From NCBI GenBank assembly GCA_039196715.1, contig JBCCUP010000007.1:1-64000 (forward strand): a stretch of DNA of 64,000 nt, written 5' to 3'. Shown one piece after another: positions 1-64,000 of the stretch (position 1 is the first letter of the stretch; each line of letters begins with the position of its first letter). A program made the position numbers and the translations under genes. This DNA comes from Pseudomonadota bacterium. GTDB lineage: Bacteria; Pseudomonadota; Gammaproteobacteria; CALCKW01. Under the pieces are notes generated by a model. The model searched no databases, had not been told where the DNA came from, and saw only the letters and a list, made by a program, of their open reading frames with translations.

Positions 1-71
1 ATGAGTTTTGTGGCGCGCAGGCCGCGGTTTGACCAATTGCACGCGAACGGACCCGGCGCGCGCAAGCGCGA

Positions 72-2090
72 TCAGGGCGGCGGCGGGTTGACGGTGACGA
101 CCACGGTGGCTGCTGCGGTGCCGCCGCGGCCGTCGTCGACGCTGTAGCCGACGTTGAAGGTGCTGAGCACGGCGACGGTCGGTGCGGTGACGCTGACGAG
201 TCCGGCGGCGTTGACCGTGGCGCTCGGCAGGCCGCCGGCGCTGGTGATCGTGTAGCTGAGCGTGTCGCCGTCGGGGTCGGTCGCGTTGTCGGCGACGCTG
301 ACCGCGCCGCTGGCACCGCTGGCGAGCGTGATGGCGTCGTCAGTGGCGGTGGGCGGCTGGTTCGGCGGCGGGTTCACCGTGATCACCACGGTGGCCGTGT
401 CCGTGCCACCGCGGCCATCGGACACCTCGTACACCAGCGTCGAAGCGCCGACCCGCCCGACACCGGAACTGAAGACGACCGCGTTGCCCTCGACGCGGGC
501 GCTGCCAAAGGTCGGTCCGGAGACGATGCGGTTTACAAGCAGGCTGTCGCCGTCGGGATCGTCGTCATTCGCGAGCACATCGAGTGACGTCGACTGGCCG
601 GTCACCACGTCGAAACGGTCGTCAACGGCCACCGGGACCCGGTTGATGCCGTCGATGCGCACGGTGAACTCGACGCGGGTCGACTGTGCGGGCAAGGCAC
701 CGCTCAGCGCCTGGTCCGTCACTGTCACCGACAGGGTCACCGTGCCGTCGCGGACCGGCTGAATCAGCAGACCCAGTTGCCCGGCCGCGGTGATGCCGCC
801 CCCGACGCGGACCGTGGCGACTGAACTGTCGCTGCTCGACACGCGCGCTTGCAAGGCGCTGGCCGGCGTTTCCTGATCCGAAACTGTCAGTGTCAGCTCG
901 CGCACCGGCACGCTCGTCGGGTTGCCGCTGTAGGTGAACCGTTGCCCTCCCGGGTTGGACGCCGTCGGTGCGTCGTTGACTTCGGCGACGTCGACGCGCA
1001 CCTCTGTGCTGGCCGTTTCGCCAGCGGGATCCGAGATGGTGACGATGAAACTGTCGCTGCCGATGAAATCGAGGTTGGGCGTGTAGCGCAGCGTGCCGTC
1101 GTTGTTGGTGACGACGGTGCCGTTGGCCGGGTCGGTCACGGAGCGGATCGACAGTGAGTCCGATTCGTCGGTCGCGCGCGACAGCACGTCGATGCCCACC
1201 GCGGTGTTCTCACGCCCCTGCACCGTGATCACCGCGGGCAAGCTCGGCGGGTTGTTTTGGCCGGTGACGAGGATGCTCACGGTCGTCACCGCGGACGTCA
1301 GTTCGCCGTCGGTGGCCCGGTAGCTGAAGGTGTGGCGCCCGCCTGGACCGACGGTGCCGTCTGAGCGGAAGCTGAAGCCGCCCAAGGGGTTCAAGGCGAA
1401 CCCCGGATAGGGTGTTTCGACGAGTTCGGCGTGCAGGCAATCGGGCCCAGTGTTGCTGGCGCTGCCAGCGTCGAAATCGTCGGTGTCGTTAGCGAGCACG
1501 CCGTCGCCGGAAACCACGTTGCAGGCCTCGTCGTAGCGTTGGTCGGTGCGTTCGAGCGTGCCGTTGTAGACCACTTGGTAGGCCGTGTCAGCTTGTGCGA
1601 TCGGCGCGGTGTTGACCGCCACCATGCACAGGTCGACTTCGCGCACGTCTTCGGCGCCGGTCTGGTCCTGGACTTCAATGAGGTAGCGCTGCGCCACGGA
1701 CCGCGTGAGTGCCGGGATCGAGGCGACGAACTCGTTCGGGTTGGTGGCGTCCTGCGCGAAGGCAACGGAGCATTGCTCGGCCGTGATGTAACCGACGCAG
1801 GCTGCCGCAAGGTCGGCGGCGCTCTCGGCCGGCAGGAACTGTTCGGCGCAGGCGCCCGCGACGGACGGCCCCGATCCGGTCAGGGTGAAGCGGGCTGACA
1901 CCGTGTCGTCGTCGCTGACCGGGATACGGGCGGTGTCGCCTTCGGTGTACACGCGCACGGGTTGATCCAGCTGGATCTCGGGCGTGGTGTTGGTCTGCTT
2001 GCCGGTGCCGTCGACCCACGAGCAGGCCTGGAGCGTGACGGTGAGCAACAGCACCGTCCACGTGCGCGGGTCCACCAACCGTTCAATCAT
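72..2090 (-). CDS. Multi-domain Ig/cadherin-like lipoprotein
   Basis: Predicted surface or periplasmic lipoprotein of 672 residues. I start at the ATG at 2090 because a strong purine-rich ribosome site (GGGGGAGAG) precedes it and a lipoprotein signal follows at once: a hydrophobic stretch ending LQAC, with the lipidated cysteine at residue 23. The rest looks like tandem beta-sandwich repeats of about 90-100 residues with the VLANDDDPDGD and VSDGRGGTDTATV signatures of bacterial cadherin-like/Ig-like domains, clearest from about residue 280 onward. Such repeats usually mediate adhesion or act as spacers, but no ligand can be deduced. Oddly, the protein stops right after a VTVNPPPP linker, which normally leads into another repeat. 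Stands alone on the minus strand. Confidence 0.75.
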   Translation of the reverse strand: MIERLVDPRTWTVLLLTVTLQACSWVDGTGKQTNTTPEIQLDQPVRVYTEGDTARIPVSDDDTVSARFTLTGSGPSVAGACAEQFLPAESAADLAAACVGYITAEQCSVAFAQDATNPNEFVASIPALTRSVAQRYLIEVQDQTGAEDVREVDLCMVAVNTAPIAQADTAYQVVYNGTLERTDQRYDEACNVVSGDGVLANDTDDFDAGSASNTGPDCLHAELVETPYPGFALNPLGGFSFRSDGTVGPGGRHTFSYRATDGELTSAVTTVSILVTGQNNPPSLPAVITVQGRENTAVGIDVLSRATDESDSLSIRSVTDPANGTVVTNNDGTLRYTPNLDFIGSDSFIVTISDPAGETASTEVRVDVAEVNDAPTASNPGGQRFTYSGNPTSVPVRELTLTVSDQETPASALQARVSSSDSSVATVRVGGGITAAGQLGLLIQPVRDGTVTLSVTVTDQALSGALPAQSTRVEFTVRIDGINRVPVAVDDRFDVVTGQSTSLDVLANDDDPDGDSLLVNRIVSGPTFGSARVEGNAVVFSSGVGRVGASTLVYEVSDGRGGTDTATVVITVNPPPNQPPTATDDAITLASGASGAVSVADNATDPDGDTLSYTITSAGGLPSATVNAAGLVSVTAPTVAVLSTFNVGYSVDDGRGGTAAATVVVTVNPPPP

Positions 2091-2286
2091 GCGCTCTCCC
2101 CCGGAGCTTGCCAGCACCCCGGCTGTGCGCTGAGCAGCCGTCCAGCCCGGGCGTGACCAGTGTAAACCGTCACGCACGCGCAGGGGATACCGTGGCGTTG
2201 CGGCATACAGATGTGTAACGCAAGGCGATTCAAACGGCGAACTCCGCCGTGCCGGGTTGCTTCAGTTGCGCCACACTGGCGCGTTG

Positions 2287-2604
2287 TCACGGCGGCGCTG
2301 CAGTGAAATCGCGCCAGCGGCGCAGCGCGCGCGCCAGGGTGGCGGTAGAGAGCTGCCGCACAGCGGCGTCCTCGTGTGCCAGCGGGGTGATCGTCGCCCG
2401 CGCGCCGCTGAGCTGAAGTTCGTGGGCGTTTCCGGTGAACACGGCATCCCGGCCCGTGTCCAGTGCGGCGAGGATCGCGTCAGTGTGGTGCTCGCTGCCC
2501 TGGCAGTCGGTTTCCAGGAACGTGGCGAGTGCCGTGTCGGCACCGCCCGCACGCGGCTGGCCGGTTGCGTCACGGTAGAACGTGATGGCGTTGCGTTCGG
2601 TCAC
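2287..2604 (-). CDS. Small protein coupled to the EndoU gene, possible immunity protein
   Basis: A 105-residue soluble, acidic protein with no signal peptide. It starts at a GTG that overlaps the stop codon of the EndoU-domain gene (GTGA, 4 bases), so it is very likely translated by coupling. I do not recognise the family with certainty. The layout (an early Asp-rich segment, a central TGNAHELQL stretch and a C-terminal ALRRWRDF helix) resembles small cytosolic proteins found next to toxin genes. A cytoplasmic protein encoded directly after a secreted nuclease-fold protein suggests protection of the producer. That is inference from position only. Confidence 0.6.
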   Translation of the reverse strand: MTERNAITFYRDATGQPRAGGADTALATFLETDCQGSEHHTDAILAALDTGRDAVFTGNAHELQLSGARATITPLAHEDAAVRQLSTATLARALRRWRDFTAAPP

Positions 2605-3164
2605 CGCTGATACACCGGAAAGGCGGTGTTGATATCACCGTCGCGCAAGGTGTAGCCCTGGACATCGAAGCCGAGGCCCGAGGGACCTCGCCAGGGTTGC
2701 GCCCGCGGATTCTCGCTGTTTTCGAAAGCGTGCAGGATGATCGACACGACCTCCTGTCGGCTCAGGTCGTCGGGGAAAAAGCTCGAGAACTTTTCCTTCC
2801 ACCGGTCGCCGTCGCGCACCGCGATGGTCGCGGTGTAGACGCCGTGCCGGTTGGGGCCGTCGCGCACCGAGACCACGCGCGCACCCGCGGGGTCGCTGCC
2901 GCCCGGACGCGCGTGGTAACCGGTCGGCTTGCCGCTGCGGTTGATCTCGCCGTCGAACACGTGGTGCAGGTTGATCGCGGGTGCGGTGTCGGACCACTTC
3001 GACCCGGAGACGACGCTCGACGTGAGCGCCGGGCCGGTGGCTTGCACCTGTGTCTGCGTGCCCGAGTCGAGCAGCCTCACCAGCTTTTGCGCCTGGTCGG
3101 GGTTGACGCCGAGCGCCACCAGCACGAGCGCGCCGAGGCCGAGGGCCAGTTTCTTCAGTTGCAT
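2601..3164 (-). CDS. Secreted EndoU-domain protein (putative RNase)
   Basis: A 187-residue protein with an N-terminal hydrophobic segment (about residues 4-20) that looks like a signal peptide or anchor, then a bacterial EndoU nuclease-like domain from about residue 60 to the end. The signature HHVFDGEINRSGKPTGYH (residues 67-84), followed by RPGG and by RWKEKFSSFFP around residues 121-131, supplies the two histidines and the lysine expected of the EndoU active site. EndoU domains in bacteria are typically RNase toxins at the C-termini of large polymorphic toxins; here the domain is free-standing with its own export signal. The next gene overlaps its stop by four bases. The start is the ATG immediately before the hydrophobic segment; the much longer open frame upstream is an antisense shadow of the MFS gene. 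Confidence 0.75.
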   Translation of the reverse strand: MQLKKLALGLGALVLVALGVNPDQAQKLVRLLDSGTQTQVQATGPALTSSVVSGSKWSDTAPAINLHHVFDGEINRSGKPTGYHARPGGSDPAGARVVSVRDGPNRHGVYTATIAVRDGDRWKEKFSSFFPDDLSRQEVVSIILHAFENSENPRAQPWRGPSGLGFDVQGYTLRDGDINTAFPVYQR

Positions 3165-3210
3165 GGGACACGTCGCAAAGCGGAAGAGGGCGATGGTACC
3201 ACCGCTGATT

Positions 3211-3241
3211 TGGACAGTGCGGTGCGGCGAGCGGTTACACT
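3211..3241 (+). promoter_or_regulatory. Possible sigma-70 promoter of the MFS gene
   Basis: TGGACA (3211-3216) and TACACT (3236-3241) are separated by 19 bases, about 35 bases upstream of the MFS start codon. The spacing is slightly long, so this is a modest candidate read by eye. Confidence 0.3.
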
Positions 3242-3275
3242 TTCGACACGCCCGCGTGTGCGAAGAGAGAGAGCC

Positions 3276-4457
3276 ATGGCCCGTGCGCTGACCCGCACCG
3301 TGTTTACCTTGTCCGTCTGTCAGGGACTGATGACCAGCACCAACGCGCTGGTGGTGGCCTGTGCGGCCCTGGTGGGCGTGGCGCTGGCAGATGACCCCAT
3401 GCTCGCCACCCTGCCGGCCGCGCTCAAGCACATTGCCACGATGGCGTGCGCTGCACCGGCGTCGTTCTTCATGGCGCGCTGGGGGCGCAAGCGTGGCTTT
3501 CTGCTCGCGGCGGTGCTGGGTGTGCTCGGCGGTGTGATTGCCTACATCGGCATTGTCGACCGGCATTTCTGGCTGTTCTGTCTCGGCACGGCGCTGTTCG
3601 GATTGCACAACGGTTTCGGCAATTTCTACCGGTTTGCGGCGGTCGAGTCCGTGGTCGCCGATGCCCGCAACCGCGCCATTTCCTATGTGTTGGCCGGCGG
3701 CATAGTGGCGGCTTTTCTCGGTCCGAATATCGCAGCCCTGACCCGAGAGTCCATCGCCGGCGCCGAGTTTGCAGGCAGCTTTCTGGTTGTCACCGTCACC
3801 TATTTGCTGATCGGACTGGCCGTGTCGACACTTGGACACGGCGGTCGTGCCAGCACCGAGAGCAGCCGGGGGGGGCGTCGATTCGCCGAACTCTGGCAAG
3901 CACCGGCGATGCGGCTGGCCGTGCTGTCGGCAACGGTGGGTTTTGCCATGATGGTTCTGCTCATGACCGCGACGCCGCTCGCCATGAAGGCGGCCGGGTT
4001 CGCGTTCACCGAGATTGCGTGGGTGATTCAGGCGCACGTCGTGGCGATGTTTCTGCCGTCGTTTTTCACCGGCCGGTTGACGGATCGATTCGGCGTGCAC
4101 CGCGTGATCGCCGCGGGTGCCCTCATCGGCCTCGGCGGTGTGGTGACCGCGCTGACCGGGGAGGGCTTCTGGCAGTACTGGCTCGCGCTGGTGCTGCTCG
4201 GTGTCAGCTGGAACTTTCTGTACGTCGGCGGCACCAGCCTCCTGACCACCTGTTATGCACCGGAAGAGAAGGCCACCGTGCAGGGGGTCAATGACCTGAT
4301 CGTGTTCAGTTCGGTCGCGTGTTGTGCGCTTGCGGCCGGTGCCTTGCACGTGTTGCTCGGCTGGCAAAGCATGCTCTGGCTCGCTGTGCCGGCCTACGTT
4401 TGCGTGCTCTGGGTGCTGTCACGCGCACAACCGGCCGCACGCCTGCAACCGTCCTGA
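3276..4457 (+). CDS. MFS transporter
   Basis: A 393-residue major facilitator superfamily permease of the inner membrane. About twelve hydrophobic segments are visible, with an MFS-type cytoplasmic loop (ARWGRKRGF) after the second segment and a related loop (TGRLTDRFGVHR) in the second half, as expected from the internal duplication of the family. The start is the ATG preceded by the purine tract GAAGAGAGAGAG. The substrate cannot be told. It is divergent from the EndoU gene with 111 bases between them. Bacterial YfcJ/YcaD-like sizes match well. Confidence 0.85.
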   Translation: MARALTRTVFTLSVCQGLMTSTNALVVACAALVGVALADDPMLATLPAALKHIATMACAAPASFFMARWGRKRGFLLAAVLGVLGGVIAYIGIVDRHFWLFCLGTALFGLHNGFGNFYRFAAVESVVADARNRAISYVLAGGIVAAFLGPNIAALTRESIAGAEFAGSFLVVTVTYLLIGLAVSTLGHGGRASTESSRGGRRFAELWQAPAMRLAVLSATVGFAMMVLLMTATPLAMKAAGFAFTEIAWVIQAHVVAMFLPSFFTGRLTDRFGVHRVIAAGALIGLGGVVTALTGEGFWQYWLALVLLGVSWNFLYVGGTSLLTTCYAPEEKATVQGVNDLIVFSSVACCALAAGALHVLLGWQSMLWLAVPAYVCVLWVLSRAQPAARLQPS

Positions 4458-4500
4458 TCGTGCGCGCGCTGCAGCCGGTTGCCTCGCTGTACGGTTTTTG

Positions 4501-4529
4501 CTGCAAACGCGGCGTCAGGCCGCTAGAAT
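4501..4529 (+). promoter_or_regulatory. Candidate promoter upstream of the small membrane protein
   Basis: A good -10 hexamer TAGAAT lies at 4524-4529, with CTGCAA 17 bases upstream as a poor -35. Transcription would begin about 25 bases before the next start codon. Confidence 0.3.
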
Positions 4530-4560
4530 TTGCGGGTTATAACCGGTGTTTGAGGACAAC

Positions 4561-4902
4561 ATGACCGCCGAAACTGACCAGGCCCTGTACCAGTCCGTGC
4601 AGCGGAACTACCTGTGGTTCACCTTGGGTTTCTTCATGCCGCTGTTCACCTTGTGGGGCGTCTACCTGTTGTTCACCACGCGCGCGGCTGCGAACGGCAC
4701 CTGGCTGCAGTCGCACACCGACTTTCAGGTTCGGTTCATCACCGTGGTGACCGGCCTGCTGGCGCTCGGGTTGATCATGCACAGCTGGCAGGCGATCGGC
4801 CTGCTGGTCTTCATCGCGTTCTGGGCCTGGTACCTGTTTCGCCTGGCCCGTGGCTGGAGTGCCCTGGGCTACGGCGAGGAAGCCGACGCCGGCTGGATCT
4901 GA
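4561..4902 (+). CDS. Small inner-membrane protein, DUF4870-like
   Basis: A 113-residue protein with two or three hydrophobic segments (about residues 18-38, 55-75 and 78-96) and a conserved-looking C-terminus RLARGWSALGYGE. The overall plan (short polar N-terminus, long hydrophobic hairpin, final LARGW segment) is like that of DUF4870-type membrane proteins of unknown role. The ATG at 4561 follows GAGGAC with good spacing; an in-frame GTG 15 bases upstream is less likely. Convergent with the radical SAM gene. No function can be assigned. Confidence 0.65.
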   Translation: MTAETDQALYQSVQRNYLWFTLGFFMPLFTLWGVYLLFTTRAAANGTWLQSHTDFQVRFITVVTGLLALGLIMHSWQAIGLLVFIAFWAWYLFRLARGWSALGYGEEADAGWI

Positions 4903-4914
4903 TCCACCGGATTC

Positions 4915-6003
4915 TCAGCTGCCGAACAACGCGAGCTGCCGCATCGACTGCGGCGCGGTGAAGGCACGGCAGTTGAGCGCGGGCATCCGGCTGTTGTGCG
5001 CGATACCCGCCCGTTTGCAGGCGGCGTCGAAGCGGTCCTGAATCAACTGTGCACGCGGGCCTTCTCCGGTCTGGCGGTGGCCGAAGCGGGCGTCGTTCAG
5101 GCCGGTTTCACTGCTCGGCCGCACGGACCGAATCGCCTTGAGCACGCGCTCGGCGCGCAGCGGGTAGTGAGCGCGAAGCCATTCGGGGAACAGCGCGCGC
5201 AATTCGTGTGGCAGTCTCAGCAGGCCGTAGTGTGCGGCCATCGCCCCGGCGCGGGCGGCGCGCATCACGATCGACTCGATTTCCGATTCGTTGAGCGCCG
5301 GAATGACCGGCGACAGGCTCAATCGGGTGGGTATGCCGGCGTCGGCCAAGGTGGCCAGTGTGCGAAACCGCCGTGCCGGACTTGCGGTTCTTGGCTCCAT
5401 GCGGCGCGAGAGCTCGGTGTCCTCCGTGGTGATGCTGATGGCGGCAGAGACCAGATTGTCGCGAGCGAGGTCCTGCAGCAGGTCGATATCGCGCTCGATC
5501 AGCGACGATTTGGTGATCAGGTAGACCGGGTGTCGCGTCTCCACCAACACGTGGAGAATCTGGCGGGTGACCTTGAGTGTGCGCTCGAGCGGTTGGTAGG
5601 CGTCGGTGTTCACGCCGAGGGCGAGCGGTGCCACCTGGTAGCGCGGGTTGGCCAGTTCGCGCTCGAGCACGCTCGCGGCATTGCGCTTGGCGTACAGCAG
5701 TTGCTCGAAGTCGAGCCCGGGGGAATGGCCGAGAAACGCGTGTGTTGGCCGCGCAAAGCAGTAGACGCAACCGTGCTCGCACCCCCGGTAAGGGTTGACC
5801 GAGCGGTCGAAATGGACATCAGGCGAGGCGTTGCGTGAGATGATGCGGCGGGCAGTCTCGTCGCGCCACCGGGTGGCGGTGGGGCGTGAGCGGTCGGTGA
5901 ACCAGCCATCGTCGACGGCGTGGTGCGTGCGCGTCTCGTAACGCCCGTCGGGGTTGGAGAGTGCGCCCCGACCGGTGATGGGCTGGGAAGTGGCTCTGGA
6001 CAC
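4915..6003 (-). CDS. PA0069-family radical SAM protein
   Basis: A 362-residue radical S-adenosylmethionine protein related to the SplB/Rv2578c group. The iron-sulfur motif is C-x3-C-x2-C (Cys75, Cys79, Cys82 in RGCEHGCVYC), followed by the NPYRG and ITKSSLIERDID signatures of this family. The start is the GTG at 6003, eight to nine bases after GGGAG. The reaction is not known to me; the relatives of spore photoproduct lyase suggest a repair-type radical reaction. PA0069 of Pseudomonas is, as I recall, a member of the LexA regulon. A LexA-like box lies 18 bases upstream of this start, which fits a DNA-damage role. Confidence 0.85.
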   Translation of the reverse strand: MSRATSQPITGRGALSNPDGRYETRTHHAVDDGWFTDRSRPTATRWRDETARRIISRNASPDVHFDRSVNPYRGCEHGCVYCFARPTHAFLGHSPGLDFEQLLYAKRNAASVLERELANPRYQVAPLALGVNTDAYQPLERTLKVTRQILHVLVETRHPVYLITKSSLIERDIDLLQDLARDNLVSAAISITTEDTELSRRMEPRTASPARRFRTLATLADAGIPTRLSLSPVIPALNESEIESIVMRAARAGAMAAHYGLLRLPHELRALFPEWLRAHYPLRAERVLKAIRSVRPSSETGLNDARFGHRQTGEGPRAQLIQDRFDAACKRAGIAHNSRMPALNCRAFTAPQSMRQLALFGS

Positions 6004-6018
6004 GGTGGCGCTCCCAAA

Positions 6019-6038
6019 TACTGTATGGATATCCAGTT
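6019..6038. promoter_or_regulatory. LexA-like (SOS) box between divergent genes
   Basis: The 16-base element CTGTATGGATATCCAG (6021-6036) matches the LexA consensus CTGT-N8-ACAG in seven of the eight fixed bases and has the AT-rich centre. It sits in the 59-base gap between the radical SAM gene and the DUF1992 gene, so it could repress both. Recognised by eye. Confidence 0.6.
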
Positions 6039-6062
6039 TATCAGGTGGGGTCGGGCGACGGG

Positions 6063-6371
6063 ATGTTTTTTCTGACGGAGCTTGCCGAACGCAAGATCGC
6101 GGAGGCCATCGAACGCGGCGACCCGGCAACCCTCGTCAACACCGGCTCGCCGCTCGATCTGGACACCGATCGGCACGTGCCGAGCGAGGTGCGGGCCCTC
6201 TACCGCGTGCTGAAACACGCCGGTGCGGTGCCCGCCGACGTCGCACGGCTGCGCGAGTTGGCCAGGTTGCGCCGTGTGCCGCCCGACGGTCTGCCCCCCG
6301 AGCAGCGGCGAGGACACCGGGCGCGCATCGCGGCCCTCATTGTCGCGCTGGACCGGCACCACAACCGCTGA
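6063..6371 (+). CDS. DUF1992 (DnaJ-homologue subfamily C member 28-like) protein
   Basis: A 102-residue basic protein. The opening FLTELAERKIAEAIERGDP and the following DTDRHVPSEVRALYRVLKHAG are the hallmark of DUF1992, the conserved region also found in DnaJ-homologue C28. No J-domain is present. The function is unknown. ATG at 6063 is chosen; an in-frame GTG at 6045 is possible. Divergent from the radical SAM gene and separated from it only by the LexA-like box, so damage-inducible expression is possible. Confidence 0.75.
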   Translation: MFFLTELAERKIAEAIERGDPATLVNTGSPLDLDTDRHVPSEVRALYRVLKHAGAVPADVARLRELARLRRVPPDGLPPEQRRGHRARIAALIVALDRHHNR

Positions 6372-6603
6372 GCAAAACGCCAGTGGTTGTGGCTCGCTGT
6401 CAGCCTACCGACACGTCCGGGATCTTCGCGGCCTGCGGCGTAACACCCACTTCACAACGGCACCGGCGAATGCGCTGCGGTTCGCACTGTGCCGCCGAAC
6501 TGTGATCCGGCGCACACTATGATGTCTCCTCCCAATACTACTGTCGCGGCCACGGCAACTGGCGCGCACCGACGCGGCACACGCGTATTCAGCGGAGATC
6601 AAC

Positions 6604-7242
6604 ATGACACGGTTCCACAGCCTCGGATTGGCCAGCCTCTTACTCGCAAGCGCGGCAACGGCGGGCGAGCTGAACGTGAAGGTGGTGGACCGTCTCACCG
6701 GCTTTCCGGTCGAAGGGGCCTCAGTCTGTCTCGGCACGCAGCAGGACACGGCGCTGTTTGCCGGCGCGCGCACGGACGCTGACGGCGTGGCGCGCCTGCA
6801 GGCACCGGTGTGGGCGCACCGGCTGAGCATCTCGCGCGGCGGCTACGCGAACGTCGACATCGAGCAACCGGCTCGCCGCTTCGACCTGCAGCTGGAGCTC
6901 GACATGCAGCCCGGCCGCGCCGCGCCGACCTGTCTCGTGAACCCCAGCGCGCTCGCGCCGAGGGCCGGCATCGAGATCACCGGGGTGGACGTCCTGTTGT
7001 CCGACAGGGAGAGCGGTCGTGTGGAGATTCAGACGTACACGAGCGGCTACGCACCGACGCACGTGCGTGTGGCCAGCCGGGACGATTTCGCAGGCTCGAG
7101 CTGGCAGGTGATCACCAACGGGCGCTCGGTGCACTACGTGCGAAACCTCGATGAAGCCGTCTACGTTCAGGCGCGCCGTCGTGTCGGCGACGACCAGAAC
7201 CACATCGAGAGTGTCTCGACCATCGTCAACGAAGCGCTCTGA
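6604..7242 (+). CDS. Secreted protein with carboxypeptidase-regulatory-like domain
   Basis: A 212-residue protein with a typical cleavable signal peptide (MTRFHSLGLASLLLASAATAG). Right after it comes a beta-sandwich resembling the carboxypeptidase-regulatory/transthyretin-like fold: a VKVVDRLTGFPVEGASV strand pair, a turn with RTDADGVA, then ISRGGYANVDI. The second half (residues about 110-212) is not recognised. Probably periplasmic or exported; such domains are usually structural or carbohydrate-binding. About 230 bases of non-coding sequence precede it, in which I see nothing convincing beyond a possible -10 (TATGAT near 6518). Confidence 0.6.
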   Translation: MTRFHSLGLASLLLASAATAGELNVKVVDRLTGFPVEGASVCLGTQQDTALFAGARTDADGVARLQAPVWAHRLSISRGGYANVDIEQPARRFDLQLELDMQPGRAAPTCLVNPSALAPRAGIEITGVDVLLSDRESGRVEIQTYTSGYAPTHVRVASRDDFAGSSWQVITNGRSVHYVRNLDEAVYVQARRRVGDDQNHIESVSTIVNEAL

Positions 7243-7263
7243 CGCGCGCGGTGCACCGGGCGC

Positions 7264-7455
7264 TCAGGTGTCCGGCAACTGGTCGATCTCGTCCAGGCTG
7301 AGGCTGCGCGCCTCGTTCGCGAGCAGTACCGGAATGCCGTCGCGCACCGGGTAGGCGAGGCCGCTTTGTCGGCACCACAGCTCCATCTCGTGCAACACCA
7401 GCGGCGCGCGTGACACCGGGCAGCGCAGGATCCCGAGAAGGCGTTTGTCGATCAC
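7264..7455 (-). CDS. Trm112/YcaR-family protein
   Basis: A 63-residue protein of the Trm112-like (YcaR, DUF343) family. It has the typical order RLLGILRCPVSRAPL, then ELWCRQSGLAYPVRDGIPVLL, then a short acidic tail. In eukaryotes and archaea Trm112 activates methyltransferases; the bacterial form is a small partner protein of uncertain role, often near lpxK and kdsB, which are not seen here. It starts at a GTG. Of the usual zinc cysteines only two remain (Cys12 and the Cys in LWC), which is common in bacterial members. Confidence 0.85.
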   Translation of the reverse strand: MIDKRLLGILRCPVSRAPLVLHEMELWCRQSGLAYPVRDGIPVLLANEARSLSLDEIDQLPDT

Positions 7456-7567
7456 GGCGAGGCACCGCAGTGTGGGGGCGGCTCAGTATGCCAGAGCGGC
7501 CCTGCAGGTGCCTTGCCGGTGCGCCCGGCGGCACTACGGTTCAGTAACGCCGACCGAAAGGGTGGGG

Positions 7568-7576
7568 TGGTATGAT
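7568..7576 (+). promoter_or_regulatory. Extended -10 promoter candidate for the XpaC-TelA cassette
   Basis: TGGTATGAT forms an extended -10 element (TG-n-TATGAT). No good -35 is seen. Initiation around 7583 would give a leader of about 145 bases before the XpaC start that contains the 32-codon open frame. Confidence 0.35.
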
Positions 7577-7633
7577 CTCGGCATTATCCTGAAGTGTGCC
7601 GAGCGGACCCGGCTTGGCACTGCCGGTGTGTCC

Positions 7634-7732
7634 ATGCCAAACGCCTTGAAAGGCTTCGTCGGTCTGTTGCTGTTGTTCCTGACCTTCATGTTGGTGTCCT
7701 GTCCCGCGTTCATCTCCCCGGGTGGCGCGTGA
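7634..7732 (+). CDS. Possible 32-residue mini-lipoprotein/leader peptide
   Basis: A very short open frame encoding 32 residues: a basic start (MPNALK), a leucine-rich hydrophobic core and a lipobox-like LVSC at residues 20-23, leaving a mature peptide of ten residues. Its stop codon overlaps the GTG start of the XpaC gene (GTGA), exactly the coupling used by the next genes. No strong ribosome site is visible. It may be a real small lipoprotein, a translational leader for XpaC, or a chance frame in GC-rich DNA. Confidence 0.4.
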   Translation: MPNALKGFVGLLLLFLTFMLVSCPAFISPGGA

Positions 7733-8592
7733 GCCGAGCGCGACGCATCGGCGGCGCGGGACCGGCGGCGGCTCGCGGTAGACGGGTGGGCGCGAAGGGC
7801 CTGCTGCTCTACGCGTTGCCGGTGCCGTTGTTGTTTGCTGGCATGATCGCGCTCGCTCGCGGGCTGATCGTGCCGGCCGTTGCGCTCGGTACGGGGTTCG
7901 GCCTCTGCATGCTTGCTGCCAACCTGACCCGGCGCGGCATCCAGATCGAGTTGGCCGCCCAGCGACGGAAGATTGTCCGTCGCGCGAGCGTCGTGCCCTA
8001 CAAGGCGTTCGGCGCGGCGGTGCTGTCGGCAGGGGTTTTCGGTGCTGCCTGGTGGGGCACGGGGTTCGGTGTCGTGCAGTCGCTGTTGTTTGCCGGCGTG
8101 GCGGCCATCGGGCACACCCTCCGCTACGGCGCTGACCCGCGTCGGAAGCTGTCCGATGCACCGGCTGTCGGCGTGACGGCAGAGGAAGTGCTGGATGTGA
8201 TCGACGAGGCTGAAGCGCGCATCGAGTCGATCGAGAGCGTGGCGGCGTCGTTTCGCAACACCGATTTGCGTGAGCGGTTGCACCGTATTGCCGACGGCGC
8301 CCGCACGGTCCTCGACATCATCGAGGAAGACCCGCGCGATCTCCGACGGGCGCGCAAGTTTCTCAAGGTCTACCTCGACGGTGCACAACAGGTGACCGCC
8401 GGCTACGCCCGCGCGCAAGCCCTCGCGGCCGGCTCGGAGCTGGCGCTGTCGGACAACTTCCGACGTGTGCTGGAAACGATCGAGTCGGTGCTCGAGGAGC
8501 AGCGCAGCAAGCTGTTGGAGAACGACCTGCACGACCTCGACGTGAAAATTGAAGTGTTGCAGCTGCAACTGGAAAAAGAGGGCATCGCCTGA
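7729..8592 (+). CDS. XpaC-family membrane protein (5-bromo-4-chloroindolyl phosphate hydrolysis family)
   Basis: A 287-residue inner-membrane protein: two hydrophobic hairpins (about residues 22-65 and 86-125) followed by a long, charged, helical cytoplasmic region rich in heptads and ending with a coiled-coil tail. This matches the XpaC family, which is almost always encoded next to TelA. The biochemical role is unknown; the family name comes from a phosphatase-like phenotype. The GTG start overlaps the stop of the small upstream frame. The next gene, TelA, begins 94 bases downstream, so the two are probably one operon with the SPFH and zinc-ribbon genes. Confidence 0.7.
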   Translation: MSRARRIGGAGPAAARGRRVGAKGLLLYALPVPLLFAGMIALARGLIVPAVALGTGFGLCMLAANLTRRGIQIELAAQRRKIVRRASVVPYKAFGAAVLSAGVFGAAWWGTGFGVVQSLLFAGVAAIGHTLRYGADPRRKLSDAPAVGVTAEEVLDVIDEAEARIESIESVAASFRNTDLRERLHRIADGARTVLDIIEEDPRDLRRARKFLKVYLDGAQQVTAGYARAQALAAGSELALSDNFRRVLETIESVLEEQRSKLLENDLHDLDVKIEVLQLQLEKEGIA

Positions 8593-8686
8593 CGCGCGCG
8601 CAGCGCGGCACGGTGCCGAAGCGAGCGGTGTGCCGTCCGCACCCCCCTCGACAACCCACGAACGCACAACAGGATGGAGTCATCTC

Positions 8687-9865
8687 ATGGCTGAGCTCTC
8701 GACGGAAACCCAGGGCGCATTGGAACGCGCGTTGAAATCCACGGCTGCAACGGGACTGGACGTCCTCAACGAGCAGCCGATCAGCCTGTCGAATGCCAAC
8801 GACGAACAACGTGCCGCCATCGACGCGCTGCGCCGCGAGATCGACATGGCCGACAGCAATTCGGTGTTGTTCTTCGGCAGCAAGGCGCAGGAGCAGCTGA
8901 CCACGGTGTCGGACAGCATGCTCGAGGGCGTGCGCAACAAGGACCTCGGGGCAGCGGGGGATTCGCTCAACGACATGGTCGCCGTGCTGCGGGGTTTCGA
9001 CGTGGACGGGCTCAAGCCGGACGCGTCGCCGGGGCTGATCGGTCGGTTCATCAACTGGATCCTCGGGCGCGGCAAGCCGATGGCGAAGTTCATCCAGCAG
9101 TACGAGACCGTGCGGCCGCAGATCGAGACCATCACGGATACGCTCGAATCACACAAGACGATGTTGTTGACGGACATTGCCTCGCTCGACCGTCTGTACG
9201 ACGCAAACCTCGATTACTTCCACACGCTCGAGCTCTACATCGCCGCCGGCGAAGCCGAAATCGCCGAGTGTGACGAGGTGACCCTGCCGGCACTCAAGGC
9301 CGAGGTCGAGGCCAGTGCCGACGACGTGCTCAAGGCCCAGGAGCTGCGCGACTTGCACGCCCGGCGCGACGATCTCGAGCGGCGTGTGCACGACCTGAAG
9401 CTGACGCGCCAGGTTGCGATGCAGGCCCTGCCCAGCATTCGCATGGTGCAGGAGAACGACAAGGGCTTGATCACCAAGATCAATTCGACTCTGGTCAACA
9501 CCGTGCCCTTGTGGCGCAATCAGCTCGCTCAGGCGGTCGCAATCTTCCGGTCGCAGAAGGTCACACGGGACGTCAAGGCCGCCACCGACCTGACCAACGA
9601 CCTGCTCGAGAAAAACGCGGAGAACCTGCGCACTGGCAACCGCGAAGTGCGTGAGCAGATGGAACGCGGGGTGTTCGACATGGCGTCGGTCAAGAAGGCG
9701 CACGCTGACCTGCTCGCGAGCATCGAGGAGAGCCTGCAGATTGCCGACGAGGGCAAGCGCCGTCGTGCGGAGGCTGAAGTGGAGCTGGGTCGCCTCGAGT
9801 CAGAGTTGCGTGATGCCCTGACCAAGGCATCCTCAACGCCGGCGACCGCGGAGCCCGTGGCGTGA
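8687..9865 (+). CDS. TelA-family toxic anion resistance protein
   Basis: A 392-residue soluble, highly helical protein of the TelA/KlaA family (tellurite and toxic-anion resistance; YaaN in Bacillus). The family pattern is clear: a short N-terminal region, a segment INWILGRGKPMAKFIQQYE, then long coiled coils with LRDLHARRDDLERRVHDLKL and the conserved LPSIRMVQENDKGLITKI. The ATG is preceded by AGGATGGAG. Members are linked to cell-envelope stress; the mechanism is unknown. The stop overlaps the next start (GTGA). Confidence 0.85.
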   Translation: MAELSTETQGALERALKSTAATGLDVLNEQPISLSNANDEQRAAIDALRREIDMADSNSVLFFGSKAQEQLTTVSDSMLEGVRNKDLGAAGDSLNDMVAVLRGFDVDGLKPDASPGLIGRFINWILGRGKPMAKFIQQYETVRPQIETITDTLESHKTMLLTDIASLDRLYDANLDYFHTLELYIAAGEAEIAECDEVTLPALKAEVEASADDVLKAQELRDLHARRDDLERRVHDLKLTRQVAMQALPSIRMVQENDKGLITKINSTLVNTVPLWRNQLAQAVAIFRSQKVTRDVKAATDLTNDLLEKNAENLRTGNREVREQMERGVFDMASVKKAHADLLASIEESLQIADEGKRRRAEAEVELGRLESELRDALTKASSTPATAEPVA

Positions 9866-10941
9866 GTCTGTTCGACCGACTGTTCGGCGAGTTCGTCGAT
9901 GTCATCGATTGGATCGATGACAGTCGGGACACCATGGTGTGGCGGTTCCCTCGGCACGGCAACGAGATCAAGTTCGGCGCCAAGCTCACGGTCCGGGAGG
10001 GGCAGACAGCGGTGTTCGTGAACGAGGGCCAGGTGGCGGATGTGCTCGGTCCGGGCATGTACGAGCTCGACACCAAGAACCTTCCGCTGCTCTCGACGCT
10101 GCAAGCCTGGCCGCACGGCTTCGAGAGCCCGTTCAAGGCCGAGGTGTACTTCTGCAACACGCGCCGGTTTACCGACCTCAAATGGGGAACGCGCAATCCC
10201 CTGATGATGCGTGACGCGGAGTTTGGCCCCGTGCGCCTGCGGGCCTTTGGCACGTACACCGTCCGCATCTCCGAACCGAGCCGGTTCCTGCGGGAAATCG
10301 TCGGCACCGACGGGGTCTTTTCCGTAGATGAAATCAGCGATCAGTTGCGCAACCTGATCGCCAGCGGCTTTGCCAGCGTGATCGCCTCCTCGGGCGTTCC
10401 AGCGCTGGATCTCGCCGCGCATTACCCGGAACTCGGTGGCTACCTGGGCGAGTCGCTCGCGGGGATGTTCGATGAGTACGGGCTTGACGTGCCGCACTTG
10501 ACGGTCGAGAACATCTCGTTGCCGAGTGCGGTCGAGGCGGCGCTGGACAAACGCACCAGCATGGGCGTGGTGGGCGATCTGGGCCGTTACTTCGATTTTC
10601 AGTCGGCGACCGCGCTGGAGGCCGCTGCTGAAAACCCCGGTGGCGCGGCCGGCGCGGGCGTGGGCATCGGTGCCGGTATCGCCATGGGCAGACAACTCGT
10701 CGGCCACGGGCCCGCGGCCGTGCCGCCTCCGCTGCCGCGCGCCGCGTTCCACGTGGCGCGCGACGGACAGGCCACGGGACCCTTCGCGCTGGACAGCCTC
10801 AAGGCCATGGCCGACGCGGGCGAGCTCGACGCAGCGACCCTCGTGTGGTGCGACGGCATGCCCGCGTGGAAAGCGGCGGCCGACGTGCCTGCGGTGTCGG
10901 CGCTTGTTTCCTCGTCGAGTCCTCCACCGCTGCCGCAGTGA
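9862..10941 (+). CDS. SPFH-domain (YdjI-like) protein with C-terminal GYF_2 domain
   Basis: A 359-residue protein. Residues about 1-240 match the YdjI/virion-core-protein type SPFH (stomatin/prohibitin/flotillin) domain: an MVWRFPRHGNEIKFG strand, REGQTAVFVNEGQVADVLGP and RAFGTYTVRISEP are characteristic. After a Gly/Ala-rich linker (about 255-290) comes a GYF_2 domain (FHVARDGQATGPFALDSL ... TLVWCDGMPAWKAA), a fold that binds proline-rich peptides. The tail ends SSSPPPLPQ, itself proline-rich and a possible GYF ligand. The GTG start overlaps the TelA stop. Likely a membrane-associated scaffold of the same complex. Confidence 0.85.
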   Translation: MSLFDRLFGEFVDVIDWIDDSRDTMVWRFPRHGNEIKFGAKLTVREGQTAVFVNEGQVADVLGPGMYELDTKNLPLLSTLQAWPHGFESPFKAEVYFCNTRRFTDLKWGTRNPLMMRDAEFGPVRLRAFGTYTVRISEPSRFLREIVGTDGVFSVDEISDQLRNLIASGFASVIASSGVPALDLAAHYPELGGYLGESLAGMFDEYGLDVPHLTVENISLPSAVEAALDKRTSMGVVGDLGRYFDFQSATALEAAAENPGGAAGAGVGIGAGIAMGRQLVGHGPAAVPPPLPRAAFHVARDGQATGPFALDSLKAMADAGELDAATLVWCDGMPAWKAAADVPAVSALVSSSSPPPLPQ

Positions 10942-10951
10942 CCGCAACCCG

Positions 10952-12103
10952 ATGACCGCCAACCGGCAGGCCAGTGCACCTGCGGTCGTCGATGCGCCTG
11001 ATCGGGGTACACGGTTTCCCTGTGAACAGTGTGGGGCGGTCTTGCGTTACGCTATCGGTACGCGCGCACTGGCGTGCGACTACTGCGGCTTCGAGAACGC
11101 GATCGCCACACCGGCACGGCCGATACTCGAGCACGATCTCGCCGATGCACTGCGCGAGCTCGATGTGCCCGTGGTCACCGACCGCAGTGCGACACACGTG
11201 CGCTGCGAGAGCTGTGGCGCACGCTTCGACCTCGCTCTCGACACGCATGCAGGCGAGTGTGTGTTCTGTGGGGAACCGGTGGTGCTCGACACCGCATCGG
11301 ACCGCGCGTTCCAGCCCGAGTCGGTGCTGCCGATGACGGTGGACGAGGCGGCTGCGAAGCGGGCGTGCCAGGCCTGGCTTGGTGGGCTGTGGTTTGCTCC
11401 CTCGGCCTTGCAGCGCCTCGCCGAGACCGACCAGCGTTTCAGCGCCGTGTTCCTGCCGTACTGGACCTACGACAGCGAGACATCGACAGCGTACCGCGGG
11501 CAGCGCGGGGTGGCCTACACCGAGCGGCGGACGGTCTGGGTGACACGCAAGGGCCGTCGGGTTCGCCAGGTGCGCCGGGTGACCAAGGTCAAGTGGTACC
11601 CGGCCAGCGGTCAGGTGCGACGGCATTTCGATGACGTGCTGGTTGGCGCGAGCCGGACGCTGCCGCGCCAGATCACCGACCGCCTTGCGCCCTGGGACCT
11701 CGCTGCGCTGGTGCCCTACCAGCCGCACTGGCTCAGTGGATCGCAGAGTGAGGTCTACCAGGTTGCGCTCGACGAGGGTTTCGACATTGCCCAGCGCGTG
11801 ATGCGCGGCGTTATCGAGGGTGACGTCAAGCGCGACATCGGCGGCGATTTTCAGCGGATCACCTCGCTGCAGACACGCCACAAGGGCGCCACTTTCAAAC
11901 ACCTGTTGTTGCCGGTCTGGATGGCGTCGTATCAGTTTGGCGGGTCGCGCTACCGCTTCTTGGTGAACGCGACCACGGCCAAGGTTGCCGGCGAGCGCCC
12001 GTGGAGTGTTGTGAAAATCGGCCTGGCCGTTGCGGTCGGGTGTGCGGCGGCGGCGGGTGGGGCGTGGTTAGCGTACGCCGAGGGCTACTGGCAGCTGGTC
12101 TGA
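10952..12103 (+). CDS. Double zinc-ribbon membrane protein of the TelA cassette
   Basis: A 383-residue protein. Two CxxC...CxxC zinc ribbons occupy residues about 24-47 and 83-110 (CEQCGAVLRY...CDYCG and CESCGARFD...CVFCG). A middle domain (about 115-345) with FLPYWTYDSE and LVPYQPHWLSG resembles the region following zinc ribbons in YdjG-like and PriA-zinc-ribbon-like proteins. One transmembrane helix lies near the C-terminus (about 352-374). It follows the SPFH gene by ten bases. The zinc-ribbon plus SPFH pairing parallels the ydjFGHI stress operon of Bacillus. Its 3' end overlaps the convergent TetR gene by 19 bases. Confidence 0.75.
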   Translation: MTANRQASAPAVVDAPDRGTRFPCEQCGAVLRYAIGTRALACDYCGFENAIATPARPILEHDLADALRELDVPVVTDRSATHVRCESCGARFDLALDTHAGECVFCGEPVVLDTASDRAFQPESVLPMTVDEAAAKRACQAWLGGLWFAPSALQRLAETDQRFSAVFLPYWTYDSETSTAYRGQRGVAYTERRTVWVTRKGRRVRQVRRVTKVKWYPASGQVRRHFDDVLVGASRTLPRQITDRLAPWDLAALVPYQPHWLSGSQSEVYQVALDEGFDIAQRVMRGVIEGDVKRDIGGDFQRITSLQTRHKGATFKHLLLPVWMASYQFGGSRYRFLVNATTAKVAGERPWSVVKIGLAVAVGCAAAAGGAWLAYAEGYWQLV

Positions 12104-12801
12104 GCGGGTGCCGCGCACGCTGCGCGCGTCCGCTGCTCCACGCGTGCACAGCGTTCGAGCAGGCTGGCTTTCAGGCCAGGCGCCGCCAGGCTGTGGATCA
12201 GGTGCCAGAACAGCAGCCGCGTGTCTGCGGTACCGGGCCCGGTGTCGACGTCCGCGTCAGCGTGGTCTGCGACCGACAACAAGGCCACCATCGCACGCCC
12301 GATCTGCCGACTGTCGCTCTGCACCTCGTCGAGCTCCCCGAGCAATCGGGCGTCGTCCACCCACTCGCAGAACCGACGTGTCAGTCGTTCACGCAAACGG
12401 CAATAGGTGTTTGCCGTGGCCGCACCCGGCTCACCGACCGCCCGGATGTGGGGCAGGTACCGGGCGGCGTGCCACAGCACCGAACGCGGTTCCGCCTCGC
12501 GCCACAGGCAGGCGGCTTCGAAGGCCGAAATCAGGCGGTCGGTGGGCGAGGTGTGGGGGCGGGTGGCGGTGCGCAGCACGTCGAGCAACCCGCTCAACTC
12601 ACGGTTCGCCAGCGCCACGATCACGTGTTCGCGGCTTGGAAAGTGGCAGTACAGGGTGCCCTTGGCGCAGTCTGCGGCACGCGCCAGTCGCTCCATCTGG
12701 AAGCCCTCGACGCCTACGGCGTTGAGCAGGGAGGTGGCGTGCTCGAGAATCGCGTCGGCGCGCCGTGTGCGCTCGCGTTGCCTTCGATCAGTGGATGTCA
12801 T
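12085..12801 (-). CDS. TetR-family transcriptional regulator
   Basis: A 238-residue repressor-type regulator. The N-terminal helix-turn-helix is clear (AILEHATSLLNAVGVEGF ... ARAADCAKGTLYCHFPSREHV, residues about 17-58); the C-terminal ligand domain is not recognised. It is divergent from the MttB-family methyltransferase with 276 bases between the two starts, where two inverted repeats lie, so control of that gene and itself is likely. An inducer cannot be inferred. Confidence 0.85.
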   Translation of the reverse strand: MTSTDRRQRERTRRADAILEHATSLLNAVGVEGFQMERLARAADCAKGTLYCHFPSREHVIVALANRELSGLLDVLRTATRPHTSPTDRLISAFEAACLWREAEPRSVLWHAARYLPHIRAVGEPGAATANTYCRLRERLTRRFCEWVDDARLLGELDEVQSDSRQIGRAMVALLSVADHADADVDTGPGTADTRLLFWHLIHSLAAPGLKASLLERCARVEQRTRAACAAPAQTSCQ

Positions 12802-12907
12802 CGGTTTCGCACGGTCCGTGTGCGGCTTGGGACCCCGCCCATGGTAGCAGCGTCCTCGGGACGCCTCGCCGTGGCGGGTCACGCGCCCTGCGGTCGCCGC
12901 GGCGAGT

Positions 12908-12954
12908 CCGGCCAACTGGCCGGTTCCGACCCGGCGACGGGGTGCCGGGTTCGG
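12908..12954. promoter_or_regulatory. Two adjacent inverted repeats in the TetR/MttB intergenic region
   Basis: CCGGCC-AACT-GGCCGG (12908-12923) is a perfect 6-base inverted repeat. Right next to it, CCGACCCGGC (12926-12935) pairs imperfectly with GCCGGGTTCGG (12944-12954). They lie in the middle of the 276-base divergent region. They could be TetR operators; high GC content makes chance repeats more likely, hence modest confidence. Confidence 0.35.
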
Positions 12955-13077
12955 TCGTCGGAGCACACCTCGGGTTGTCTCTTTGCGACGCGCTTCGGCA
13001 GTGGCCAGTCGCAGACAGGCAACTCCGACCCGAACCGGCTCCGCATACTTCGCGGGTTCACCATCTGGAGCCAACAC

Positions 13078-14637
13078 ATGGCTGGGGATTCACCGCGTCG
13101 ACGCCGTGGGGCGGGCCGGGCAGAGCGCAAGGCGCGTGCAAGTGCACAGGGGACGGCCACGGCACCGTACATCGTGCGCAAGGTGCCCGCGTACGAGGTG
13201 CTCGGCGAAGACGGGCTTGCACAGATCGAAGCCAACGCGGACGCGATCCTCGACGAAGTGGGCATCGAGTTTCGCGAATTTCCCGAGGCGCTCGAGCTGT
13301 TTCGCGCCGCGGGCGCACGGGTCGACGGCGAGCGCGTGCACTGCCCGCCCGGCTTGTGCCGGGAGATCATTCAGCGTTCGGCGCCGCGCACTTTCACCCA
13401 GTTTGCCCGTAACTCGGCGCGCAGTGTCCAGATCGGGGGTGACGCCACCGTCCTCGTCCCGGCCTACGGGCCACCGTTCGTGTCGGACCTCGACGGCGGT
13501 CGGCGGTACGGCACCATCGAGGACTTCCGCAACTTCGTCAAGCTCGCTTACATGGCACCGTCGCTCCACCACTCGGGTGGCACCGTGTGCGAACCGGTCG
13601 ACCTGCCGGTCAACAAGCGGCACTTCGACATGCTGTACAGCCACATCCGCTACAGCGACAAGCCGTTCATGGGCTCGGTCACGGCACCCGAGCGCGCGCA
13701 GGACTCGGTCGACATGGCGAAAATCGCATTCGGCGACGCCTTCCTGGACCCCGACACCGCCGAGCCACGCTGTGTGCTGATCAACCTGATCAACGCGAAC
13801 TCCCCGATGGTGTTTGACAACACCATGCTCGGCGCGGCCAAGGTGTACGCCGAGAATGGCCAGGCTTGCGTGGTGTCGCCGTTTATCCTGGCGGGCGCCA
13901 TGTCTCCGGTGACCGTGGCCGGCACGGCCGCGCAGATCCTCGCCGAAGCACTCGCGGGCATGGCGTTCGTGCAGTTGGTCAAGCCCGGCGCACCCACCGT
14001 GTTCGGCACCTTTGCGAGTTCGATCAGCATGCAATCGGGTGCGCCGACCTTCGGCTCGCCGGAACCGTCGTTGGTGATGTACGTCGCCGCCGCGTTGGCC
14101 CGCCGGCTCGGCGTGCCGTTTCGCTCGGGCGGCGGTCTCTGTGCATCCAAGCTGCCAGATGCCCAGGCGGCCTACGAAGCCGCCAACACCCTGCAAACCG
14201 CGATGCTGGCCGGCGTCAATTTCATGCTGCACACCGCCGGCTGGCTCGAGGGTGGACTGGTCATGAGCTACGAAAAGTTCATGATGGACGCAGACCAGGC
14301 CGGCATGATTCAGAAGTTCCAGGCCGGCGTTGACCTCAGCGACAACGGCCAGGCCCTGGACGCCATCCGCGAAGTCGGCCCGGGCCAGCACTTTCTCGGC
14401 TGTGCCCACACTCAGGCCAATTTTCAGGCCGCGTTCTACAACTCGTCCATCGCCGACAACAACAGCTTCGAGCAGTGGCAGAGCGACGGCAGCCTCGACG
14501 CGGCGCAGCGGGCCAACGCCCGTTGGAAAGCCGCGCTCGCGGCCTACGAGCCGCCGCCGATCGACCCGGCCGTGGACGAGGCCCTGCTCGCCTTCATCGC
14601 GGAGCGAAAAGCCGCCTTCCCCGACGCGAACTACTGA
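13078..14637 (+). CDS. Trimethylamine methyltransferase (MttB) family protein, non-pyrrolysine type
   Basis: A 519-residue protein of the MttB superfamily (COG5598). Family-typical segments include LDEVGIEFREFPEALELFR, the glycine-rich GDATVLVPAYGPPFVSDLD and the C-terminal barrel portion with LHTAGWLEGGLVMSYEKF. The frame is uninterrupted, so the amber-encoded pyrrolysine of true trimethylamine methyltransferases is absent. Non-Pyl relatives demethylate glycine betaine, carnitine or similar quaternary amines, passing the methyl to a corrinoid protein; no corrinoid protein gene is visible here. The GbdR-like regulator just downstream supports a betaine or carnitine-type substrate, as inference. 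Confidence 0.8.
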   Translation: MAGDSPRRRRGAGRAERKARASAQGTATAPYIVRKVPAYEVLGEDGLAQIEANADAILDEVGIEFREFPEALELFRAAGARVDGERVHCPPGLCREIIQRSAPRTFTQFARNSARSVQIGGDATVLVPAYGPPFVSDLDGGRRYGTIEDFRNFVKLAYMAPSLHHSGGTVCEPVDLPVNKRHFDMLYSHIRYSDKPFMGSVTAPERAQDSVDMAKIAFGDAFLDPDTAEPRCVLINLINANSPMVFDNTMLGAAKVYAENGQACVVSPFILAGAMSPVTVAGTAAQILAEALAGMAFVQLVKPGAPTVFGTFASSISMQSGAPTFGSPEPSLVMYVAAALARRLGVPFRSGGGLCASKLPDAQAAYEAANTLQTAMLAGVNFMLHTAGWLEGGLVMSYEKFMMDADQAGMIQKFQAGVDLSDNGQALDAIREVGPGQHFLGCAHTQANFQAAFYNSSIADNNSFEQWQSDGSLDAAQRANARWKAALAAYEPPPIDPAVDEALLAFIAERKAAFPDANY

Positions 14638-14706
14638 GCTCGAGTCGCAATTGCAGGCGGTGCTGTTGCCTCGAGCCCGTCGGCGTGTAGCGGGCGCCGA
14701 AGTGTT

Positions 14707-14714
14707 GCTACACT
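14707..14714 (+). promoter_or_regulatory. Possible extended -10 promoter before the GlxA-family regulator
   Basis: TG-C-TACACT (-10 hexamer 14709-14714) with no good -35. It would start a leader of roughly 80 bases before the regulator. Confidence 0.3.
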
Positions 14715-14803
14715 CCGGCGAACGCCCGACACGCGCCCAGTTTGGTTTCAGCCGGTTCTGGCCAGCTGATCGCGTCGGTATCCGGTAACCGGAGCCTTTG
14801 CCT

Positions 14804-15814
14804 GTGTCCACAGAAACACTGCCCGCGCCGCGACGGTACGGCTTCCTGCTGGTGCCCAACTACACGTTGATGCCGTATGCCGTCGCGATCGACGCGTTGC
14901 GGGCGGCGAACCGGTGCGCAGCCAAGCCGCACTACCAGTGGCGCACCTTCGGGCTCACCTCGGCAGCTGTTGTCAGCAGCAGCGGGGTGACGGTGCAGCC
15001 CGACCAGGCCGCCGACCAGCCCTTCGATGTCGACGTGTTGCTGGTCTGTGGCGGTATGGAGGTGCAGCGGCAGAGCACGCCTGCGGTGCTTGCCCTGTTG
15101 CGTCGGTTTGCCGAGCGCAAGATGATCCTCGGTGGCGTGTGCACGGGTGCGTACCTGCTGGCAAAGGCCGGTCTGCTCGACGGTTACCGGTGCACCATCC
15201 ACTGGGAGAACCTCGCCGGTTTGCGCGAGGAGTTCCCGAACCTGATCGCCTCGCCGAAAATCTTCGAGATCGATCGGGATCGCCAGTCCTGCGCCGGTGG
15301 CACCTCTTCCTTCGACATGGTGCTGCACGACATCCGCGAGCGGCACGGAGCCAAGCTTGCAAACGAAGTCTCGGAATTGCTGATCTGCGAGCGTGTTCGG
15401 CAGGACGAGGACCGCCAGCGCATGCCGCTCAAACACCGGATCGGCTCGGCTCAACCCAAGTTGACCGAAGCGGTTTCCCTGATGGAAGCCAACATCGAGG
15501 AGCCGATGACCCTGAGCGAGTTGTCGCACCACATCGGTCTGTCGCGTCGGCAACTTGAGCGCCTGTTCAAGAAGTACCTCGACGTCGTGCCGACACGGTA
15601 CTACCTCGAATTGCGGCTCGAACGCGCACGCCAGCTGCTGTTGCAAACCAGCCTGCCGATCGTCGAAGTGGCGCTCGCGTGCGGCTTCATTTCCGCCCCC
15701 CATTTTTCGAAGTGCTACCGCGACGTGTACGGTATCCCGCCGCGCGACGAGCGTCGCCGTGCAGCCGGTCTCGGAGCCATCAGTCTGGGCAAGGTGGACG
15801 GCAACGCCGGCTGA
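14804..15814 (+). CDS. GlxA-family AraC-type regulator (GbdR/CdhR-like)
   Basis: A 336-residue regulator with a DJ-1/PfpI-like glutamine-amidotransferase-fold domain (residues about 8-190; GGVCTGAYLLAKAGLLDG carries the nucleophile-elbow-like cysteine) and a C-terminal AraC helix-turn-helix (about 225-325; LSELSHHIGLSRRQLERLFK and VALACGFISAPHFSKCYR). This architecture is shared by GbdR (glycine betaine) and CdhR (carnitine) activators. I start at GTG 14804, nine bases after GGAG; a TTG at 14798 is too close to that site. It lies downstream of the MttB-family gene on the same strand. Confidence 0.85.
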   Translation: MSTETLPAPRRYGFLLVPNYTLMPYAVAIDALRAANRCAAKPHYQWRTFGLTSAAVVSSSGVTVQPDQAADQPFDVDVLLVCGGMEVQRQSTPAVLALLRRFAERKMILGGVCTGAYLLAKAGLLDGYRCTIHWENLAGLREEFPNLIASPKIFEIDRDRQSCAGGTSSFDMVLHDIRERHGAKLANEVSELLICERVRQDEDRQRMPLKHRIGSAQPKLTEAVSLMEANIEEPMTLSELSHHIGLSRRQLERLFKKYLDVVPTRYYLELRLERARQLLLQTSLPIVEVALACGFISAPHFSKCYRDVYGIPPRDERRRAAGLGAISLGKVDGNAG

Positions 15815-15826
15815 AGGTGCCGTGGC

Positions 15827-16711
15827 TCAGTGGGTATTCTCGCTTCTCGATCTGCGCAGGAGTGCTGCGAAGTGCTCGGCTGCGCTGCCCAGTGTGCGGT
15901 GTTGGTGCACCACGAAACCCAGTGTGCGACTGGCCGTGAGCTGCGGTATGTCCAGGGTGCAGAGTTGTTCGTCGACCATGCTTTCGGGTACGAGTGTCCA
16001 GCCGAGGCCGGCCGCGGCGAGGACCTTGTTGGTCTCGAGGTAGTTGGTTTCCATGACGTGGGCGGCGCGCAGCGATTGGTCAGAGAGAATGCGGTCTGCG
16101 ATGTGCCGTGTGACGGTGGTGCGCGCCGGGAGGATGGCCGTGTAGGCAGCGAGGTGCTCGGGCTGCGGTTGACTGACGTTTGCCAGCGGATGGTCCAGTG
16201 CGACCACGACGCGGAGTTGGTCTACCCACACGGGCTCGGTCACCACACCGGCAGGCGGCACCAGCGGCAGCGTCACGACAGCGAGTTCGATCGTGTTGTC
16301 GGCGACACGCGTCACCGCGTCTTCGGAATCCATCAGTTGCAGGTTCATGTCAACCGCAGGGTGGTCGGCGATGAATCGTCGCAACAGCGCGGGCAATCGG
16401 CGCAATCCGATATGGTGACTTGTGGCAATGTGCAAGTGGCCGGCAACCGTCTGGTTGAGGCTGTCGAGGTGGCTCTGGCAGCTTTCGAGCTCTGCCAGCA
16501 CGGTCCGCGCGGTGGGCAGCAGGGTCCGCCCTGCGGGCGTGAGCAACGCACGTCGGTGAATCCGGTCAAACAGCTTGTGGCCTGTCGTGGCCTCGAGGGC
16601 ACCGATGCGTTTGCTCACGGCCGGCTGGCTGACAAACAACTGTGCCGCAGCCGCGGAGAACGACCCGGTCTCCACGACGGCAATGAACGCACGTAGGTTT
16701 GCAATGTCCAT
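15827..16711 (-). CDS. LysR-family regulator divergent from leuC
   Basis: A 294-residue LysR-type regulator: N-terminal winged helix-turn-helix (FIAVVETGSFSAAAAQLF VSQPAVSKRIGALE in two parts, residues about 8-45) and a type-2 periplasmic-binding-like effector domain. It is divergently transcribed from leuCD, 96 bases apart, an arrangement also seen in pseudomonads. A role in leucine biosynthesis or in an unrelated nearby pathway is possible. Its 3' end faces the GlxA-family regulator gene, 12 bases away. Confidence 0.85.
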   Translation of the reverse strand: MDIANLRAFIAVVETGSFSAAAAQLFVSQPAVSKRIGALEATTGHKLFDRIHRRALLTPAGRTLLPTARTVLAELESCQSHLDSLNQTVAGHLHIATSHHIGLRRLPALLRRFIADHPAVDMNLQLMDSEDAVTRVADNTIELAVVTLPLVPPAGVVTEPVWVDQLRVVVALDHPLANVSQPQPEHLAAYTAILPARTTVTRHIADRILSDQSLRAAHVMETNYLETNKVLAAAGLGWTLVPESMVDEQLCTLDIPQLTASRTLGFVVHQHRTLGSAAEHFAALLRRSRSENTH

Positions 16712-16759
16712 CTATTACCAATAGCTATGCTTGAAATAAAAAAGATGAATTTGAATTAT
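16712..16759. promoter_or_regulatory. AT-rich divergent LysR/leuC control region
   Basis: This short AT-rich stretch stands out in GC-rich DNA. It has an inverted repeat CTATT-ACC-AATAG (16712-16724), an overlapping palindrome ATAGCTAT (16721-16728), and TTGAAA (16731-16736) with AATTAT 17 bases further on (16754-16759) as a possible leuC promoter. A LysR-type operator is plausible. Confidence 0.4.
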
Positions 16760-16807
16760 TGCAGAACCGGGCACAAAATGGGGTGATGACACCCGAGGAG
16801 ACGATCG

Positions 16808-18208
16808 GTGGCGGGCAAAACACTGTATGACAAGGTCTGGGAGAGCCATGTGGTGCGCGAGGCCGATGGCACCGCGCTGCTCTACATTGACCGCCACCTG
16901 GTCCACGAGGTCACGTCGCCCCAGGCCTTTGAGGGCCTCAAGCTGGCGGGACGCCCGGTCTGGCGGAAGCGCTCGATACTCGCCGTGGTCGACCACAACG
17001 TCCCGACCACGGACCGCAACAATGGCATATCGGATCCGACCGCGCGCTTGCAGGTCGAGACCCTCGACGACAACGCGGCCGAGCAAGATCTCACGTATTT
17101 CGGTATTGGCGACGTGCGTCAGGGCATCGTGCACGTGATCGGCCCGGAGCAGGGTGCGACCCTGCCGGGCATGACCGTGGTGTGTGGCGATTCGCACACC
17201 TCGACGCACGGCGCCTTTGGCGCGCTCGCCTTCGGCATCGGCACGTCGGAGGTCGAGCACGTGCTTGCAACGCAGTGCCTGCCGCAACAGAAGTCCAAAT
17301 CGCTGTTGGTGCGGGTCGATGGTGAGACCGCGCCGGGCGTGACCGCCAAAGACATCGTGCTGCACATCATCGGTGCGATCGGCACCGCCGGCGGCACGGG
17401 GTATACAATCGAGTTCGGCGGCAGTGCAATCCGTGCCCTTTCGATGGAGGGCCGCATGACGGTCTGCAACATGTCGATCGAGGCCGGCGCCCGTGCGGGC
17501 ATGATCGCGGTTGACGACACCACCATCGACTACGTCATGGGCCGGCCCTTTGCGCCCAAGGGGGAGGTTGCCGAGCGTGCCATCGCAGCCTGGCGCGACC
17601 TGCGCTCCGACGACGACGCCGTGCACGACAAGGTGGTTGACATCCGGGCGGAAGACATCCAGCCGCAAGTCAGTTGGGGCACCTCGCCCGAGATGGTCGC
17701 GCCAGTCGACGGTCACGTGCCCGATCCGGCGGCCGAGTCGGACGAAACCCGTGCGGCGGGCATGCGCAAAGCGCTGGCGTACATGGACCTTGCGCCCGGC
17801 ACCGCGATCACCGACATCCCCGTCGACCGCGTGTTCATTGGCTCCTGTACCAACTCCCGCATCGAGGACCTGCGTGCGGCTGCCAGCGTCATCAAGGGCC
17901 GCAAGGTGGCCCGGAGCGTCACCCAGGCGATGGTGGTGCCCGGGTCCGGTCTCGTGCGGGAGCAGGCCGAGGCCGAAGGGCTCCACCACATCTTCACCGC
18001 TGCGGGTTTCGAGTGGCGCCTGCCCGGTTGCTCCATGTGTCTGGCCATGAACCCGGACCGCCTTGAACCCGGTGAGCGGTGCGCGAGCACGTCCAATCGG
18101 AACTTCGAAGGCCGTCAGGGGGCGGGTGGGCGGACCCACCTGGTCAGCCCCGCGATGGCCGCCGCGGCCGCCATCGCCGGCCATTTCGTCGACGCGCGAC
18201 AGTACTAG
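16808..18208 (+). CDS. leuC: 3-isopropylmalate dehydratase large subunit
   Basis: A 466-residue aconitase-superfamily enzyme subunit. It isomerises 2-isopropylmalate to 3-isopropylmalate in leucine synthesis, together with LeuD, in the cytoplasm. The iron-sulfur ligands are visible: one cysteine in [12 protein letters not shown] and two in [12 protein letters not shown]. Other signatures are DHNVPTTDR and [20 protein letters not shown]. The length matches bacterial LeuC. It starts at a GTG after GAGGAG. leuD follows 19 bases after the stop. leuA and leuB are not in the window. Confidence 0.98.
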
Positions 18209-18227
18209 TCCTCACTGGGAGCACACC

Positions 18228-18869
18228 ATGCGAGCTTTCACGACACTGAATGGGTTGGTCGCGCCGATAGACCTTCCCAACATCGACACCGATGCGATCA
18301 TCCCGAAGCAATACCTGAAATCGATCAAGCGGTCGGGCTTCGGGCCGAACCTCTTCGACAATTGGCGCTACCTGGATGAAGGCGGGCCAGAGATCGACAA
18401 CGACTCGCGTCGGCCCGACCCGGACTTTGTGCTCAACCGGACACGGTACCACGGGGCGGAAGTGTTGCTGGCGCGTGAGAACTTCGGCTGCGGCTCGTCG
18501 CGTGAGCACGCGGTCTGGGCGCTTGACCAGTACGGTTTCCGTGTGGTGATCGCGCCGAGTTTTGCCGACATCTTCTTCAACAACGCCTACAAAAGCGGCC
18601 TGTTGCCTGTGATCCTGGCGGAGGAAACCGTCGACCAGCTGTTCGCCGAGGTTGCAGCGGCCGAGGGCTACCGCCTCACCGTGGACCTCGAGGCCGAGCA
18701 GGTGACGACACCGGGCGGTGAGGTGTTCGGCTTCGAGACCGACCCGACGCGACGCGACAAACTGCTGCAGGGCCTCGATGAAATCGGTTTGACGCTGCAG
18801 CACGCAGACGAGATCCGTGCGTACGAGGCCACGCGTGCGCAGTCCGCGCCCTGGTTGTTCACCGGTTGA
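18228..18869 (+). CDS. leuD: 3-isopropylmalate dehydratase small subunit
   Basis: A 213-residue partner of LeuC. The typical N-terminus ([20 protein letters not shown]) and the core [17 protein letters not shown] that carries the swivel-domain substrate loop are intact. ATG follows GGGAGCACACC. Same operon as leuC. Together they form the leucine-pathway isomerase. Confidence 0.98.
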
Positions 18870-18922
18870 GGTGCCGGGCCGGTGCCTGACGCGCACCCGC
18901 TGCCGGCGTTGGAGGTCACAAG

Positions 18923-19582
18923 GTGTTGGAATTGCTGCACGGCAACAAACGCTACTCGTCGTGGTCCATGCGGGGCTACCTGGCACTCACCCACGCCGGG
19001 GTGACGTTCAGCGAGACCCCGGTCTGGCTCGACACCCCGGAGGGCGATGCCTTGCTTGCATCACGGTGTCCGAACGGCACAGTGCCGGCCTTGGTTGACG
19101 ACGGTGTCACGGTTGCCGACAGCCTGGCGATCATCTCGTGGCTCGAGACGCGCTACGGCGCAACCTTCTGGCCCACGGATCCGGACGCGTATGCCCACGC
19201 CCTGAACGGTGTCATGGCGATGCACAGCGGGTACACGGCGCTGCGAGAGGCGATGGTGTGCAACCTCGGTCGTCGGTTGACGAACTTTGCCGTTCCCCCG
19301 GCGGCCGAGGCGGACCTCGAGCGCATCTTCGCCTGGATGTCGCACGGGTTGGCGACCTGTGCATCGCGCCACGCGTCGCCCTGGCTGTGCGGCGTCTATG
19401 GGGCAGCCGACATCTTCTACGCGCCGGTGCTCAGTCGCTGTCGCACCTACGGTGTGCGCCTGCCGGCAGACATCGATCCGTGGGCGCGTGCCATGGAGGC
19501 GCGCGACGATCTGCAAGCCTGGACACGAGACGCCCTGGCAGAGACCCAGCGGGTCGCGGCCAGCGAGCGCGTGTGTGACTGA
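18923..19582 (+). CDS. Glutathione S-transferase family protein
   Basis: A 219-residue cytosolic GST-fold protein. The N-terminal thioredoxin-like half has the catalytic-type region NKRYSSWSMRGYLAL, cis-Pro motif GTVPAL and the VADSLAIISWLE segment that binds the glutathione gamma-glutamyl group. The C-terminal half is all-helical. It starts at GTG after GGAGGT. An FAH-family hydrolase follows 64 bases later; GST and FAH proteins often act in sequence in ring-cleavage pathways (maleylpyruvate/maleylacetoacetate isomerase then hydrolase), so a shared pathway is possible. Confidence 0.85.
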   Translation: MLELLHGNKRYSSWSMRGYLALTHAGVTFSETPVWLDTPEGDALLASRCPNGTVPALVDDGVTVADSLAIISWLETRYGATFWPTDPDAYAHALNGVMAMHSGYTALREAMVCNLGRRLTNFAVPPAAEADLERIFAWMSHGLATCASRHASPWLCGVYGAADIFYAPVLSRCRTYGVRLPADIDPWARAMEARDDLQAWTRDALAETQRVAASERVCD

Positions 19583-19646
19583 TGGACTACGCCTTGCGTC
19601 GGCACGCGTGTGACCGGATCGACGCGGGCTTTACCTGGAGCGCAGC

Positions 19647-20336
19647 ATGAATTTCGTTATCCCGACACCCGAGGTTGCGCGGCTGCCCGTCGCCGGTTCC
19701 AAGGCTTTCTTTCCGATTCGACGCGTGTTCTGTATCGGCAAGAACTACACCGAGCATGTCCGCGAGATGGGCGGTGACCCGGCACGGGAAGAACCGCTGT
19801 TCTTCACCAAGCCGGCCGACGCGGTGGTCGGCCCCGGCGCATCAGTGCCCTACCCACCGGGTACCTCGGACTTGCATTACGAGGTCGAGCTGGTGGCGGC
19901 CCTCGGCGACAGCGTGCCCCCCGGTGCGTCCGAGACCGGTGTGCTCGCGTCGGTGTTGGCCTACGGCGTTGGCATCGATCTCACGCGGCGAGACCTGCAG
20001 GCCGAGGCCAAGAAACGCGGTCGTCCCTGGGACATGTCCAAAGCCTTTGATGCCAGCGCCTTGTGTTCCGAGTTGCACCTCGCCTCCGAGATCGGCCACC
20101 CCGGCCGGGGTGAGATCGGTTTGAGCTGCGACGGCGAAGTCTGCCAGCGTGATGACATAGCCAACATGGTCTGGTCGCTGCCGGATATGCTGCGCGAATT
20201 GGCCAAGCTCATCGAACTCAAGGCCGGTGACCTCGTCTACACCGGAACCCCCTCGGGCGTCGGCCCGGTCGAGCGCGGGCAGCGCCTTGAGGTGTGGGTG
20301 GACGGTGTCGATCGCGCCGGTTGGACCCTGAGCTGA
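19647..20336 (+). CDS. Fumarylacetoacetate hydrolase family protein
   Basis: A 229-residue FAH-fold enzyme of the short class. Metal-binding acidic residues appear in LHYEVELVAALG and in GIDLTRRDLQ, and the C-terminal DLVYTGTPSGVGP motif is diagnostic. Members hydrolyse acylpyruvates or decarboxylate oxaloacetate (YcgM/FAHD1-like). Its pairing with a GST suggests fumarylpyruvate-type hydrolysis, but this is inference. ATG follows TGGAG. Confidence 0.9.
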   Translation: MNFVIPTPEVARLPVAGSKAFFPIRRVFCIGKNYTEHVREMGGDPAREEPLFFTKPADAVVGPGASVPYPPGTSDLHYEVELVAALGDSVPPGASETGVLASVLAYGVGIDLTRRDLQAEAKKRGRPWDMSKAFDASALCSELHLASEIGHPGRGEIGLSCDGEVCQRDDIANMVWSLPDMLRELAKLIELKAGDLVYTGTPSGVGPVERGQRLEVWVDGVDRAGWTLS

Positions 20337-20460
20337 CGGCGGCCGCGGCGACGCGTCGGCCGCGCGGCCGCGCGCGCACTATCCTTGCTTTGCACCTGTG
20401 CGCTGGGCTGCCGTTGAGCGGGCCTGGCTAATACGTCTGCAAACAACAAGGACAACGCGC

Positions 20461-20775
20461 GTGATCATGACCAACATCGAGACCGTGCCCGGCAAGGCCG
20501 TGACCACCTGCTTCGGCGTGGTGTCCGGCAGCACCGTGCGGACCAAGCACGCTGGCCGCGACATCATGGCCGGACTCAAGAACATCTTCGGCGGCGAGTT
20601 GCGCGGCTACACCGAATTGCTGGGCGAGTCGCGCGACGAAGCGATCCGTCGCATGCAGCACCAAGCGGCGCAGCTTGGTGCGAACGCCATTGTCAACGTC
20701 CGTTTCTCCACCAGCTCGGTCGCGGCCGGTGCCGCGGAGATCTACGTCTACGGCACCGCCGTGACCGTGGAGTAG
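20461..20775 (+). CDS. YbjQ-family (UPF0145) protein
   Basis: A 104-residue protein of the YbjQ family, a small pentamer-forming fold described as a putative heavy-metal-binding domain. Diagnostic pieces are VPGKAVTTCFGVVSGSTV, the GELRGYTELLGESRDEAIRRM helix region and ANAIVNVRFSTSSV. I use the GTG at 20461, giving MIMTN..., because YbjQ proteins usually begin MI-T and an AAGGA lies eight bases upstream; ATG 20467 is the alternative. Three bases separate it from a second YbjQ gene. Confidence 0.85.
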   Translation: MIMTNIETVPGKAVTTCFGVVSGSTVRTKHAGRDIMAGLKNIFGGELRGYTELLGESRDEAIRRMQHQAAQLGANAIVNVRFSTSSVAAGAAEIYVYGTAVTVE

Positions 20776-20778
20776 GGC

Positions 20779-21228
20779 ATGACGCAGCTGATCATTTTCG
20801 TGGTGCTGATGGCGCTCGGTTTCGGCTTTGGGCGCTACGCCGAATCGCGCCATTACCGCTCGATCGCCGAGCGCGAGCGTCTGCTGGCAAGGCTGCCGAC
20901 CGTCAGCGGTGACACGCCAGGCGTGCCGTTCGGGTCGGTCGAGCGAACCCAGTTGGTCGCTGGCAGCGTGGTCATCTCGGTCGACTACTTCAAGCGTGTC
21001 GTCGCCACCTTGCGTGCCCTGTTTGGTGGCACGGTGCAATCCTACGAGTCGCTGGTTGACCGCGCACGACGCGAGGCCGTCTTGCGCTTGAAGGAGCAGT
21101 GCCCGGGTGCCTCGCAAATCGTCAACCTGCGGATCGAGACGTCGTCTATCCACACCGGCCGTGGCAACGGGATCGGCTCGGTCGAGGTGCTGGCCTACGG
21201 CACGGCGATCTACGCGGAAGGCGTCTGA
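20779..21228 (+). CDS. Membrane-anchored YbjQ-family protein
   Basis: A 149-residue relative of the upstream protein with an added N-terminal transmembrane helix (about residues 4-20) and a short linker. The YbjQ core begins near residue 45 (VERTQLVAGSVVISVDYFKR) and ends with GIGSVEVLAYGTAIYAEG. Its stop is followed directly by the start of an M48 protease gene. The pairing of a soluble and a membrane-bound copy suggests a mixed or adaptor assembly at the membrane. Confidence 0.75.
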   Translation: MTQLIIFVVLMALGFGFGRYAESRHYRSIAERERLLARLPTVSGDTPGVPFGSVERTQLVAGSVVISVDYFKRVVATLRALFGGTVQSYESLVDRARREAVLRLKEQCPGASQIVNLRIETSSIHTGRGNGIGSVEVLAYGTAIYAEGV

Positions 21229-22059
21229 ATGGCCTACCGTGGCGGTCGTGAGCCGATTGGTGAGGACAACGTCAACGTCAGTCACCAGTCGCCGCTGCAG
21301 GAGTTCGTCGTGCTGCTCGGTGCGGCGCTGCTGTTTCTCGCGGTGGCCTACGGCATCCTCGGTCTGTTGATCGATCGCGCAGTGGATTGGGTCGAGCCCG
21401 AAACGGAACGCAGCCTGTTTGCGCATTTTGGTGAGGCCTTCTCGAACGAGACGGCGTCAGAGGCCGAGCGCGTCTTGCAGTCGCTCGTCAATGATTTGCA
21501 AGCGTGTCTCGACCCGGGGTACCGCATCGACGTGACCCTCTCCGACAACCCGATGGCCAACGCCTTCGCGTTGCCGGGTGGGCGCATGATTGTCACGCGT
21601 GGCCTGCTTGAGCAGGTGGCATCGGAGAACGGTCTCGCGTTTGTCCTGGCGCATGAACTCGGGCACTTTGCGAACCGTGACCACCTGCGTGGCCTTGGAC
21701 GCGGCATTGTGTTGACCGTGATGAGCTCCGTGGTCCTCGGCTCGGACTCCTCGCTCAACGCGGTGTTTTCACCGGCCTCGATGGCGGGGCAGGCGCGGTT
21801 TTCCCGGGCGCGAGAAAGCGCTGCTGACGCCTCGGCGCTCGCGGCCGTCCACTGCCACTACGGCCACGTCGGTGGGGCGCTCGAGTTCTTCGAAACCCTG
21901 CGCGATGCCGCGCCGAGCGAGCGCAACTTTCTCGAGCCGATGCACTATTTTGCCAGTCACCCGGACGTCGCCACGCGCATCGACGACGCCAATGCGCTGA
22001 TTGCGGACCGCGCGCGTCCGCTCGGACCGGTGACGCCACTGCCATTGCCGTTACAATAG
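21229..22059 (+). CDS. M48-family zinc metalloprotease
   Basis: A 276-residue membrane-bound peptidase. One transmembrane helix (about 26-48) precedes the protease domain. The zinc site is complete: HELGH at residues 142-146 and the third ligand in SRARESAADASAL (Glu196, with Asp200). M48 enzymes (HtpX, BepA, Oma1, YcaL) perform membrane or periplasmic protein quality control. ATG directly abuts the previous stop, so the three genes form one unit: YbjQ, anchored YbjQ, M48. Confidence 0.9.
   Translation: MAYRGGREPIGEDNVNVSHQSPLQEFVVLLGAALLFLAVAYGILGLLIDRAVDWVEPETERSLFAHFGEAFSNETASEAERVLQSLVNDLQACLDPGYRIDVTLSDNPMANAFALPGGRMIVTRGLLEQVASENGLAFVLAHELGHFANRDHLRGLGRGIVLTVMSSVVLGSDSSLNAVFSPASMAGQARFSRARESAADASALAAVHCHYGHVGGALEFFETLRDAAPSERNFLEPMHYFASHPDVATRIDDANALIADRARPLGPVTPLPLPLQ
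22030..22057 (+). promoter_or_regulatory. Possible promoter for the acyl-CoA dehydrogenase gene
   Basis: GTGACG (22030-22035) and TACAAT (22052-22057) are 16 bases apart at the end of the M48 gene, about 30 bases before the next start. Confidence 0.3.
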
Positions 22060-22087
22060 CGCGCATTGTTCCTGGAGAGACGCATCA

Positions 22088-23872
22088 ATGACCTACCGTG
22101 CACCGCTTGACACCATTCGCTGGGCACTCGCGACGGCGGGCTTCGCCGAGGTTCAGCAGCAGAGCCCCTTTGCTGAGACGACGGATGACCTGGTCGACGC
22201 CGTGCTCGATGAGGCAGCCAAGTTCGCCGAGGGCGTGCTGGCGCCAATCAACCATGCCGGCGACAAGCAGGGTGCGCGCTGGGATGACGGCTCGGTCACC
22301 ACGCCCGATGGCTGGAAAGAGGCCTACACGCAATTCTACGAGTCCGGGTGGATGCAGCTCTCTGCGAGTCCGGAGTTCGGAGGGCAGGGCTTGCCATATG
22401 CGGTTGGCGCCTGTGTGAACGAAATGTGGAAATCGGCGAACATGGCCTTCAGTCTGTGTCCGCTGCTGAGCCACGGTGCCATCGAGGCGCTCGAGCAACA
22501 CGGATCCGCTGCACTCAAGGCGCAGTTTCTCGAAAAGATGATCGAGGGCCGGTGGACCGGCACGATGAACCTGACCGAACCGCAGGCGGGTACCGACCTC
22601 GCGGCGCTCCGCAGCCGCGCCGTGCCGGAAGGCGATCACTACCGCATTTCCGGTCAGAAGATCTTCATCACGTACGGTGAACACGACCTCGTCGAGAACA
22701 TCTGCCACCTGGTGCTTGCGCGCCTCCCTGACGCCCCTGACGGGGTCCGAGGCATCTCGTTGTTTCTGGTGCCGAAGTTCTTGCTTGATGCGGACGGCAA
22801 CCCGGGTGAGCGCAACGACCTGCGCTGCGTGTCGATCGAGCACAAGCTCGGTATCCACGGCAGCCCCACCTGCGTGATGAGCTACGGCGACAACGACGGC
22901 GCCGTGGGCTACCTCATCGGTCGCGAGAACGAGGGCCTGGCGTGCATGTTCACGATGATGAACGCTGCACGGCACGCGGTGGGCATGGAGGGTTATTCGC
23001 TGTCCGAGCGCGCCTACCAGCACGCACTGGTCTATGCGCGCGACCGCGTGCAGGGCAAGGCGATGCTCGCGGGCGCTGAGGGCTCGCGCGGCATCATCAA
23101 CCACCCCGACGTACGCAGGATGCTCATGGACATGCGCTCGCGCACGGAGGCGATGCGGATGCTGGGGCTCGAGGCGGCTTGTGCCTACGACCTCGCCCGC
23201 CACGCGGATGCCCCTGAGGTGCGCGCGGCCTCGGACACCCGCGGTGCGTTGCTGACTCCGGTGGTCAAGGGGTGGTGTACCGAGACAGCGCAGCGGGTGA
23301 CCTACGACGGTGTGCAGATCCACGGCGGCATGGGGTTCATCGAGGAGACCGGCGCAGCGCAGTTCTACCGCGACGCGCGCATCACCACAATCTACGAAGG
23401 CACCACCGGTATTCAGGCGAACGACCTGATTGGCCGGAAGTTTACCCGCGACGGCGGCGCCGCCTACCTGGCGCTGCTCGACGAAGTCGAGGCGCAGTCG
23501 GTTGCCCTCACGAGTGCGTCTGACACCGAGCTGGCGCAGCTTGGCCAGCAGCTCCGGGAAGCCTGTGACGAGGTGTCTGACTTGGCAAAATGGATGCTGT
23601 CCGAGGACCGGGCGATGCACCACGCCCCCGCAGCCGCGGTGCCTTTCATGATGGCCACCGGCGTGTTGCTCGGGGGTTGGATGCACGCACGGTCTGCCGA
23701 GCGCGCCACGGCGGCTCTCGGCGAGCCCGGTGCTGACACCGCGTTCCTCTCGACACGCATTGCGCTGGCACGCTACTACGGCGCCGCCGTGCTGTCCGAC
23801 GTTTTCGGCCTGGTGCAAACCGCTCGAGGCGCGGGCGAATCCGTCGCGCTGCTAGACGAGGCTGCGATGTAG
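22088..23872 (+). CDS. Acyl-CoA dehydrogenase, DmdC/FadE-like
   Basis: A 594-residue flavoenzyme of the long acyl-CoA dehydrogenase class that includes 3-methylmercaptopropionyl-CoA dehydrogenase (DmdC) and several FadE proteins. It has the N-terminal helical, middle beta (MNLTEPQAGTDLAALRSRA) and C-terminal helical domains plus the extra C-terminal region (from about residue 465) typical of this class. The catalytic glutamate lies in IYEGTTGIQANDLIGRK. It oxidises an acyl-CoA to enoyl-CoA and passes electrons to ETF, whose genes lie at 39-41 kb. Size and order fit DmdC, but chain-length specificity cannot be read by eye. Confidence 0.85.
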   Translation: MTYRAPLDTIRWALATAGFAEVQQQSPFAETTDDLVDAVLDEAAKFAEGVLAPINHAGDKQGARWDDGSVTTPDGWKEAYTQFYESGWMQLSASPEFGGQGLPYAVGACVNEMWKSANMAFSLCPLLSHGAIEALEQHGSAALKAQFLEKMIEGRWTGTMNLTEPQAGTDLAALRSRAVPEGDHYRISGQKIFITYGEHDLVENICHLVLARLPDAPDGVRGISLFLVPKFLLDADGNPGERNDLRCVSIEHKLGIHGSPTCVMSYGDNDGAVGYLIGRENEGLACMFTMMNAARHAVGMEGYSLSERAYQHALVYARDRVQGKAMLAGAEGSRGIINHPDVRRMLMDMRSRTEAMRMLGLEAACAYDLARHADAPEVRAASDTRGALLTPVVKGWCTETAQRVTYDGVQIHGGMGFIEETGAAQFYRDARITTIYEGTTGIQANDLIGRKFTRDGGAAYLALLDEVEAQSVALTSASDTELAQLGQQLREACDEVSDLAKWMLSEDRAMHHAPAAAVPFMMATGVLLGGWMHARSAERATAALGEPGADTAFLSTRIALARYYGAAVLSDVFGLVQTARGAGESVALLDEAAM

Positions 23873-23914
23873 GCGCGCTGGCGCCCCGCACGCGGTCGAC
23901 GCCAACACCGGACC

Positions 23915-24910
23915 ATGAAGTTCAGTCGACGGGCGCAGGCCGCTGCGCGGTGCGTGCGCTACGCGTGTTACCTCGGGGCGTTGGCGGTGGGCCTGATTGC
24001 GTTTGCCCCGCGTGTGGGTGTCTTCTCGCAGAGCCGAGTCGATGCCACTGAAAACGGCTACATCCGGTCAGGCTGGCTGAACCAATGGCAACTTGATGAG
24101 ACCAGTGGGCTGGTCGGGTCGCTGATCGAGCCGGGCCGCTTCTGGTTCATCAACGACGACGGTGTGCCACGGGTGTACGCCAAGGACGCAACCGGGCAAT
24201 CACAGGGCGCAGTGTTGTTGTCGGGGTCGTGGAACCGGGATTGGGAGTCGCTTGCGGCAGCGCGTTGGCAGGGCGAGCCCTGGCTGATTGTGGCCGACGT
24301 CGGCGACAACTACGGTCGATACCCCAGCCTGTGGCTGTACCTCGTGCGCGAGCCTCGGCTGGCCGATCCGGGGGGGCGGCCGACGGATGTGGTGGCGACG
24401 CCCCGCGTTGTCGAGGTTGTGCTCGACGATGGGCCTCGCGACATCGAAGCGGTTGCGGTCGATGCCGACCACGCCCAGGTGCTCCTGATCAGCAAGCGTG
24501 ACCCCACACCGCATGTTTACGGCGTGCCCCTGTCTTCGGTGTTCGACGCGTCGGCCGGGTCCCCGACCACGGTGCGTGCCAGCCGACTTGGGACATTGTA
24601 TCTGCCGACGCGACGCGATTCGCTGTGGGATTGGTTCGATTTCAAACTGCGTGTTCACGGACGTGGGCCCACCGGTTTCGACGTCAGCCCCGATGGCCGA
24701 CACGCCGCGGTGCTCAGTCACCGCGCGGCGTGGCTGTACACGCGTGTGGATGGCGAAGACTGGGTGTCAGCCTTGGCAAGGCCGCCCCAGCCACTTGGCG
24801 AGCATGGACTGTTGCAGTCGGAATCGATCGGATTCACCCACGATGGCAAAGCCATCCTGCTGACGTCAGAAGGGCGATACGCTCCCCTGTTGCGGCGTTC
24901 GCTGAAGTGA
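23915..24910 (+). CDS. Exported or membrane-anchored beta-propeller-like protein
   Basis: A 331-residue protein with an N-terminal hydrophobic segment (about 13-31). The remainder has repeated strand-rich blocks with WESLAAARWQGEPWLIVADV GDNYGRYP (in two parts), RDIEAVAVDADHAQVLLIS and GFDVSPDGRHAAVLS, spaced as in six- or seven-bladed propellers such as phytase-like esterases. No catalytic motif is recognised. It follows the acyl-CoA dehydrogenase by 42 bases, but a functional link is unclear. Confidence 0.6.
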   Translation: MKFSRRAQAAARCVRYACYLGALAVGLIAFAPRVGVFSQSRVDATENGYIRSGWLNQWQLDETSGLVGSLIEPGRFWFINDDGVPRVYAKDATGQSQGAVLLSGSWNRDWESLAAARWQGEPWLIVADVGDNYGRYPSLWLYLVREPRLADPGGRPTDVVATPRVVEVVLDDGPRDIEAVAVDADHAQVLLISKRDPTPHVYGVPLSSVFDASAGSPTTVRASRLGTLYLPTRRDSLWDWFDFKLRVHGRGPTGFDVSPDGRHAAVLSHRAAWLYTRVDGEDWVSALARPPQPLGEHGLLQSESIGFTHDGKAILLTSEGRYAPLLRRSLK

Positions 24911-25025
24911 CACTGGCGGCCTGTCAGGCCCGCTGTACAGGTCCGACATGCCCGATTTGAATCAAGACGCAACTTGGACTTTTCTGGCAAAATGTCGGTG
25001 CTCGGTTCGACAAGGACGCTGCACT

Positions 25026-25505
25026 GTGCAACTCAGTGAACACTTCATCCTGGAAGAATTCGAATTCAGCCAAGTTGCGGTTCGGCGTGGATTCGACAAC
25101 CGGATTCCGGATATCAAACTGCCCAACCTGCGCCACCTCGTCCACTCGGTGTTGCAGCCGCTTCGAGACCGCATCGGCAGGCCTGTGGTCGTGACCAGCG
25201 GGTACCGCAGCCCGCGGCTCAACCGCGAGGTGGCCGGATCGCGAAATTCCGCACACATCCAGGGCCTGGCGGCGGATATCTGGGTGTGCAGCATGGGTCC
25301 CTATGAGCTCACCGACTGCATCGCCAGGTCGGATTTGCCGTTCGACGTGGTGGTGCACGAGTTCGGGCGGTGGACGCACGTGCAGGCGCCCCGGCCCGGC
25401 GACGTCCCCAAACGGCATGTCATGACCTCGCACAAGCTCGGCAACAACCACACCCGCCTGACGGACGGCAACCTGCCGGTGGGGGAGAGTCGGCAGCTCG
25501 CCTGA
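25026..25505 (+). CDS. Peptidase M15 (D-Ala-D-Ala carboxypeptidase-like) protein
   Basis: A 159-residue cytosolic-looking M15_3-type protein. VTSGYRSPRLN and SAHIQGLAADI provide the first zinc-histidine and aspartate of the M15 site, and HEFGRWTHVQ the second histidine. Family members cleave peptidoglycan stem peptides and include phage endolysins. I start at the GTG at 25026, nine bases after AAGGA; an in-frame ATG 78 bases upstream would add a non-family extension. No other phage gene is near, so this is probably a resident gene or lone remnant. Confidence 0.75.
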   Translation: MQLSEHFILEEFEFSQVAVRRGFDNRIPDIKLPNLRHLVHSVLQPLRDRIGRPVVVTSGYRSPRLNREVAGSRNSAHIQGLAADIWVCSMGPYELTDCIARSDLPFDVVVHEFGRWTHVQAPRPGDVPKRHVMTSHKLGNNHTRLTDGNLPVGESRQLA

Positions 25506-25549
25506 AACGCGGTCACGCGATCGGACACCCACAGGGCATGGGCCGATGT

Positions 25550-25569
25550 TTTGGTACTTTTTTACCAAA
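25550..25569. terminator. Hairpin between convergent genes, weak terminator candidate
   Basis: TTTGGTA (25550-25556) pairs with TACCAAA (25563-25569) around a CTTTTT loop. It lies between the convergent M15 and M20 genes. The stem is AT-rich and has no T-run after it, so termination is uncertain. Confidence 0.3.
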
Positions 25570-25620
25570 CTGTGGCGGCCCGGGCCCCGCTGCTTGCGCC
25601 AGCCAAACCGCAGCCAATCC

Positions 25621-26790
25621 TCAGTCGTATTCGCCGCGTACGAAGCGCATGGCCGTTTCAGCAAGCACGGCACTGCCAACCGGCAGCGCGTCTTCGTTGA
25701 CGTCGAATTCCGGATGGTGGTGGTAGCGGGTCACGCCGTCTGCGGTCTTCGTCCCGAGGATCATCATCGCGCCTCGGCTCGCCCGGGTCATGTAGGCGAA
25801 ATCCTCCGCGCCCATCATGAGCTTGCCCGTTTCGACACGGTTGGCGCCGAGCTCGTCGGTTGCCGCCCGGCGCAACCAGTCGACGACCGTCGGGTCGTTC
25901 CAGAGGCTCGGGTAGCCGCGCTCGATGCGAAGGTCGTAATCGCCACCGAGGGTTTTGGCCACCGACAAAGCCTGTTCGACTTCCGTCAGGAGCTGTTCGC
26001 GCACGTCGTCGTCGACGCTGCGCAAGGTGATGTCGAGTTCAATTGCGTCGGGTATCACGTTGGACGCACTGCCGCCCGCCACGCGGCCGACCGTGACAAC
26101 CGCCGGGCGAGTGGGGTCGACCCACCGCGAGACGATGCCGTGCAGCGCCGTGAGCACCGGCGCGAGCAGGAAGACCGGATCGCGCGCGTAGTGAGGTGCG
26201 GCGCCGTGACCGCCGGTGCCGCGGACGGTCGCGTACGCCGTATCGACGTTGGCGAGCATGAAGCCTTCGGTCAATGACACCGTGCCGGCATCGAGCGTGC
26301 TGTCCACGTGCAAGGCGATGACCGCATCGAGGTCGTCGACTGCACCGTCTTCGATCATGCGCGGTGCCCCGCTCACGCCGTCGTCGTCGGCGGCCTCTTC
26401 AGAGGGCTGGAAAAGGAGACGAATTTCACCGGGGACGGTTTTTTCTGCCAACAGCTCGGCGACGCCGAGCAGCATGGCGGTGTGGGCATCGTGCCCGCAC
26501 GCGTGCATTTTGCCGTCCACCTGGGAACGGTACGGTGTGTCGCGCGCCTCCAGAATCGGCAGCGCGTCCATGTCCGCGCGAATGCCGATGCGCGGCCCGT
26601 TGCCGCGGCCGATGCGGGCGACGATGCCGGTGCGTCCAACGCCGGTCTGGTGCTCGATGCCGAGTGCCGTGAGCCGTTCGGAGACAAGCGCCGCCGTCTT
26701 GTGCTCCTGAAAGCTCAGTTCCGGCTGTTGGTGGATTTGCCGGCGAAGGGCTGTGAGCTGGTCGCCGATGGCGCGCGCTTCTTCAAGCAT
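25621..26790 (-). CDS. M20 family amidohydrolase (hippurate hydrolase/IAA-amino-acid hydrolase type)
   Basis: A 389-residue zinc-dependent amidohydrolase. GIRADMDALPILE and MHACGHDAHTAML are the classic metal-binding motifs; FQPSEEAADDDG carries the catalytic glutamate; the dimerisation lid lies around residues 185-295. The family hydrolyses N-acyl amino acids. The C-terminal HHHPEFDVNEDALPVG is also typical. Start ATG at 26790. The downstream partner on this strand is not evident; the DUF4344-like gene ends 39 bases before its start. Confidence 0.9.
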   Translation of the reverse strand: MLEEARAIGDQLTALRRQIHQQPELSFQEHKTAALVSERLTALGIEHQTGVGRTGIVARIGRGNGPRIGIRADMDALPILEARDTPYRSQVDGKMHACGHDAHTAMLLGVAELLAEKTVPGEIRLLFQPSEEAADDDGVSGAPRMIEDGAVDDLDAVIALHVDSTLDAGTVSLTEGFMLANVDTAYATVRGTGGHGAAPHYARDPVFLLAPVLTALHGIVSRWVDPTRPAVVTVGRVAGGSASNVIPDAIELDITLRSVDDDVREQLLTEVEQALSVAKTLGGDYDLRIERGYPSLWNDPTVVDWLRRAATDELGANRVETGKLMMGAEDFAYMTRASRGAMMILGTKTADGVTRYHHHPEFDVNEDALPVGSAVLAETAMRFVRGEYD

Positions 26791-26829
26791 GGGTACCGTG
26801 CCTCGAGTCGGGAGTGGGAAGGTGTGCGT

Positions 26830-27552
26830 TCAGTCTGAACGGTACTGCGCATCCAGTGCTTGCCAGGCTTCGACACAGCCTTGTGCTGCGTCCGGGGCCT
26901 CGGTCAGCCCCGGGTACAGGTTGGCAAAGTGCGCTATGTTGCTGCCGAACACCAGGCAGTTGAGTTGTTTCTCGCGTGTGCGAAACAACGCGTGCCGGTG
27001 CCAGTAGTCGCTCAAAGGGCCGTCCAGCTTTTGCGAGGCCCGGCCGAACGCGTGCACGTTCTCGAGCCACTGCTCGCCGCCGTTCGGGAACGACGTGACC
27101 ATCAACCAGGTGGAGAACGCCTCGGCGATGTCGTCGTTGTCGACATCGTAATCCCCGGTGATGGCGTGGCCCAGCAGGTGATACAGGGTGTACTCGACAA
27201 CGTCGAAGCCGCGCTTCAGGGCATCGGAGCGCTCTACTTCGAATTCGGCTTGCGCTCTGACAGCGGCGGCCAGGTAGTCTGCGGGCAACTCGATCGACCG
27301 CGCCTCGACATCGTAGCGGGGCAGGCCGTCGCCGCCGACCCGAATGCGGAGAGCCTCCGGCCACGCGGCTGGCGTGTCGGTTGCCGAGGCGGCGTCCTGC
27401 ACGATGCCGCTCTGCTTCAGCGCGTCGAGCAGCAGCGTGTGTTCGGCGTCGTCGGGCGGCAACCAGATCACCGGCACGGCGGCCAGTGCACTGGCGATCG
27501 GAAGGGCGAGGGCGAGCAGCAGGGTGGTCAGGTATCGGGCCGGTCGTGTCAT
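26830..27552 (-). CDS. DUF4344-like secreted protein with degenerate zinc motif
   Basis: A 240-residue protein with a cleavable signal peptide (about residues 1-25). It resembles the DUF4344 putative metallopeptidase family: a helix LYHLLGHAITGDYDVDNDD, where active members have HExxH, followed by a helix EAFSTWLMVTSF. Here the motif reads H125-L-L-G-H129, so the catalytic glutamate is replaced by leucine. The protein is therefore probably not an active peptidase. An in-frame ATG 30 bases upstream is possible but would push the signal peptide inward. Function unknown. Confidence 0.6.
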   Translation of the reverse strand: MTRPARYLTTLLLALALPIASALAAVPVIWLPPDDAEHTLLLDALKQSGIVQDAASATDTPAAWPEALRIRVGGDGLPRYDVEARSIELPADYLAAAVRAQAEFEVERSDALKRGFDVVEYTLYHLLGHAITGDYDVDNDDIAEAFSTWLMVTSFPNGGEQWLENVHAFGRASQKLDGPLSDYWHRHALFRTREKQLNCLVFGSNIAHFANLYPGLTEAPDAAQGCVEAWQALDAQYRSD

Positions 27553-27717
27553 GGGCGCAGCGAGTGGACGGGTTTGTCCCATGGTAACAACCGGCCCGCG
27601 CCGCGGCGACACCGCGGGCCTGCGCCGGTGCGGACACGCCCGTGGGGCCGCAGCACAACGCCCGGTTGGGGCTATTATGTTGGAGAGTAGCCAATCACCG
27701 TGCCCGGGGAAACGCGC

Positions 27718-29106
27718 GTGTCCCACATCGACCCAGTTCTGGACCACATCGATGCCGAGTTGCCTGTGGCGCTCGAGCGACTCAAGGCGCTGCTGCGGAT
27801 CAAGAGCATCTCGACCGACTCGGCCTTTCGGGACGACTGCCGTGCTGCGGCCGACTGGTTGGTGGCGTCGCTCAACGAGATGGGTTTCGAGGCGAGTCGC
27901 CGCGACACGCCCGGGCACCCGATGGTCGTCGCGCACCGGCATGGCGCCAACGAGAACGTGCCGCACCTCCTGTTCTACGGCCACTACGATGTGCAACCTG
28001 TCGACCCGCTCGACCTGTGGCACTCGGACCCCTTCGATCCACAGATCGAGCAGACCGCCGGCGGCAGTGTGATTCGGGCGCGTGGCGCTGCGGACGACAA
28101 AGGGCAGTTGATGACCTTTGTCGAAGCCTGTCGGGCCTACCTCGCGGTGCACGGCGAACTGCCGGTGCGACTGACCGTGTTCTTCGAGGGTGAGGAGGAG
28201 AGCGGCTCGCCGTCCCTGGTGCCGTTTCTCGAGGCCAACAAGGACGAACTCACGGCCGACCTCGCGTTGGTGTGCGACACCGGCATGTGGGACGCGGACA
28301 CACCCGCGGTGACAACCATGTTGCGTGGCATGGTCAGCGCCGAGATCACCGTGAACGCCGCGGACATCGACCTGCACTCTGGCATGTTCGGCGGCCCCGC
28401 GGCGAACCCCATCAAGCTCCTCAGCAAAGCGATTGCGGCGTTGCACGACGACACGGGGCGCGTCACCTTGCCAGGGTTCTACGACGGCGTGGCCGACATC
28501 GACCCCGACATCGCGGCTCAGTGGCGGGCCTTGAACCACGACGAAGCCGCCTTCCTTGGCGCAGTGGGCCTCGCTGAGCCGGCCGGCGAGCGCGGTTACT
28601 CGGCACTCGAGCAGATCTGGGCGCGGCCCACGCTCGAGGTGAACGGGATCTGGGGCGGCTACACAGGTGAGGGCTTCAAGACCGTGCTGCCGGCGCAAGC
28701 GCACGCCAAGGTCAGCTGCCGGCTGGTCGGTCTTCAGGATCCAGCGAAGATCGCCGAAGCGTTGTCGGCACACTTTCGCGCGGCGGTGCCTGGCGATTGC
28801 TCGGTCGATATCGTGCGCCACTCGGGCGCGGGCGCCACCGTCATGCCGGTCACCTCGGACGCGTTCACCCGTGCTCGCGACGCCCTGACAGCCGAGTGGC
28901 CGAACCCGGCGGTGTTCGCCGGCTGTGGTGGGTCTATCCCGGTGGTCGGCCACTTTCGCAGCGTGCTCGGCATGGACAGTCTGTTGACCGGATTCGGGCT
29001 GGACGACGATGCCATCCACTCGCCCAACGAGAAATACAGCGTCACCAGTTTCCACAAGGGCGCCCGCAGTTGGGCGCGCATCCTGTGTGCACTCGCGCCC
29101 GACTGA
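27718..29106 (+). CDS. M20 family dipeptidase (CNDP-like)
   Basis: A 462-residue di-zinc peptidase. The motifs YGHYDVQPVDPLDLW, RGAADDKGQLM and FFEGEEESGSPSL are those of the carnosinase/DapE-like dipeptidase branch (ArgE/DapE/CPG2 superfamily). It likely cleaves dipeptides or related amides in the cytoplasm. I use the GTG at 27718 (MSHIDPVL) with GGGGA six bases upstream; GTG 27700 is the alternative. Confidence 0.9.
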   Translation: MSHIDPVLDHIDAELPVALERLKALLRIKSISTDSAFRDDCRAAADWLVASLNEMGFEASRRDTPGHPMVVAHRHGANENVPHLLFYGHYDVQPVDPLDLWHSDPFDPQIEQTAGGSVIRARGAADDKGQLMTFVEACRAYLAVHGELPVRLTVFFEGEEESGSPSLVPFLEANKDELTADLALVCDTGMWDADTPAVTTMLRGMVSAEITVNAADIDLHSGMFGGPAANPIKLLSKAIAALHDDTGRVTLPGFYDGVADIDPDIAAQWRALNHDEAAFLGAVGLAEPAGERGYSALEQIWARPTLEVNGIWGGYTGEGFKTVLPAQAHAKVSCRLVGLQDPAKIAEALSAHFRAAVPGDCSVDIVRHSGAGATVMPVTSDAFTRARDALTAEWPNPAVFAGCGGSIPVVGHFRSVLGMDSLLTGFGLDDDAIHSPNEKYSVTSFHKGARSWARILCALAPD

Positions 29107-29128
29107 CCGGCTAGCGTGGGCCGCGGTG

Positions 29129-30079
29129 ATGGAGCACCGGTGGTTGCTGGCAGGTGTCATGTGGGTGACCGCAGTCGGGTTGTCGTGGGCTGAGCCGGGG
29201 AGTTGTCTGCCCGGCAAGGGCTGCCGAGACGAGCCCAACTGGCTCGACCGCAGCCACTCCGCGCTCAGCGACCGAACGGAGCGCCTGGCGGTTTCACTCG
29301 ACCGCTTCTTCGGCCTGGATGACAGCGCAGAGGAGGCGGCGCGCAGCTTCGTGCGCCTGCGCGGCAGTGTGGGCTACGACCACCTCGACGGCGGCGACGC
29401 GAAGCTGTCGGTGAAGGGGCAGTGGCACCTGCCGCGCACCGACGAACGCATCGGCCTGGTGTTCTCGGATGGCGAGGAGGGCGATGAGCTCGACGCCCGC
29501 ACCGACACCGACCGTGCTGTCGGTCTGCAGTTCGAGCAACGTCGCGACCGGCGCCTCGGCCGGTTCGGTCTGCGTTTGACCCTGCGCTCGCGCGCCAAGC
29601 TGCGCACCGAGCTCCGTTACCGCATCAGCTCCCTGCCAGCACCCAACGCGGTGCGCCTCGGTGGTCTGGCCTCGCTGTGGTGGCAGGACGGGCGGGGCGT
29701 GGGCGTCACCTTCGGTGGCACGGTGGAGAAGTCGCTCAACAGCCGAAATCTGGTGCGCTACAGTGCCCGCGTCGAACGCGCCGAAGATTTCGAGGGCGTG
29801 CAATGGGAGCAGACGGTCGCGCTGAGCTCGCAACTGTCGCTGCGCGACGCCTCTGTCGCCTTCCTGCGGTTCACCGGCGAAACCGAACCCGTGGCGTTTA
29901 CGCGCTCGGTCGCGCTCGGCCTGCTCTACCGCCGGCAGGTGTTCAGGCAGTGGATGTTCATGGAGATCGAACCGGTGTTCGACTGGCGCCGCCCGGACCA
30001 CGATGAGCCCCGGGAGTTGGCCCCGAGTATCGTGCTTCGCATCGAGTGGCAGCTCGGCGACCCACCGGTGCTCTGGTAG
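29129..30079 (+). CDS. Exported beta-rich protein, outer-membrane-like, unknown
   Basis: A 316-residue protein with a signal peptide (hydrophobic residues about 5-21, likely cleavage after SWA). From about residue 70 the sequence alternates hydrophobic and polar residues in paired strands rich in Arg, Asp and aromatic residues, ending LAPSIVLRIEWQLGDPP. This is the look of a small outer-membrane beta-barrel. No family was recognised. Convergent with the H-NS gene, 29 bases apart. Confidence 0.6.
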   Translation: MEHRWLLAGVMWVTAVGLSWAEPGSCLPGKGCRDEPNWLDRSHSALSDRTERLAVSLDRFFGLDDSAEEAARSFVRLRGSVGYDHLDGGDAKLSVKGQWHLPRTDERIGLVFSDGEEGDELDARTDTDRAVGLQFEQRRDRRLGRFGLRLTLRSRAKLRTELRYRISSLPAPNAVRLGGLASLWWQDGRGVGVTFGGTVEKSLNSRNLVRYSARVERAEDFEGVQWEQTVALSSQLSLRDASVAFLRFTGETEPVAFTRSVALGLLYRRQVFRQWMFMEIEPVFDWRRPDHDEPRELAPSIVLRIEWQLGDPPVLW

Positions 30080-30108
30080 GTCGACCCCGCGTCGCCTGGG
30101 CGAGGCCG

Positions 30109-30477
30109 TCAGGCTTTCTTGATCGCGATCTTTTCGATCTTGCCGCCGGCCTTGAGATAGGCCTCCACCCACTTCGGCTTGCGCCCGCGTCCGGTCCAGG
30201 TTTCGTCGGCGTTTTTCGGGTTGCGGTATTTCGGCGCCACCTTGGCGCGTGTGGCGGTTTTCTTCGTGGCGGCCTTGCGGCCGCGTTTGGGTTTCGCCGC
30301 GCCGCCGACCACGTCGCTGAAGTCGATGCCCTGGGCTTTCGCCATAGCTTGCAATTTGGCGACCGCCTTGGCGCGCTTCTTGTCGTCCTTGGCGCGCTTG
30401 GTCAACTGTGCATCGATGTCCTTGAGGTAGGCCTCGAGGACGTCTGTCGAGAGTTTGCTGAAATTCGGTTTTCTCAT
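30109..30477 (-). CDS. H-NS family histone-like nucleoid-structuring protein
   Basis: A 122-residue DNA-binding protein. The N-terminal half (about 1-55) is a charged oligomerisation helix; a lysine-rich linker with KPKRGRKAATKKTATRAK follows; the C-terminal domain has YRNPKNADETWTGRGRKPKW, the diagnostic H-NS DNA-binding core whose GRGRKP loop inserts in the minor groove of AT-rich DNA. In this GC-rich genome it may silence foreign or AT-rich genes. The KRGRK linker could add minor-groove contacts. ATG at 30477. Confidence 0.92.
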   Translation of the reverse strand: MRKPNFSKLSTDVLEAYLKDIDAQLTKRAKDDKKRAKAVAKLQAMAKAQGIDFSDVVGGAAKPKRGRKAATKKTATRAKVAPKYRNPKNADETWTGRGRKPKWVEAYLKAGGKIEKIAIKKA

Positions 30478-30548
30478 GAAAAGCACCTGGCAGAGGGTGT
30501 CGCATCGGGACGGGAGTACCCGGCCTGGCACCGGGTTTCACCGCGTGA

Positions 30549-30568
30549 ATTGTATCGCAAGCGATGCA
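30549..30568 (-). promoter_or_regulatory. Promoter and inverted repeat upstream of the H-NS gene
   Basis: A near-perfect 18-base inverted repeat, TGTATCGC-AA-GCGATGCA (30551-30568), overlaps a -10 hexamer TACAAT on the minus strand (30554-30549), about 70 bases before the H-NS start. Placement suggests an operator acting on this promoter. Confidence 0.45.
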
Positions 30569-30760
30569 CACTGTGGTCGGGTGCGTCGCCAGGGTGCGGT
30601 CTGTGCCTGCGGGCACCTGCGGTGGTTTCGCCGCCGGTTTGCCCGCGTCGATCCGCGCCGTTGGCAGCCGTGTTCGGCCGCCCGGCGTTTCGGTGCAGTT
30701 CAGGGCGAGGGTTGGTAGGATTGCGGCCCGAGACCTTCCCCACGGCGCCGGAGACGAGAG

Positions 30761-32392
30761 ATGACAATCGGAATGATGCAGGACCACCCGCTGATCGTGT
30801 CGTCCATCCTGGATTTCGCCGAGCGGTGGTACCCCGATGTCGAGATCGTGTCCCGCACGGTCGCAGGCGACATGCACCGCTACACCTACCGTGACGCCGC
30901 GCGTCGATCCCGCACGCTCGCCAACGCGCTCGCGGCACTGGGCATCGGGTCCGGCGACAAGGTCGGCACATTGGCTTGGAACGGCTACCGGCACCTCGAG
31001 TGCTACTACGCGATCGCAGGCATGGGCGCCGTTCTGCACACGGTGAACCCGCGCCTGTTCCCCGAGCAGGTGGTGTACATCGTCAACCACGGCGAGGACA
31101 AGGCGCTGTTCCTCGACACGAGCTTTCTGCCGCTGGTCGAGTCGATCCGCGATCAACTCACCACGGTGGAGCACATCGTGCTGATGTGCACGCGTGCGGA
31201 GATGCCGGACACCGTGCTCGATGGCGTGCTCTGCTACGAGGACCTGCTCGACGCAGCCGACGACGACTTCGCCTGGCCGGACCTTGACGAACGCACCGCC
31301 TCGGCCCTGTGTTACACCTCGGGCACGACGGGCAACCCCAAGGGGGTGTTGTATTCGCACCGGTCGATGGTGCTGCACGCGCTGGCCGAGGTGTCGCCAA
31401 ACTCCATCGGCTTCGGCGCGACCGACACCGCGCTGATCGTGGTGCCGCAGTTCCACGTGTTTGCCTGGGGTACCACCTTCGCGGCGCTCATGAGCGGCAC
31501 CAAGATCGTCTACCCCGGGCCACACATGGATGGCGAGTCGGTCACCCGTCTGCTCAACGACGAGGCCTGCACGGTGTCGTTGGCTGTGCCGACGATCTGG
31601 ATGATGCTGATGGCTGCGCTCAAGGCGTCCGGCGAGAAACTGCCGCACCTCCAGCGCGTGGTCATCGGCGGCTCCGCGTGTCCGGAAGCGATGATTCGCA
31701 CCTTCGAAGACGACTACGGCGTGACTGTGCTGCACGCCTGGGGCATGACCGAAACCGGGCCGCTCGGCAGCCTCTGCCATCTCGAGCCCAAGCACGGCGA
31801 ACTCGACGCAACAGCGCAAATGGCCATTCGGTGCAAGCAGGGCAAACCTGTCTACGGCATCGACCTGCGCATCGTCGACGAGTCCGGCGCGCCACTGCCG
31901 CACGACGGTGAGGCCTTCGGTCAACTGCAGGTGCGGGGCCACTGGGTCACGTCGGGCTACTACATGCGCGACGACGACGATTCGGTGACCGCAGACGGGT
32001 GGTTCAACACGGGCGACGTTGCAACCATCGACCCGGACGGCTACATGCAGATCACCGACCGCACCAAGGACGTGATCAAATCCGGTGGCGAATGGATCAG
32101 CTCGATTGATCTCGAGAACATTGCGGTCGGGCACGCCGGCATCGCCGAGGCTGCGGTGATTGCCGTGCCCCACCCGAAATGGGACGAGCGCCCCCTCGTT
32201 GTCGCGGTGCGCAAACCCGGCGTCGAGGTCAGCCGTGACGAGTTGCTCGCGCACATCGGTGGCGCTGTCGCGCGCTGGCAGATTCCGGACGACGTGGTGT
32301 TCGTCGACGCCTTGCCCCACGGTGCCACGGGCAAGCTGAACAAACTCGCCCTGCGTGAGCAGTTCCAGTCCTACACCTTGCCTACTGCGTAG
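30761..32392 (+). CDS. Acyl-CoA synthetase, DmdB/medium-chain fatty acid-CoA ligase-like
   Basis: A 543-residue AMP-forming ligase. The P-loop [18 protein letters not shown], the adenylate motif [11 protein letters not shown], the hinge [20 protein letters not shown] and the catalytic lysine near the end ([12 protein letters not shown]) are all intact. Length and motifs fit the DmdB-like branch, which activates 3-methylmercaptopropionate or medium-chain acids. It acts in the cytoplasm; its acyl-CoA product could feed the DmdC-like dehydrogenase at 22.1 kb. The ATG follows GAGACGAGAG. The gene is not clustered with other fatty-acid genes. Confidence 0.85.
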
Positions 32393-32413
32393 TGGCAGCG
32401 GGGCTGATGAGCC

Positions 32414-33706
32414 TCAGCGGCCGCGGCGCGCCCGGTCCCAGACATCGCGCACGCGAAACCACGCGTCCGCAGCCGGCATGAACCAGGGCGACCCGCGGTG
32501 CCAGGGCCGGCCGGCGAAGCGCGTGTGTGAAAACGCCGTGTCACCGTCGGGGTCGCCGAGGATTTGCAAGGCGGCCTTGTGCCCGAGGTAGGGCGCCATG
32601 GTGTTGCCGTTCCCCGAGTAGCCCATCGCGAGGTGCAGGCCGTTCTCCTGCCCGACGTGCGGCAGCTGCGCGAAACTGAAGCCGGTGAAACCGCGCCAGC
32701 TGTGGGTCAGCGGGGTGTTCGCCAGTTCCGGGAACACGTCCGCGATCAGGCGGCTCAACTGCGATTGCGCGAGGGCCTCGGAGACCGGGAACAGCGCCGC
32801 CCGACCGCCGAACACGAGCCGTTGACCGTCGGGTGATGGTCGAAAATAGCAGTGCCGGACGCGCGACTCGACGTACACCCGCTGCGCCGGCATCAGCGCA
32901 CGCACACGGTTCTCGCCGAGCACGTCCGTCGCGACGATGAAGCTCGGCACCGGCACGATTCGGCGGCGCAGGTCGGGGGTGGCGGGCCCGGTGTAGCCGT
33001 TTGTTGCGATCAACACGGCACCGCACGTCACCGTACCTCGGGCGGTGTGCACACGGTTGACGGGGCCGGTTGCGATGCCCTGAACCTCGGTGTCACCGAC
33101 GATGGTCGCGCCGGCGCGGCGTGCCGCCTCGAGCAGGGCGCGCGTGTACTTCGCCGGGTTGATGGCGCCGTGGGTCGGGAAGACCGTGCCGCCGCTGTAC
33201 AGCTCCGAGCCGATTTCGGTGTGTTGCTGGTCACGCGGCACCGTGTAGGCCGCCAGTGGGATGCGTTTGCGCAGCGCGTCGAGGTCGCGTGCGCCTCGGT
33301 CGTACTCTGCGGCCGTCCAGTTGCCGCGAAATCGACCGCAGGCGACCCAGTCGCAGTTGATGTCCTCCGATTCGATCAACCGGGTGAAGAAATCCATGGA
33401 GTCGATGTGGGCTTCGTGCAGCAGCCGCGTGGCAAGGTCACGCCCGTACTGCGCGTCGAGTTCTGACGGGTGCAGGCGGTGACCGCCGCCCACCTGCCCA
33501 CCGTTGCGCGAACTCGCGCCGATTCCCGGTGCACCGCGGTCGAGCACCAGCACCGACCGTCCGGCGCGGGCCAGCGTTCGGGCGGCACTCAGTCCCGTGA
33601 GGCCGGCGCCGACAACGACGACATCCGCCTCGTCGGGCACGGCCGGTTGATCGGGCGGGGTGGTGGGGGTGCCGGCGTCCTCCCACCAGAGCGGGGTGTG
33701 CTGCAT
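32414..33706 (-). CDS. FAD-dependent oxidoreductase (DAO family, gamma-glutamylputrescine oxidase-like)
   Basis: A 430-residue flavoenzyme. The dinucleotide-binding motif VVVVGAGLTGLSAARTLARAG sits in the N-terminal part (about 28-50), preceded by a YxLW-like leader (HTPLWWEDAG) typical of PuuB/OrdL relatives. SSRNGGQVGGG and GYSGNGNTMAPYLG are further family marks. Such enzymes oxidise amines like gamma-glutamylputrescine or other secondary amines. Neighbours do not settle the substrate. Convergent with the CoA ligase gene, 21 bases apart. Confidence 0.88.
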   Translation of the reverse strand: MQHTPLWWEDAGTPTTPPDQPAVPDEADVVVVGAGLTGLSAARTLARAGRSVLVLDRGAPGIGASSRNGGQVGGGHRLHPSELDAQYGRDLATRLLHEAHIDSMDFFTRLIESEDINCDWVACGRFRGNWTAAEYDRGARDLDALRKRIPLAAYTVPRDQQHTEIGSELYSGGTVFPTHGAINPAKYTRALLEAARRAGATIVGDTEVQGIATGPVNRVHTARGTVTCGAVLIATNGYTGPATPDLRRRIVPVPSFIVATDVLGENRVRALMPAQRVYVESRVRHCYFRPSPDGQRLVFGGRAALFPVSEALAQSQLSRLIADVFPELANTPLTHSWRGFTGFSFAQLPHVGQENGLHLAMGYSGNGNTMAPYLGHKAALQILGDPDGDTAFSHTRFAGRPWHRGSPWFMPAADAWFRVRDVWDRARRGR

Positions 33707-33837
33707 GGCCGTGTTCGTGCTCGTGCGCGTGGCGACGCGGACACTCTAGCCGAGATGCGGTGTGCGTGCCGGCGCGTTGTGACCGGACCCCTGCTGTGTG
33801 ACCATGCGGTCCGTCAGCTCCACCGCGGTGCCCGTCC

Positions 33838-34929
33838 ATGCACGATCCCTTCAACCCGCCGTCTCGATCGCATCAGCACGGTGACTTCTCGCGCATGGAG
33901 ACCCGCCTCGCACACCGCAACCACGGTTTGTTGCTCGAGCTGCTCGCGCACGACGTGACGCCGGTGGGTGCGCACTACTTGCTGACCCACTTCGACGTGC
34001 CCTATGTTGCCTCGGCTGACGACTGGCGACTGCACATCGAGGGCCTGGTGTCGCGTCCGGCGGCCTTCGACCTCGCCGCACTGCAGGCGCGACCGTACTG
34101 CGAGGAGGTGGTTACCCTCGAGTGTGCGGGCAACGGCCGCGCGCACATCGAACCTCGCTGGCAAAGCCAACCCTGGCACGATGAGGCCGTGGGCACGGGC
34201 CGCTGGGGGGGCACCCTGCTCGCGCCGATGCTCGACGAGCTCGGCCTGCACGACAGTGTGCAGGAGGTGGTTTTCGAGGGCGTCGACTGGGGTGTCGACG
34301 GGGGTGTGGAGCACGTGTTTGCGCGAAGCCTCACGCCCGCACAGATTCGCGACAGCCAGGCGATGCTCGCCTGGCAGATGAACGGGCAGCCACTGCTGCC
34401 ACAACACGGTTTTCCGCTGCGCCTGGTGGTGCCGGGCTGGTACGGCATGGCCTCGGTCAAGTGGTTGAGCCGCATCCGCTGCATCGATTCGGGTTTCGAG
34501 GGCTACCAACAACGCCAGACCTACCGATACCGACACGCCGCCGGCGACCCCGGCGAACCGGTTCAGATGTTACGGGTGCGCTCGCTCATGGTGCCGCCGG
34601 GTCGACCGGACTGGTACAGCCGCGAACGCGTGGCACGGGCCGGCGAGCACCGGCTTCAAGGACGTGCGTGGTCCGGAGCGGGTGTGCCCATTGAACGGGT
34701 TGAAGTGGCGGTCGACGGTGTTTGGCAGGATGCGGAAATCGGCAAACCGGTCGGCCGCTTTGCCTGGTCAGGCTGGCACGCGCACTGGCGGGCCGTGCCC
34801 GGGCAGACCACGCTCGTGTGCCGGGCCACCGATGCCGAAGGCCGGTGCCAGCCGCTCGAGCCGGTCTGGGACGCGGCCGGTTTCGGCAATAACGCCTGCC
34901 AACGGGTGTCGGTCTGGGTGCGCGAGTGA
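33838..34929 (+). CDS. Sulfite oxidase-fold molybdopterin-dependent oxidoreductase
   Basis: A 363-residue protein with the sulfite oxidase catalytic fold (residues about 45-225; VVTLECAGNGRA with the molybdenum-ligating Cys96, VVPGWYGMASVKWL) and a C-terminal Mo-co dimerisation (Ig-like) domain (about 240-360). No Tat or Sec signal is visible at the N-terminus, so it may be cytoplasmic, unlike SorA or MsrP. The electron acceptor is not encoded nearby. Substrate uncertain: sulfite or a related sulfur compound is likely. Confidence 0.85.
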   Translation: MHDPFNPPSRSHQHGDFSRMETRLAHRNHGLLLELLAHDVTPVGAHYLLTHFDVPYVASADDWRLHIEGLVSRPAAFDLAALQARPYCEEVVTLECAGNGRAHIEPRWQSQPWHDEAVGTGRWGGTLLAPMLDELGLHDSVQEVVFEGVDWGVDGGVEHVFARSLTPAQIRDSQAMLAWQMNGQPLLPQHGFPLRLVVPGWYGMASVKWLSRIRCIDSGFEGYQQRQTYRYRHAAGDPGEPVQMLRVRSLMVPPGRPDWYSRERVARAGEHRLQGRAWSGAGVPIERVEVAVDGVWQDAEIGKPVGRFAWSGWHAHWRAVPGQTTLVCRATDAEGRCQPLEPVWDAAGFGNNACQRVSVWVRE

Positions 34930-35049
34930 CCGGACTGCGGCACACCCCACGGTTTTTTTGAGGTTTGTGCCACGCTTGGCATAAAAGGCCGATAATCCTG
35001 TTTATACTCTCTGGCACCTTGAGTCTGTCGGCGCGCGCCGGCGTTTGTC

Positions 35050-36267
35050 ATGCAACTCCCGGTGTCCTTCTTCGCCCTGATGGTCTCGGTTGCCCTGTTG
35101 CAGCTGAGCTCCGGTGGCATCTCACCCCTCGACGCCCTCAGTGGTCTGCAGTCCGGTTTTTCGTCCACGCAGGTCGGGTTGCTCGGTTCGGCGCATTTCA
35201 TCGGCTTCTTTGCAGGCTGCTGGTGGGCGCCACGCCTGATGGGCGCGGTCGGCCACGCGCGGGCCTTCGCGACGTGCGCGGCCTGCGGGGCGATTGGCGC
35301 AATTGCCCACCCGTTGTGGATCGACCCGGCGTTCTGGGCGGTCCTGCGCGTCATGACCGGCTTGTGCATTGCCGGTTGCTACACCGTCATCGAGGCCTGG
35401 TTGCACGCCTCGGTGGACAACGAGACACGCGGCCGGGCTCTGGGCAGCTACCGCTTTGTCGACCTCACCATGTCGATGCTGGCGCAGTTGCTGATTGGTG
35501 TGCTGCCGGCGGCGAGCTACGTGTCCTACAACCTGCTCGCGATCCTTTGCTGCGCGGCATTGTTCCCGCTGATGGTCTCGCGCGCACGCGCACCGGCCAC
35601 GCCCGAGGCGCCACGCCTGCGGCCGCTGGCCGCGTTCCGGTTGTCACCGCTCGGCGTCGCCGGTGTGGTCGTGGCCGGTGTGACCACGGCGTCGTTTCGC
35701 ATGGTCGGTCCGGTGTACGGACAGCAGGTCGGGCTGGGTGCCGGGGAGACGGGTCTCTTTCTCGCCGCCTTCGTGTTGGGTGGCGCGGCGGCGCAGTTTC
35801 CGGTGGGCTGGCTTGCCGACCTCTACGACCGCCGCTGGGTGTTGATCTGGCTGTCGGTGGCCGCGCTTGTGGCCTGTGCGCTGACGGTGGTGTTCGGCAC
35901 GCGCAACGTGGTGTGGGTGTTCGGCACGGCCGCGTTTTTCGGCTTGGTGACCTTCCCGATCTTCTCTGTCGCCAGCGCCCACGCCAACGACTTCGCGGCG
36001 GCCGAATCGTTGATCGAGCTCAGCGCGTCGCTGATGTTCTGGTACGGCATCGGTGCGATCGCGAGTCCGTTGATCGCCTCGGTGCTGATCGACAGCTACG
36101 GGCCGTCGGCGCTCTTTGCGTTCATCAGCGTGGCCCACATCGGGCTCGCACTCTACGGCCTGAAACGCATGTTGGCGCGGCCGACCGCCCCGGAGCGCAC
36201 GCCCTACCGCTACCTGCCGCGCACCAGTTTCACACTGGGTCGGTTGTTCAAACGCCGTTCACCGTGA
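35050..36267 (+). CDS. MFS transporter, YcaD-like
   Basis: A 405-residue major facilitator with about twelve transmembrane segments. The opening LSSGGISPLDALSGLQSGFS and the loop GCYTVIEAWLHASVDNETRG match the YcaD-like branch. QFPVGWLADLYDRRWVL is the second-half MFS loop. The ATG has only a weak ribosome site. The upstream 120 bases hold TTGGCA (34976-34981) and TATACT (35003-35008), 21 bases apart, too far for a standard promoter. Substrate unknown. Confidence 0.85.
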   Translation: MQLPVSFFALMVSVALLQLSSGGISPLDALSGLQSGFSSTQVGLLGSAHFIGFFAGCWWAPRLMGAVGHARAFATCAACGAIGAIAHPLWIDPAFWAVLRVMTGLCIAGCYTVIEAWLHASVDNETRGRALGSYRFVDLTMSMLAQLLIGVLPAASYVSYNLLAILCCAALFPLMVSRARAPATPEAPRLRPLAAFRLSPLGVAGVVVAGVTTASFRMVGPVYGQQVGLGAGETGLFLAAFVLGGAAAQFPVGWLADLYDRRWVLIWLSVAALVACALTVVFGTRNVVWVFGTAAFFGLVTFPIFSVASAHANDFAAAESLIELSASLMFWYGIGAIASPLIASVLIDSYGPSALFAFISVAHIGLALYGLKRMLARPTAPERTPYRYLPRTSFTLGRLFKRRSP

Positions 36268-36298
36268 CCGTGCAACCGGGCCCCGACAGGGCCGGGGT

Positions 36299-37333
36299 TC
36301 ACTCGGCGATCCGCACGAGTTGCTTGCCGAAATTTGCGCCGCCGAGCAAACCGATGAAGGCCTCGGGCGCCGACGCCAGGCCCTCTGAGACGCTCTCGCG
36401 GTAGACGATGTCGCCGCTGCCGACGGCCGGCCCGACGTCGCGCAGGAAGTCACCGAAGCGGGCGTAGTGATCGGTGATGATGAACCCGCGCACGCTCAGT
36501 CGGTTGACCAGAACCGTGCGCCAAAGCTGTGGCACGGAGAAACTGTCCAACATGGGGTCGCCAGTCTCGCCGACACGGCCGTTGTACCAGCTGATCATGC
36601 CGCAGACCGGAATGCGGGCACCGACGTTCAGACGCGGCAGGACCGCGCGCAAGCTTTTGCCGCCGACGTTCTCATAGTAGATGTCAACGCCGTCCGGGCA
36701 GGCGCCCTTGAGCGCCTCGCTGAGTGAGCGGGTGTCAGTGAGTGCACGGTGGTCGACGCAGGCGTCGAAACCGAGCGTGTCGACAGCGTAGGCGCACTTG
36801 TCGGTGCCGCCGGCGATGCCTACCACGCGCAGCCCGGCACGCTTGCCGAGTTGTCCGACCAGCGCCCCGACGGCCCCCGTGGCCGCCGACACCACCAGCG
36901 TCTGGCCTGGCTCAGGCTGGCCGTGTTCGAGTAGCCCGATCCACGCGGTGAAGCCCGGCATGCCGAGGACACCCAGCGCCGTTTGGGGTGGCGCGAGCGC
37001 GGGGTCGAGCTTGCGAATGGCTTGCTCGCTGGCTGTGCCGTGGGTCTGCCAACCGAGCCTGCCTTCGACGATGTCGCCGGCCTCGAAGCGGGACGAGCGC
37101 GACTCGATCACCCGTGCCACGGTGCCACCCTCCATTACACCGCCCAGGGGTACCGGATCGGCGTAGGACTTTGCGTCGTCCATACGGCCCCGCATGTACG
37201 GGTCGAGCGACAGCCACATCACTTCACAGAGAACGTGCCCGTCCTCGAGCGTGGGCGCCGGAGCGTCCTCGAGCCGGAAGTCGGTCGGGGTTGGACGGCC
37301 TTCGGGTCGAGAGGCGAGAACGATTCGCTGCAT
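36299..37333 (-). CDS. NADP-dependent medium-chain oxidoreductase (CurA/prostaglandin-reductase-like)
   Basis: A 344-residue zinc-free MDR enzyme. SLDPYMRGRM near the start and VSAATGAVGALVGQLGKRAG (nucleotide binding) with GVDIYYENVGG are marks of the leukotriene B4 dehydrogenase/CurA group, which reduces alpha,beta-unsaturated carbonyl compounds. It follows the MarR gene on the same strand, with 18 bases between, so the two probably form an operon under MarR control. Confidence 0.92.
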   Translation of the reverse strand: MQRIVLASRPEGRPTPTDFRLEDAPAPTLEDGHVLCEVMWLSLDPYMRGRMDDAKSYADPVPLGGVMEGGTVARVIESRSSRFEAGDIVEGRLGWQTHGTASEQAIRKLDPALAPPQTALGVLGMPGFTAWIGLLEHGQPEPGQTLVVSAATGAVGALVGQLGKRAGLRVVGIAGGTDKCAYAVDTLGFDACVDHRALTDTRSLSEALKGACPDGVDIYYENVGGKSLRAVLPRLNVGARIPVCGMISWYNGRVGETGDPMLDSFSVPQLWRTVLVNRLSVRGFIITDHYARFGDFLRDVGPAVGSGDIVYRESVSEGLASAPEAFIGLLGGANFGKQLVRIAE

Positions 37334-37351
37334 CGGGGTCTTCCGTTGGGG

Positions 37352-37798
37352 TCAGGGTGTCGCCGCGCCGGTGTCTTGCGCAGCCAGCGCCAGTGTGGTG
37401 TCCAGCCACGCGGCGGCGGCGTCGTGGCCGACCAGCGCGAAAGCGCGCTGAAGCATAGCACTCTGTACCGCGCTCAGATCTGCCGCCAAGGCAGCACCGG
37501 TCGGGGTCAGGCTGAGCTTTCGAATCCGCTTGTCGTCGGCGTCAGGTTCGGAGTGCACCAGCCCGTCCTGCACAAGCCGCCGCAGCGGGCCAGCCAGGGC
37601 CTGCTTCGAGATGCTCAGGGTGTCGAGCAAACCGCCGACGGTGATGCCGGGTTGCCTGCCGACAAAATGGACGATCCGGTGGTGTGCACGCCCGAGCCCG
37701 CGTGCCGCGAGCACGCGATCGGGTTCGGCCGTGAATGCACGGTAGGCAAAGTAGAGCGCTTCGATCGACTCGGTGTGTGTTGAATTCGGGTCAATCAT
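37352..37798 (-). CDS. MarR-family transcriptional regulator
   Basis: A 148-residue winged-helix regulator. The DNA-binding part runs from GLGRAHHRIVHFVGRQPG through LSISKQALAGPLRRLVQDGLV and the wing DADDKRIRKLSLT. MarR proteins are usually repressors released by small ligands. The gene is divergent from an aminotransferase, and two identical 15-base palindromes lie in the control region, one of them placed exactly over its own start codon. It likely represses itself, the oxidoreductase downstream and the aminotransferase. Confidence 0.9.
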   Translation of the reverse strand: MIDPNSTHTESIEALYFAYRAFTAEPDRVLAARGLGRAHHRIVHFVGRQPGITVGGLLDTLSISKQALAGPLRRLVQDGLVHSEPDADDKRIRKLSLTPTGAALAADLSAVQSAMLQRAFALVGHDAAAAWLDTTLALAAQDTGAATP

Positions 37799-37804
37799 AT
37801 TGAC
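37790..37804. promoter_or_regulatory. MarR operator candidate 1
   Basis: Perfect inverted repeat GTCAAT-CAT-ATTGAC. The three spacer bases are the complement of the MarR start codon, so a bound repressor would sit on the translation start. Arms are identical to those of the second site. Confidence 0.65.
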
Positions 37805-37832
37805 ATTTCCAGGCGGCTAGGCCACTGTTTAC

Positions 37833-37847
37833 GTCAATGCAATTGAC
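37833..37847. promoter_or_regulatory. MarR operator candidate 2
   Basis: Perfect inverted repeat GTCAAT-GCA-ATTGAC, with the same arms as site 1 and centre 43 bases away (about four helical turns). TATAAT (37853-37858) lies just downstream, close before the aminotransferase ATG, so binding would block its promoter. Confidence 0.65.
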
Positions 37848-37861
37848 ATAAATATAATGCC

Positions 37862-38986
37862 ATGCCACTCGCCGCTCGCTTGAACAGGTTGGTGTCGTCT
37901 CCGGTGCGCGACCTGCTCGCCCGGACGGCCCGGTCCGACATGGTGTCGTTCGCCGGTGGGCTCCCGGCACCCGACAGTTTTCCGGACGTTGGATCGCTGT
38001 CAGTGCCGTTGACCGCGCTGCAGTATGGGCCCTCGGAAGGGGATTGGCCATTGCGCGAGCAGGTGGCCACACTGGTGACAGCGCGGGGGCTTGCGTGTGC
38101 GCCCGAGCAGGTGCTGATTCTGTCGGGGTCGCAGCAGGGCATTGATCTCGTCGCCAAGGCCACCGTCGAGGTGGGCAGCCGGGTCGGCGTGGAGTCTCCC
38201 ACCTACCTTGCCGCCTTGCAGGTGTTTTCGCTGTTTGGTGCGGACTACCGACCCTTTCCGGTCGGCGGTGAGCCGCCAGAATGCGACCTTCTCTACATCA
38301 ACCCGACCTTCCAGAACCCGACCGGGCATTGCTACAGCACGGCCGAGCGCGCGCGGGTGCGCGCGGCGGCTGAGCGGCACGGCGCCGTGTTGTTCGAGGA
38401 CGATCCTTACCACGATCTCTGCTTCGACCCGGTCGACCAGTGCCCGATTGCGGCGGGTTTCAACGGCAGCTGGGTCTACCAGGGCACTTTCTCCAAGTCG
38501 CTTGCGCCGGGTTTGCGCCTGGGGTACCTCGTTGCGTCTCCCGATCTTGCCGCGCCACTTGTTCAACTCAAACAGGCGGCGGACTTGCACACCAACCGGG
38601 TTGCTCAGCACTGGGTGCTGTCCTTGCTGCAGGCACCGGACGCCGACGCGCGACTCGCGGCGTTGCGCGCGCGCTACCGCCAACGCCGTGACCACTTCCA
38701 CGCGGTGCTGTCAGAGCACTTCAGTGACCTCGCGTCCTGGGGTGTGCCGTCGGGTGGGCTGTTTTTCTGGCTGCGCTTGCACGCCGAGGGCCTGGACCTC
38801 GGCGACGTGCTGTCCGAGGCGTTGGCTGAGGGCGTCGCCTTCATGCCGGGCGTGCACTTCTACACGGCGGAGGACGGCACGGCGGCATCGCCCACCCTGC
38901 GGTTGAATTTCTCGAACGCGTCAGAGAGCGAGGTCACTGTCGGGCTTCGCACGCTGGCGAACCTGTTGCGGCGGTCGCGTGAGTGA
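37862..38986 (+). CDS. PLP-dependent aminotransferase (class I, MocR-like catalytic domain without HTH)
   Basis: A 374-residue fold-type I aminotransferase. VSFAGGLPAPDSFP at the start, YINPTFQNPTGHCYS and the PLP-lysine motif GTFSKSLAPGLRLGYL are intact. It resembles 2-aminoadipate or valine-pyruvate-type transaminases. A TATAAT lies only three bases before the ATG, so the transcript may be nearly leaderless. Divergent from marR with shared operators, suggesting ligand-controlled amino acid turnover together with the MDR oxidoreductase. Confidence 0.88.
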   Translation: MPLAARLNRLVSSPVRDLLARTARSDMVSFAGGLPAPDSFPDVGSLSVPLTALQYGPSEGDWPLREQVATLVTARGLACAPEQVLILSGSQQGIDLVAKATVEVGSRVGVESPTYLAALQVFSLFGADYRPFPVGGEPPECDLLYINPTFQNPTGHCYSTAERARVRAAAERHGAVLFEDDPYHDLCFDPVDQCPIAAGFNGSWVYQGTFSKSLAPGLRLGYLVASPDLAAPLVQLKQAADLHTNRVAQHWVLSLLQAPDADARLAALRARYRQRRDHFHAVLSEHFSDLASWGVPSGGLFFWLRLHAEGLDLGDVLSEALAEGVAFMPGVHFYTAEDGTAASPTLRLNFSNASESEVTVGLRTLANLLRRSRE

Positions 38987-39036
38987 GGTCAGTGTGCCGG
39001 GCGCGGGTGGTGGGGGGGTTGTTTGGCGCGGGTGTG

Positions 39037-39279
39037 TCAGGCGATCAGCCGATTGTCGTTCACGCTCGCGAGCAAGACCCGTCGCGCGGCTGACTTCTGC
39101 CGGGCACCGTGTCGGTAACAGCCGAGCCCGGCAATGCCCAGCAGGGCGCAGAGTTCCGGGTAGGCGCCAGTGAACAGGCCATAAGCGGCGACGTGGACGG
39201 CGACAAAGCCGATCGCCACGAGGCAGCGACCGTGGTTGAGTTCGCGCAGCGCGTCGAGTTGTACCGGCGTGTTGTCCAT
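39037..39279 (-). CDS. Small hydrophobic protein, unknown
   Basis: An 80-residue frame with a central hydrophobic stretch (about residues 18-53, possibly two membrane passes) and a basic C-terminus. No family recognised and the ribosome site is weak. It lies between the aminotransferase gene and the etfA terminator, reading away from etfA. Possibly real because the other frames in the gap are worse. Confidence 0.35.
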   Translation of the reverse strand: MDNTPVQLDALRELNHGRCLVAIGFVAVHVAAYGLFTGAYPELCALLGIAGLGCYRHGARQKSAARRVLLASVNDNRLIA

Positions 39280-39354
39280 GGCCGGAGGGTATGGCGATCG
39301 CCGCCAGCCGCCTGTGACCCAGTGCACAGTTCGACGCGTTTTTTCTACCTGCGC

Positions 39355-39384
39355 AAAAAAAACGCCGGCGAATGCCGGCGTTTT
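39355..39384 (-). terminator. Rho-independent terminator of etfBA
   Basis: CGCCGGC (39363-39369) and GCCGGCG (39374-39380) with a GAAT loop, extended by A/T pairs and followed on the minus strand by eight U residues (plus-strand A tract 39355-39362). It lies about 57 bases after the etfA stop. Confidence 0.85.
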
Positions 39385-39390
39385 GCGTGT

Positions 39391-39440
39391 CGCCGCAGCA
39401 TCGGCTGCCGCAGCAACGGCTGCCGCAGCGACGGCTGCGG
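39391..39440. repeat. 15-base tandem repeat after the etfA stop
   Basis: About 2.7 copies of a unit like CGGCTGCCGCAGCAA lie between the etfA stop codon and the terminator. In the minus orientation it reads as Ala/Pro-like GC triplets, perhaps a former extension of EtfA. Confidence 0.5.
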
Positions 39441-40379
39441 TCAGCCCTTGTCGAGCTCGGCGGACAGCTGCGGGACAGCGTCGAACAGGTCCATGACCAG
39501 GCCGTAGTCCGAGACCTGGAAGATCGGCGCTTCCTCGTCGTTGTTGATCGCAACGATCGTCTTGGAGTCCTTCATGCCCGCGAGGTGCTGTATGGCACCT
39601 GAGATACCGATTGCAATATACAGGTCCGGCGCAACCACCTTGCCGGTCTGACCGACCTGGTAATCGTTGGGGACAAAGCCGGCGTCCACGGCCGCTCGCG
39701 AGGCGCCGACGGCGGCGTTGAGCTTGCCCGCGAGTTCGTCCAGCATCGCGAAGTTGTCGCCGTTCTGCATGCCGCGTCCGCCGGACACGATCACTTTCGC
39801 CGAGGTCAGCTCCGGGCGGTCGGACTGGGTGAGGTCCTGGCCCTCGAAACTCGCGAGGCCTGCGTCGCCGGTGGCGGCAACCGCGTCGACCGGCGCCGAG
39901 CCACCGGATTCGTCGCAAGCGGCGAACTTGGTGGTGCGGACGGTGATCACCTTGGTGGCGTCGTTGCTCTTGATCACGCTCAGCACGTTGCCGGCGTAGA
40001 TCGGGCGCTCGAAGGTGTCGGCATCGACCACATCGGAGATGTCCGAGATCGCCATCACGTCGAGCTGTGCGGCGACCCGCGGCATGAGGTTCTTGCCGTT
40101 GGTGGTGGCCGGCGCAACGATGTGACTGTAGTCGCCGGCGAGCGAGGTCACCAGCGGCGAGACATTCTCGGCGATCTGGTTCGCGTACTCTGCGCTGTCG
40201 GCGAGTTTCACGCTGCGCACCCCGGGCAGGGCGGCAGCCGCGTCGGCCACGGCGCTGCAACCGGTGCCGGCGACCAGGATGTCGATCTCACCGCCGATCT
40301 TCTGCGCCGCGGTCAGGGTGTTGAGGGTGGCGCCTTTGAGTTCGGCGTTGTCGTGTTCTGCAATGATAAGCGTGCTCAT
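39441..40379 (-). CDS. etfA: Electron transfer flavoprotein alpha subunit
   Basis: A 312-residue FAD-binding subunit of the soluble electron carrier that accepts electrons from acyl-CoA and amine dehydrogenases and passes them to ETF-ubiquinone oxidoreductase. The C-terminal FAD domain has [38 protein letters not shown] and [12 protein letters not shown], all typical. It follows etfB by ten bases. Likely partners in this window include the DmdC-like dehydrogenase. Confidence 0.97.
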
Positions 40380-40389
40380 CGGGAGTCCC

Positions 40390-41139
40390 TCAAATGACCT
40401 GGGCTTCGTTTTTCAGTTTGTCGACCAGTTCGGCGACCGAGGCGACCTTGACGCCGGCGGCGCGCGGCGGCGGCTCGCTCACCGATACCAGGGTCTGGCG
40501 GGGCGCGGTGTCGACACCGAGGTCGGCCAGCGGCTTCTTGTCGAGCGGCTTCTTCTTCGCCTTCATGATGTTCGGCAGCGACGCGTAGCGCGGCTCGTTC
40601 AGGCGCAGGTCCGACGTCAGCACGCAGGGCATCTTGAGCGTGAGGCGCTCGAGGCCGCCGTCGATCTCCCGGGTGATGTTCGCCTGCTCGCCGTCGATCT
40701 CGACCTTAGACACGTTGGTGCCCTGAGCCCAGCCGAGGACCGCGGAAAGCATTTGACCAGCCTGGTTGCTGTCACCGTCGATCGCCTGCTTGCCCATGAT
40801 CACGAGGCCGGGCTGCTCCTCGTCCACGAGGTGCTTGAGCACCTTCGCCACGCCCAGTGGCTCGATGTCGTCGTCGGTCACCACGTGAACGGCACGGTCG
40901 GCGCCCATGGCCAACGCGGTGCGGAGGGTTTCCTCGCACTTTGCCGCCCCGATCGAGACCGCGACGATCTCCTCGGCCTTGCCGGCCTCGCGCAGGCGGA
41001 TGGCTTCTTCCACCGCAATCTCGTCAAACGGGTTCATCGCCATCTTCACGTTGTCGAGATTGACGCCGGTGCCGTCGGCTTTCACGCGCGCCTTGACGTA
41101 GGGATCGAGCACGCGTTTGCACGTGACGAGTATTTTCAT
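40390..41139 (-). CDS. etfB: Electron transfer flavoprotein beta subunit
   Basis: A 249-residue AMP-binding subunit. [21 protein letters not shown], the ETF beta signature around [21 protein letters not shown] and the recognition-loop region near residue 195 are present. The ATG follows CTGAGGTAAAC. First gene of the etfBA operon. Confidence 0.97.
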
Positions 41140-41505
41140 GTTGGTTTACCTCAGGCCGCTCTGACGCGGAGCTGTGACGGATGATGCGCGGAGTCGGGCC
41201 CGATACCCGACCAGCGGAAACCCCCAATTATAACGACACGGACGTGGTCGAGGCACGTGTGAGCGGCACCTTCTGCCCCCAATTCGTCGTGTCGCGCGTG
41301 CGCTGTGTGAAATTTCGTGCACAGCGTGTGCGACCCGGTGAATGTGGTTGCATGGCGGGTGGCCTGCGCGGCCCGCACACGACGTCGACGGGCGGCCGGC
41401 GGGACGGCCGCTCGCACTGGCCAAAACCGTGTGATTTCGGTAGTTTATGTGCACGAGGCGCGTACCATCGCGCACCGGCAACCCCACCGCAACAGCGAGA
41501 CCCCC
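41140..41505. other. 366-base intergenic region between etfB and the GNAT gene
   Basis: No gene is apparent. On the minus strand TATAAT (41232-41227) is a good -10 for etfBA, with a poor -35 (TGCCTC), giving a leader of about 80 bases. The half nearest the GNAT gene is GC-rich and holds no convincing promoter. Confidence 0.4.
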
Positions 41506-42009
41506 GTGAGCACCGCCACCAAAACCCGGGCCAAAGTGACCTTGCGCAAAGCGTCGCCAGACGACCTCATGTTCATCAACGGTATCATCGAGACCGCCGT
41601 GATGAGCTGGCAACTGCCCGAGCGCGTCAAACGGCTCACCTTGCCCAACTACCGGTACGCGGCCGAGCATTTCGATGCGATGACGCTGTTCCTCGCCACC
41701 GGCAAGGACAGCGCCGATGTACTGGGGGTGCTCGCGATCTGCCCCGCGGTCGAAGCCGAGGTGCCCGGCGGCCGGCCAGCCACCCGCATCCACGGCGTGT
41801 ACGTGGATCCGATCAATCACCGCGAAGGCATCGGCAAGAAACTCGTCGCTCACGCGGTGAAGGCGGCCAGGAAGGCCGGGGTTGACGGTGTGGTCGTGAC
41901 GGCCCAACCCGACGCCTTCGCCTTCTTCGAGGCGGTGGGCTTCGAGCGCTGCGAGGCACCACCGAGCGAAGACGCGGACTTTCGCAACGCCTACTGGAAA
42001 GCCCTCTAG
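41506..42009 (+). CDS. GNAT-family N-acetyltransferase
   Basis: A 167-residue acetyl-CoA-dependent transferase. The acetyl-CoA binding loop appears as HGVYVDPINHREGIGKKLV (motif V-x-P-x-x-R/H-x-x-G-x-G), followed by AVKAARKAGVDGVVVTAQP and FFEAVGFERC. Substrate unknown. Starts at a GTG. Confidence 0.82.
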   Translation: MSTATKTRAKVTLRKASPDDLMFINGIIETAVMSWQLPERVKRLTLPNYRYAAEHFDAMTLFLATGKDSADVLGVLAICPAVEAEVPGGRPATRIHGVYVDPINHREGIGKKLVAHAVKAARKAGVDGVVVTAQPDAFAFFEAVGFERCEAPPSEDADFRNAYWKAL

Positions 42010-42123
42010 GCCCTGAGCGCGCCACCGCGCACGCTCGAACACCCTTGTTGAACGCTGGCACCGGGCGCCCGGTTTCGGCACAGAGTCCGCATGGTGGGCA
42101 ACAGGTGTCGACAAGGATGTCAC

Positions 42124-43182
42124 GTGCTCAAGGAACGACTGCGCGCAGCGGGCCCCTGGTTGCTATGCGCGCTGTGGGTCGGCGGTGCGATCGCCGCTGC
42201 GGTGCACCACACGCTGCCCGAGCGCTCCGGCTGGAGCAACGACCCCGCCGTGGTGGCTGGGCCGGGCGCCGGCGGCGACTTCGTGTTGGTGCTGAACAAC
42301 TGGTCGAGTCAGGCGGTGTTCACCCACGTGGTGGGTCAGTTGCTGGAGCGCCGTGGACAGCCGGTCGAATTCATCGAATCCGATGCGGTGCTGCAGTTCG
42401 ATCTGCTGGCGGACGGCGACGCGCATTTTCAGGTTGAGGTCTGGCACAACCGCATGGCGTCGGACCTCGAGCGAGCGATGGACCGGGGCGTGATTGACGC
42501 CGGTGCGCACCAACTGCGTTTCCGCGACGGGTGGTGGGTGTCCGACGCGACCCTGGCGCGTTGCCCGGACGCCGGGGACTGGGCCGGGTTGTCAGCCTGC
42601 ATGCGGGGCGACACGGCCTCGGGTGCAGCGGGTTTGGGCGAGTTCGTTGCCCCGCCGGAGGCCTTTGGTCGCGACTACCGCACGCTTATTTCGGTGCTGG
42701 GAATGCCGGTGGTGCAGACCGCTGCCGCCGACATGGCCAGCCTCAAGGCGACCTGGGCGGCCTTTGATACCCCGGCTGTCGAGTCGGAAACTGACGCCGC
42801 AACCGAACCCGACGCGGTCCGCGCGGTGTACAACTGGTCGCCCAACACCGAGGGCGGTCCGATCAACGGGCGTTTCGTGGCCTTCCCACCGCCCGAGATG
42901 GCGTGTTTTCGCGACCCGGATTGGGGCCCAAACCCGAACGTCACCGGGGACTGCGGTGACCCGCCCTTTTACGCCGTGAGCAAGGCGGCCTGGTCCGGCG
43001 TGCTCGACGCCTTTCCCGACATCTGGCCCGTGCTCCAGGCGGTCCGCTTTGACACGACCGACTACCGCCAGGTGGTCGCCTGGATGGCGGCCCCGGGAGC
43101 GGTTCCGGCCGAGGTTGCCACGCGCTGGCTCGAGGTGAACGCCGATCGGGCCGAACGCTGGCTCGGTCAACCGTTATCATGA
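42124..43182 (+). CDS. OpuAC/ProX-like glycine betaine-binding family protein, membrane-anchored
   Basis: A 352-residue protein with an uncleaved-looking N-terminal hydrophobic segment (about 11-28) and a periplasmic substrate-binding domain of the glycine betaine/proline type: FVLVLNNWSSQAVFTHVVGQLLE and HFQVEVWHN in the first lobe, YNWSPNTEGGPINGRFVAF and PFYAVSKAAW in the second. Aromatic residues (Trp, Tyr) that box quaternary ammonium groups are frequent. No permease or ATPase gene adjoins it, so it is an orphan or a sensor-like protein. The GTG start has AAGGA six bases upstream. Confidence 0.7.
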   Translation: MLKERLRAAGPWLLCALWVGGAIAAAVHHTLPERSGWSNDPAVVAGPGAGGDFVLVLNNWSSQAVFTHVVGQLLERRGQPVEFIESDAVLQFDLLADGDAHFQVEVWHNRMASDLERAMDRGVIDAGAHQLRFRDGWWVSDATLARCPDAGDWAGLSACMRGDTASGAAGLGEFVAPPEAFGRDYRTLISVLGMPVVQTAAADMASLKATWAAFDTPAVESETDAATEPDAVRAVYNWSPNTEGGPINGRFVAFPPPEMACFRDPDWGPNPNVTGDCGDPPFYAVSKAAWSGVLDAFPDIWPVLQAVRFDTTDYRQVVAWMAAPGAVPAEVATRWLEVNADRAERWLGQPLS

Positions 43183-43221
43183 GCGCTCTGTCTCTGGACG
43201 CACCGAAGCGGGAATGCACTT

Positions 43222-43992
43222 ATGGCCTCCACAGCCTCCAAAATCGCGCTGGTTACCGGCGCCGGCACCGGCATCGGTGCGGCGACGGCACTGGCCCTGG
43301 CGGGTGCCGGGTACACCGTGTTCGGGGTGGGGCGCCGTCCCGAGCCGCTTGAGCGCACGGTCGCCGACGGCGTGGCCGCCGGCATCGACCCGGCGCGCTT
43401 GTGCGCTGTGCCGACGGACGTTGGCGACGAAGCGGCCGTCGACGCATTGTTCGAACAGATTGAATCCCGGTGTGGCCGCCTGGATGTGTTGTTCAACAAC
43501 GCCGGCGTCGGTGCGCCGCCTGTTTCGATCGACGAACTGTCGGTGGCGGACTGGCGCCGGGTTGTGGACGTCAACCTGACCGGCGTGTTCCTGTGCGCGC
43601 GCGCGGCCTTCGCGTTGATGAAACGGCAATCACCCGGCGGTGGTCGGATCATCAACAACGGGTCGATTTCGGCCACAGCGCCGCGGCCCTTTTCGGCGCC
43701 GTACACGGCGACCAAACACGCGGTGACCGGCTTGACCAAGAGTCTGGCCCTGGATGGCCGTCCGCACCGGATTGCCTGCGGCCAGCTCGACATCGGCAAC
43801 GCCGCCAGTGAGATGACCGAACCGATGCTGACCGGCGTGCTGCAGGCGCACGGTGAAGTGGCCGCCGAGCCCCGCATGGACGTGCAGCACGTGGCGGATG
43901 CCGTGGTCCAGATGGCCGGCTTGCCGCTGGAGTCCAACGTGCTGTTCATGACCCTGATGGCGACCAACATGCCCTTCGTGGGCCGCGGCTGA
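43222..43992 (+). CDS. Short-chain dehydrogenase/reductase
   Basis: A 256-residue Rossmann-fold [19 protein letters not shown] (cofactor binding), NNAGVG, the catalytic serine in NGSISA and Tyr-x-x-x-Lys (YTATK) are intact, all in classical spacing. GRRPEPLE after the second strand suggests NADPH. Follows the betaine-binding-like gene by 39 bases. Substrate unknown. Confidence 0.92.
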
Positions 43993-44042
43993 TCTGTCCC
44001 GGCGCTGCTACGCTCAGGGTCCGGGAACCGAGTCTGCAGCGC

Positions 44043-46154
<2,112 letters not shown>

Positions 46155-46868
46155 TCAGCGGCGAGCGGCGGGTGTGAGCAAGGCGGCCAGTGCGCGGCCG
46201 AGGGTGTCCAACGGCAGCACCGCGTGCGGGGCGCCGAGTTCGACCGCTGCGCCGGGCATGCCCCAGACCACACTGCTGTGCCGGTCCTGCGCGAGGCAGA
46301 GGCCGCCGGCGTTGCGCGCCGCGAGCAGACCGGCTGCGCCGTCTCGGCCCATGCCGGTCATCAGCACCGAGACGGTGCGCACCCGGCCGAGTTGTGCGAC
46401 CGACTGGAACATGACGTTGACCGAGGGGCGGTGCCCGTTGACCGGTTCACTGTCGTGCGTCGTGGCGACCAGGCGCCCGGCGACCAGACCCGCGCGCAGG
46501 TGCCGGTCACCGGGGGCGAGGTAACAGTGTCCGGGTTCGATCGGCTGATCGCGATCGGCAATGCGGACCTCCATATCGAGCCGCGTGTTCAGCCGCTTGA
46601 CGAGGCGCGCGAGAAAGCGCGCGGGCATGTGTTGGGAGATCAACACCGCATGGTGTTCGACGCGCACCTGCGACAGCAGCGACAAGAGGGCCTCCGGCCC
46701 GCCTGTGGAGGCGCCGATGGCCACCAGTGTCGACACCGTGTCAGAGCACGATCGCAGCGCTTGCAGTTGCGCGCGCAAGGTGTCCGGTATCGGCTGCTCG
46801 GCCAACTGCGCGGCCAGCGACGGTCGCGCGATCACGTCACTGCGTTCGCGTCTCGCTCGCTCAGTCAT
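46155..46868 (-). CDS. cheB: CheB methylesterase without receiver domain
   Basis: A 237-residue protein-glutamate methylesterase/deamidase. The catalytic triad is present: Ser54 in VAIGASTGGPEAL, His80 in LISQHMPARF and Asp177 in MTGMGRDGAAGLL. The usual N-terminal response-regulator domain is absent; only about 45 unassigned residues precede the catalytic domain, so phosphorylation by CheA cannot control it in the usual way. It removes methyl groups from chemoreceptors and opposes CheR. It overlaps the end of cheD by eight bases and is the last gene of the operon. Confidence 0.9.
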   Translation of the reverse strand: MTERARRERSDVIARPSLAAQLAEQPIPDTLRAQLQALRSCSDTVSTLVAIGASTGGPEALLSLLSQVRVEHHAVLISQHMPARFLARLVKRLNTRLDMEVRIADRDQPIEPGHCYLAPGDRHLRAGLVAGRLVATTHDSEPVNGHRPSVNVMFQSVAQLGRVRTVSVLMTGMGRDGAAGLLAARNAGGLCLAQDRHSSVVWGMPGAAVELGAPHAVLPLDTLGRALAALLTPAARR

Positions 46869-47445
46869 CAAGTGAGCCGTGCTTTGTCGCCATCTCACGG
46901 TACATCGGTGCCACCCGTTTGACCCGTGCAATGCCGGAAACGGGCTGGTAAACCACTTTGCGCGGGCACTGCAGACCGAGGTCCGACGCGAGCACGTGGA
47001 GCCCTGCGGCCTGGCAGTAGCCCTCGGCGAAGGCGATGTTGCGCTCGCCAACCCCGTCACCGATGCCCTGGTCCTGCATGTTGCCGCCACCGAACAACTT
47101 GACCTCCATGCGGTCTCGCTCGGCGCCGCACTGCTCGAGGTAGTGAATCAGCGTGTCCATCGCAACCTGGCCGTAGCGGTGGTCACCTCGCGGGTTGAAG
47201 CCCGATGCGCACCCCGCGGGCAGCATGAAGTGGTTCATGCCGCCGATGCCGGCGACCGGGTCACGGATGCACGCCGCGACACAGGAGCCGAGCAGCGTCA
47301 CGATCTGGATCGGTTCGGCTGTGCCGAAGAGTTGCCCCGGGAACACCTTGGCGATCTTCTCCTGCGTCGACGGGTGGCGGTAGAGGTGGGCCTGGCCAAA
47401 TTCGCGTGGGCTGTTCTCGGCCGGCAACTCGAATGCGGCGTTCAT
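46861..47445 (-). CDS. cheD: Chemoreceptor glutamine deamidase CheD
   Basis: A 194-residue receptor deamidase. Catalytic Cys55 in LLGSCVAACIRDP and His72 in GGMNHFMLP are present; HRYGQVAMDTLI and VKLFGGGNM are further family marks. It deamidates specific glutamines of chemoreceptors and may interact with a CheC-type protein. It overlaps cheR by four bases (ATGA) and cheB by eight, showing translational coupling. Confidence 0.95.
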   Translation of the reverse strand: MNAAFELPAENSPREFGQAHLYRHPSTQEKIAKVFPGQLFGTAEPIQIVTLLGSCVAACIRDPVAGIGGMNHFMLPAGCASGFNPRGDHRYGQVAMDTLIHYLEQCGAERDRMEVKLFGGGNMQDQGIGDGVGERNIAFAEGYCQAAGLHVLASDLGLQCPRKVVYQPVSGIARVKRVAPMYREMATKHGSLDD

Positions 47446-48284
47446 GGCACGCGTCTGAACACGGTGTTGTCGACCCGCTCGTAGTACTCTCGGGTGCAGG
47501 GCACCACCTCGGAGTGGCCGAGGTAGAGAAAACCGCCAGGCTGCTGCACGCTGGCGAACCGTCGTATGAGCTGGCCCTGCAACTCACGGCTGAAGTAGAT
47601 CAGCGCGTTGCGACAGAAGATGACATCCACGGGCCCGGCGAAGGGCCAGTGGCCGAAGAGGTTGAGTGTGCTGCACAACAGCAGTTTGCGCAGCTCGGGG
47701 GCGGCGACAAAGCCGTCCGCGGATTCCGTGAACCACTTGTACCGCAGCACGTCAGTGAGGCCGCGGGAATCGGTCATGCTGAAGGCGCCGGCTCGGGTCA
47801 GCTCGACCATGTCGGAGTTGATGTCGGTGCTCAACACGCGCAGATTGGCGATCTGGTCGAGTTTCTTTTCCGCCAGGGCGGTGGCGATGGAGTAGGGTTC
47901 CTGACCAGAGGAACACGCTGACGACCAGATGCGGATCTTCTTCTGCGGCTTGTCGGGGTTGTATAACGCCGGAATGGCGTGCGTCACCAGGTGGTCGAAG
48001 TGGTGTGGCTCACGGAAGAAGTAGGTCAGGTTGGTCGTAACCTTATTGACGAAGAAGACGCGCTCGTAGCGCTCGTTGGCACGCGCGTAGTCAGCGTAGG
48101 CCTCGAAGCAGGGCATGTTCAGTTCGCGCACGCGCCGACAGAAGCGCGAGTAGAGCATGGCGCGCTGTTGCTCTTCGAGGTTGATGCCGGCCCAGTCGTG
48201 TGCCAGCCGTTTGAACTGCGCAAACTCGGCGTTTGTCAGTTCGGCTGGCAGGTTGGGCGCAATGAGGCGTGCTGATGCGTTCAC
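47442..48284 (-). CDS. cheR: Chemotaxis protein methyltransferase CheR
   Basis: A 280-residue SAM-dependent methyltransferase that methylates chemoreceptor glutamates. The N-terminal helical domain has VNKVTTNLTYFFREPHHFD, and the SAM domain has IWSSACSSGQEPYSIA, VLSTDINSDMVELTRAGAF and DVIFCRNALIYFS. It starts at GTG. A 115-base gap with two overlapping hairpins separates it from the upstream STAS gene; the genes downstream overlap it. Confidence 0.95.
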   Translation of the reverse strand: MNASARLIAPNLPAELTNAEFAQFKRLAHDWAGINLEEQQRAMLYSRFCRRVRELNMPCFEAYADYARANERYERVFFVNKVTTNLTYFFREPHHFDHLVTHAIPALYNPDKPQKKIRIWSSACSSGQEPYSIATALAEKKLDQIANLRVLSTDINSDMVELTRAGAFSMTDSRGLTDVLRYKWFTESADGFVAAPELRKLLLCSTLNLFGHWPFAGPVDVIFCRNALIYFSRELQGQLIRRFASVQQPGGFLYLGHSEVVPCTREYYERVDNTVFRRVP

Positions 48285-48341
48285 GTATCCTTACATCGGT
48301 TGAGCGGTGGCAATCGCCGGCGGCGCCGTGGGTGCCAACGG

Positions 48342-48386
48342 CCGTGTCTCACGGGTTGGTGCGAGACACGGTAAACACACCGTGTC
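48342..48386. promoter_or_regulatory. Two mutually exclusive hairpins between the STAS gene and cheR
   Basis: CCGTGTCTC (48342-48350) can pair with GAGACACGG (48363-48371), nine perfect pairs. GACACGGT (48365-48372) can instead pair with ACCGTGTC (48379-48386), eight perfect pairs. The shared middle strand allows only one hairpin at a time. No U-run follows, so it may act on mRNA stability or cheR translation. Confidence 0.5.
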
Positions 48387-48399
48387 GCGGCACGAGGTG

Positions 48400-48675
48400 T
48401 CAGGCCGCCGGCAAGCCGAGCACGTCGCTCGCGCCCATGCACTGCGCGGATTCGAGCAACACCGGGCTGGTCGCCGACCAACTGAACTCACGGTCCTCCT
48501 GACGCAGGTGGTGTGCGAGCACCACGAGTGCCTGCATGCCCGCAGTGTCGACCTTCTTGATCTCGGATCCGTCGAACTCCATGGCATCGGCGCTCTGGTA
48601 ATAGGCGTCGAGCTCGGGCAGGAAATCGTCCATTTCCTTGGCGCGCACTTCGGCGGGGAATTTGTGAGCACTCAT
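48400..48675 (-). CDS. STAS-domain protein (anti-sigma-factor-antagonist-like)
   Basis: A 91-residue single STAS domain. The key segment is IKKVDTAGMQALVVLAHHL, where Thr44 stands at the place of the phosphorylatable Ser/Thr of SpoIIAA-type antagonists. It is translationally coupled to cheW (ATGA overlap). Comparable small STAS proteins occur in some chemotaxis operons, where the role is unclear. No partner kinase is evident next to it. Confidence 0.8.
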   Translation of the reverse strand: MSAHKFPAEVRAKEMDDFLPELDAYYQSADAMEFDGSEIKKVDTAGMQALVVLAHHLRQEDREFSWSATSPVLLESAQCMGASDVLGLPAA

Positions 48676-49187
48676 GCTGCAACTCCGTTTTGCGTGTCGT
48701 CCTCCCAGAGGCAGGTGGCGACCACCTTCTCCAGTTCGATGATGATGACCATCTTGTCTTCGGCCTTGCCCAGACCGCTGATGAGGTCTGCGGACACACT
48801 GCCGACCACGTCATCGCCGTTCTGGATGTCGACCGCGCGCAGGTTGTGCACATCGGCCACTTCGTCGACCAGCAGACCGACGAAGCGGTCCACGCCGTGG
48901 TTGTGGCTGTTGACGATGATCACGGCAGTGGTGTCATCCTGGTCACGGCCGTCGACGTAAAAGCGCATGCGCGCGTCGATGACCGGCACGATCGAGCCGC
49001 GCAAGTTGATCACGCCCAGCACTGTGGTCGTCGTGCTCGGGATGGGCGTCACCGCGCTCCAGCTCTTGATCTCCTTGACCTTCAGGATGTCGATGCCGTA
49101 TTCGACGCCATCGAGCAGGAAAGTCAGGTACTGGTCCGTGATGCTTTCCGGTGACTTTTCGACCGGATCCATGGGTTCGAGTGACAT
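48672..49187 (-). CDS. cheW: Chemotaxis coupling protein CheW
   Basis: A 171-residue adaptor linking receptors to CheA. The pattern is YLTFLLDGVEYGIDILKVKE, GVINLRGSIVPVIDARMRF, then GLLVDEVADVHNL. An N-terminal extension of about 18 residues precedes the fold. Starts at ATG 49187, 23 bases after cheA. Confidence 0.95.
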   Translation of the reverse strand: MSLEPMDPVEKSPESITDQYLTFLLDGVEYGIDILKVKEIKSWSAVTPIPSTTTTVLGVINLRGSIVPVIDARMRFYVDGRDQDDTTAVIIVNSHNHGVDRFVGLLVDEVADVHNLRAVDIQNGDDVVGSVSADLISGLGKAEDKMVIIIELEKVVATCLWEDDTQNGVAA

Positions 49188-49210
49188 GATTTTGTCCTGT
49201 TGAGTCAGCG

Positions 49211-51256
49211 TCAGGCGGCTTCAGACCGAATGGCGTTTTGCGAAAGGGCAGGGGGATCGAGGATCAACGCGACGGAGCCGTCGTTCATGATCGTGGCACC
49301 GGCAAAACCGGGGACCGAATGGAAGTTCTCCTCGAGTGCCTTGATCACCACCTGTTGCTGTCCGACCACGTGGTCGATCACCAACCCCAACATCTCACCG
49401 AGCGACTCGACGATCACCACGAGCTTGTTCTTGTGCGTGGTGGTGGGCGGCAGGTTGAATTTTTTCTGCAGGTTGATCAAGGGCAGGTAGTCGCCCCGGA
49501 ACTTCACAACCTCTTCGCCACCGGGCAACCGCTTGACCTCGTCGTCGCTGAGTTCGAGCGTCTCGACGATGCTGAGGATCGGCAACACGTAGATCTGGTC
49601 GGACACGCGGACAAGTTGGCCGTCGAGGATCGCGAGCGTCAGCGGCAGGTGGATGGTGACCACCGTGCCCTCGCCAGGGTTGGAGGCGATGGTGACGTGC
49701 CCGCCGAGGTCGGCGATGTTGCGTTTCACCACGTCCATGCCGACACCGCGACCGGAGACGTCGCTCACGGCAGCCGCGGTCGAGAAGCCGGGCGCGAAGA
49801 TCAGCATGTCGATCTGCTCGTCCGTGAGCTCGTCGGTTTCGGCGACGATGCCGCGCTCGAGTGCCTTGCGGTACACCACGTCGCGGTTGATGCCGCGGCC
49901 GTCGTCGCCGATGGAGATCACCACGTTGCCACCCTGGTGACGGGCTTCGAGGGTCAGTGTGCCGGTCGGGTCCTTGCCTGCGTCCTTGCGGTCCTCGGGC
50001 GACTCCAGACCGTGGTCGAGTGAGTTGCGAACAAGGTGCACCAACGGGTCCATGATGCCTTCAAGCACGGTCTTGTCGAGCTCGGTGTTGGCACCGTTGA
50101 TCTGCAGGTCGACCGCCTTGTTCAGTTTCTTGGACAGGTCGCGGATCAGGCGCGGCAAGCGGTTGAAGCCGTACGACACCGGCAGCATGCGCACGCGCAT
50201 CACGCTCTCCTGCAGCTCGCGGATGTTGCGCTCCTGCTGCGCAAACTGCTCGGCGAGCTGCTCGTAGTCGTCGACGCTGGGTTCGCTGGTGATGCGGCGG
50301 AGCATGGACTGCGTGATCACGAGCTCGCCGACCATGTTCATGATCTGATCGATTTTCTCGGTTGCGATGCGAATCGTCTGCGATTCGGCGTTGGCTTTTT
50401 GTGCCGGCTTGTCCTGCTCCTTCTTCTTCGCGGGTTCGGGCTTGGCAGCGGCCTCGGGCTTGGCCGCCGCGGCGGTGGGCTCAGGCGTCGGTTCGGGTGA
50501 GGCCTCCGCTTGCGGCGGTTCGGCCTCGGCCTGTGTGCGGTCCTCCACGGTGACCGTGCAATCGAGGGACGCCCACTCAAAGATCTGTTCGATGTCGTCG
50601 GCAGTCGCGGTCGACTCGAGCTCGACCTCCCACTTGAGGTAGCACAGGGTCGGTTCCTCGAGCGGCCAGCTCGGGATCTCGTCGGTCAGCAGGGTGACCT
50701 TGGCCTCACCGAGGCGCAGCAGTTCCTTGAGCAGGAACAGCGGCTCGTTGCCGCGCTGCATGATCTCGGCTTTCGGCGCAAATTCGACGAACCAGCTGCG
50801 CATCGCGGGCTCCGCGCTGCTTTCTGCGTCGGCGTCGGGCTTGGCCTCGGCGCCGCCGCCACCGCCGTTGATTTGTTCGACTCGGTGTTCGAGTTGGGCC
50901 TTGAGCCGCTCGAAGTTCTCCGACGTGCTGCCCTCGCCGTCGCCCTGCAGCAGGTCGTTCAGGCAGTCTTGCGCGTTGAGCAGGATATCGACGTCTTCGT
51001 CGTTGACGGCGAGCTTGCCGTCGCGCATGAAGTCGAGCAGGGTCTCCATGTGGTGTGTGAGCTCGGCGAGCGCCGTGAACCCGAGCGTGGCGCCACCGCC
51101 CTTGATCGAGTGGGCTGCGCGGAACACCTCGTTGACCAGGTCCGGGTCGTCTTCGCCGTTGCCCATCCGGAGCAGCCCGTTCTCCAAGAGTTCGAGGTTC
51201 TCACGGCACTCGTCAAGAAAAATGCTCTTGAGGTTTTCAAGATCCAGATCGTCCAC
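49211..51256 (-). CDS. cheA: Chemotaxis histidine kinase CheA
   Basis: A 681-residue kinase. Domains in order: Hpt with phosphorylated His49 (FRAAHSIKGGGATLGF), a P2-like middle region (about 150-255; YLKWEVELESTATADDIEQI), an Ala/Glu/Lys-rich linker (about 255-300), the dimerisation helix (KIDQIMNMVGELVITQSML), the ATPase (VRNSLDHGLESPEDR, GDDGRGINRDVV) and a C-terminal CheW-like domain. It starts at a GTG with a strong site AGGAAGGA. First gene of the operon cheA-cheW-STAS-cheR-cheD-cheB. Confidence 0.96.
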   Translation of the reverse strand: MDDLDLENLKSIFLDECRENLELLENGLLRMGNGEDDPDLVNEVFRAAHSIKGGGATLGFTALAELTHHMETLLDFMRDGKLAVNDEDVDILLNAQDCLNDLLQGDGEGSTSENFERLKAQLEHRVEQINGGGGGAEAKPDADAESSAEPAMRSWFVEFAPKAEIMQRGNEPLFLLKELLRLGEAKVTLLTDEIPSWPLEEPTLCYLKWEVELESTATADDIEQIFEWASLDCTVTVEDRTQAEAEPPQAEASPEPTPEPTAAAAKPEAAAKPEPAKKKEQDKPAQKANAESQTIRIATEKIDQIMNMVGELVITQSMLRRITSEPSVDDYEQLAEQFAQQERNIRELQESVMRVRMLPVSYGFNRLPRLIRDLSKKLNKAVDLQINGANTELDKTVLEGIMDPLVHLVRNSLDHGLESPEDRKDAGKDPTGTLTLEARHQGGNVVISIGDDGRGINRDVVYRKALERGIVAETDELTDEQIDMLIFAPGFSTAAAVSDVSGRGVGMDVVKRNIADLGGHVTIASNPGEGTVVTIHLPLTLAILDGQLVRVSDQIYVLPILSIVETLELSDDEVKRLPGGEEVVKFRGDYLPLINLQKKFNLPPTTTHKNKLVVIVESLGEMLGLVIDHVVGQQQVVIKALEENFHSVPGFAGATIMNDGSVALILDPPALSQNAIRSEAA

Positions 51257-51709
51257 GAAAATTCCTTCCTGTTGAACGAGAGGGCGCTGACGTCAACCCT
51301 GTTTAGCGATTGCAGCCCCACGGCACTTGGCGTCCTGCCAACCGCCATGTGTGGGCCTGCTCTTACCCGAAATCTAGCGACCGAAACGCGGTGCGATTGA
51401 GCGTGCGAGCGGGCTGTGATCGATTCCTGAACCGGTGAACACAGCGACGTGCTGCGGTGACGGTCTCGGCGGACGCGTCAACGGATTTCCGGCACTGACA
51501 CGGCTGCTGCGGACGCTGAAACGCGCCCCGTGTCCGGGCTGGACCCGGCCTTGCAGTCGCGGGGGAATCCGCTGTGGTGCTGACGGCTCGTGACACAGAA
51601 TCGGTGCGGGTGGCAACCCCACTCGGCAAGAAAGTTGATGCTTCCCTGACAGGCCCAACACCCTTGTCGTGCCGCTTTGCAGTCGCTCTCCATCCCAACC
51701 GGCCCCGTC
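51257..51709. other. Intergenic region between cheA and the HDOD gene
   Basis: About 450 bases without a convincing gene, divergent between cheA and the HDOD gene. On the minus strand TAAA (51305-51302) followed after 16 bases by GCCCTCTC is only a poor sigma-28 match. A TTG at 51677 could extend the HDOD protein. Confidence 0.4.
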
Positions 51710-52561
51710 GTGACAGAACGCCTCGCGTTTGATGAGGTGGTTGCGCTCGCCGACCGCACCCTGCGGGTACCCGCTGTCCTCAACGCAGTGTTCAACCGGT
51801 CGGCTGCAGACGATTGCGAGCTGGACGAGCTCATCGCCTTGCTCGGCGCCGACCCGGTGTTTGCAGCGCAGGTGCTCAGGCTCGCCAACTGCCCCCTCTA
51901 CTACCGCGGCAGCACGCTGACCGCCATCGACCAGGCGGTGGTGCGTCTGGGCCGCCGCGTGATCCACGACATGGCGGCAGCGCTGATCTGTGTGAACGCA
52001 GTCGAGAAAATGCCCTCCGACACGGTGCGCATGGCGGACTTCCTTTTCCAGTCATTGCACGCCGCGCACACCGCCGCGAATCTCTCAGACCACGGCATCT
52101 GCGAGCCGTCGCCGGCTTACACGGCCGCGCTGTTTTCGGGCATCGGCACCATGGTGCTCGTGCACGCTCGCCCCGCGGACATGCGGGCGGTGCTGAACTG
52201 GAGTCTGGAAGTGGACGTGCCGTTGTCGGACACCGTCGACACCGCCTTCGGTTTCGGGCTGTACGATCTCAGCGCCGCGATTGGCCGGCTGTGGGAGCTG
52301 CCGGAGCCGGTCGTGGAGGCGATGACCCACGCGGGTGACCGCGACGGTGCCACGGGCCGTGGCGGTGTCGCCGAGTGTGTCAACGCTGCGACGCGGCTGG
52401 TTGAAGCCTGCGGGGGTGAGTCGGTTGCCGAGGACGTGATCCCGTTGATCCTGGACATCCTCGCTGGCAGCACGTTGAGCCGCATCCAGTCGGACGATGT
52501 GATCACCGAACTCGATGCCGCCAAGCAGAGCGCACACGCGGTGTTGCGGGGCTTGATGTGA
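51710..52561 (+). CDS. HDOD-domain signalling protein
   Basis: A 283-residue protein made almost entirely of an HDOD domain: LRVPAVLNAVFN, FAAQVLRLANCPLYY, STLTAIDQAVVRLGRRVIHDM and TAALFSGIGTMVLVHA are the usual conserved blocks. HDOD resembles HD phosphohydrolases but lacks catalytic residues, and serves in signalling often near chemotaxis genes. I use GTG 51710; TTG at 51677 is possible. No ribosome site is clear for either. Confidence 0.78.
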   Translation: MTERLAFDEVVALADRTLRVPAVLNAVFNRSAADDCELDELIALLGADPVFAAQVLRLANCPLYYRGSTLTAIDQAVVRLGRRVIHDMAAALICVNAVEKMPSDTVRMADFLFQSLHAAHTAANLSDHGICEPSPAYTAALFSGIGTMVLVHARPADMRAVLNWSLEVDVPLSDTVDTAFGFGLYDLSAAIGRLWELPEPVVEAMTHAGDRDGATGRGGVAECVNAATRLVEACGGESVAEDVIPLILDILAGSTLSRIQSDDVITELDAAKQSAHAVLRGLM

Positions 52562-52662
52562 GGCGGGGAGAGGGCAGCCACGCCGTGTGCCTGGCTGCGG
52601 GTGAGAGCGTTGCGGCGCCCGCACCTTGCCGGTCTGCCGACTGAGACAGGCTGCCGTGCGAT

Positions 52663-53127
52663 TCAGGTTGCGGAGATGAAGTGCACCAGGCCCGAGCCGT
52701 AACGGCCCACGTCGATGGTGTAGGTGGTGCTCTTGCTGTCACTCAACTCTGCGTAGGACGGATCGTTCGCCGGCTTGACCTCCGTCAGGCGCAGGTGGTC
52801 CGTGTCGTCGTCCATGTACAACGCCGAGAAAATGTTCATTACCTCGTAGAGGTTGGCGGTAGCAGCCTCGGTCAGCTCCTTCTCCGCGACCATGTCCTCG
52901 GCTGCGCCCGGTGGCACCATCGACAGCGCGGCACCCAGCGCAGCGGCCACCGGCAAGTCACACAGCGCGTAGGCGACTGTTTCATCCTGGCGGTTCACGA
53001 ACACCGCGAAGTGGCTGGCGCCGGCGAGGTCCAGCGACCCTTCTTCCTTGGCGCTGACGCCGTTGCCCACGATCATGTCGAGCGTTTCGTTGAGGCGCGG
53101 GGAGGCGGGCAGGTTGTAATTCGGCAT
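52663..53127 (-). CDS. CheX/CheC-like protein downstream of cheY (putative)
   Basis: A 154-residue protein encoded six bases after cheY on the same strand. The helix EAATANLYEVMNIFSALYM contains an E-x2-N pair (EVMN) as in the phosphatase motif of CheC/CheX/FliY, although the preceding Ser/Asp is missing. The early INGNGVSAKE-like region and beta-rich ends also fit that fold loosely. If correct it would dephosphorylate or bind CheY-P. This is a motif-level guess; the protein may instead be a distinct CheY-associated family. Confidence 0.5.
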   Translation of the reverse strand: MPNYNLPASPRLNETLDMIVGNGVSAKEEGSLDLAGASHFAVFVNRQDETVAYALCDLPVAAALGAALSMVPPGAAEDMVAEKELTEAATANLYEVMNIFSALYMDDDTDHLRLTEVKPANDPSYAELSDSKSTTYTIDVGRYGSGLVHFISAT

Positions 53128-53133
53128 GGTCCG

Positions 53134-53496
53134 TTATCCAAATACAGGGCGGAGCGCTTTCTCGAACGACTCCACGTTGAAAGGCTTACTGATGAGAAAC
53201 TGTGCACCCGCCTCGCGGGCAATCTCGCGCATCTCGGCAGTCGATTCGGTGGTGATGAAACCGAATTTCGTTGTCACGCCCGATTCGCGTACCTTCTTGA
53301 GAAACTCGAGGCCGTTCATCACGGGCATGTTCCAGTCCGACAAAATGAGATCGGGTTTCGCCGATTCCACCTTCTCGAAAGCAATTTGGCCGTTCTCTGC
53401 CTCCGTGATATCGAGGCCATCAAAACCGGCTTGTTTCAGAGTTCGCTTGATCAGCATCCTCATAGAGGTGCTGTCGTCAACTACAAGCACTAACAC
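53134..53496 (-). CDS. cheY: Chemotaxis response regulator CheY
   Basis: A 120-residue single receiver domain. The acidic pair is VVDDSTSMRM, the phosphorylated aspartate Asp54 (LILSDWNMPVMNG), the switch threonine in FITTES and the conserved lysine Lys104 (LISKPFN). It starts at a GTG with GGAG eight bases before. A sigma-28-like promoter lies just upstream. CheA-P is the expected donor and the flagellar motor the expected target. Confidence 0.95.
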   Translation of the reverse strand: MLVLVVDDSTSMRMLIKRTLKQAGFDGLDITEAENGQIAFEKVESAKPDLILSDWNMPVMNGLEFLKKVRESGVTTKFGFITTESTAEMREIAREAGAQFLISKPFNVESFEKALRPVFG

Positions 53497-53525
53497 GTCG
53501 AGTCTCCATGACAAACATGAGTTAC

Positions 53526-53552
53526 GTGTCGGCAAGAATCCGGCCGTCTTTA
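53526..53552 (-). promoter_or_regulatory. Sigma-28 (FliA)-type promoter for cheY
   Basis: On the minus strand TAAA (53552-53549), 15 bases, then GCCGACAC (53533-53526). This fits TAAA-N15-GCCGATAA with six of eight -10 positions and exact spacing. Predicted start lies about 20 bases before the cheY GTG. Confidence 0.6.
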
Positions 53553-53752
53553 GGGTGTGAACGTGCACCACGTCGATGCCACCAGCGTGCAGACGTCTAC
53601 GCGTCATGTGAATTCAATGGCTTGATGCAGGCGCGCTGAATCGGGACGCCAGGACAGTGAGTCGCCAGAGGCGAGATTACCTAAAGGACAGGTGCGTGGT
53701 GGACGCTACACGCCACTGTACTTGTGACATTTCAGGGAATGAGACTCTCGCC

Positions 53753-56116
53753 ATGAAGATGAATATGCGCAGGCTGTTGATGGTGTCGATGTTGGGAGCG
53801 GGATTGCTTCCGCTGCTGGCGACAACCGCCTTTATCAAGAGCGAAACACGGTCCGAAATCACACGGCAGTCGTTCAGCAGCCTCGAGGGCATGCTGGCGG
53901 GGCGCGCTGCGCACCTCAAGGCCTTGTTCGAGAAAGTGACCGACCACGCCGTGGTGCTGGCGGACGACGGCACCGTCATGAACGCAACCGCGCTGCTCAC
54001 GCAGCAGTGGGACGGTTTTGCCAACCCTGACCAGTACAGTGACGCCGAGTTTGCCGAGATGCAGACCGAGCTGCAGAAGTACTACACCGAGCAGTTCGCG
54101 GCCGAGTACGAGACGCGCAACGGCGAGGCGACACAGCTCAGCATTCCCGAAGACCCGCAGACGGTCATTGCGCAATACCAGTTCATTGCCAACAACCCGA
54201 ACCCGCTCGGCGAAAAGCACCTGATGGGCAAACCGAACATCAGCGGCTACTTTGCGAACTCGCATGCCTTCATCCACGGCAAGTTGGCGGACTTTCTCGA
54301 CCGCTTCGGCTACTACGATATTTTCATCGTCGAGCCCGAGAACGGCCGGGTGGTTTACTCGGTTTACAAGGAGCTCGACTACGCAACCAAGCTCTTCAAC
54401 GGGCCCTACCGCGACACCGGACTCGCCGAGGCGGCGCGTCGCGCATTGACCTTGCAACAGGGTGAGGTGGCCTGGACCGACTTCGGCACCTATTACCCGT
54501 CCTACGACGCGCCCGCCATGTTTGTCGGCTCCCCGATTTACAACCCCGCCAAGAAGTTGATCGGTGCGCTGGTCTTTCAGATGCCGGTCGAGCCGATCAA
54601 CGCGATCCTCGCCGCACCGACCGGTCTCGGCGAAGGTGGCCGGATCCTCGCGGTGGGCCCGGACAACCTGATGCGTTCCCAGGACCGCCTGGTCGAGGAC
54701 AACACCATCATTGCGAGCAAGTTGAAGTCCGACGGCGTCGACCTTGCGATCGACGGCAACGAGGGTTCGTTCATCGAAGAGGTCGACGGCGAATCGGCGC
54801 TGCTGGCTTACATGCCGGCCTCGGTGCCGCAGTTGGATTGGGCGCTGCTGGCAAAGATGCCGTATGCGGAGGCGTTTGCCGTCATGGACCGGTTGCTCTA
54901 CGAAACCGTCGCGGCCATGGTACTTGCTGCCCTGTTCGTTGGTTTCTGGGCCTTCATGATCGGCCGCGTGATCTACCAACGCCTCGGTGGCGATCCAGTG
55001 GAGATCCTGAGCTTTGCCCAGGCGCTCAGCGCCGGGGACCTGCGCTCGCGGCCGCAGGACCAGGACCGTATCGGGGCCTATTCCGAGCTCGTCGCGATGC
55101 GCGAGAAGATGAGCGACATCATCAGCGACGCCAAGTCGATCACGGTTGACGTCAACCAGGGCATGGGCAGCTTGCGCGAAGGCAACCGCGGGCTCTCGTC
55201 CCGCACCGAACAGCAGGCTGCAAACCTCGAGCAGACTGCAGCCAGTACCGAGGAAATCACCAGCGCAGTGCGGCAGAACGCCGAGAACGCCAAGGCGGCG
55301 AACGAGTTGGCGATGTCGACGCGCGAGCGTGCCAGCGCGGGTGGCAAGATCGCCGAACGTGCGGTCGGTGCCATGCACGAGATCAGCAAGTCGAGCGAGC
55401 AGATCGCCGCGATCATCGGCGTGATCGACGAGATCGCCTTCCAGACCAACCTGCTCGCGCTCAACGCGGCCGTCGAGGCGGCCCGTGCGGGCGAGCAGGG
55501 CCGCGGCTTCGCGGTGGTCGCGAGCGAGGTGCGCCAACTCGCGGGCCGCAGTGCCTCGGCCGCACGCGAGATCAAGGACCTGATCGAGAGCAGCGTCGCG
55601 AAAGTCAAGGACGGCACCGACCTCGTTGAAACCTCGGGCAAGGAATTGACCGACATCGTCGACCTCGTTGCCGAGCTCACCAGCGTCATGGGACAGATCA
55701 CGCAGGCCAGTGAAGAACAGGCGCTCGGCATCGATCAGATCAACGACGCGCTGATCCACATGGACTCCAGTACCCAGCAGAACGCGGCGCTGGTCGAACA
55801 GGCCGCCGTGACCGCGGAATCCATGAACGGCAAGGCCGGCGAGCTCAAGGAGACGGTGGATTTCTTCAAGGTTGACCAGCGTCACAACGTGATTCGGGCC
55901 AAAGCCAACGCCCGCAGCTTTGCGGGTAGCTCGGGCTCGAAGGTGGTCGGAGCGGGCAGCGTCCCGTTGGCCGTGAGCGGCGGCGTCGAATCCAGCGAAG
56001 CCAAGCCGGTGGCGGCCGTGCCTGCCAAGTTGCCGGCGCCCGCGACGGCAAAGCCGCGGGGCGGGGACGACGACCTGGGCGACGCCGCCGAGGATGCGGT
56101 CTGGGAGCAGTTCTAG
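53753..56116 (+). CDS. Methyl-accepting chemotaxis protein
   Basis: A 787-residue chemoreceptor. A first transmembrane helix (about 7-27), a large periplasmic Cache-like sensing domain (about 30-385), a second helix (about 385-412), HAMP, then the coiled-coil signalling domain with the hairpin tip [20 protein letters not shown] and [20 protein letters not shown]. The end is a flexible Ala/Pro/Lys linker and the terminal five residues VWEQF, similar to CheR/CheB-docking pentapeptides. The ATG at 53753 directly precedes the first helix. Ligand unknown. A strong terminator follows. Confidence 0.92.
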
Positions 56117-56143
56117 CGCGCAACCCGCCGGGACGCAGACAAG

Positions 56144-56168
56144 AAGGGGCCAAACCGGCCCCTTTTTT
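56144..56168 (+). terminator. Rho-independent terminator of the chemoreceptor gene
   Basis: AAGGGGCC (56144-56151), loop AAACC, GGCCCCTT (56157-56164), then the run of T to 56168. About 30 bases after the receptor stop; it also separates it from the convergent GntR gene. Confidence 0.9.
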
Positions 56169-56175
56169 GTGCGTG

Positions 56176-56871
56176 TCAGACGCCGGCGATCGAGAGCAGC
56201 GAGTCTCGTGCTGAGCTGATGTGGTCGCGCATCCGACGTGTGGCGGTATCGGGGTCGCGCTTGCGAATCGCGTTGACGATCGCTCGGTGCTGGATGTTGT
56301 AGGTGCGGATCTGTTCGGGGTTCAGGGTCAGGGTCAACACCTGGGACCAGCCCTGTTGGGTGCGCGCCTCGGAGAGAAAGCGCGTCATCCACGAGAACAA
56401 GCGGTTACCCGCGATCTCGGCGAGTGCGAGGTGGAAAGCGCCGTCGACGCGACCGAAGGCCGTGGGGTCGCGCTCGAGTTGCTCCATCGCGCTGAGCATG
56501 GTGTCCAGGCGCTGCAGGTCCTCGTCGTTCGCGTGCAGCACCGCGAGGCGGCAGATGTGCGGCTCCATGGCGATGCGTGCCTCGACCATCTCCATCGGGC
56601 GCAGCGTGGAGATCAGCTCCATGGAGTCCTGGTTCTTGCGAAACACCACGTAGGTGCCGCTGCCTTGGCGCCGTTCGACGTAACCGGCCGTTTCGAGGTC
56701 GCGCAGTCCCTCGCGCAGGGTGCCGCGCGCCACACCGAACTGGTCGGACAGCGAGCGCTCTGCCGGCAGGCGCTCACCGACAGCGAATTCGCCGGCGTCG
56801 ATACGGTCGCGCAGGGCGAGATAGACGTCGGTCTTGGTCGAGATGGTTTTGCGGCTCGCGCTGGTGTCCAT
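56176..56871 (-). CDS. FadR-subfamily GntR regulator
   Basis: A 231-residue regulator. The winged helix has LRDRIDAGEFAVGERLPAER, GVARGTLREGLRDLETAGYV and RQGSGTYV. The C-terminal FCD domain has DGAFHLALAEIAGN and QHRAIVNAIRKRDPDTATRRM with metal-ligand-type histidines. It is divergent from the glutamine synthetase-like gene with 235 bases between the start codons and probably controls that operon. The -10 TATAGT (56904-56899, minus) lies about 30 bases before its ATG. Confidence 0.9.
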   Translation of the reverse strand: MDTSASRKTISTKTDVYLALRDRIDAGEFAVGERLPAERSLSDQFGVARGTLREGLRDLETAGYVERRQGSGTYVVFRKNQDSMELISTLRPMEMVEARIAMEPHICRLAVLHANDEDLQRLDTMLSAMEQLERDPTAFGRVDGAFHLALAEIAGNRLFSWMTRFLSEARTQQGWSQVLTLTLNPEQIRTYNIQHRAIVNAIRKRDPDTATRRMRDHISSARDSLLSIAGV

Positions 56872-56909
56872 GGTCGTGGCCCGTCGGCGTGTCGGCGCAC
56901 TATAGCCCA

Positions 56910-56992
56910 AAACTGTACCAAACAAGAGAAACTGGTTGCGATTGGACTATCTGGTTATTTACTCTCCGGTCGGAGCCTTGCACCATAGTGCA
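56910..56992. promoter_or_regulatory. Divergent GntR/GS-like operon control region
   Basis: AACTGTACCAAAC around 56911-56923 overlaps the regulator's promoter. TTGCGA (56936-56941) and TTTACT (56958-56963) may form a forward promoter. A perfect inverted repeat TGCAC-CATA-GTGCA (56979-56992) follows, NtrC-like in its arms but with too short a spacer. Confidence 0.4.
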
Positions 56993-57106
56993 GGCTGCGA
57001 GACCGGCATTCCCAAGGCGGTCAGTGCGGTGCGGTTCGGCCCACTCCCCCGTTGATAGCGTGTTCTGCCGGCGAGTCTTTTTCGATTTCCACGCAGGAGA
57101 GTCTAC

Positions 57107-58585
57107 ATGGCGACTGATTTGGAAGGCTTTGTCTCGGCAGATGGCCGCGACGAATTGGTTCGTGAGGTCCGGGCGAAGATCGATGCCCTGGGCATCGAGT
57201 ACCTGTATCTGCAGTTTGTTTCCGTCACCGGGCGCATTTGCGGCAAGGGCATTCCGGCGGACCACTGGGAGTCAGTGGCCCAGAAAGGTTTCCAATTGGT
57301 CTACGGTGCAACCGTCAACCTGTTCACCAACCGAGGCGGCGACTACCTCGGCTACGGCCCCGAAGCCGCCGAGCTCGTCGGCATCCCCGAACCCGAGACC
57401 TTCTGTCAGCTGCCCTGGGACAAGCGCGTCGCGCGACTCTACTGCACGCTGTTCCGCAACCGTGAGGAGAAGGAGAACCCGGGCGGTTTCCTGACGTCCG
57501 ACTGCCGCGGCAACCTGCGTCGTATCCACGACCAGTTCCAGGCGGACCACAACGGCCTGGCGCTGCGCTGCGGCACCGAGCCCGAGATGATGTGGCTCAA
57601 AAAGGGCGAGGACGGCAAGCCGAACGGTGGCTTCTCGAACCCGTTCTGCTACCACATCGATCAGTTCGAGAGCCTGCGCCCGGTCTACATGAAGGTCATG
57701 GAGTACGCGCGCTTCATGGGCCTCGACATGATCCAGGGCGACCACGAGGACGCACCCGGCCAGCTCGAGCTCAACTGGCAGTTCGACGACGTGCTGCGCA
57801 ACGCCGACCGGCTGACCACCTACCGACAGATCTGTGCCCAGGTGGCGCGCGAGTTCAACCTGATCGCGTGTTTCATGACCAAGCCCTTCATGGGTGTCTC
57901 GGCGTCGGGCTGTCACCACAACATCTCGCTCTGGTTCGGCGGCGAGGACCGACTGCACAAGACCGGCAACGACCCGGACAACCTGCCGGGCATGGCCAAC
58001 AACTACCTGTACCGGCACGGTGGCGACAACACGTTCATGCCGGACACCGATGACCCGCAGATGCCGGGCAAGCTCGGGCTGCAGGCCATCGGCGGTATCG
58101 TGGCCCACCTCGGCGCGTTGACGTCGATCGGTTCGTCCACGGTCAACTCCTACCGGCGTCTCTGGGACACCGGCTTCTGGGCGCCGATCTTCGCCGACTG
58201 GGGTTTTCAGAACCGCACCACCGGCTTGCGTGTATCGGCACCGGGTCGCTTCGAGTACCGGTCGGTCGATTCGATGGTCAACCCGTACCTCATGGGCGCA
58301 GGCATCCTCAAGGCGTGCGATGACGGGCTTGTCAATCAACTCGACCCGGGTCAGCCTGAAGAGCGCAACATCTACGAGGCGATGGAAGCCGGCAAGGACG
58401 TCAAGAAGCTGCCGATGAGCCTCGGCGATGCGCTTCAGGAGCTGCGCAACGACCCGGTGATTCAGTCGGCGATGCCGGGTGAAATGTTCCGTTTGTACGA
58501 CGAGTACAAGCAGGACGAGTGGGAGCGCTTCATGCACACCGTGACCGATTGGGACCAGGAAACCTACATGGATTGCCTGCCTTGA
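57107..58585 (+). CDS. Glutamine synthetase-family ligase (GmaS/GlnT-like)
   Basis: A 492-residue ATP-dependent ligase of the glutamine synthetase superfamily. Active-site blocks are GTEPEMMW (metal glutamate), GDHEDAPGQLELNW, SGCHHNISLW (ATP/metal histidine) and RFEYRSVDSMVNPYL. It is somewhat longer than gamma-glutamylmethylamide synthetase (GmaS). Because it precedes three genes that look like split glutamate synthase (MgsABC/GlxBCD), the likely reaction is glutamate plus an amine (for example methylamine) to a gamma-glutamyl amide, or plain glutamine formation. ATG follows CAGGAGAG. The next gene starts 120 bases downstream. Confidence 0.85.
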   Translation: MATDLEGFVSADGRDELVREVRAKIDALGIEYLYLQFVSVTGRICGKGIPADHWESVAQKGFQLVYGATVNLFTNRGGDYLGYGPEAAELVGIPEPETFCQLPWDKRVARLYCTLFRNREEKENPGGFLTSDCRGNLRRIHDQFQADHNGLALRCGTEPEMMWLKKGEDGKPNGGFSNPFCYHIDQFESLRPVYMKVMEYARFMGLDMIQGDHEDAPGQLELNWQFDDVLRNADRLTTYRQICAQVAREFNLIACFMTKPFMGVSASGCHHNISLWFGGEDRLHKTGNDPDNLPGMANNYLYRHGGDNTFMPDTDDPQMPGKLGLQAIGGIVAHLGALTSIGSSTVNSYRRLWDTGFWAPIFADWGFQNRTTGLRVSAPGRFEYRSVDSMVNPYLMGAGILKACDDGLVNQLDPGQPEERNIYEAMEAGKDVKKLPMSLGDALQELRNDPVIQSAMPGEMFRLYDEYKQDEWERFMHTVTDWDQETYMDCLP

Positions 58586-58705
58586 TCCGCCGGGCCGCCG
58601 GGTTCGGCGGCCCCCCGAATGCAGCCAACAGACGCCACCCGCGGCGTGGGTGGCACACGTGCGGCTTGTCTGGACCGACCGGCCGCGCGCCAACGAGGAA
58701 AGAGT

Positions 58706-59641
58706 ATGTGTGGGATTGCTGGCCTCATCCACCGAGGCAAAAGCTCCAACGTCGGTGGGGAGATGACCTCCATGTTGCAGGCGTTGAAGCACCGCGGACC
58801 GGACTCGACCGGCTTTGCGGTGTACGGGGAATCGACCCCGGGCGACTACGTGATGCGGTTCAAGGTGGCCGAGGCCGAAGACATGGCGTCGGGCTACGAG
58901 ATCAGCGGCCTGATCGCCGACCGCATCGCGCAGGTCGAAGGGCGCTTGGCCGAGCACGGTGCGAGCATCAAGTCGCGCGAGACCGCCACGCCCTACGCGA
59001 TGCGCTATGTCATTTCCCACTCCGGTGACACCGAGGCGCTGGCGCGCTACATCGAGGACGTCGACGGCGCGGAGATCCTGTCGCTCGGCAACTCGCTCGA
59101 GCTGATCAAGGACCTCGGCGACGCGACGGTCGTCTCGGATCAATACAAGCTTGGCGATTTTGCGGGTACCCACAGCATCGGGCACACCCGCATGGCGACC
59201 GAATCGGACGTCGACATCCGTTCGGCACACCCGTACTGGGCGTTTCCGTACAACGACGTCTCGGTGGTGCACAACGGGCAGATCACCAACTACTGGCTCA
59301 AGCGCCGTGAGATGGAGCGCAAGGGCCACCGGTTCATGTCCAACTGCGACAGCGAACTGCTCGCGGTCTACACGGCGGACAACCTGGCCAACGGTGTCAG
59401 CCTGGAAGACAGCCTGCGCACGTCGATCGAGGAAATCGACGGGGTGTTCACCTACCTCGTGGCGACCTCGGATGCGCTCGGCATGGCCAAGGACACCATG
59501 GCGGCCAAGCCGCTGGTGCTGTACGAGTCAGACGACATGATCGCGATGGCGTCCGAGGAGGTGGCAATCCGCGCCATTCTGCCTCAGGAAATCGACACCT
59601 ACGACCCCTACGACGAGGAGGTGCGGGTATGGCAGGCATGA
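58706..59641 (+). CDS. Class II glutamine amidotransferase (MgsA/GlxB-like)
   Basis: A 311-residue Ntn-type glutamine amidotransferase. It begins MCGIAGLIHRGK, so Cys2 becomes the catalytic N-terminal nucleophile after methionine removal. HRGPDSTGFAVYG, GHTRMATESDVDIR, HNGQITNYW and SNCDSELLAVY are the binding-pocket motifs. It corresponds to the amidotransferase domain of glutamate synthase, here as a separate subunit, and should release ammonia for the FMN subunit. It overlaps the next gene by 13 bases. Confidence 0.9.
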   Translation: MCGIAGLIHRGKSSNVGGEMTSMLQALKHRGPDSTGFAVYGESTPGDYVMRFKVAEAEDMASGYEISGLIADRIAQVEGRLAEHGASIKSRETATPYAMRYVISHSGDTEALARYIEDVDGAEILSLGNSLELIKDLGDATVVSDQYKLGDFAGTHSIGHTRMATESDVDIRSAHPYWAFPYNDVSVVHNGQITNYWLKRREMERKGHRFMSNCDSELLAVYTADNLANGVSLEDSLRTSIEEIDGVFTYLVATSDALGMAKDTMAAKPLVLYESDDMIAMASEEVAIRAILPQEIDTYDPYDEEVRVWQA

Positions 59642-60498
59642 ACGAGACGGAACTGCGCGCCCTGAGCCAGGAAGAGCGCGCCGAAGCGCTGGGCATGATG
59701 TCCGAGCAACTGACCGGGCGTTCGATGCAGGCGTTTTTCGAGCCCGCGGAGGACGAGAATTTTCTCTACCCCTGGGCGCCGGTGGTCGACACGGCGAAGC
59801 GGGCCGAGATCGACGCTGACGGGCTGAGTGCAACCGAGGTCAATCTCAAGATTCGCGAGCTGATGCAGGACGGCGTCGGCACGGTCCGGATCACCAACCC
59901 ACGCGGCATGCACAGCCTCGGGGTTGGCATCCTGAGCAAGCTCAACCTCGAGTTCGAAGGCTCGCTTGGCTACTTCGCCGTCGGTTTGATCGACGGGCCG
60001 AACGTGCGGATCACGGGCCGGGTCGGCTGGTCCTGTGGCGAGAACATGATGGCCGGCACCGTGGTCATCGAGAAAAACGCCGGTTCCACCTTTGGCGCGG
60101 CCATCCGCGGCGGCGACCTCGTCTGCCGCGGCTCGGTCGGCTCGCGCACGGGCATAGATCAGAAGGGCGGCACCATCATCGTCGGTGGTGACACCGGGGC
60201 ACTCACCGGTTTCATGATGCAGCGCGGCCGCATGGTGTTCTGTGGCAACGCCGGCAAGAACCTCGGTGACTCCATGTACGACGGCACGATTTTCGTCGGC
60301 GGCACGATTCAAAGCCTCGGCGTGGACGCGGTTGAGGAGCCGCTGACGGACCTCGACAAGGCGTGGTTGACCCGCAAGTTGGGTCAGTACGATCTGTTGC
60401 CCGGCGAGGGTGTGGAGCACTTCAAGAAGATTGTCGCCGGTCGTCAGTTGTGGAACTACGACAACCTCGAACCGAGCGAAAAGAAACTCATTCTCTAG
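59629..60498 (+). CDS. GXGXG-domain glutamate synthase subunit (MgsB/GlxC-like)
   Basis: A 289-residue beta-helix (GXGXG) protein equivalent to the C-terminal structural domain of the glutamate synthase large subunit. Repeated glycine motifs include GSLGYFAVGLIDGPNVRITG, VGWSCGENMMAGTVVIEKNAG and GNAGKNLGDSMYDGTIFVGG. It has no catalytic residues and serves as a scaffold and channel. ATG 59629 has GAGGAGGTG seven bases upstream; ATG 59638 is the alternative. Confidence 0.9.
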   Translation: MAGMNETELRALSQEERAEALGMMSEQLTGRSMQAFFEPAEDENFLYPWAPVVDTAKRAEIDADGLSATEVNLKIRELMQDGVGTVRITNPRGMHSLGVGILSKLNLEFEGSLGYFAVGLIDGPNVRITGRVGWSCGENMMAGTVVIEKNAGSTFGAAIRGGDLVCRGSVGSRTGIDQKGGTIIVGGDTGALTGFMMQRGRMVFCGNAGKNLGDSMYDGTIFVGGTIQSLGVDAVEEPLTDLDKAWLTRKLGQYDLLPGEGVEHFKKIVAGRQLWNYDNLEPSEKKLIL

Positions 60499-60510
60499 GG
60501 AGAACACACT

Positions 60511-61920
60511 GTGGAATCACCCGAGTACTACGAAGATTCGGATGCGCCGGAAATCACGCGGGCGAAAGAGCGGGCGCCGAAGGCCAAGCTCGAGCGCGAT
60601 GTCAACCGCCTCGGCGAGAGCTTTGTTTTTCCGCCGCGCGTCATAGACGACATCCACATCAAGTCCGAACTGGGCCGGTACCGCATGCGCGGTTTCTCCC
60701 TGTTCAAGAAGATCCCGCACTGGGACGACCTGACTTTCCTGCCCGGCACGCTCACGCGGTTCGTGATCGAGGGCTACCGCGAGAAGTGCCTGACCAAGAC
60801 CGTGATCGGGCCGCGCGCGAAGCGCCCGCTGGAGCTCGACATCCCGATCTACATTACCGGCATGAGCTTCGGCGCGCTGAGCTTTGAAGCCAAGACCGCG
60901 CTTGCTCGCGGTGCCAGCATGGCCGGCACCGCGACCTGTTCGGGCGAGGGCGGCATGATCCCCGACGAGCGGCGTTATTCGACCAAGTGGTTCTACCAGT
61001 GCATCCAGTCGCGCTACGGCTTCAACCCGAACCACCTCGTGCTGGCCGACGGCTGCGAGTTCTTCATCGGCCAAGGGTGCAAGGTCGGTCTTGGCGGGCA
61101 CCTGATGGGGCAAAAAGTCACCGATCAGGTGGCCGAGATGCGGTCCTTGCCCGCAGGCATCGACCAGCGCTCGCCTGCGCGGCACCCCGACTGGCTCGGG
61201 CCTGACGACCTCGCGCTGAAGATCCAGGAGATCCGTGAGGCAACGGACTGGCAAATCCCGATACAGCTCAAGCTCGGTGCGGCGCGGGTCTACGACGACG
61301 TGCGCATGGCCGCCAAATGCGACCCGGATTCGATCTACATCGACGGCATGGAGGGCGGCACCGGTGCCGGCCCGCACCTCGCCACCGAAGACACGGGTGT
61401 GCCTGGCATGGCGGCGATCCGCCAGGCGCGCAAGGCGATCGACGACATCGGCAAGCGCGGTGAGATCTCGCTGGTCTACGCCGGTGGCATCCGCAACGGT
61501 GCCGACGTCGCCAAGGCGATTGCGCTCGGTGCTGACGCCATTGCCATCGGCCACTCGGCGATGATGGCCTTGAACTGCAACAAGGACATCCCCGAGGCCA
61601 ACTTCCAGGAAGAGATGGGCGTGGAGCCCGGCTACTGTTACCACTGCCATTCGGGCCGCTGCCCGGTCGGCGTGGCGACGCAGGACCCGACTCTGCGCAA
61701 GCGCCTCAACCCGGACGAGGCTGCGGAGCGGGTGTACAACTTCCTGCACACGCTCACCATCGAGGCGCAGCTGTTCGCGCGGGCGTGCGGCAAGACCAAC
61801 ATCCATTCGCTCGAGCCTGAAGACCTCGCGGCACTGACCATGGAGGCGTCGGCCATTGCGGGCGTGCCCCTGGCCGGCACCAACCACACCGTGGGTGTCG
61901 AGGACTACCACCACCTTTAA
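60511..61920 (+). CDS. FMN-binding glutamate synthase domain protein (MgsC/GlxD-like)
   Basis: A 469-residue TIM-barrel subunit with FMN and iron-sulfur features. ITGMSFGALSFEAKTALARG, IDGMEGGTGAGPHLATEDTG and YAGGIRNGADVAKAIALGAD bind FMN; a cysteine-rich stretch CYHCHSGRCPVGVATQDP near residue 375 is the 3Fe-4S-type cluster region. In Mgs this subunit forms N-methylglutamate from glutamate and methylamine. Start GTG 60511, twelve bases after the previous gene. Confidence 0.92.
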   Translation: MESPEYYEDSDAPEITRAKERAPKAKLERDVNRLGESFVFPPRVIDDIHIKSELGRYRMRGFSLFKKIPHWDDLTFLPGTLTRFVIEGYREKCLTKTVIGPRAKRPLELDIPIYITGMSFGALSFEAKTALARGASMAGTATCSGEGGMIPDERRYSTKWFYQCIQSRYGFNPNHLVLADGCEFFIGQGCKVGLGGHLMGQKVTDQVAEMRSLPAGIDQRSPARHPDWLGPDDLALKIQEIREATDWQIPIQLKLGAARVYDDVRMAAKCDPDSIYIDGMEGGTGAGPHLATEDTGVPGMAAIRQARKAIDDIGKRGEISLVYAGGIRNGADVAKAIALGADAIAIGHSAMMALNCNKDIPEANFQEEMGVEPGYCYHCHSGRCPVGVATQDPTLRKRLNPDEAAERVYNFLHTLTIEAQLFARACGKTNIHSLEPEDLAALTMEASAIAGVPLAGTNHTVGVEDYHHL

Positions 61921-61965
61921 TCGACCGGCGAGGCCCGCCCGGGCCTCGTTCTGGCGGAGACAGCA

Positions 61966-62376
61966 ATGGCTGGAACAAGTTACAAGGGCTCGGAAATCAC
62001 CGACGTCGACCAGTTCATCAAGGGCGATGGTCTCGAGAGTGCGCGCGAGCAGGAGATCGGCCAACACATCGGTTACCGGTACGATGTCAACCTCGTGCCG
62101 GACTACGACCGGCTGACACCTTTCCTCGCGAAGTACATGGAGGTCATGGGTTGGGACGACCTGAACTGGCTCGAAGACGTGCACATGGGCTACGAGGACG
62201 GCCACCCGGCGGTGTTCGACCGGAACATCAACGGCTGGGTCAGGGTGCCGGACAAGATCAATCTGCCCGACAACCAACAGGACAGAGACATGATCGCGCG
62301 TGAACTCCTGATCAAGTTCCAGATGTCCGAACGCCACCCGCTCACGCAGCTTCGTCTGGCCTACACCAAGTTTTGA
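61966..62376 (+). CDS. Unknown 136-residue protein of the GS/Mgs-like operon
   Basis: A small acidic protein of mixed helical and beta prediction with a central KYMEVMGWDDLNWLEDVHMG and WVRVPDKINLPDNQQDRDM. I do not recognise a family. It follows the FMN subunit by 45 bases, with GGAGA before the ATG, and lies only a few bases before the nitrilase gene start. It could be an extra subunit or chaperone of the synthase. No motif suggests catalysis. Confidence 0.7.
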   Translation: MAGTSYKGSEITDVDQFIKGDGLESAREQEIGQHIGYRYDVNLVPDYDRLTPFLAKYMEVMGWDDLNWLEDVHMGYEDGHPAVFDRNINGWVRVPDKINLPDNQQDRDMIARELLIKFQMSERHPLTQLRLAYTKF

Positions 62377-62384
62377 GTGTTCCC

Positions 62385-63224
62385 GTGACGCGTGTAGCGT
62401 GCTTGCAAGTCGCGCCGCAGCCGACCTTCGAGTCGGCGACCCAGGCGGCGCTGGCGCGGTTCGAAGAGGCGGTCGGCCAGGGTGCCGAGGCGCTTTTCCT
62501 GCCCGAGTACGCGGCGGGGTTCCGGGTGGATGCGGGGCGCTTCGCACCGCCGTCGGCCGAGGAGGGCACCAACCCCTACGTCGCTGCGATGCGAAGCGCA
62601 GCGCGTGAACACGGTGTGTGGGCGCACGCCGGGTCATTCGCGACGCCGGCACCGTCCGGCAAGGTCCGCAACCGCTCCGTGGTGATCGACCCGGAGGGTG
62701 AGATCGTCGCGCGGTACGACAAGGTCCACCTGTTTGATATCCAGTTGTCCGAACGCGAGGTGTACCGCGAATCGGATGTCGTCGCCGCCGGTGACGCGGC
62801 CTGCGTGGTCGACGCGGGCTGGTGCACGCTCGGGTGTTCAATCTGCTATGACGTGCGCTTTCCGGGCCTGTACGAGGCGATGGCGGTTGACGGCGCTACG
62901 GTGATGGCGATCCCGGCGGCCTTCACGCGTGCCACCGGTGCCGTGCACTGGCACGCGCTGTGTCGCGCCCGTGCGATCGAGAACGGTGCCTGGGTGATCG
63001 CAGCGTGTTCGGTCGGCGACATCGACGGGGGGGGCGGGTGCTACGGTCACTCGCTGATCATCGACCCGTGGGGAACAATCGTCGCTGATGGCGGCGACTC
63101 GCCAGGTGTGATCACCGCTGACATCGATATGGCGGCCGCGGTCGAAGCGCGAAACCGTATTCCGAGGCTCACACACGTTCGGCCGTTCCGGGTACAGCAC
63201 CACAAGACGGGGTCGGTGGTATGA
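62385..63224 (+). CDS. Nitrilase-superfamily carbon-nitrogen hydrolase (omega-amidase-like)
   Basis: A 279-residue hydrolase with the Glu-Lys-Cys triad: Glu41 in FLPEYAAGF, Lys113 in RYDKVHLFD and Cys154 in GCSICYDVRFPGLYEAM. The omega-amidase/NIT2-type spacing is good. It may hydrolyse an amide such as gamma-glutamylmethylamide, glutamine or alpha-ketoglutaramate made by its neighbours. The start is GTG 62385; TTG 62373 would overlap the previous stop. The end overlaps the next gene by four bases. Confidence 0.88.
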   Translation: MTRVACLQVAPQPTFESATQAALARFEEAVGQGAEALFLPEYAAGFRVDAGRFAPPSAEEGTNPYVAAMRSAAREHGVWAHAGSFATPAPSGKVRNRSVVIDPEGEIVARYDKVHLFDIQLSEREVYRESDVVAAGDAACVVDAGWCTLGCSICYDVRFPGLYEAMAVDGATVMAIPAAFTRATGAVHWHALCRARAIENGAWVIAACSVGDIDGGGGCYGHSLIIDPWGTIVADGGDSPGVITADIDMAAAVEARNRIPRLTHVRPFRVQHHKTGSVV

Positions 63225-63823
63225 CCCTGACGAAGGTGCACGACCGTGACCCCGCGCAGCGGGCGCCTTCTGCGCTCGGCTTCCTGCGCTGGCAGTGCCG
63301 CGTGCGCCAGATGCGCATGCGCGACCACGGCGGCAAACCGGACGACAGCATGATGCCGGTGTTGTCGGTGCGCGCGGACGACGGCTCACTCGACGCCCTG
63401 GGTCAGGTGATGACGGTGTTGAACCGCTTGCCTGAGCACTCGATGGTGCCGGAGATGCAACACATCAGCCGCAAAACCTTCGACCCCGCCAAACGCCGGG
63501 AAGATGCGCTGCGGTTGCTGTGTTCGACCTACTACCAGAAGGCCCAACAGTTTTCCGACATGGTCACAGCGAGCTTCGGGCCGGAGTCGGAGGGGGCCGT
63601 GCGCATCCAGCGTGCCCGCTTCGTCACGCTGACGTTCGACAAGTACGCGCAGCGGGTCGATCTGCGTTGCAAGGTCTGGCGACTCACGCAGCGCAACTAC
63701 TACTGGCAGGCGACCTACTGGCACAACGGGCTGTTCAACCCCGGTGCGCCCTCGGACGCCATCGTGCTCGGCTTCGAGCCGGATTGGTCGAGCAGTGTCG
63801 CGGAGCCACCGTTCCATGTTTAA
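63221..63823 (+). CDS. Unknown 200-residue protein of the same operon
   Basis: A soluble, Arg/Met-rich protein with helical first half (RWQCRVRQMRMRDHGG, DAKRREDALRLLCSTYYQKA-like) and a beta-rich C-terminal half (LTFDKYAQRVDLRCKVW, NYYWQATYWHNG). Not recognised. Its ATG overlaps the nitrilase stop (ATGA), so it is cotranslated. Perhaps a regulator or a partner of the amidase. Confidence 0.7.
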   Translation: MTLTKVHDRDPAQRAPSALGFLRWQCRVRQMRMRDHGGKPDDSMMPVLSVRADDGSLDALGQVMTVLNRLPEHSMVPEMQHISRKTFDPAKRREDALRLLCSTYYQKAQQFSDMVTASFGPESEGAVRIQRARFVTLTFDKYAQRVDLRCKVWRLTQRNYYWQATYWHNGLFNPGAPSDAIVLGFEPDWSSSVAEPPFHV

Positions 63824-63845
63824 CGTCACGTTGCGTGTGTGCCCG

Positions 63846-63896
63846 GTGTACACGCGTCGCGTACACAACCCCGGTGGGTGCACGTCCCGTGTACAC
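63846..63896. repeat. Three GTGTACAC-type elements, operator candidate
   Basis: Perfect GTGTACAC at 63846-63853 and 63889-63896, and GCGTACAC at 63859-63866, between the 200-residue gene and the secreted-protein gene. Outer copies are 43 bases apart. Confidence 0.4.
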
Positions 63897-63952
63897 GCCG
63901 GACCCGAGCGGGTTGCAAGATCAGCCCCTCAACCATCCCCGGAGGAAAGAGA

Positions 63953-64000
63953 ATGAAACTCAGACCACTGATGCTTGCCGCCGCGCTGACGGCGTCGCCC
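63953..64000 (+). CDS. Start of a secreted protein, cut by the window end
   Basis: Sixteen codons are visible: MKLRPLMLAAALTASP, a clear start of a signal peptide. The ribosome site GGAGGAAAG is strong. The product is unknown; by analogy with similar loci it may be a periplasmic amine- or amide-binding protein. Confidence 0.65.
   Translation, partial: MKLRPLMLAAALTASP

What the first reader, a model, noticed from the sequence alone, without database searches (positions are those of the whole stretch)
56176..64000. GS-like ligase plus split glutamate synthase extended by an amidase and two unknown proteins
The ligase and the three glutamate-synthase pieces resemble the N-methylglutamate pathway (gmaS, mgsABC), but no N-methylglutamate dehydrogenase genes (mgdABCD) are seen here. 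Instead a 136-residue unknown, a nitrilase-type amidase and a 200-residue unknown follow within 45 bases or less of each other, the last two overlapping. Hypothesis: a variant route that ligates an amine to glutamate and later cleaves or exchanges it, with the new proteins as subunits or sensors, controlled by the divergent FadR-type regulator.
Basis: partly seen in the sequence, partly recalled or inferred. Interest (0 to 1): 0.75.

Follow-up and report, generated by a model that had tools for sequence, protein, structure and literature searches.

The report
Candidate glutamate-linked dimethylamine breakdown operon
This operon appears to break down dimethylamine by attaching it to glutamate, and it is found almost only in trimethylamine-degrading marine bacteria that lack the one known dimethylamine enzyme, so it may fill a recognised gap in the ocean's nitrogen cycle.

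Summary
A gamma-glutamyl-amine ligase (GSx), three glutamate-synthase-type subunits (xA, xB, xC), a 136-aa protein (u136), a nitrilase-type amidase and a 200-aa protein (u200) form one operon, with a divergent GntR/FCD regulator. Just beyond the window lie a TMAO transporter, TMAO demethylase (Tdm), trimethylamine monooxygenase (Tmm) and a complete canonical gmaS-mgsABC set; mgdABC-like genes lie elsewhere. So this is a second, diverged NMG-type system, not an incomplete copy. u136 is strongly conserved and lies beside xC in all 80 named loci examined. The key result is complementarity with dimethylamine monooxygenase (Dmm): of 54 genomes with u136, 2 have DmmA; of 53 Rhodobacterales with full-length Tdm but no u136, 51 have DmmA. 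One of the two exceptions has dmmC at a contig end; the other has GSx coupled to a P450. In the window's own genus, two genomes have the module and no Dmm, and one has dmmDABC and no module. Best reading: an alternative to Dmm that handles dimethylamine through gamma-glutamyl-dimethylamide and N,N-dimethylglutamate. The chemistry is inferred. The amidase is optional. u200 is predicted to have a flavin/heme split-barrel fold; u136 has no match.

The parts
56176..56925 (-). divergent GntR/FCD-type regulator; an in-frame ATG 54 bases inside the listed ORF (MDTSASRK...) is the likelier start
   Evidence: PF00392 + PF07729; called in 54 of 66 loci with GSx and u136
57107..58585 (+). GSx: glutamine-synthetase-family ligase, 492 aa, proposed gamma-glutamyl-dimethylamide synthetase
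   Evidence: PF00120; TIGR03105 294 bits, below its 469.6 cut-off. Amine-site and catalytic residues of RhGmaS kept in 69-70 of 70 GSx; I174, G176, P182 and N237 fixed in 70 of 70 where GmaS has Y, N, N, H
58706..59641 (+). xA: class II glutamine amidotransferase subunit (MgsA-like), starts MCGIAG with the usual Cys2
   Evidence: PF13522/PF13537; 32-40% identical to the three other A subunits of the genome
59629..60498 (+). xB: GXGXG subunit (MgsB-like)
   Evidence: PF01493
60511..61920 (+). xC: FMN glutamate-synthase-type catalytic subunit (MgsC-like), in a clade of its own
   Evidence: PF01645 1e-90; x-type xC form one clade apart from the canonical MgsC
61966..62376 (+). u136: conserved 136-aa protein of unknown fold, obligate neighbour of xC
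   Evidence: no Pfam/NCBIfam/PDB match; at least 585 relatives; beside xC in 80 of 80 named loci
62373..63224 (+). nitrilase-superfamily amidase, optional; possibly a repair omega-amidase
   Evidence: PF00795; nearest NCBIfam deaminated glutathione amidase, 183 bits, below its 500 cut-off; Glu45-Lys117-Cys158 kept in 63 of 63; called in 51 of 66 loci
63221..63823 (+). u200: predicted FMN/heme-binding split-barrel protein (PNPOx / HutZ-HugZ-like fold)
   Evidence: model pLDDT 94, pTM 0.89; VIA Z 11.3 to 3db0, 10.2 to 2i02 and 2asf

Best explanation
The operon encodes an alternative route for dimethylamine (DMA), standing in for DMA monooxygenase (DmmDABC) between TMAO demethylase and the N-methylglutamate pathway. 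Proposed mechanism: GSx uses ATP to join DMA to the gamma-carboxyl of glutamate (gamma-glutamyl-dimethylamide); xA-xB-xC, working like NMG synthase, free the amine and transfer it to C2 of glutamate to give N,N-dimethylglutamate; a flavoprotein (DAO13 where present, otherwise a SoxBDAG/Mgd-type complex or u200) removes one methyl to give N-methylglutamate, which MgdABCD takes to glutamate. u136 would be a small subunit of the synthase or oxidase; the amidase a dispensable repair enzyme. Shown here: gene content, conservation, association with tmm/tdm, near-exclusion of DmmA. Inferred: the substrate and every chemical step.
For: (1) Of 80 Rhodobacterales with a Tdm hit tested, 61 have full-length Tdm: u136+ 8 (DmmA in 1), u136- 53 (DmmA in 51), Fisher p = 6e-7, not corrected for relatedness. 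(2) A separate set of 46 u136+ genomes from Gamma- and Alphaproteobacteria has DmmA in 1. (3) Both u136- exceptions have an account: G554 has dmmC at a contig end; G463 has GSx overlapping a cytochrome P450, beside tmm, tdm and mgsABC. (4) Own genus: G000 and G003 module+, DmmA-; G002 module-, with mgsABC-dmmDABC-gmaS. (5) The complementarity also holds within the closer Tdm subfamily, where both states occur. (6) The window operon runs straight into TMAO transporter and Tdm genes, with Tmm and canonical gmaS-mgsABC downstream. (7) GSx keeps the GmaS amine pocket, and RhGmaS does act on DMA, though at Km 16 mM against 27 uM for methylamine (PMC7948447), so the chemistry is possible and leaves room for a specialised enzyme. 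(8) Strain SB2 (CHAB-I-5), a lineage reported to lack dmm (PMC5520151; PMC12661815), carries the module with tmoXWV and tdm (L131).
Against: No biochemical or growth evidence. G142 and G568 have both systems. At least 12 gammaproteobacterial carriers have no Tmm at the cut-off used, so DMA would have to come from outside or from another source. In L127 a canonical gmaS stands where GSx should be. No DAO13 ortholog was found in the window's genome (best match 27%), so its demethylation step is unassigned. No paper on gamma-glutamyl-dimethylamide in metabolism was found in the library searched. The complementarity test was built after the pattern was suspected from the same genus, and relatedness inflates the p-value.
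Confidence: 0.6

Rival explanations
1. A second N-methylglutamate system for methylamine: GSx-xABC makes NMG from methylamine under other conditions (affinity, oxygen, regulation), and the link with DMA is incidental.
For: Same four-gene order and protein families as gmaS-mgsABC; the amine-site residues of GmaS are kept; in L127 a canonical gmaS stands beside the x-type synthase.
Against: The window's genome already has a complete canonical set 14-16 kb away. It would not explain why DmmA is nearly absent from carriers (2 of 54) and nearly universal in Tdm+ non-carriers (51 of 53). Fixed differences next to the active site and a deep split of xC from MgsC.
Confidence: 0.17
2. DMA is demethylated at the gamma-glutamyl stage: GSx makes gamma-glutamyl-dimethylamide, an oxidative enzyme (u200/u136, DAO13 or a P450) removes one methyl to give gamma-glutamylmethylamide, and xABC or canonical MgsABC take that on.
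For: G463 has GSx translationally coupled to a P450, lacks xABC and u136 matches in the fetched stretch and keeps canonical mgsABC nearby; u200 has a flavin/heme split-barrel fold.
Against: One genome only for the P450 version; most carriers keep a complete extra xABC, which would be redundant if the product were ordinary GMA.
Confidence: 0.13
3. The operon acts on some other amine met in the same habitat (for example ethylamine, ethanolamine or another amine from osmolyte breakdown), and the anti-correlation with Dmm reflects lineage and gene-cluster inheritance.
For: Carriers without Tmm; the glutamine-synthetase family holds ligases for several amines (established knowledge); relatedness was not corrected for in the Fisher test.
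Against: Complementarity holds in two classes, within one genus and within one Tdm subfamily; the module is often directly joined to tmm/tmoXWV/tdm (35 of 66 loci with tdm inside the stretch held).
Confidence: 0.1

Closest known systems
N-methylglutamate pathway: GmaS + MgsABC + MgdABCD (Latypova et al.; structure of RhGmaS, PMC7948447)
   Same: Ligase plus three glutamate-synthase-type subunits in the same order; catalytic and amine-site residues of GmaS kept in GSx; SoxBDAG/Mgd-type genes in the genome and beside the module in some relatives (L036/L037, L150, L159).
   Different: GSx is 29% identical to the genome's own GmaS and below the family cut-off; xC is a separate deep clade; adds u136 and u200 (and often an amidase or DAO13); coexists with a canonical set; excludes Dmm rather than depending on it.
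Dimethylamine monooxygenase DmmDABC (R. pomeroyi, PMC5520151)
   Same: Proposed place in the pathway: the step after Tdm.
   Different: No homologous part: Dmm is a haem N-demethylase with a ferredoxin reductase; the module has a ligase and FMN synthase. DmmA is absent from nearly all carriers.
TMA cluster of Ruegeria pomeroyi DSS-3, SPO1548-1588, with regulators TmoR and TmaR (PMC13390433)
   Same: tmm, tdm, tmoXWV, gmaS, mgsABC and a GntR-type regulator; the window's operon is embedded in the same kind of cluster.
   Different: That cluster uses dmmDABC for DMA; orthology of the divergent regulator here with TmoR was not established.
Deaminated glutathione amidase / omega-amidase (nitrilase superfamily)
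   Same: Best family match of the amidase; Glu-Lys-Cys triad intact.
   Different: Score far below the curated cut-off; here in an amine operon and optional.
FMN-binding split-barrel proteins (PNPOx family, Rv2074, HutZ/HugZ)
   Same: Predicted fold of u200.
   Different: 7-16% identity in the aligned rows, no family-level sequence match; cofactor unknown.

Membership tests
GmaS (gamma-glutamylmethylamide synthetase, type III GS, TIGR03105) | Score over the curated family cut-off | tested here: not met
   GSx 294.1 bits against 469.6; the genome's own gmaS scores 674.9
GmaS (gamma-glutamylmethylamide synthetase, type III GS, TIGR03105) | Amine-site and catalytic residues Lys30', Tyr147, Gln175, Asp177, Glu179, Glu186, Asn188 | tested here: met
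   Kept in 69-70 of 70 GSx
GmaS (gamma-glutamylmethylamide synthetase, type III GS, TIGR03105) | Methylamine as preferred substrate | not testable with these tools
   Needs enzyme assay
N-methylglutamate synthase MgsABC | Three separate subunits: GATase, GXGXG, FMN glutamate-synthase domain | tested here: met
N-methylglutamate synthase MgsABC | C subunit groups with canonical MgsC | tested here: not met
   x-type xC form their own clade (98/93), canonical MgsC and C29_C another (100/100); long branches and fast rows noted by the program
N-methylglutamate pathway | N-methylglutamate dehydrogenase genes mgdABCD in the genome | tested here: inconclusive
   Two SoxBDA-type sets at C97 and C31, 34-57% identical to Mgd-type neighbours of the module in other genomes; which one is Mgd and which sarcosine oxidase is not resolved, and the D/gamma subunit was not identified in G000
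Dimethylamine monooxygenase DmmDABC | DmmA subunit (NF041259) in the genome | tested here: not met
   No match in G000 or G003; present in congener G002
Dimethylamine monooxygenase DmmDABC | HODM subunit in a dmm operon | tested here: not met
   The only PF11927 protein of G000 (C135) sits with COX15/ctaB/SURF1-like genes, no DmmA or reductase beside it
Deaminated glutathione amidase (NF043013 / NF033621) | Score over the curated cut-off | tested here: not met
   183.5 against 500; 142.3 against 355
Nitrilase superfamily (PF00795) | Domain match and Glu-Lys-Cys triad | tested here: met
   170 bits against 23.2; triad in 63 of 63
FMN-binding split-barrel superfamily (u200) | Fold | tested here: met
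   Predicted model only: pLDDT 94; Z 11.3, rmsd 2.5 A over 119 residues
FMN-binding split-barrel superfamily (u200) | Binds flavin, F420 or haem | not testable with these tools
   Needs purified protein
TmoR | Orthology with SPO1553 and DMA as effector | not tested
   The SPO1553 sequence was not on hand; G574 has a separate, 30% identical GntR near tmm as well as the module's own

The most novel reading that the evidence does not exclude
A second biological route for dimethylamine, in which the secondary amine is carried on glutamate (gamma-glutamyl-dimethylamide, then N,N-dimethylglutamate) instead of being attacked by a haem monooxygenase, spread by gene transfer through marine Alpha- and Gammaproteobacteria, and supplying the DMA step reported as missing in CHAB-I-5 and other abundant lineages; u136 and u200 would be new enzyme subunits.
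Probability: 0.42. Interest if true: 0.9.

Novelty: new variant of a known kind. Interest (0 to 1): 0.78.

Why it matters
DMA is a climate-relevant marine amine, and its breakdown was described as a bottleneck because abundant taxa carry tmm, tdm and gmaS but no dmm (PMC5520151). If this module degrades DMA, part of that bottleneck is an artefact of searching for only one enzyme, and nitrogen and aerosol-precursor budgets would need revising. The prediction is sharp and testable with single gene deletions in cultured roseobacters. It would also add a ligase for a secondary amine and two uncharacterised protein families to C1 metabolism.

Tried and rejected
An incomplete NMG locus lacking mgd: rejected, since canonical genes and Mgd-type sets exist elsewhere in the genome. 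PF11927 (HODM) as a Dmm marker: dropped, because it also matches a protein near cytochrome-oxidase assembly genes; DmmA was used instead. DAO13 as a fixed part of the module: rejected; clear orthologs are in 13 genomes of the carriers searched and in none of the 24 non-carriers searched with them, and none in G000. The amidase as the central cleaving enzyme: rejected as optional. P450s in Roseovarius loci as module parts: set aside, they sit in a separate betaine-type gene run. tblastn of u136 and u200 in plasmids: no match. PDB and PHROGs sequence searches: nothing usable. Fold search with the u136 model (pLDDT 72): no match above Z 2.3, which does not show a new fold. Literature searches for gamma-glutamyl-dimethylamide or a glutamate-linked DMA route: none found in the open-licence library; subscription papers are not covered.
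Full report
What is there. The window is G000:C7:1-64000 of a 4.95 Mb, 169-contig gammaproteobacterial genome estimated 96% complete. From 57107 to 63823 seven genes run on the + strand: GSx, xA, xB, xC, u136, a nitrilase-type amidase and u200; a GntR/FCD regulator faces away from them. Gaps are 120, -13, 12, 45, -4 and -4 bases. Beyond the window the run continues with an OpuAC-type binding protein, an ATPase and a double permease (TMAO-transporter-like), then a DUF1989+GcvT protein matching TMAO demethylase, a class I amidotransferase, an ammonium transporter, Tmm (823 bits, cut-off 675), an XRE regulator, canonical mgsABC, and gmaS (675 bits, cut-off 469.6). The Tdm and TMAO-transporter names rest on family matches and on neighbourhood; the Tdm match was made with a stretch cut at the locus end and is therefore below the full-length cut-off.

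The genome is not short of the standard pathway. Besides the module it holds three more mgsC-type genes (C7:77.4 kb, C29, C79), the first with its own gmaS. SoxBDA-type sets that could be MgdABC lie at C97 and C31; which is N-methylglutamate dehydrogenase and which sarcosine oxidase I could not tell.

The unknown proteins belong to the module. u136 occurs in 18 of 369 genomes sampled from the class, with 51 residues invariant in 15 diverse members. A scan of named genomes stopped at 597 stretches, of which 585 encode relatives. In the 80 best loci u136 always lies directly after xC. Of 66 loci in which GSx and u136 were both called as ORFs, u200 was called in 61, the amidase in 51, the GntR regulator in 54, and tdm in 35; these are lower bounds, as contigs end and the ORF calling missed some genes that tblastn shows (for example u200 in L098 and L099). 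In more distant gammaproteobacteria the core is DAO13-GSx-xABC-u136, often with u200, without the amidase, and in L036/L037, L150 and L159 the module lies beside Mgd-type genes.

The link with dimethylamine. Of 312 Rhodobacterales genomes, 84 have a Tdm hit; the tool takes 80 handles at most, so 80 were tested. Sixty-one of these have full-length Tdm (over 900 bits). Eight carry u136, and one of the eight has DmmA; 53 do not carry it, and 51 of the 53 have DmmA (Fisher p = 6e-7, not corrected for relatedness). The remaining 19 have only weaker, partial Tdm-like hits, and neither u136 nor DmmA. In a further 46 genomes with u136, from Gamma- and Alphaproteobacteria, DmmA was found in one. So 2 of 54 carriers have DmmA. 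The two module-less, DmmA-less genomes are instructive: G554 has dmmC where its contig ends, so its Dmm is probably present but cut; G463 has GSx overlapping a cytochrome P450 gene, with tmm, tdm and mgsABC near by. Within the window's genus G000 and G003 have the module and no DmmA, while G002 has mgsABC-dmmDABC-gmaS and no module. The only HODM-family protein of G000 lies among cytochrome-oxidase assembly genes and is not a dmm operon.

Limits of that link. The pattern was first suspected in this genus and then tested, and the carriers within Rhodobacterales are few (8). G142 and G568 have both systems. At least 12 gammaproteobacterial carriers have no Tmm at the cut-off used; they would need DMA from another source. 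The comparison shows that the module and Dmm replace each other; it does not show the reaction.

Why a glutamate-linked reaction. GSx keeps the residues that line the methylamine site of RhGmaS and its catalytic Asp177 and Glu186, but differs at fixed neighbouring positions: Ile174, Gly176, Pro182 and Asn237 in 70 of 70, Ala231 in 69 of 70. RhGmaS itself accepts DMA with Km 16 mM against 27 uM for methylamine (PMC7948447), so the family can do the reaction but is not tuned for it. The xC proteins form a clade apart from canonical MgsC (several long branches, so depth should not be over-read). A second ligase-synthase set beside a canonical one suggests a second substrate, and the exclusion of Dmm suggests which. 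By analogy with NMG synthase the product would be N,N-dimethylglutamate, which needs one oxidative demethylation to enter the Mgd step.

The accessory proteins. u200 was modelled at pLDDT 94 and resembles FMN/F420/haem split-barrel proteins (Z 11.3, rmsd 2.5 over 119 residues to 3db0); it may be redox-active, but no cofactor was tested. u136 was modelled at 72 and matched nothing. DAO13, a FAD oxidoreductase often just upstream of GSx, was found as a clear ortholog in 13 carriers and in none of the 24 non-carriers searched with them, but not in G000, so the demethylating enzyme of this genome is open. The amidase has an intact triad in 63 of 63 but is dispensable; a repair role is a guess.

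Relation to the literature. DMA degradation in the sea was called a bottleneck because tmm, tdm and gmaS are common and dmm rare, with SAR11, abundant gammaproteobacteria and the CHAB-I-5 roseobacters named as lacking it (PMC5520151). Strain SB2, a CHAB-I-5 member (PMC12661815), carries this module joined to tmoXWV and tdm (L131). I did not test SAR11. No paper describing the module was found in the library searched; that library leaves out most subscription journals.

Verdict. The finding is real and more interesting than first stated: a conserved, widespread, diverged NMG-type module that stands in for Dmm. I hold the DMA role at about 0.7 and the full route as stated at 0.6 or below; the chemistry needs the bench.

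Noticed in passing
G000:C29:49356-50386 and C79:11214-12362 (L007, L008): Two further mgsABC-type sets; C79's lies with branched-chain-amino-acid-type ABC transporter genes and a GntR regulator, and no ligase gene was seen beside either.
   Followed up: no
G000:C135:1035-1805 (L143:999-1880): A HODM/DUF3445 protein among COX15, ctaB and SURF1-like genes, so PF11927 alone overcalls dimethylamine monooxygenase.
   Followed up: partly
L192:1381-4058 (G463): GSx overlaps a cytochrome P450 gene, with no xABC or u136 match in the fetched stretch; possibly a different way to demethylate the ligated amine.
   Followed up: partly
L067, L073, L076 downstream of u200: In Roseovarius the module is followed by a run with a GntR regulator, a DapA-like protein, aldehyde dehydrogenase, an MttB-like methyltransferase, an enolase-superfamily protein, a P450 and SDRs, resembling betaine demethylation; names are from sequence reading, not family scans.
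   Followed up: no
L127 (MarineAlpha9_Bin6): A canonical gmaS stands where GSx usually is, before x-type xABC-u136-amidase-u200, with Mgd-type genes near by.
   Followed up: partly
L125:11857-12144 and 10 other loci: A DUF1330 protein lies between u200 and tmm in some roseobacters; it may be the gene of unknown function reported between tmoR and tmm.
   Followed up: no
L059: Record labelled Oceanobacillus (Bacillota) but gene content and trees place it among the proteobacterial loci; probably a mislabelled or contaminated record.
   Followed up: no
window 51677-56116: Upstream genes look like chemotaxis and signalling: an HDOD-like protein, a CheX/CheC-like protein, a response regulator and a methyl-accepting chemotaxis protein; read from sequence, not scanned.
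   Followed up: no
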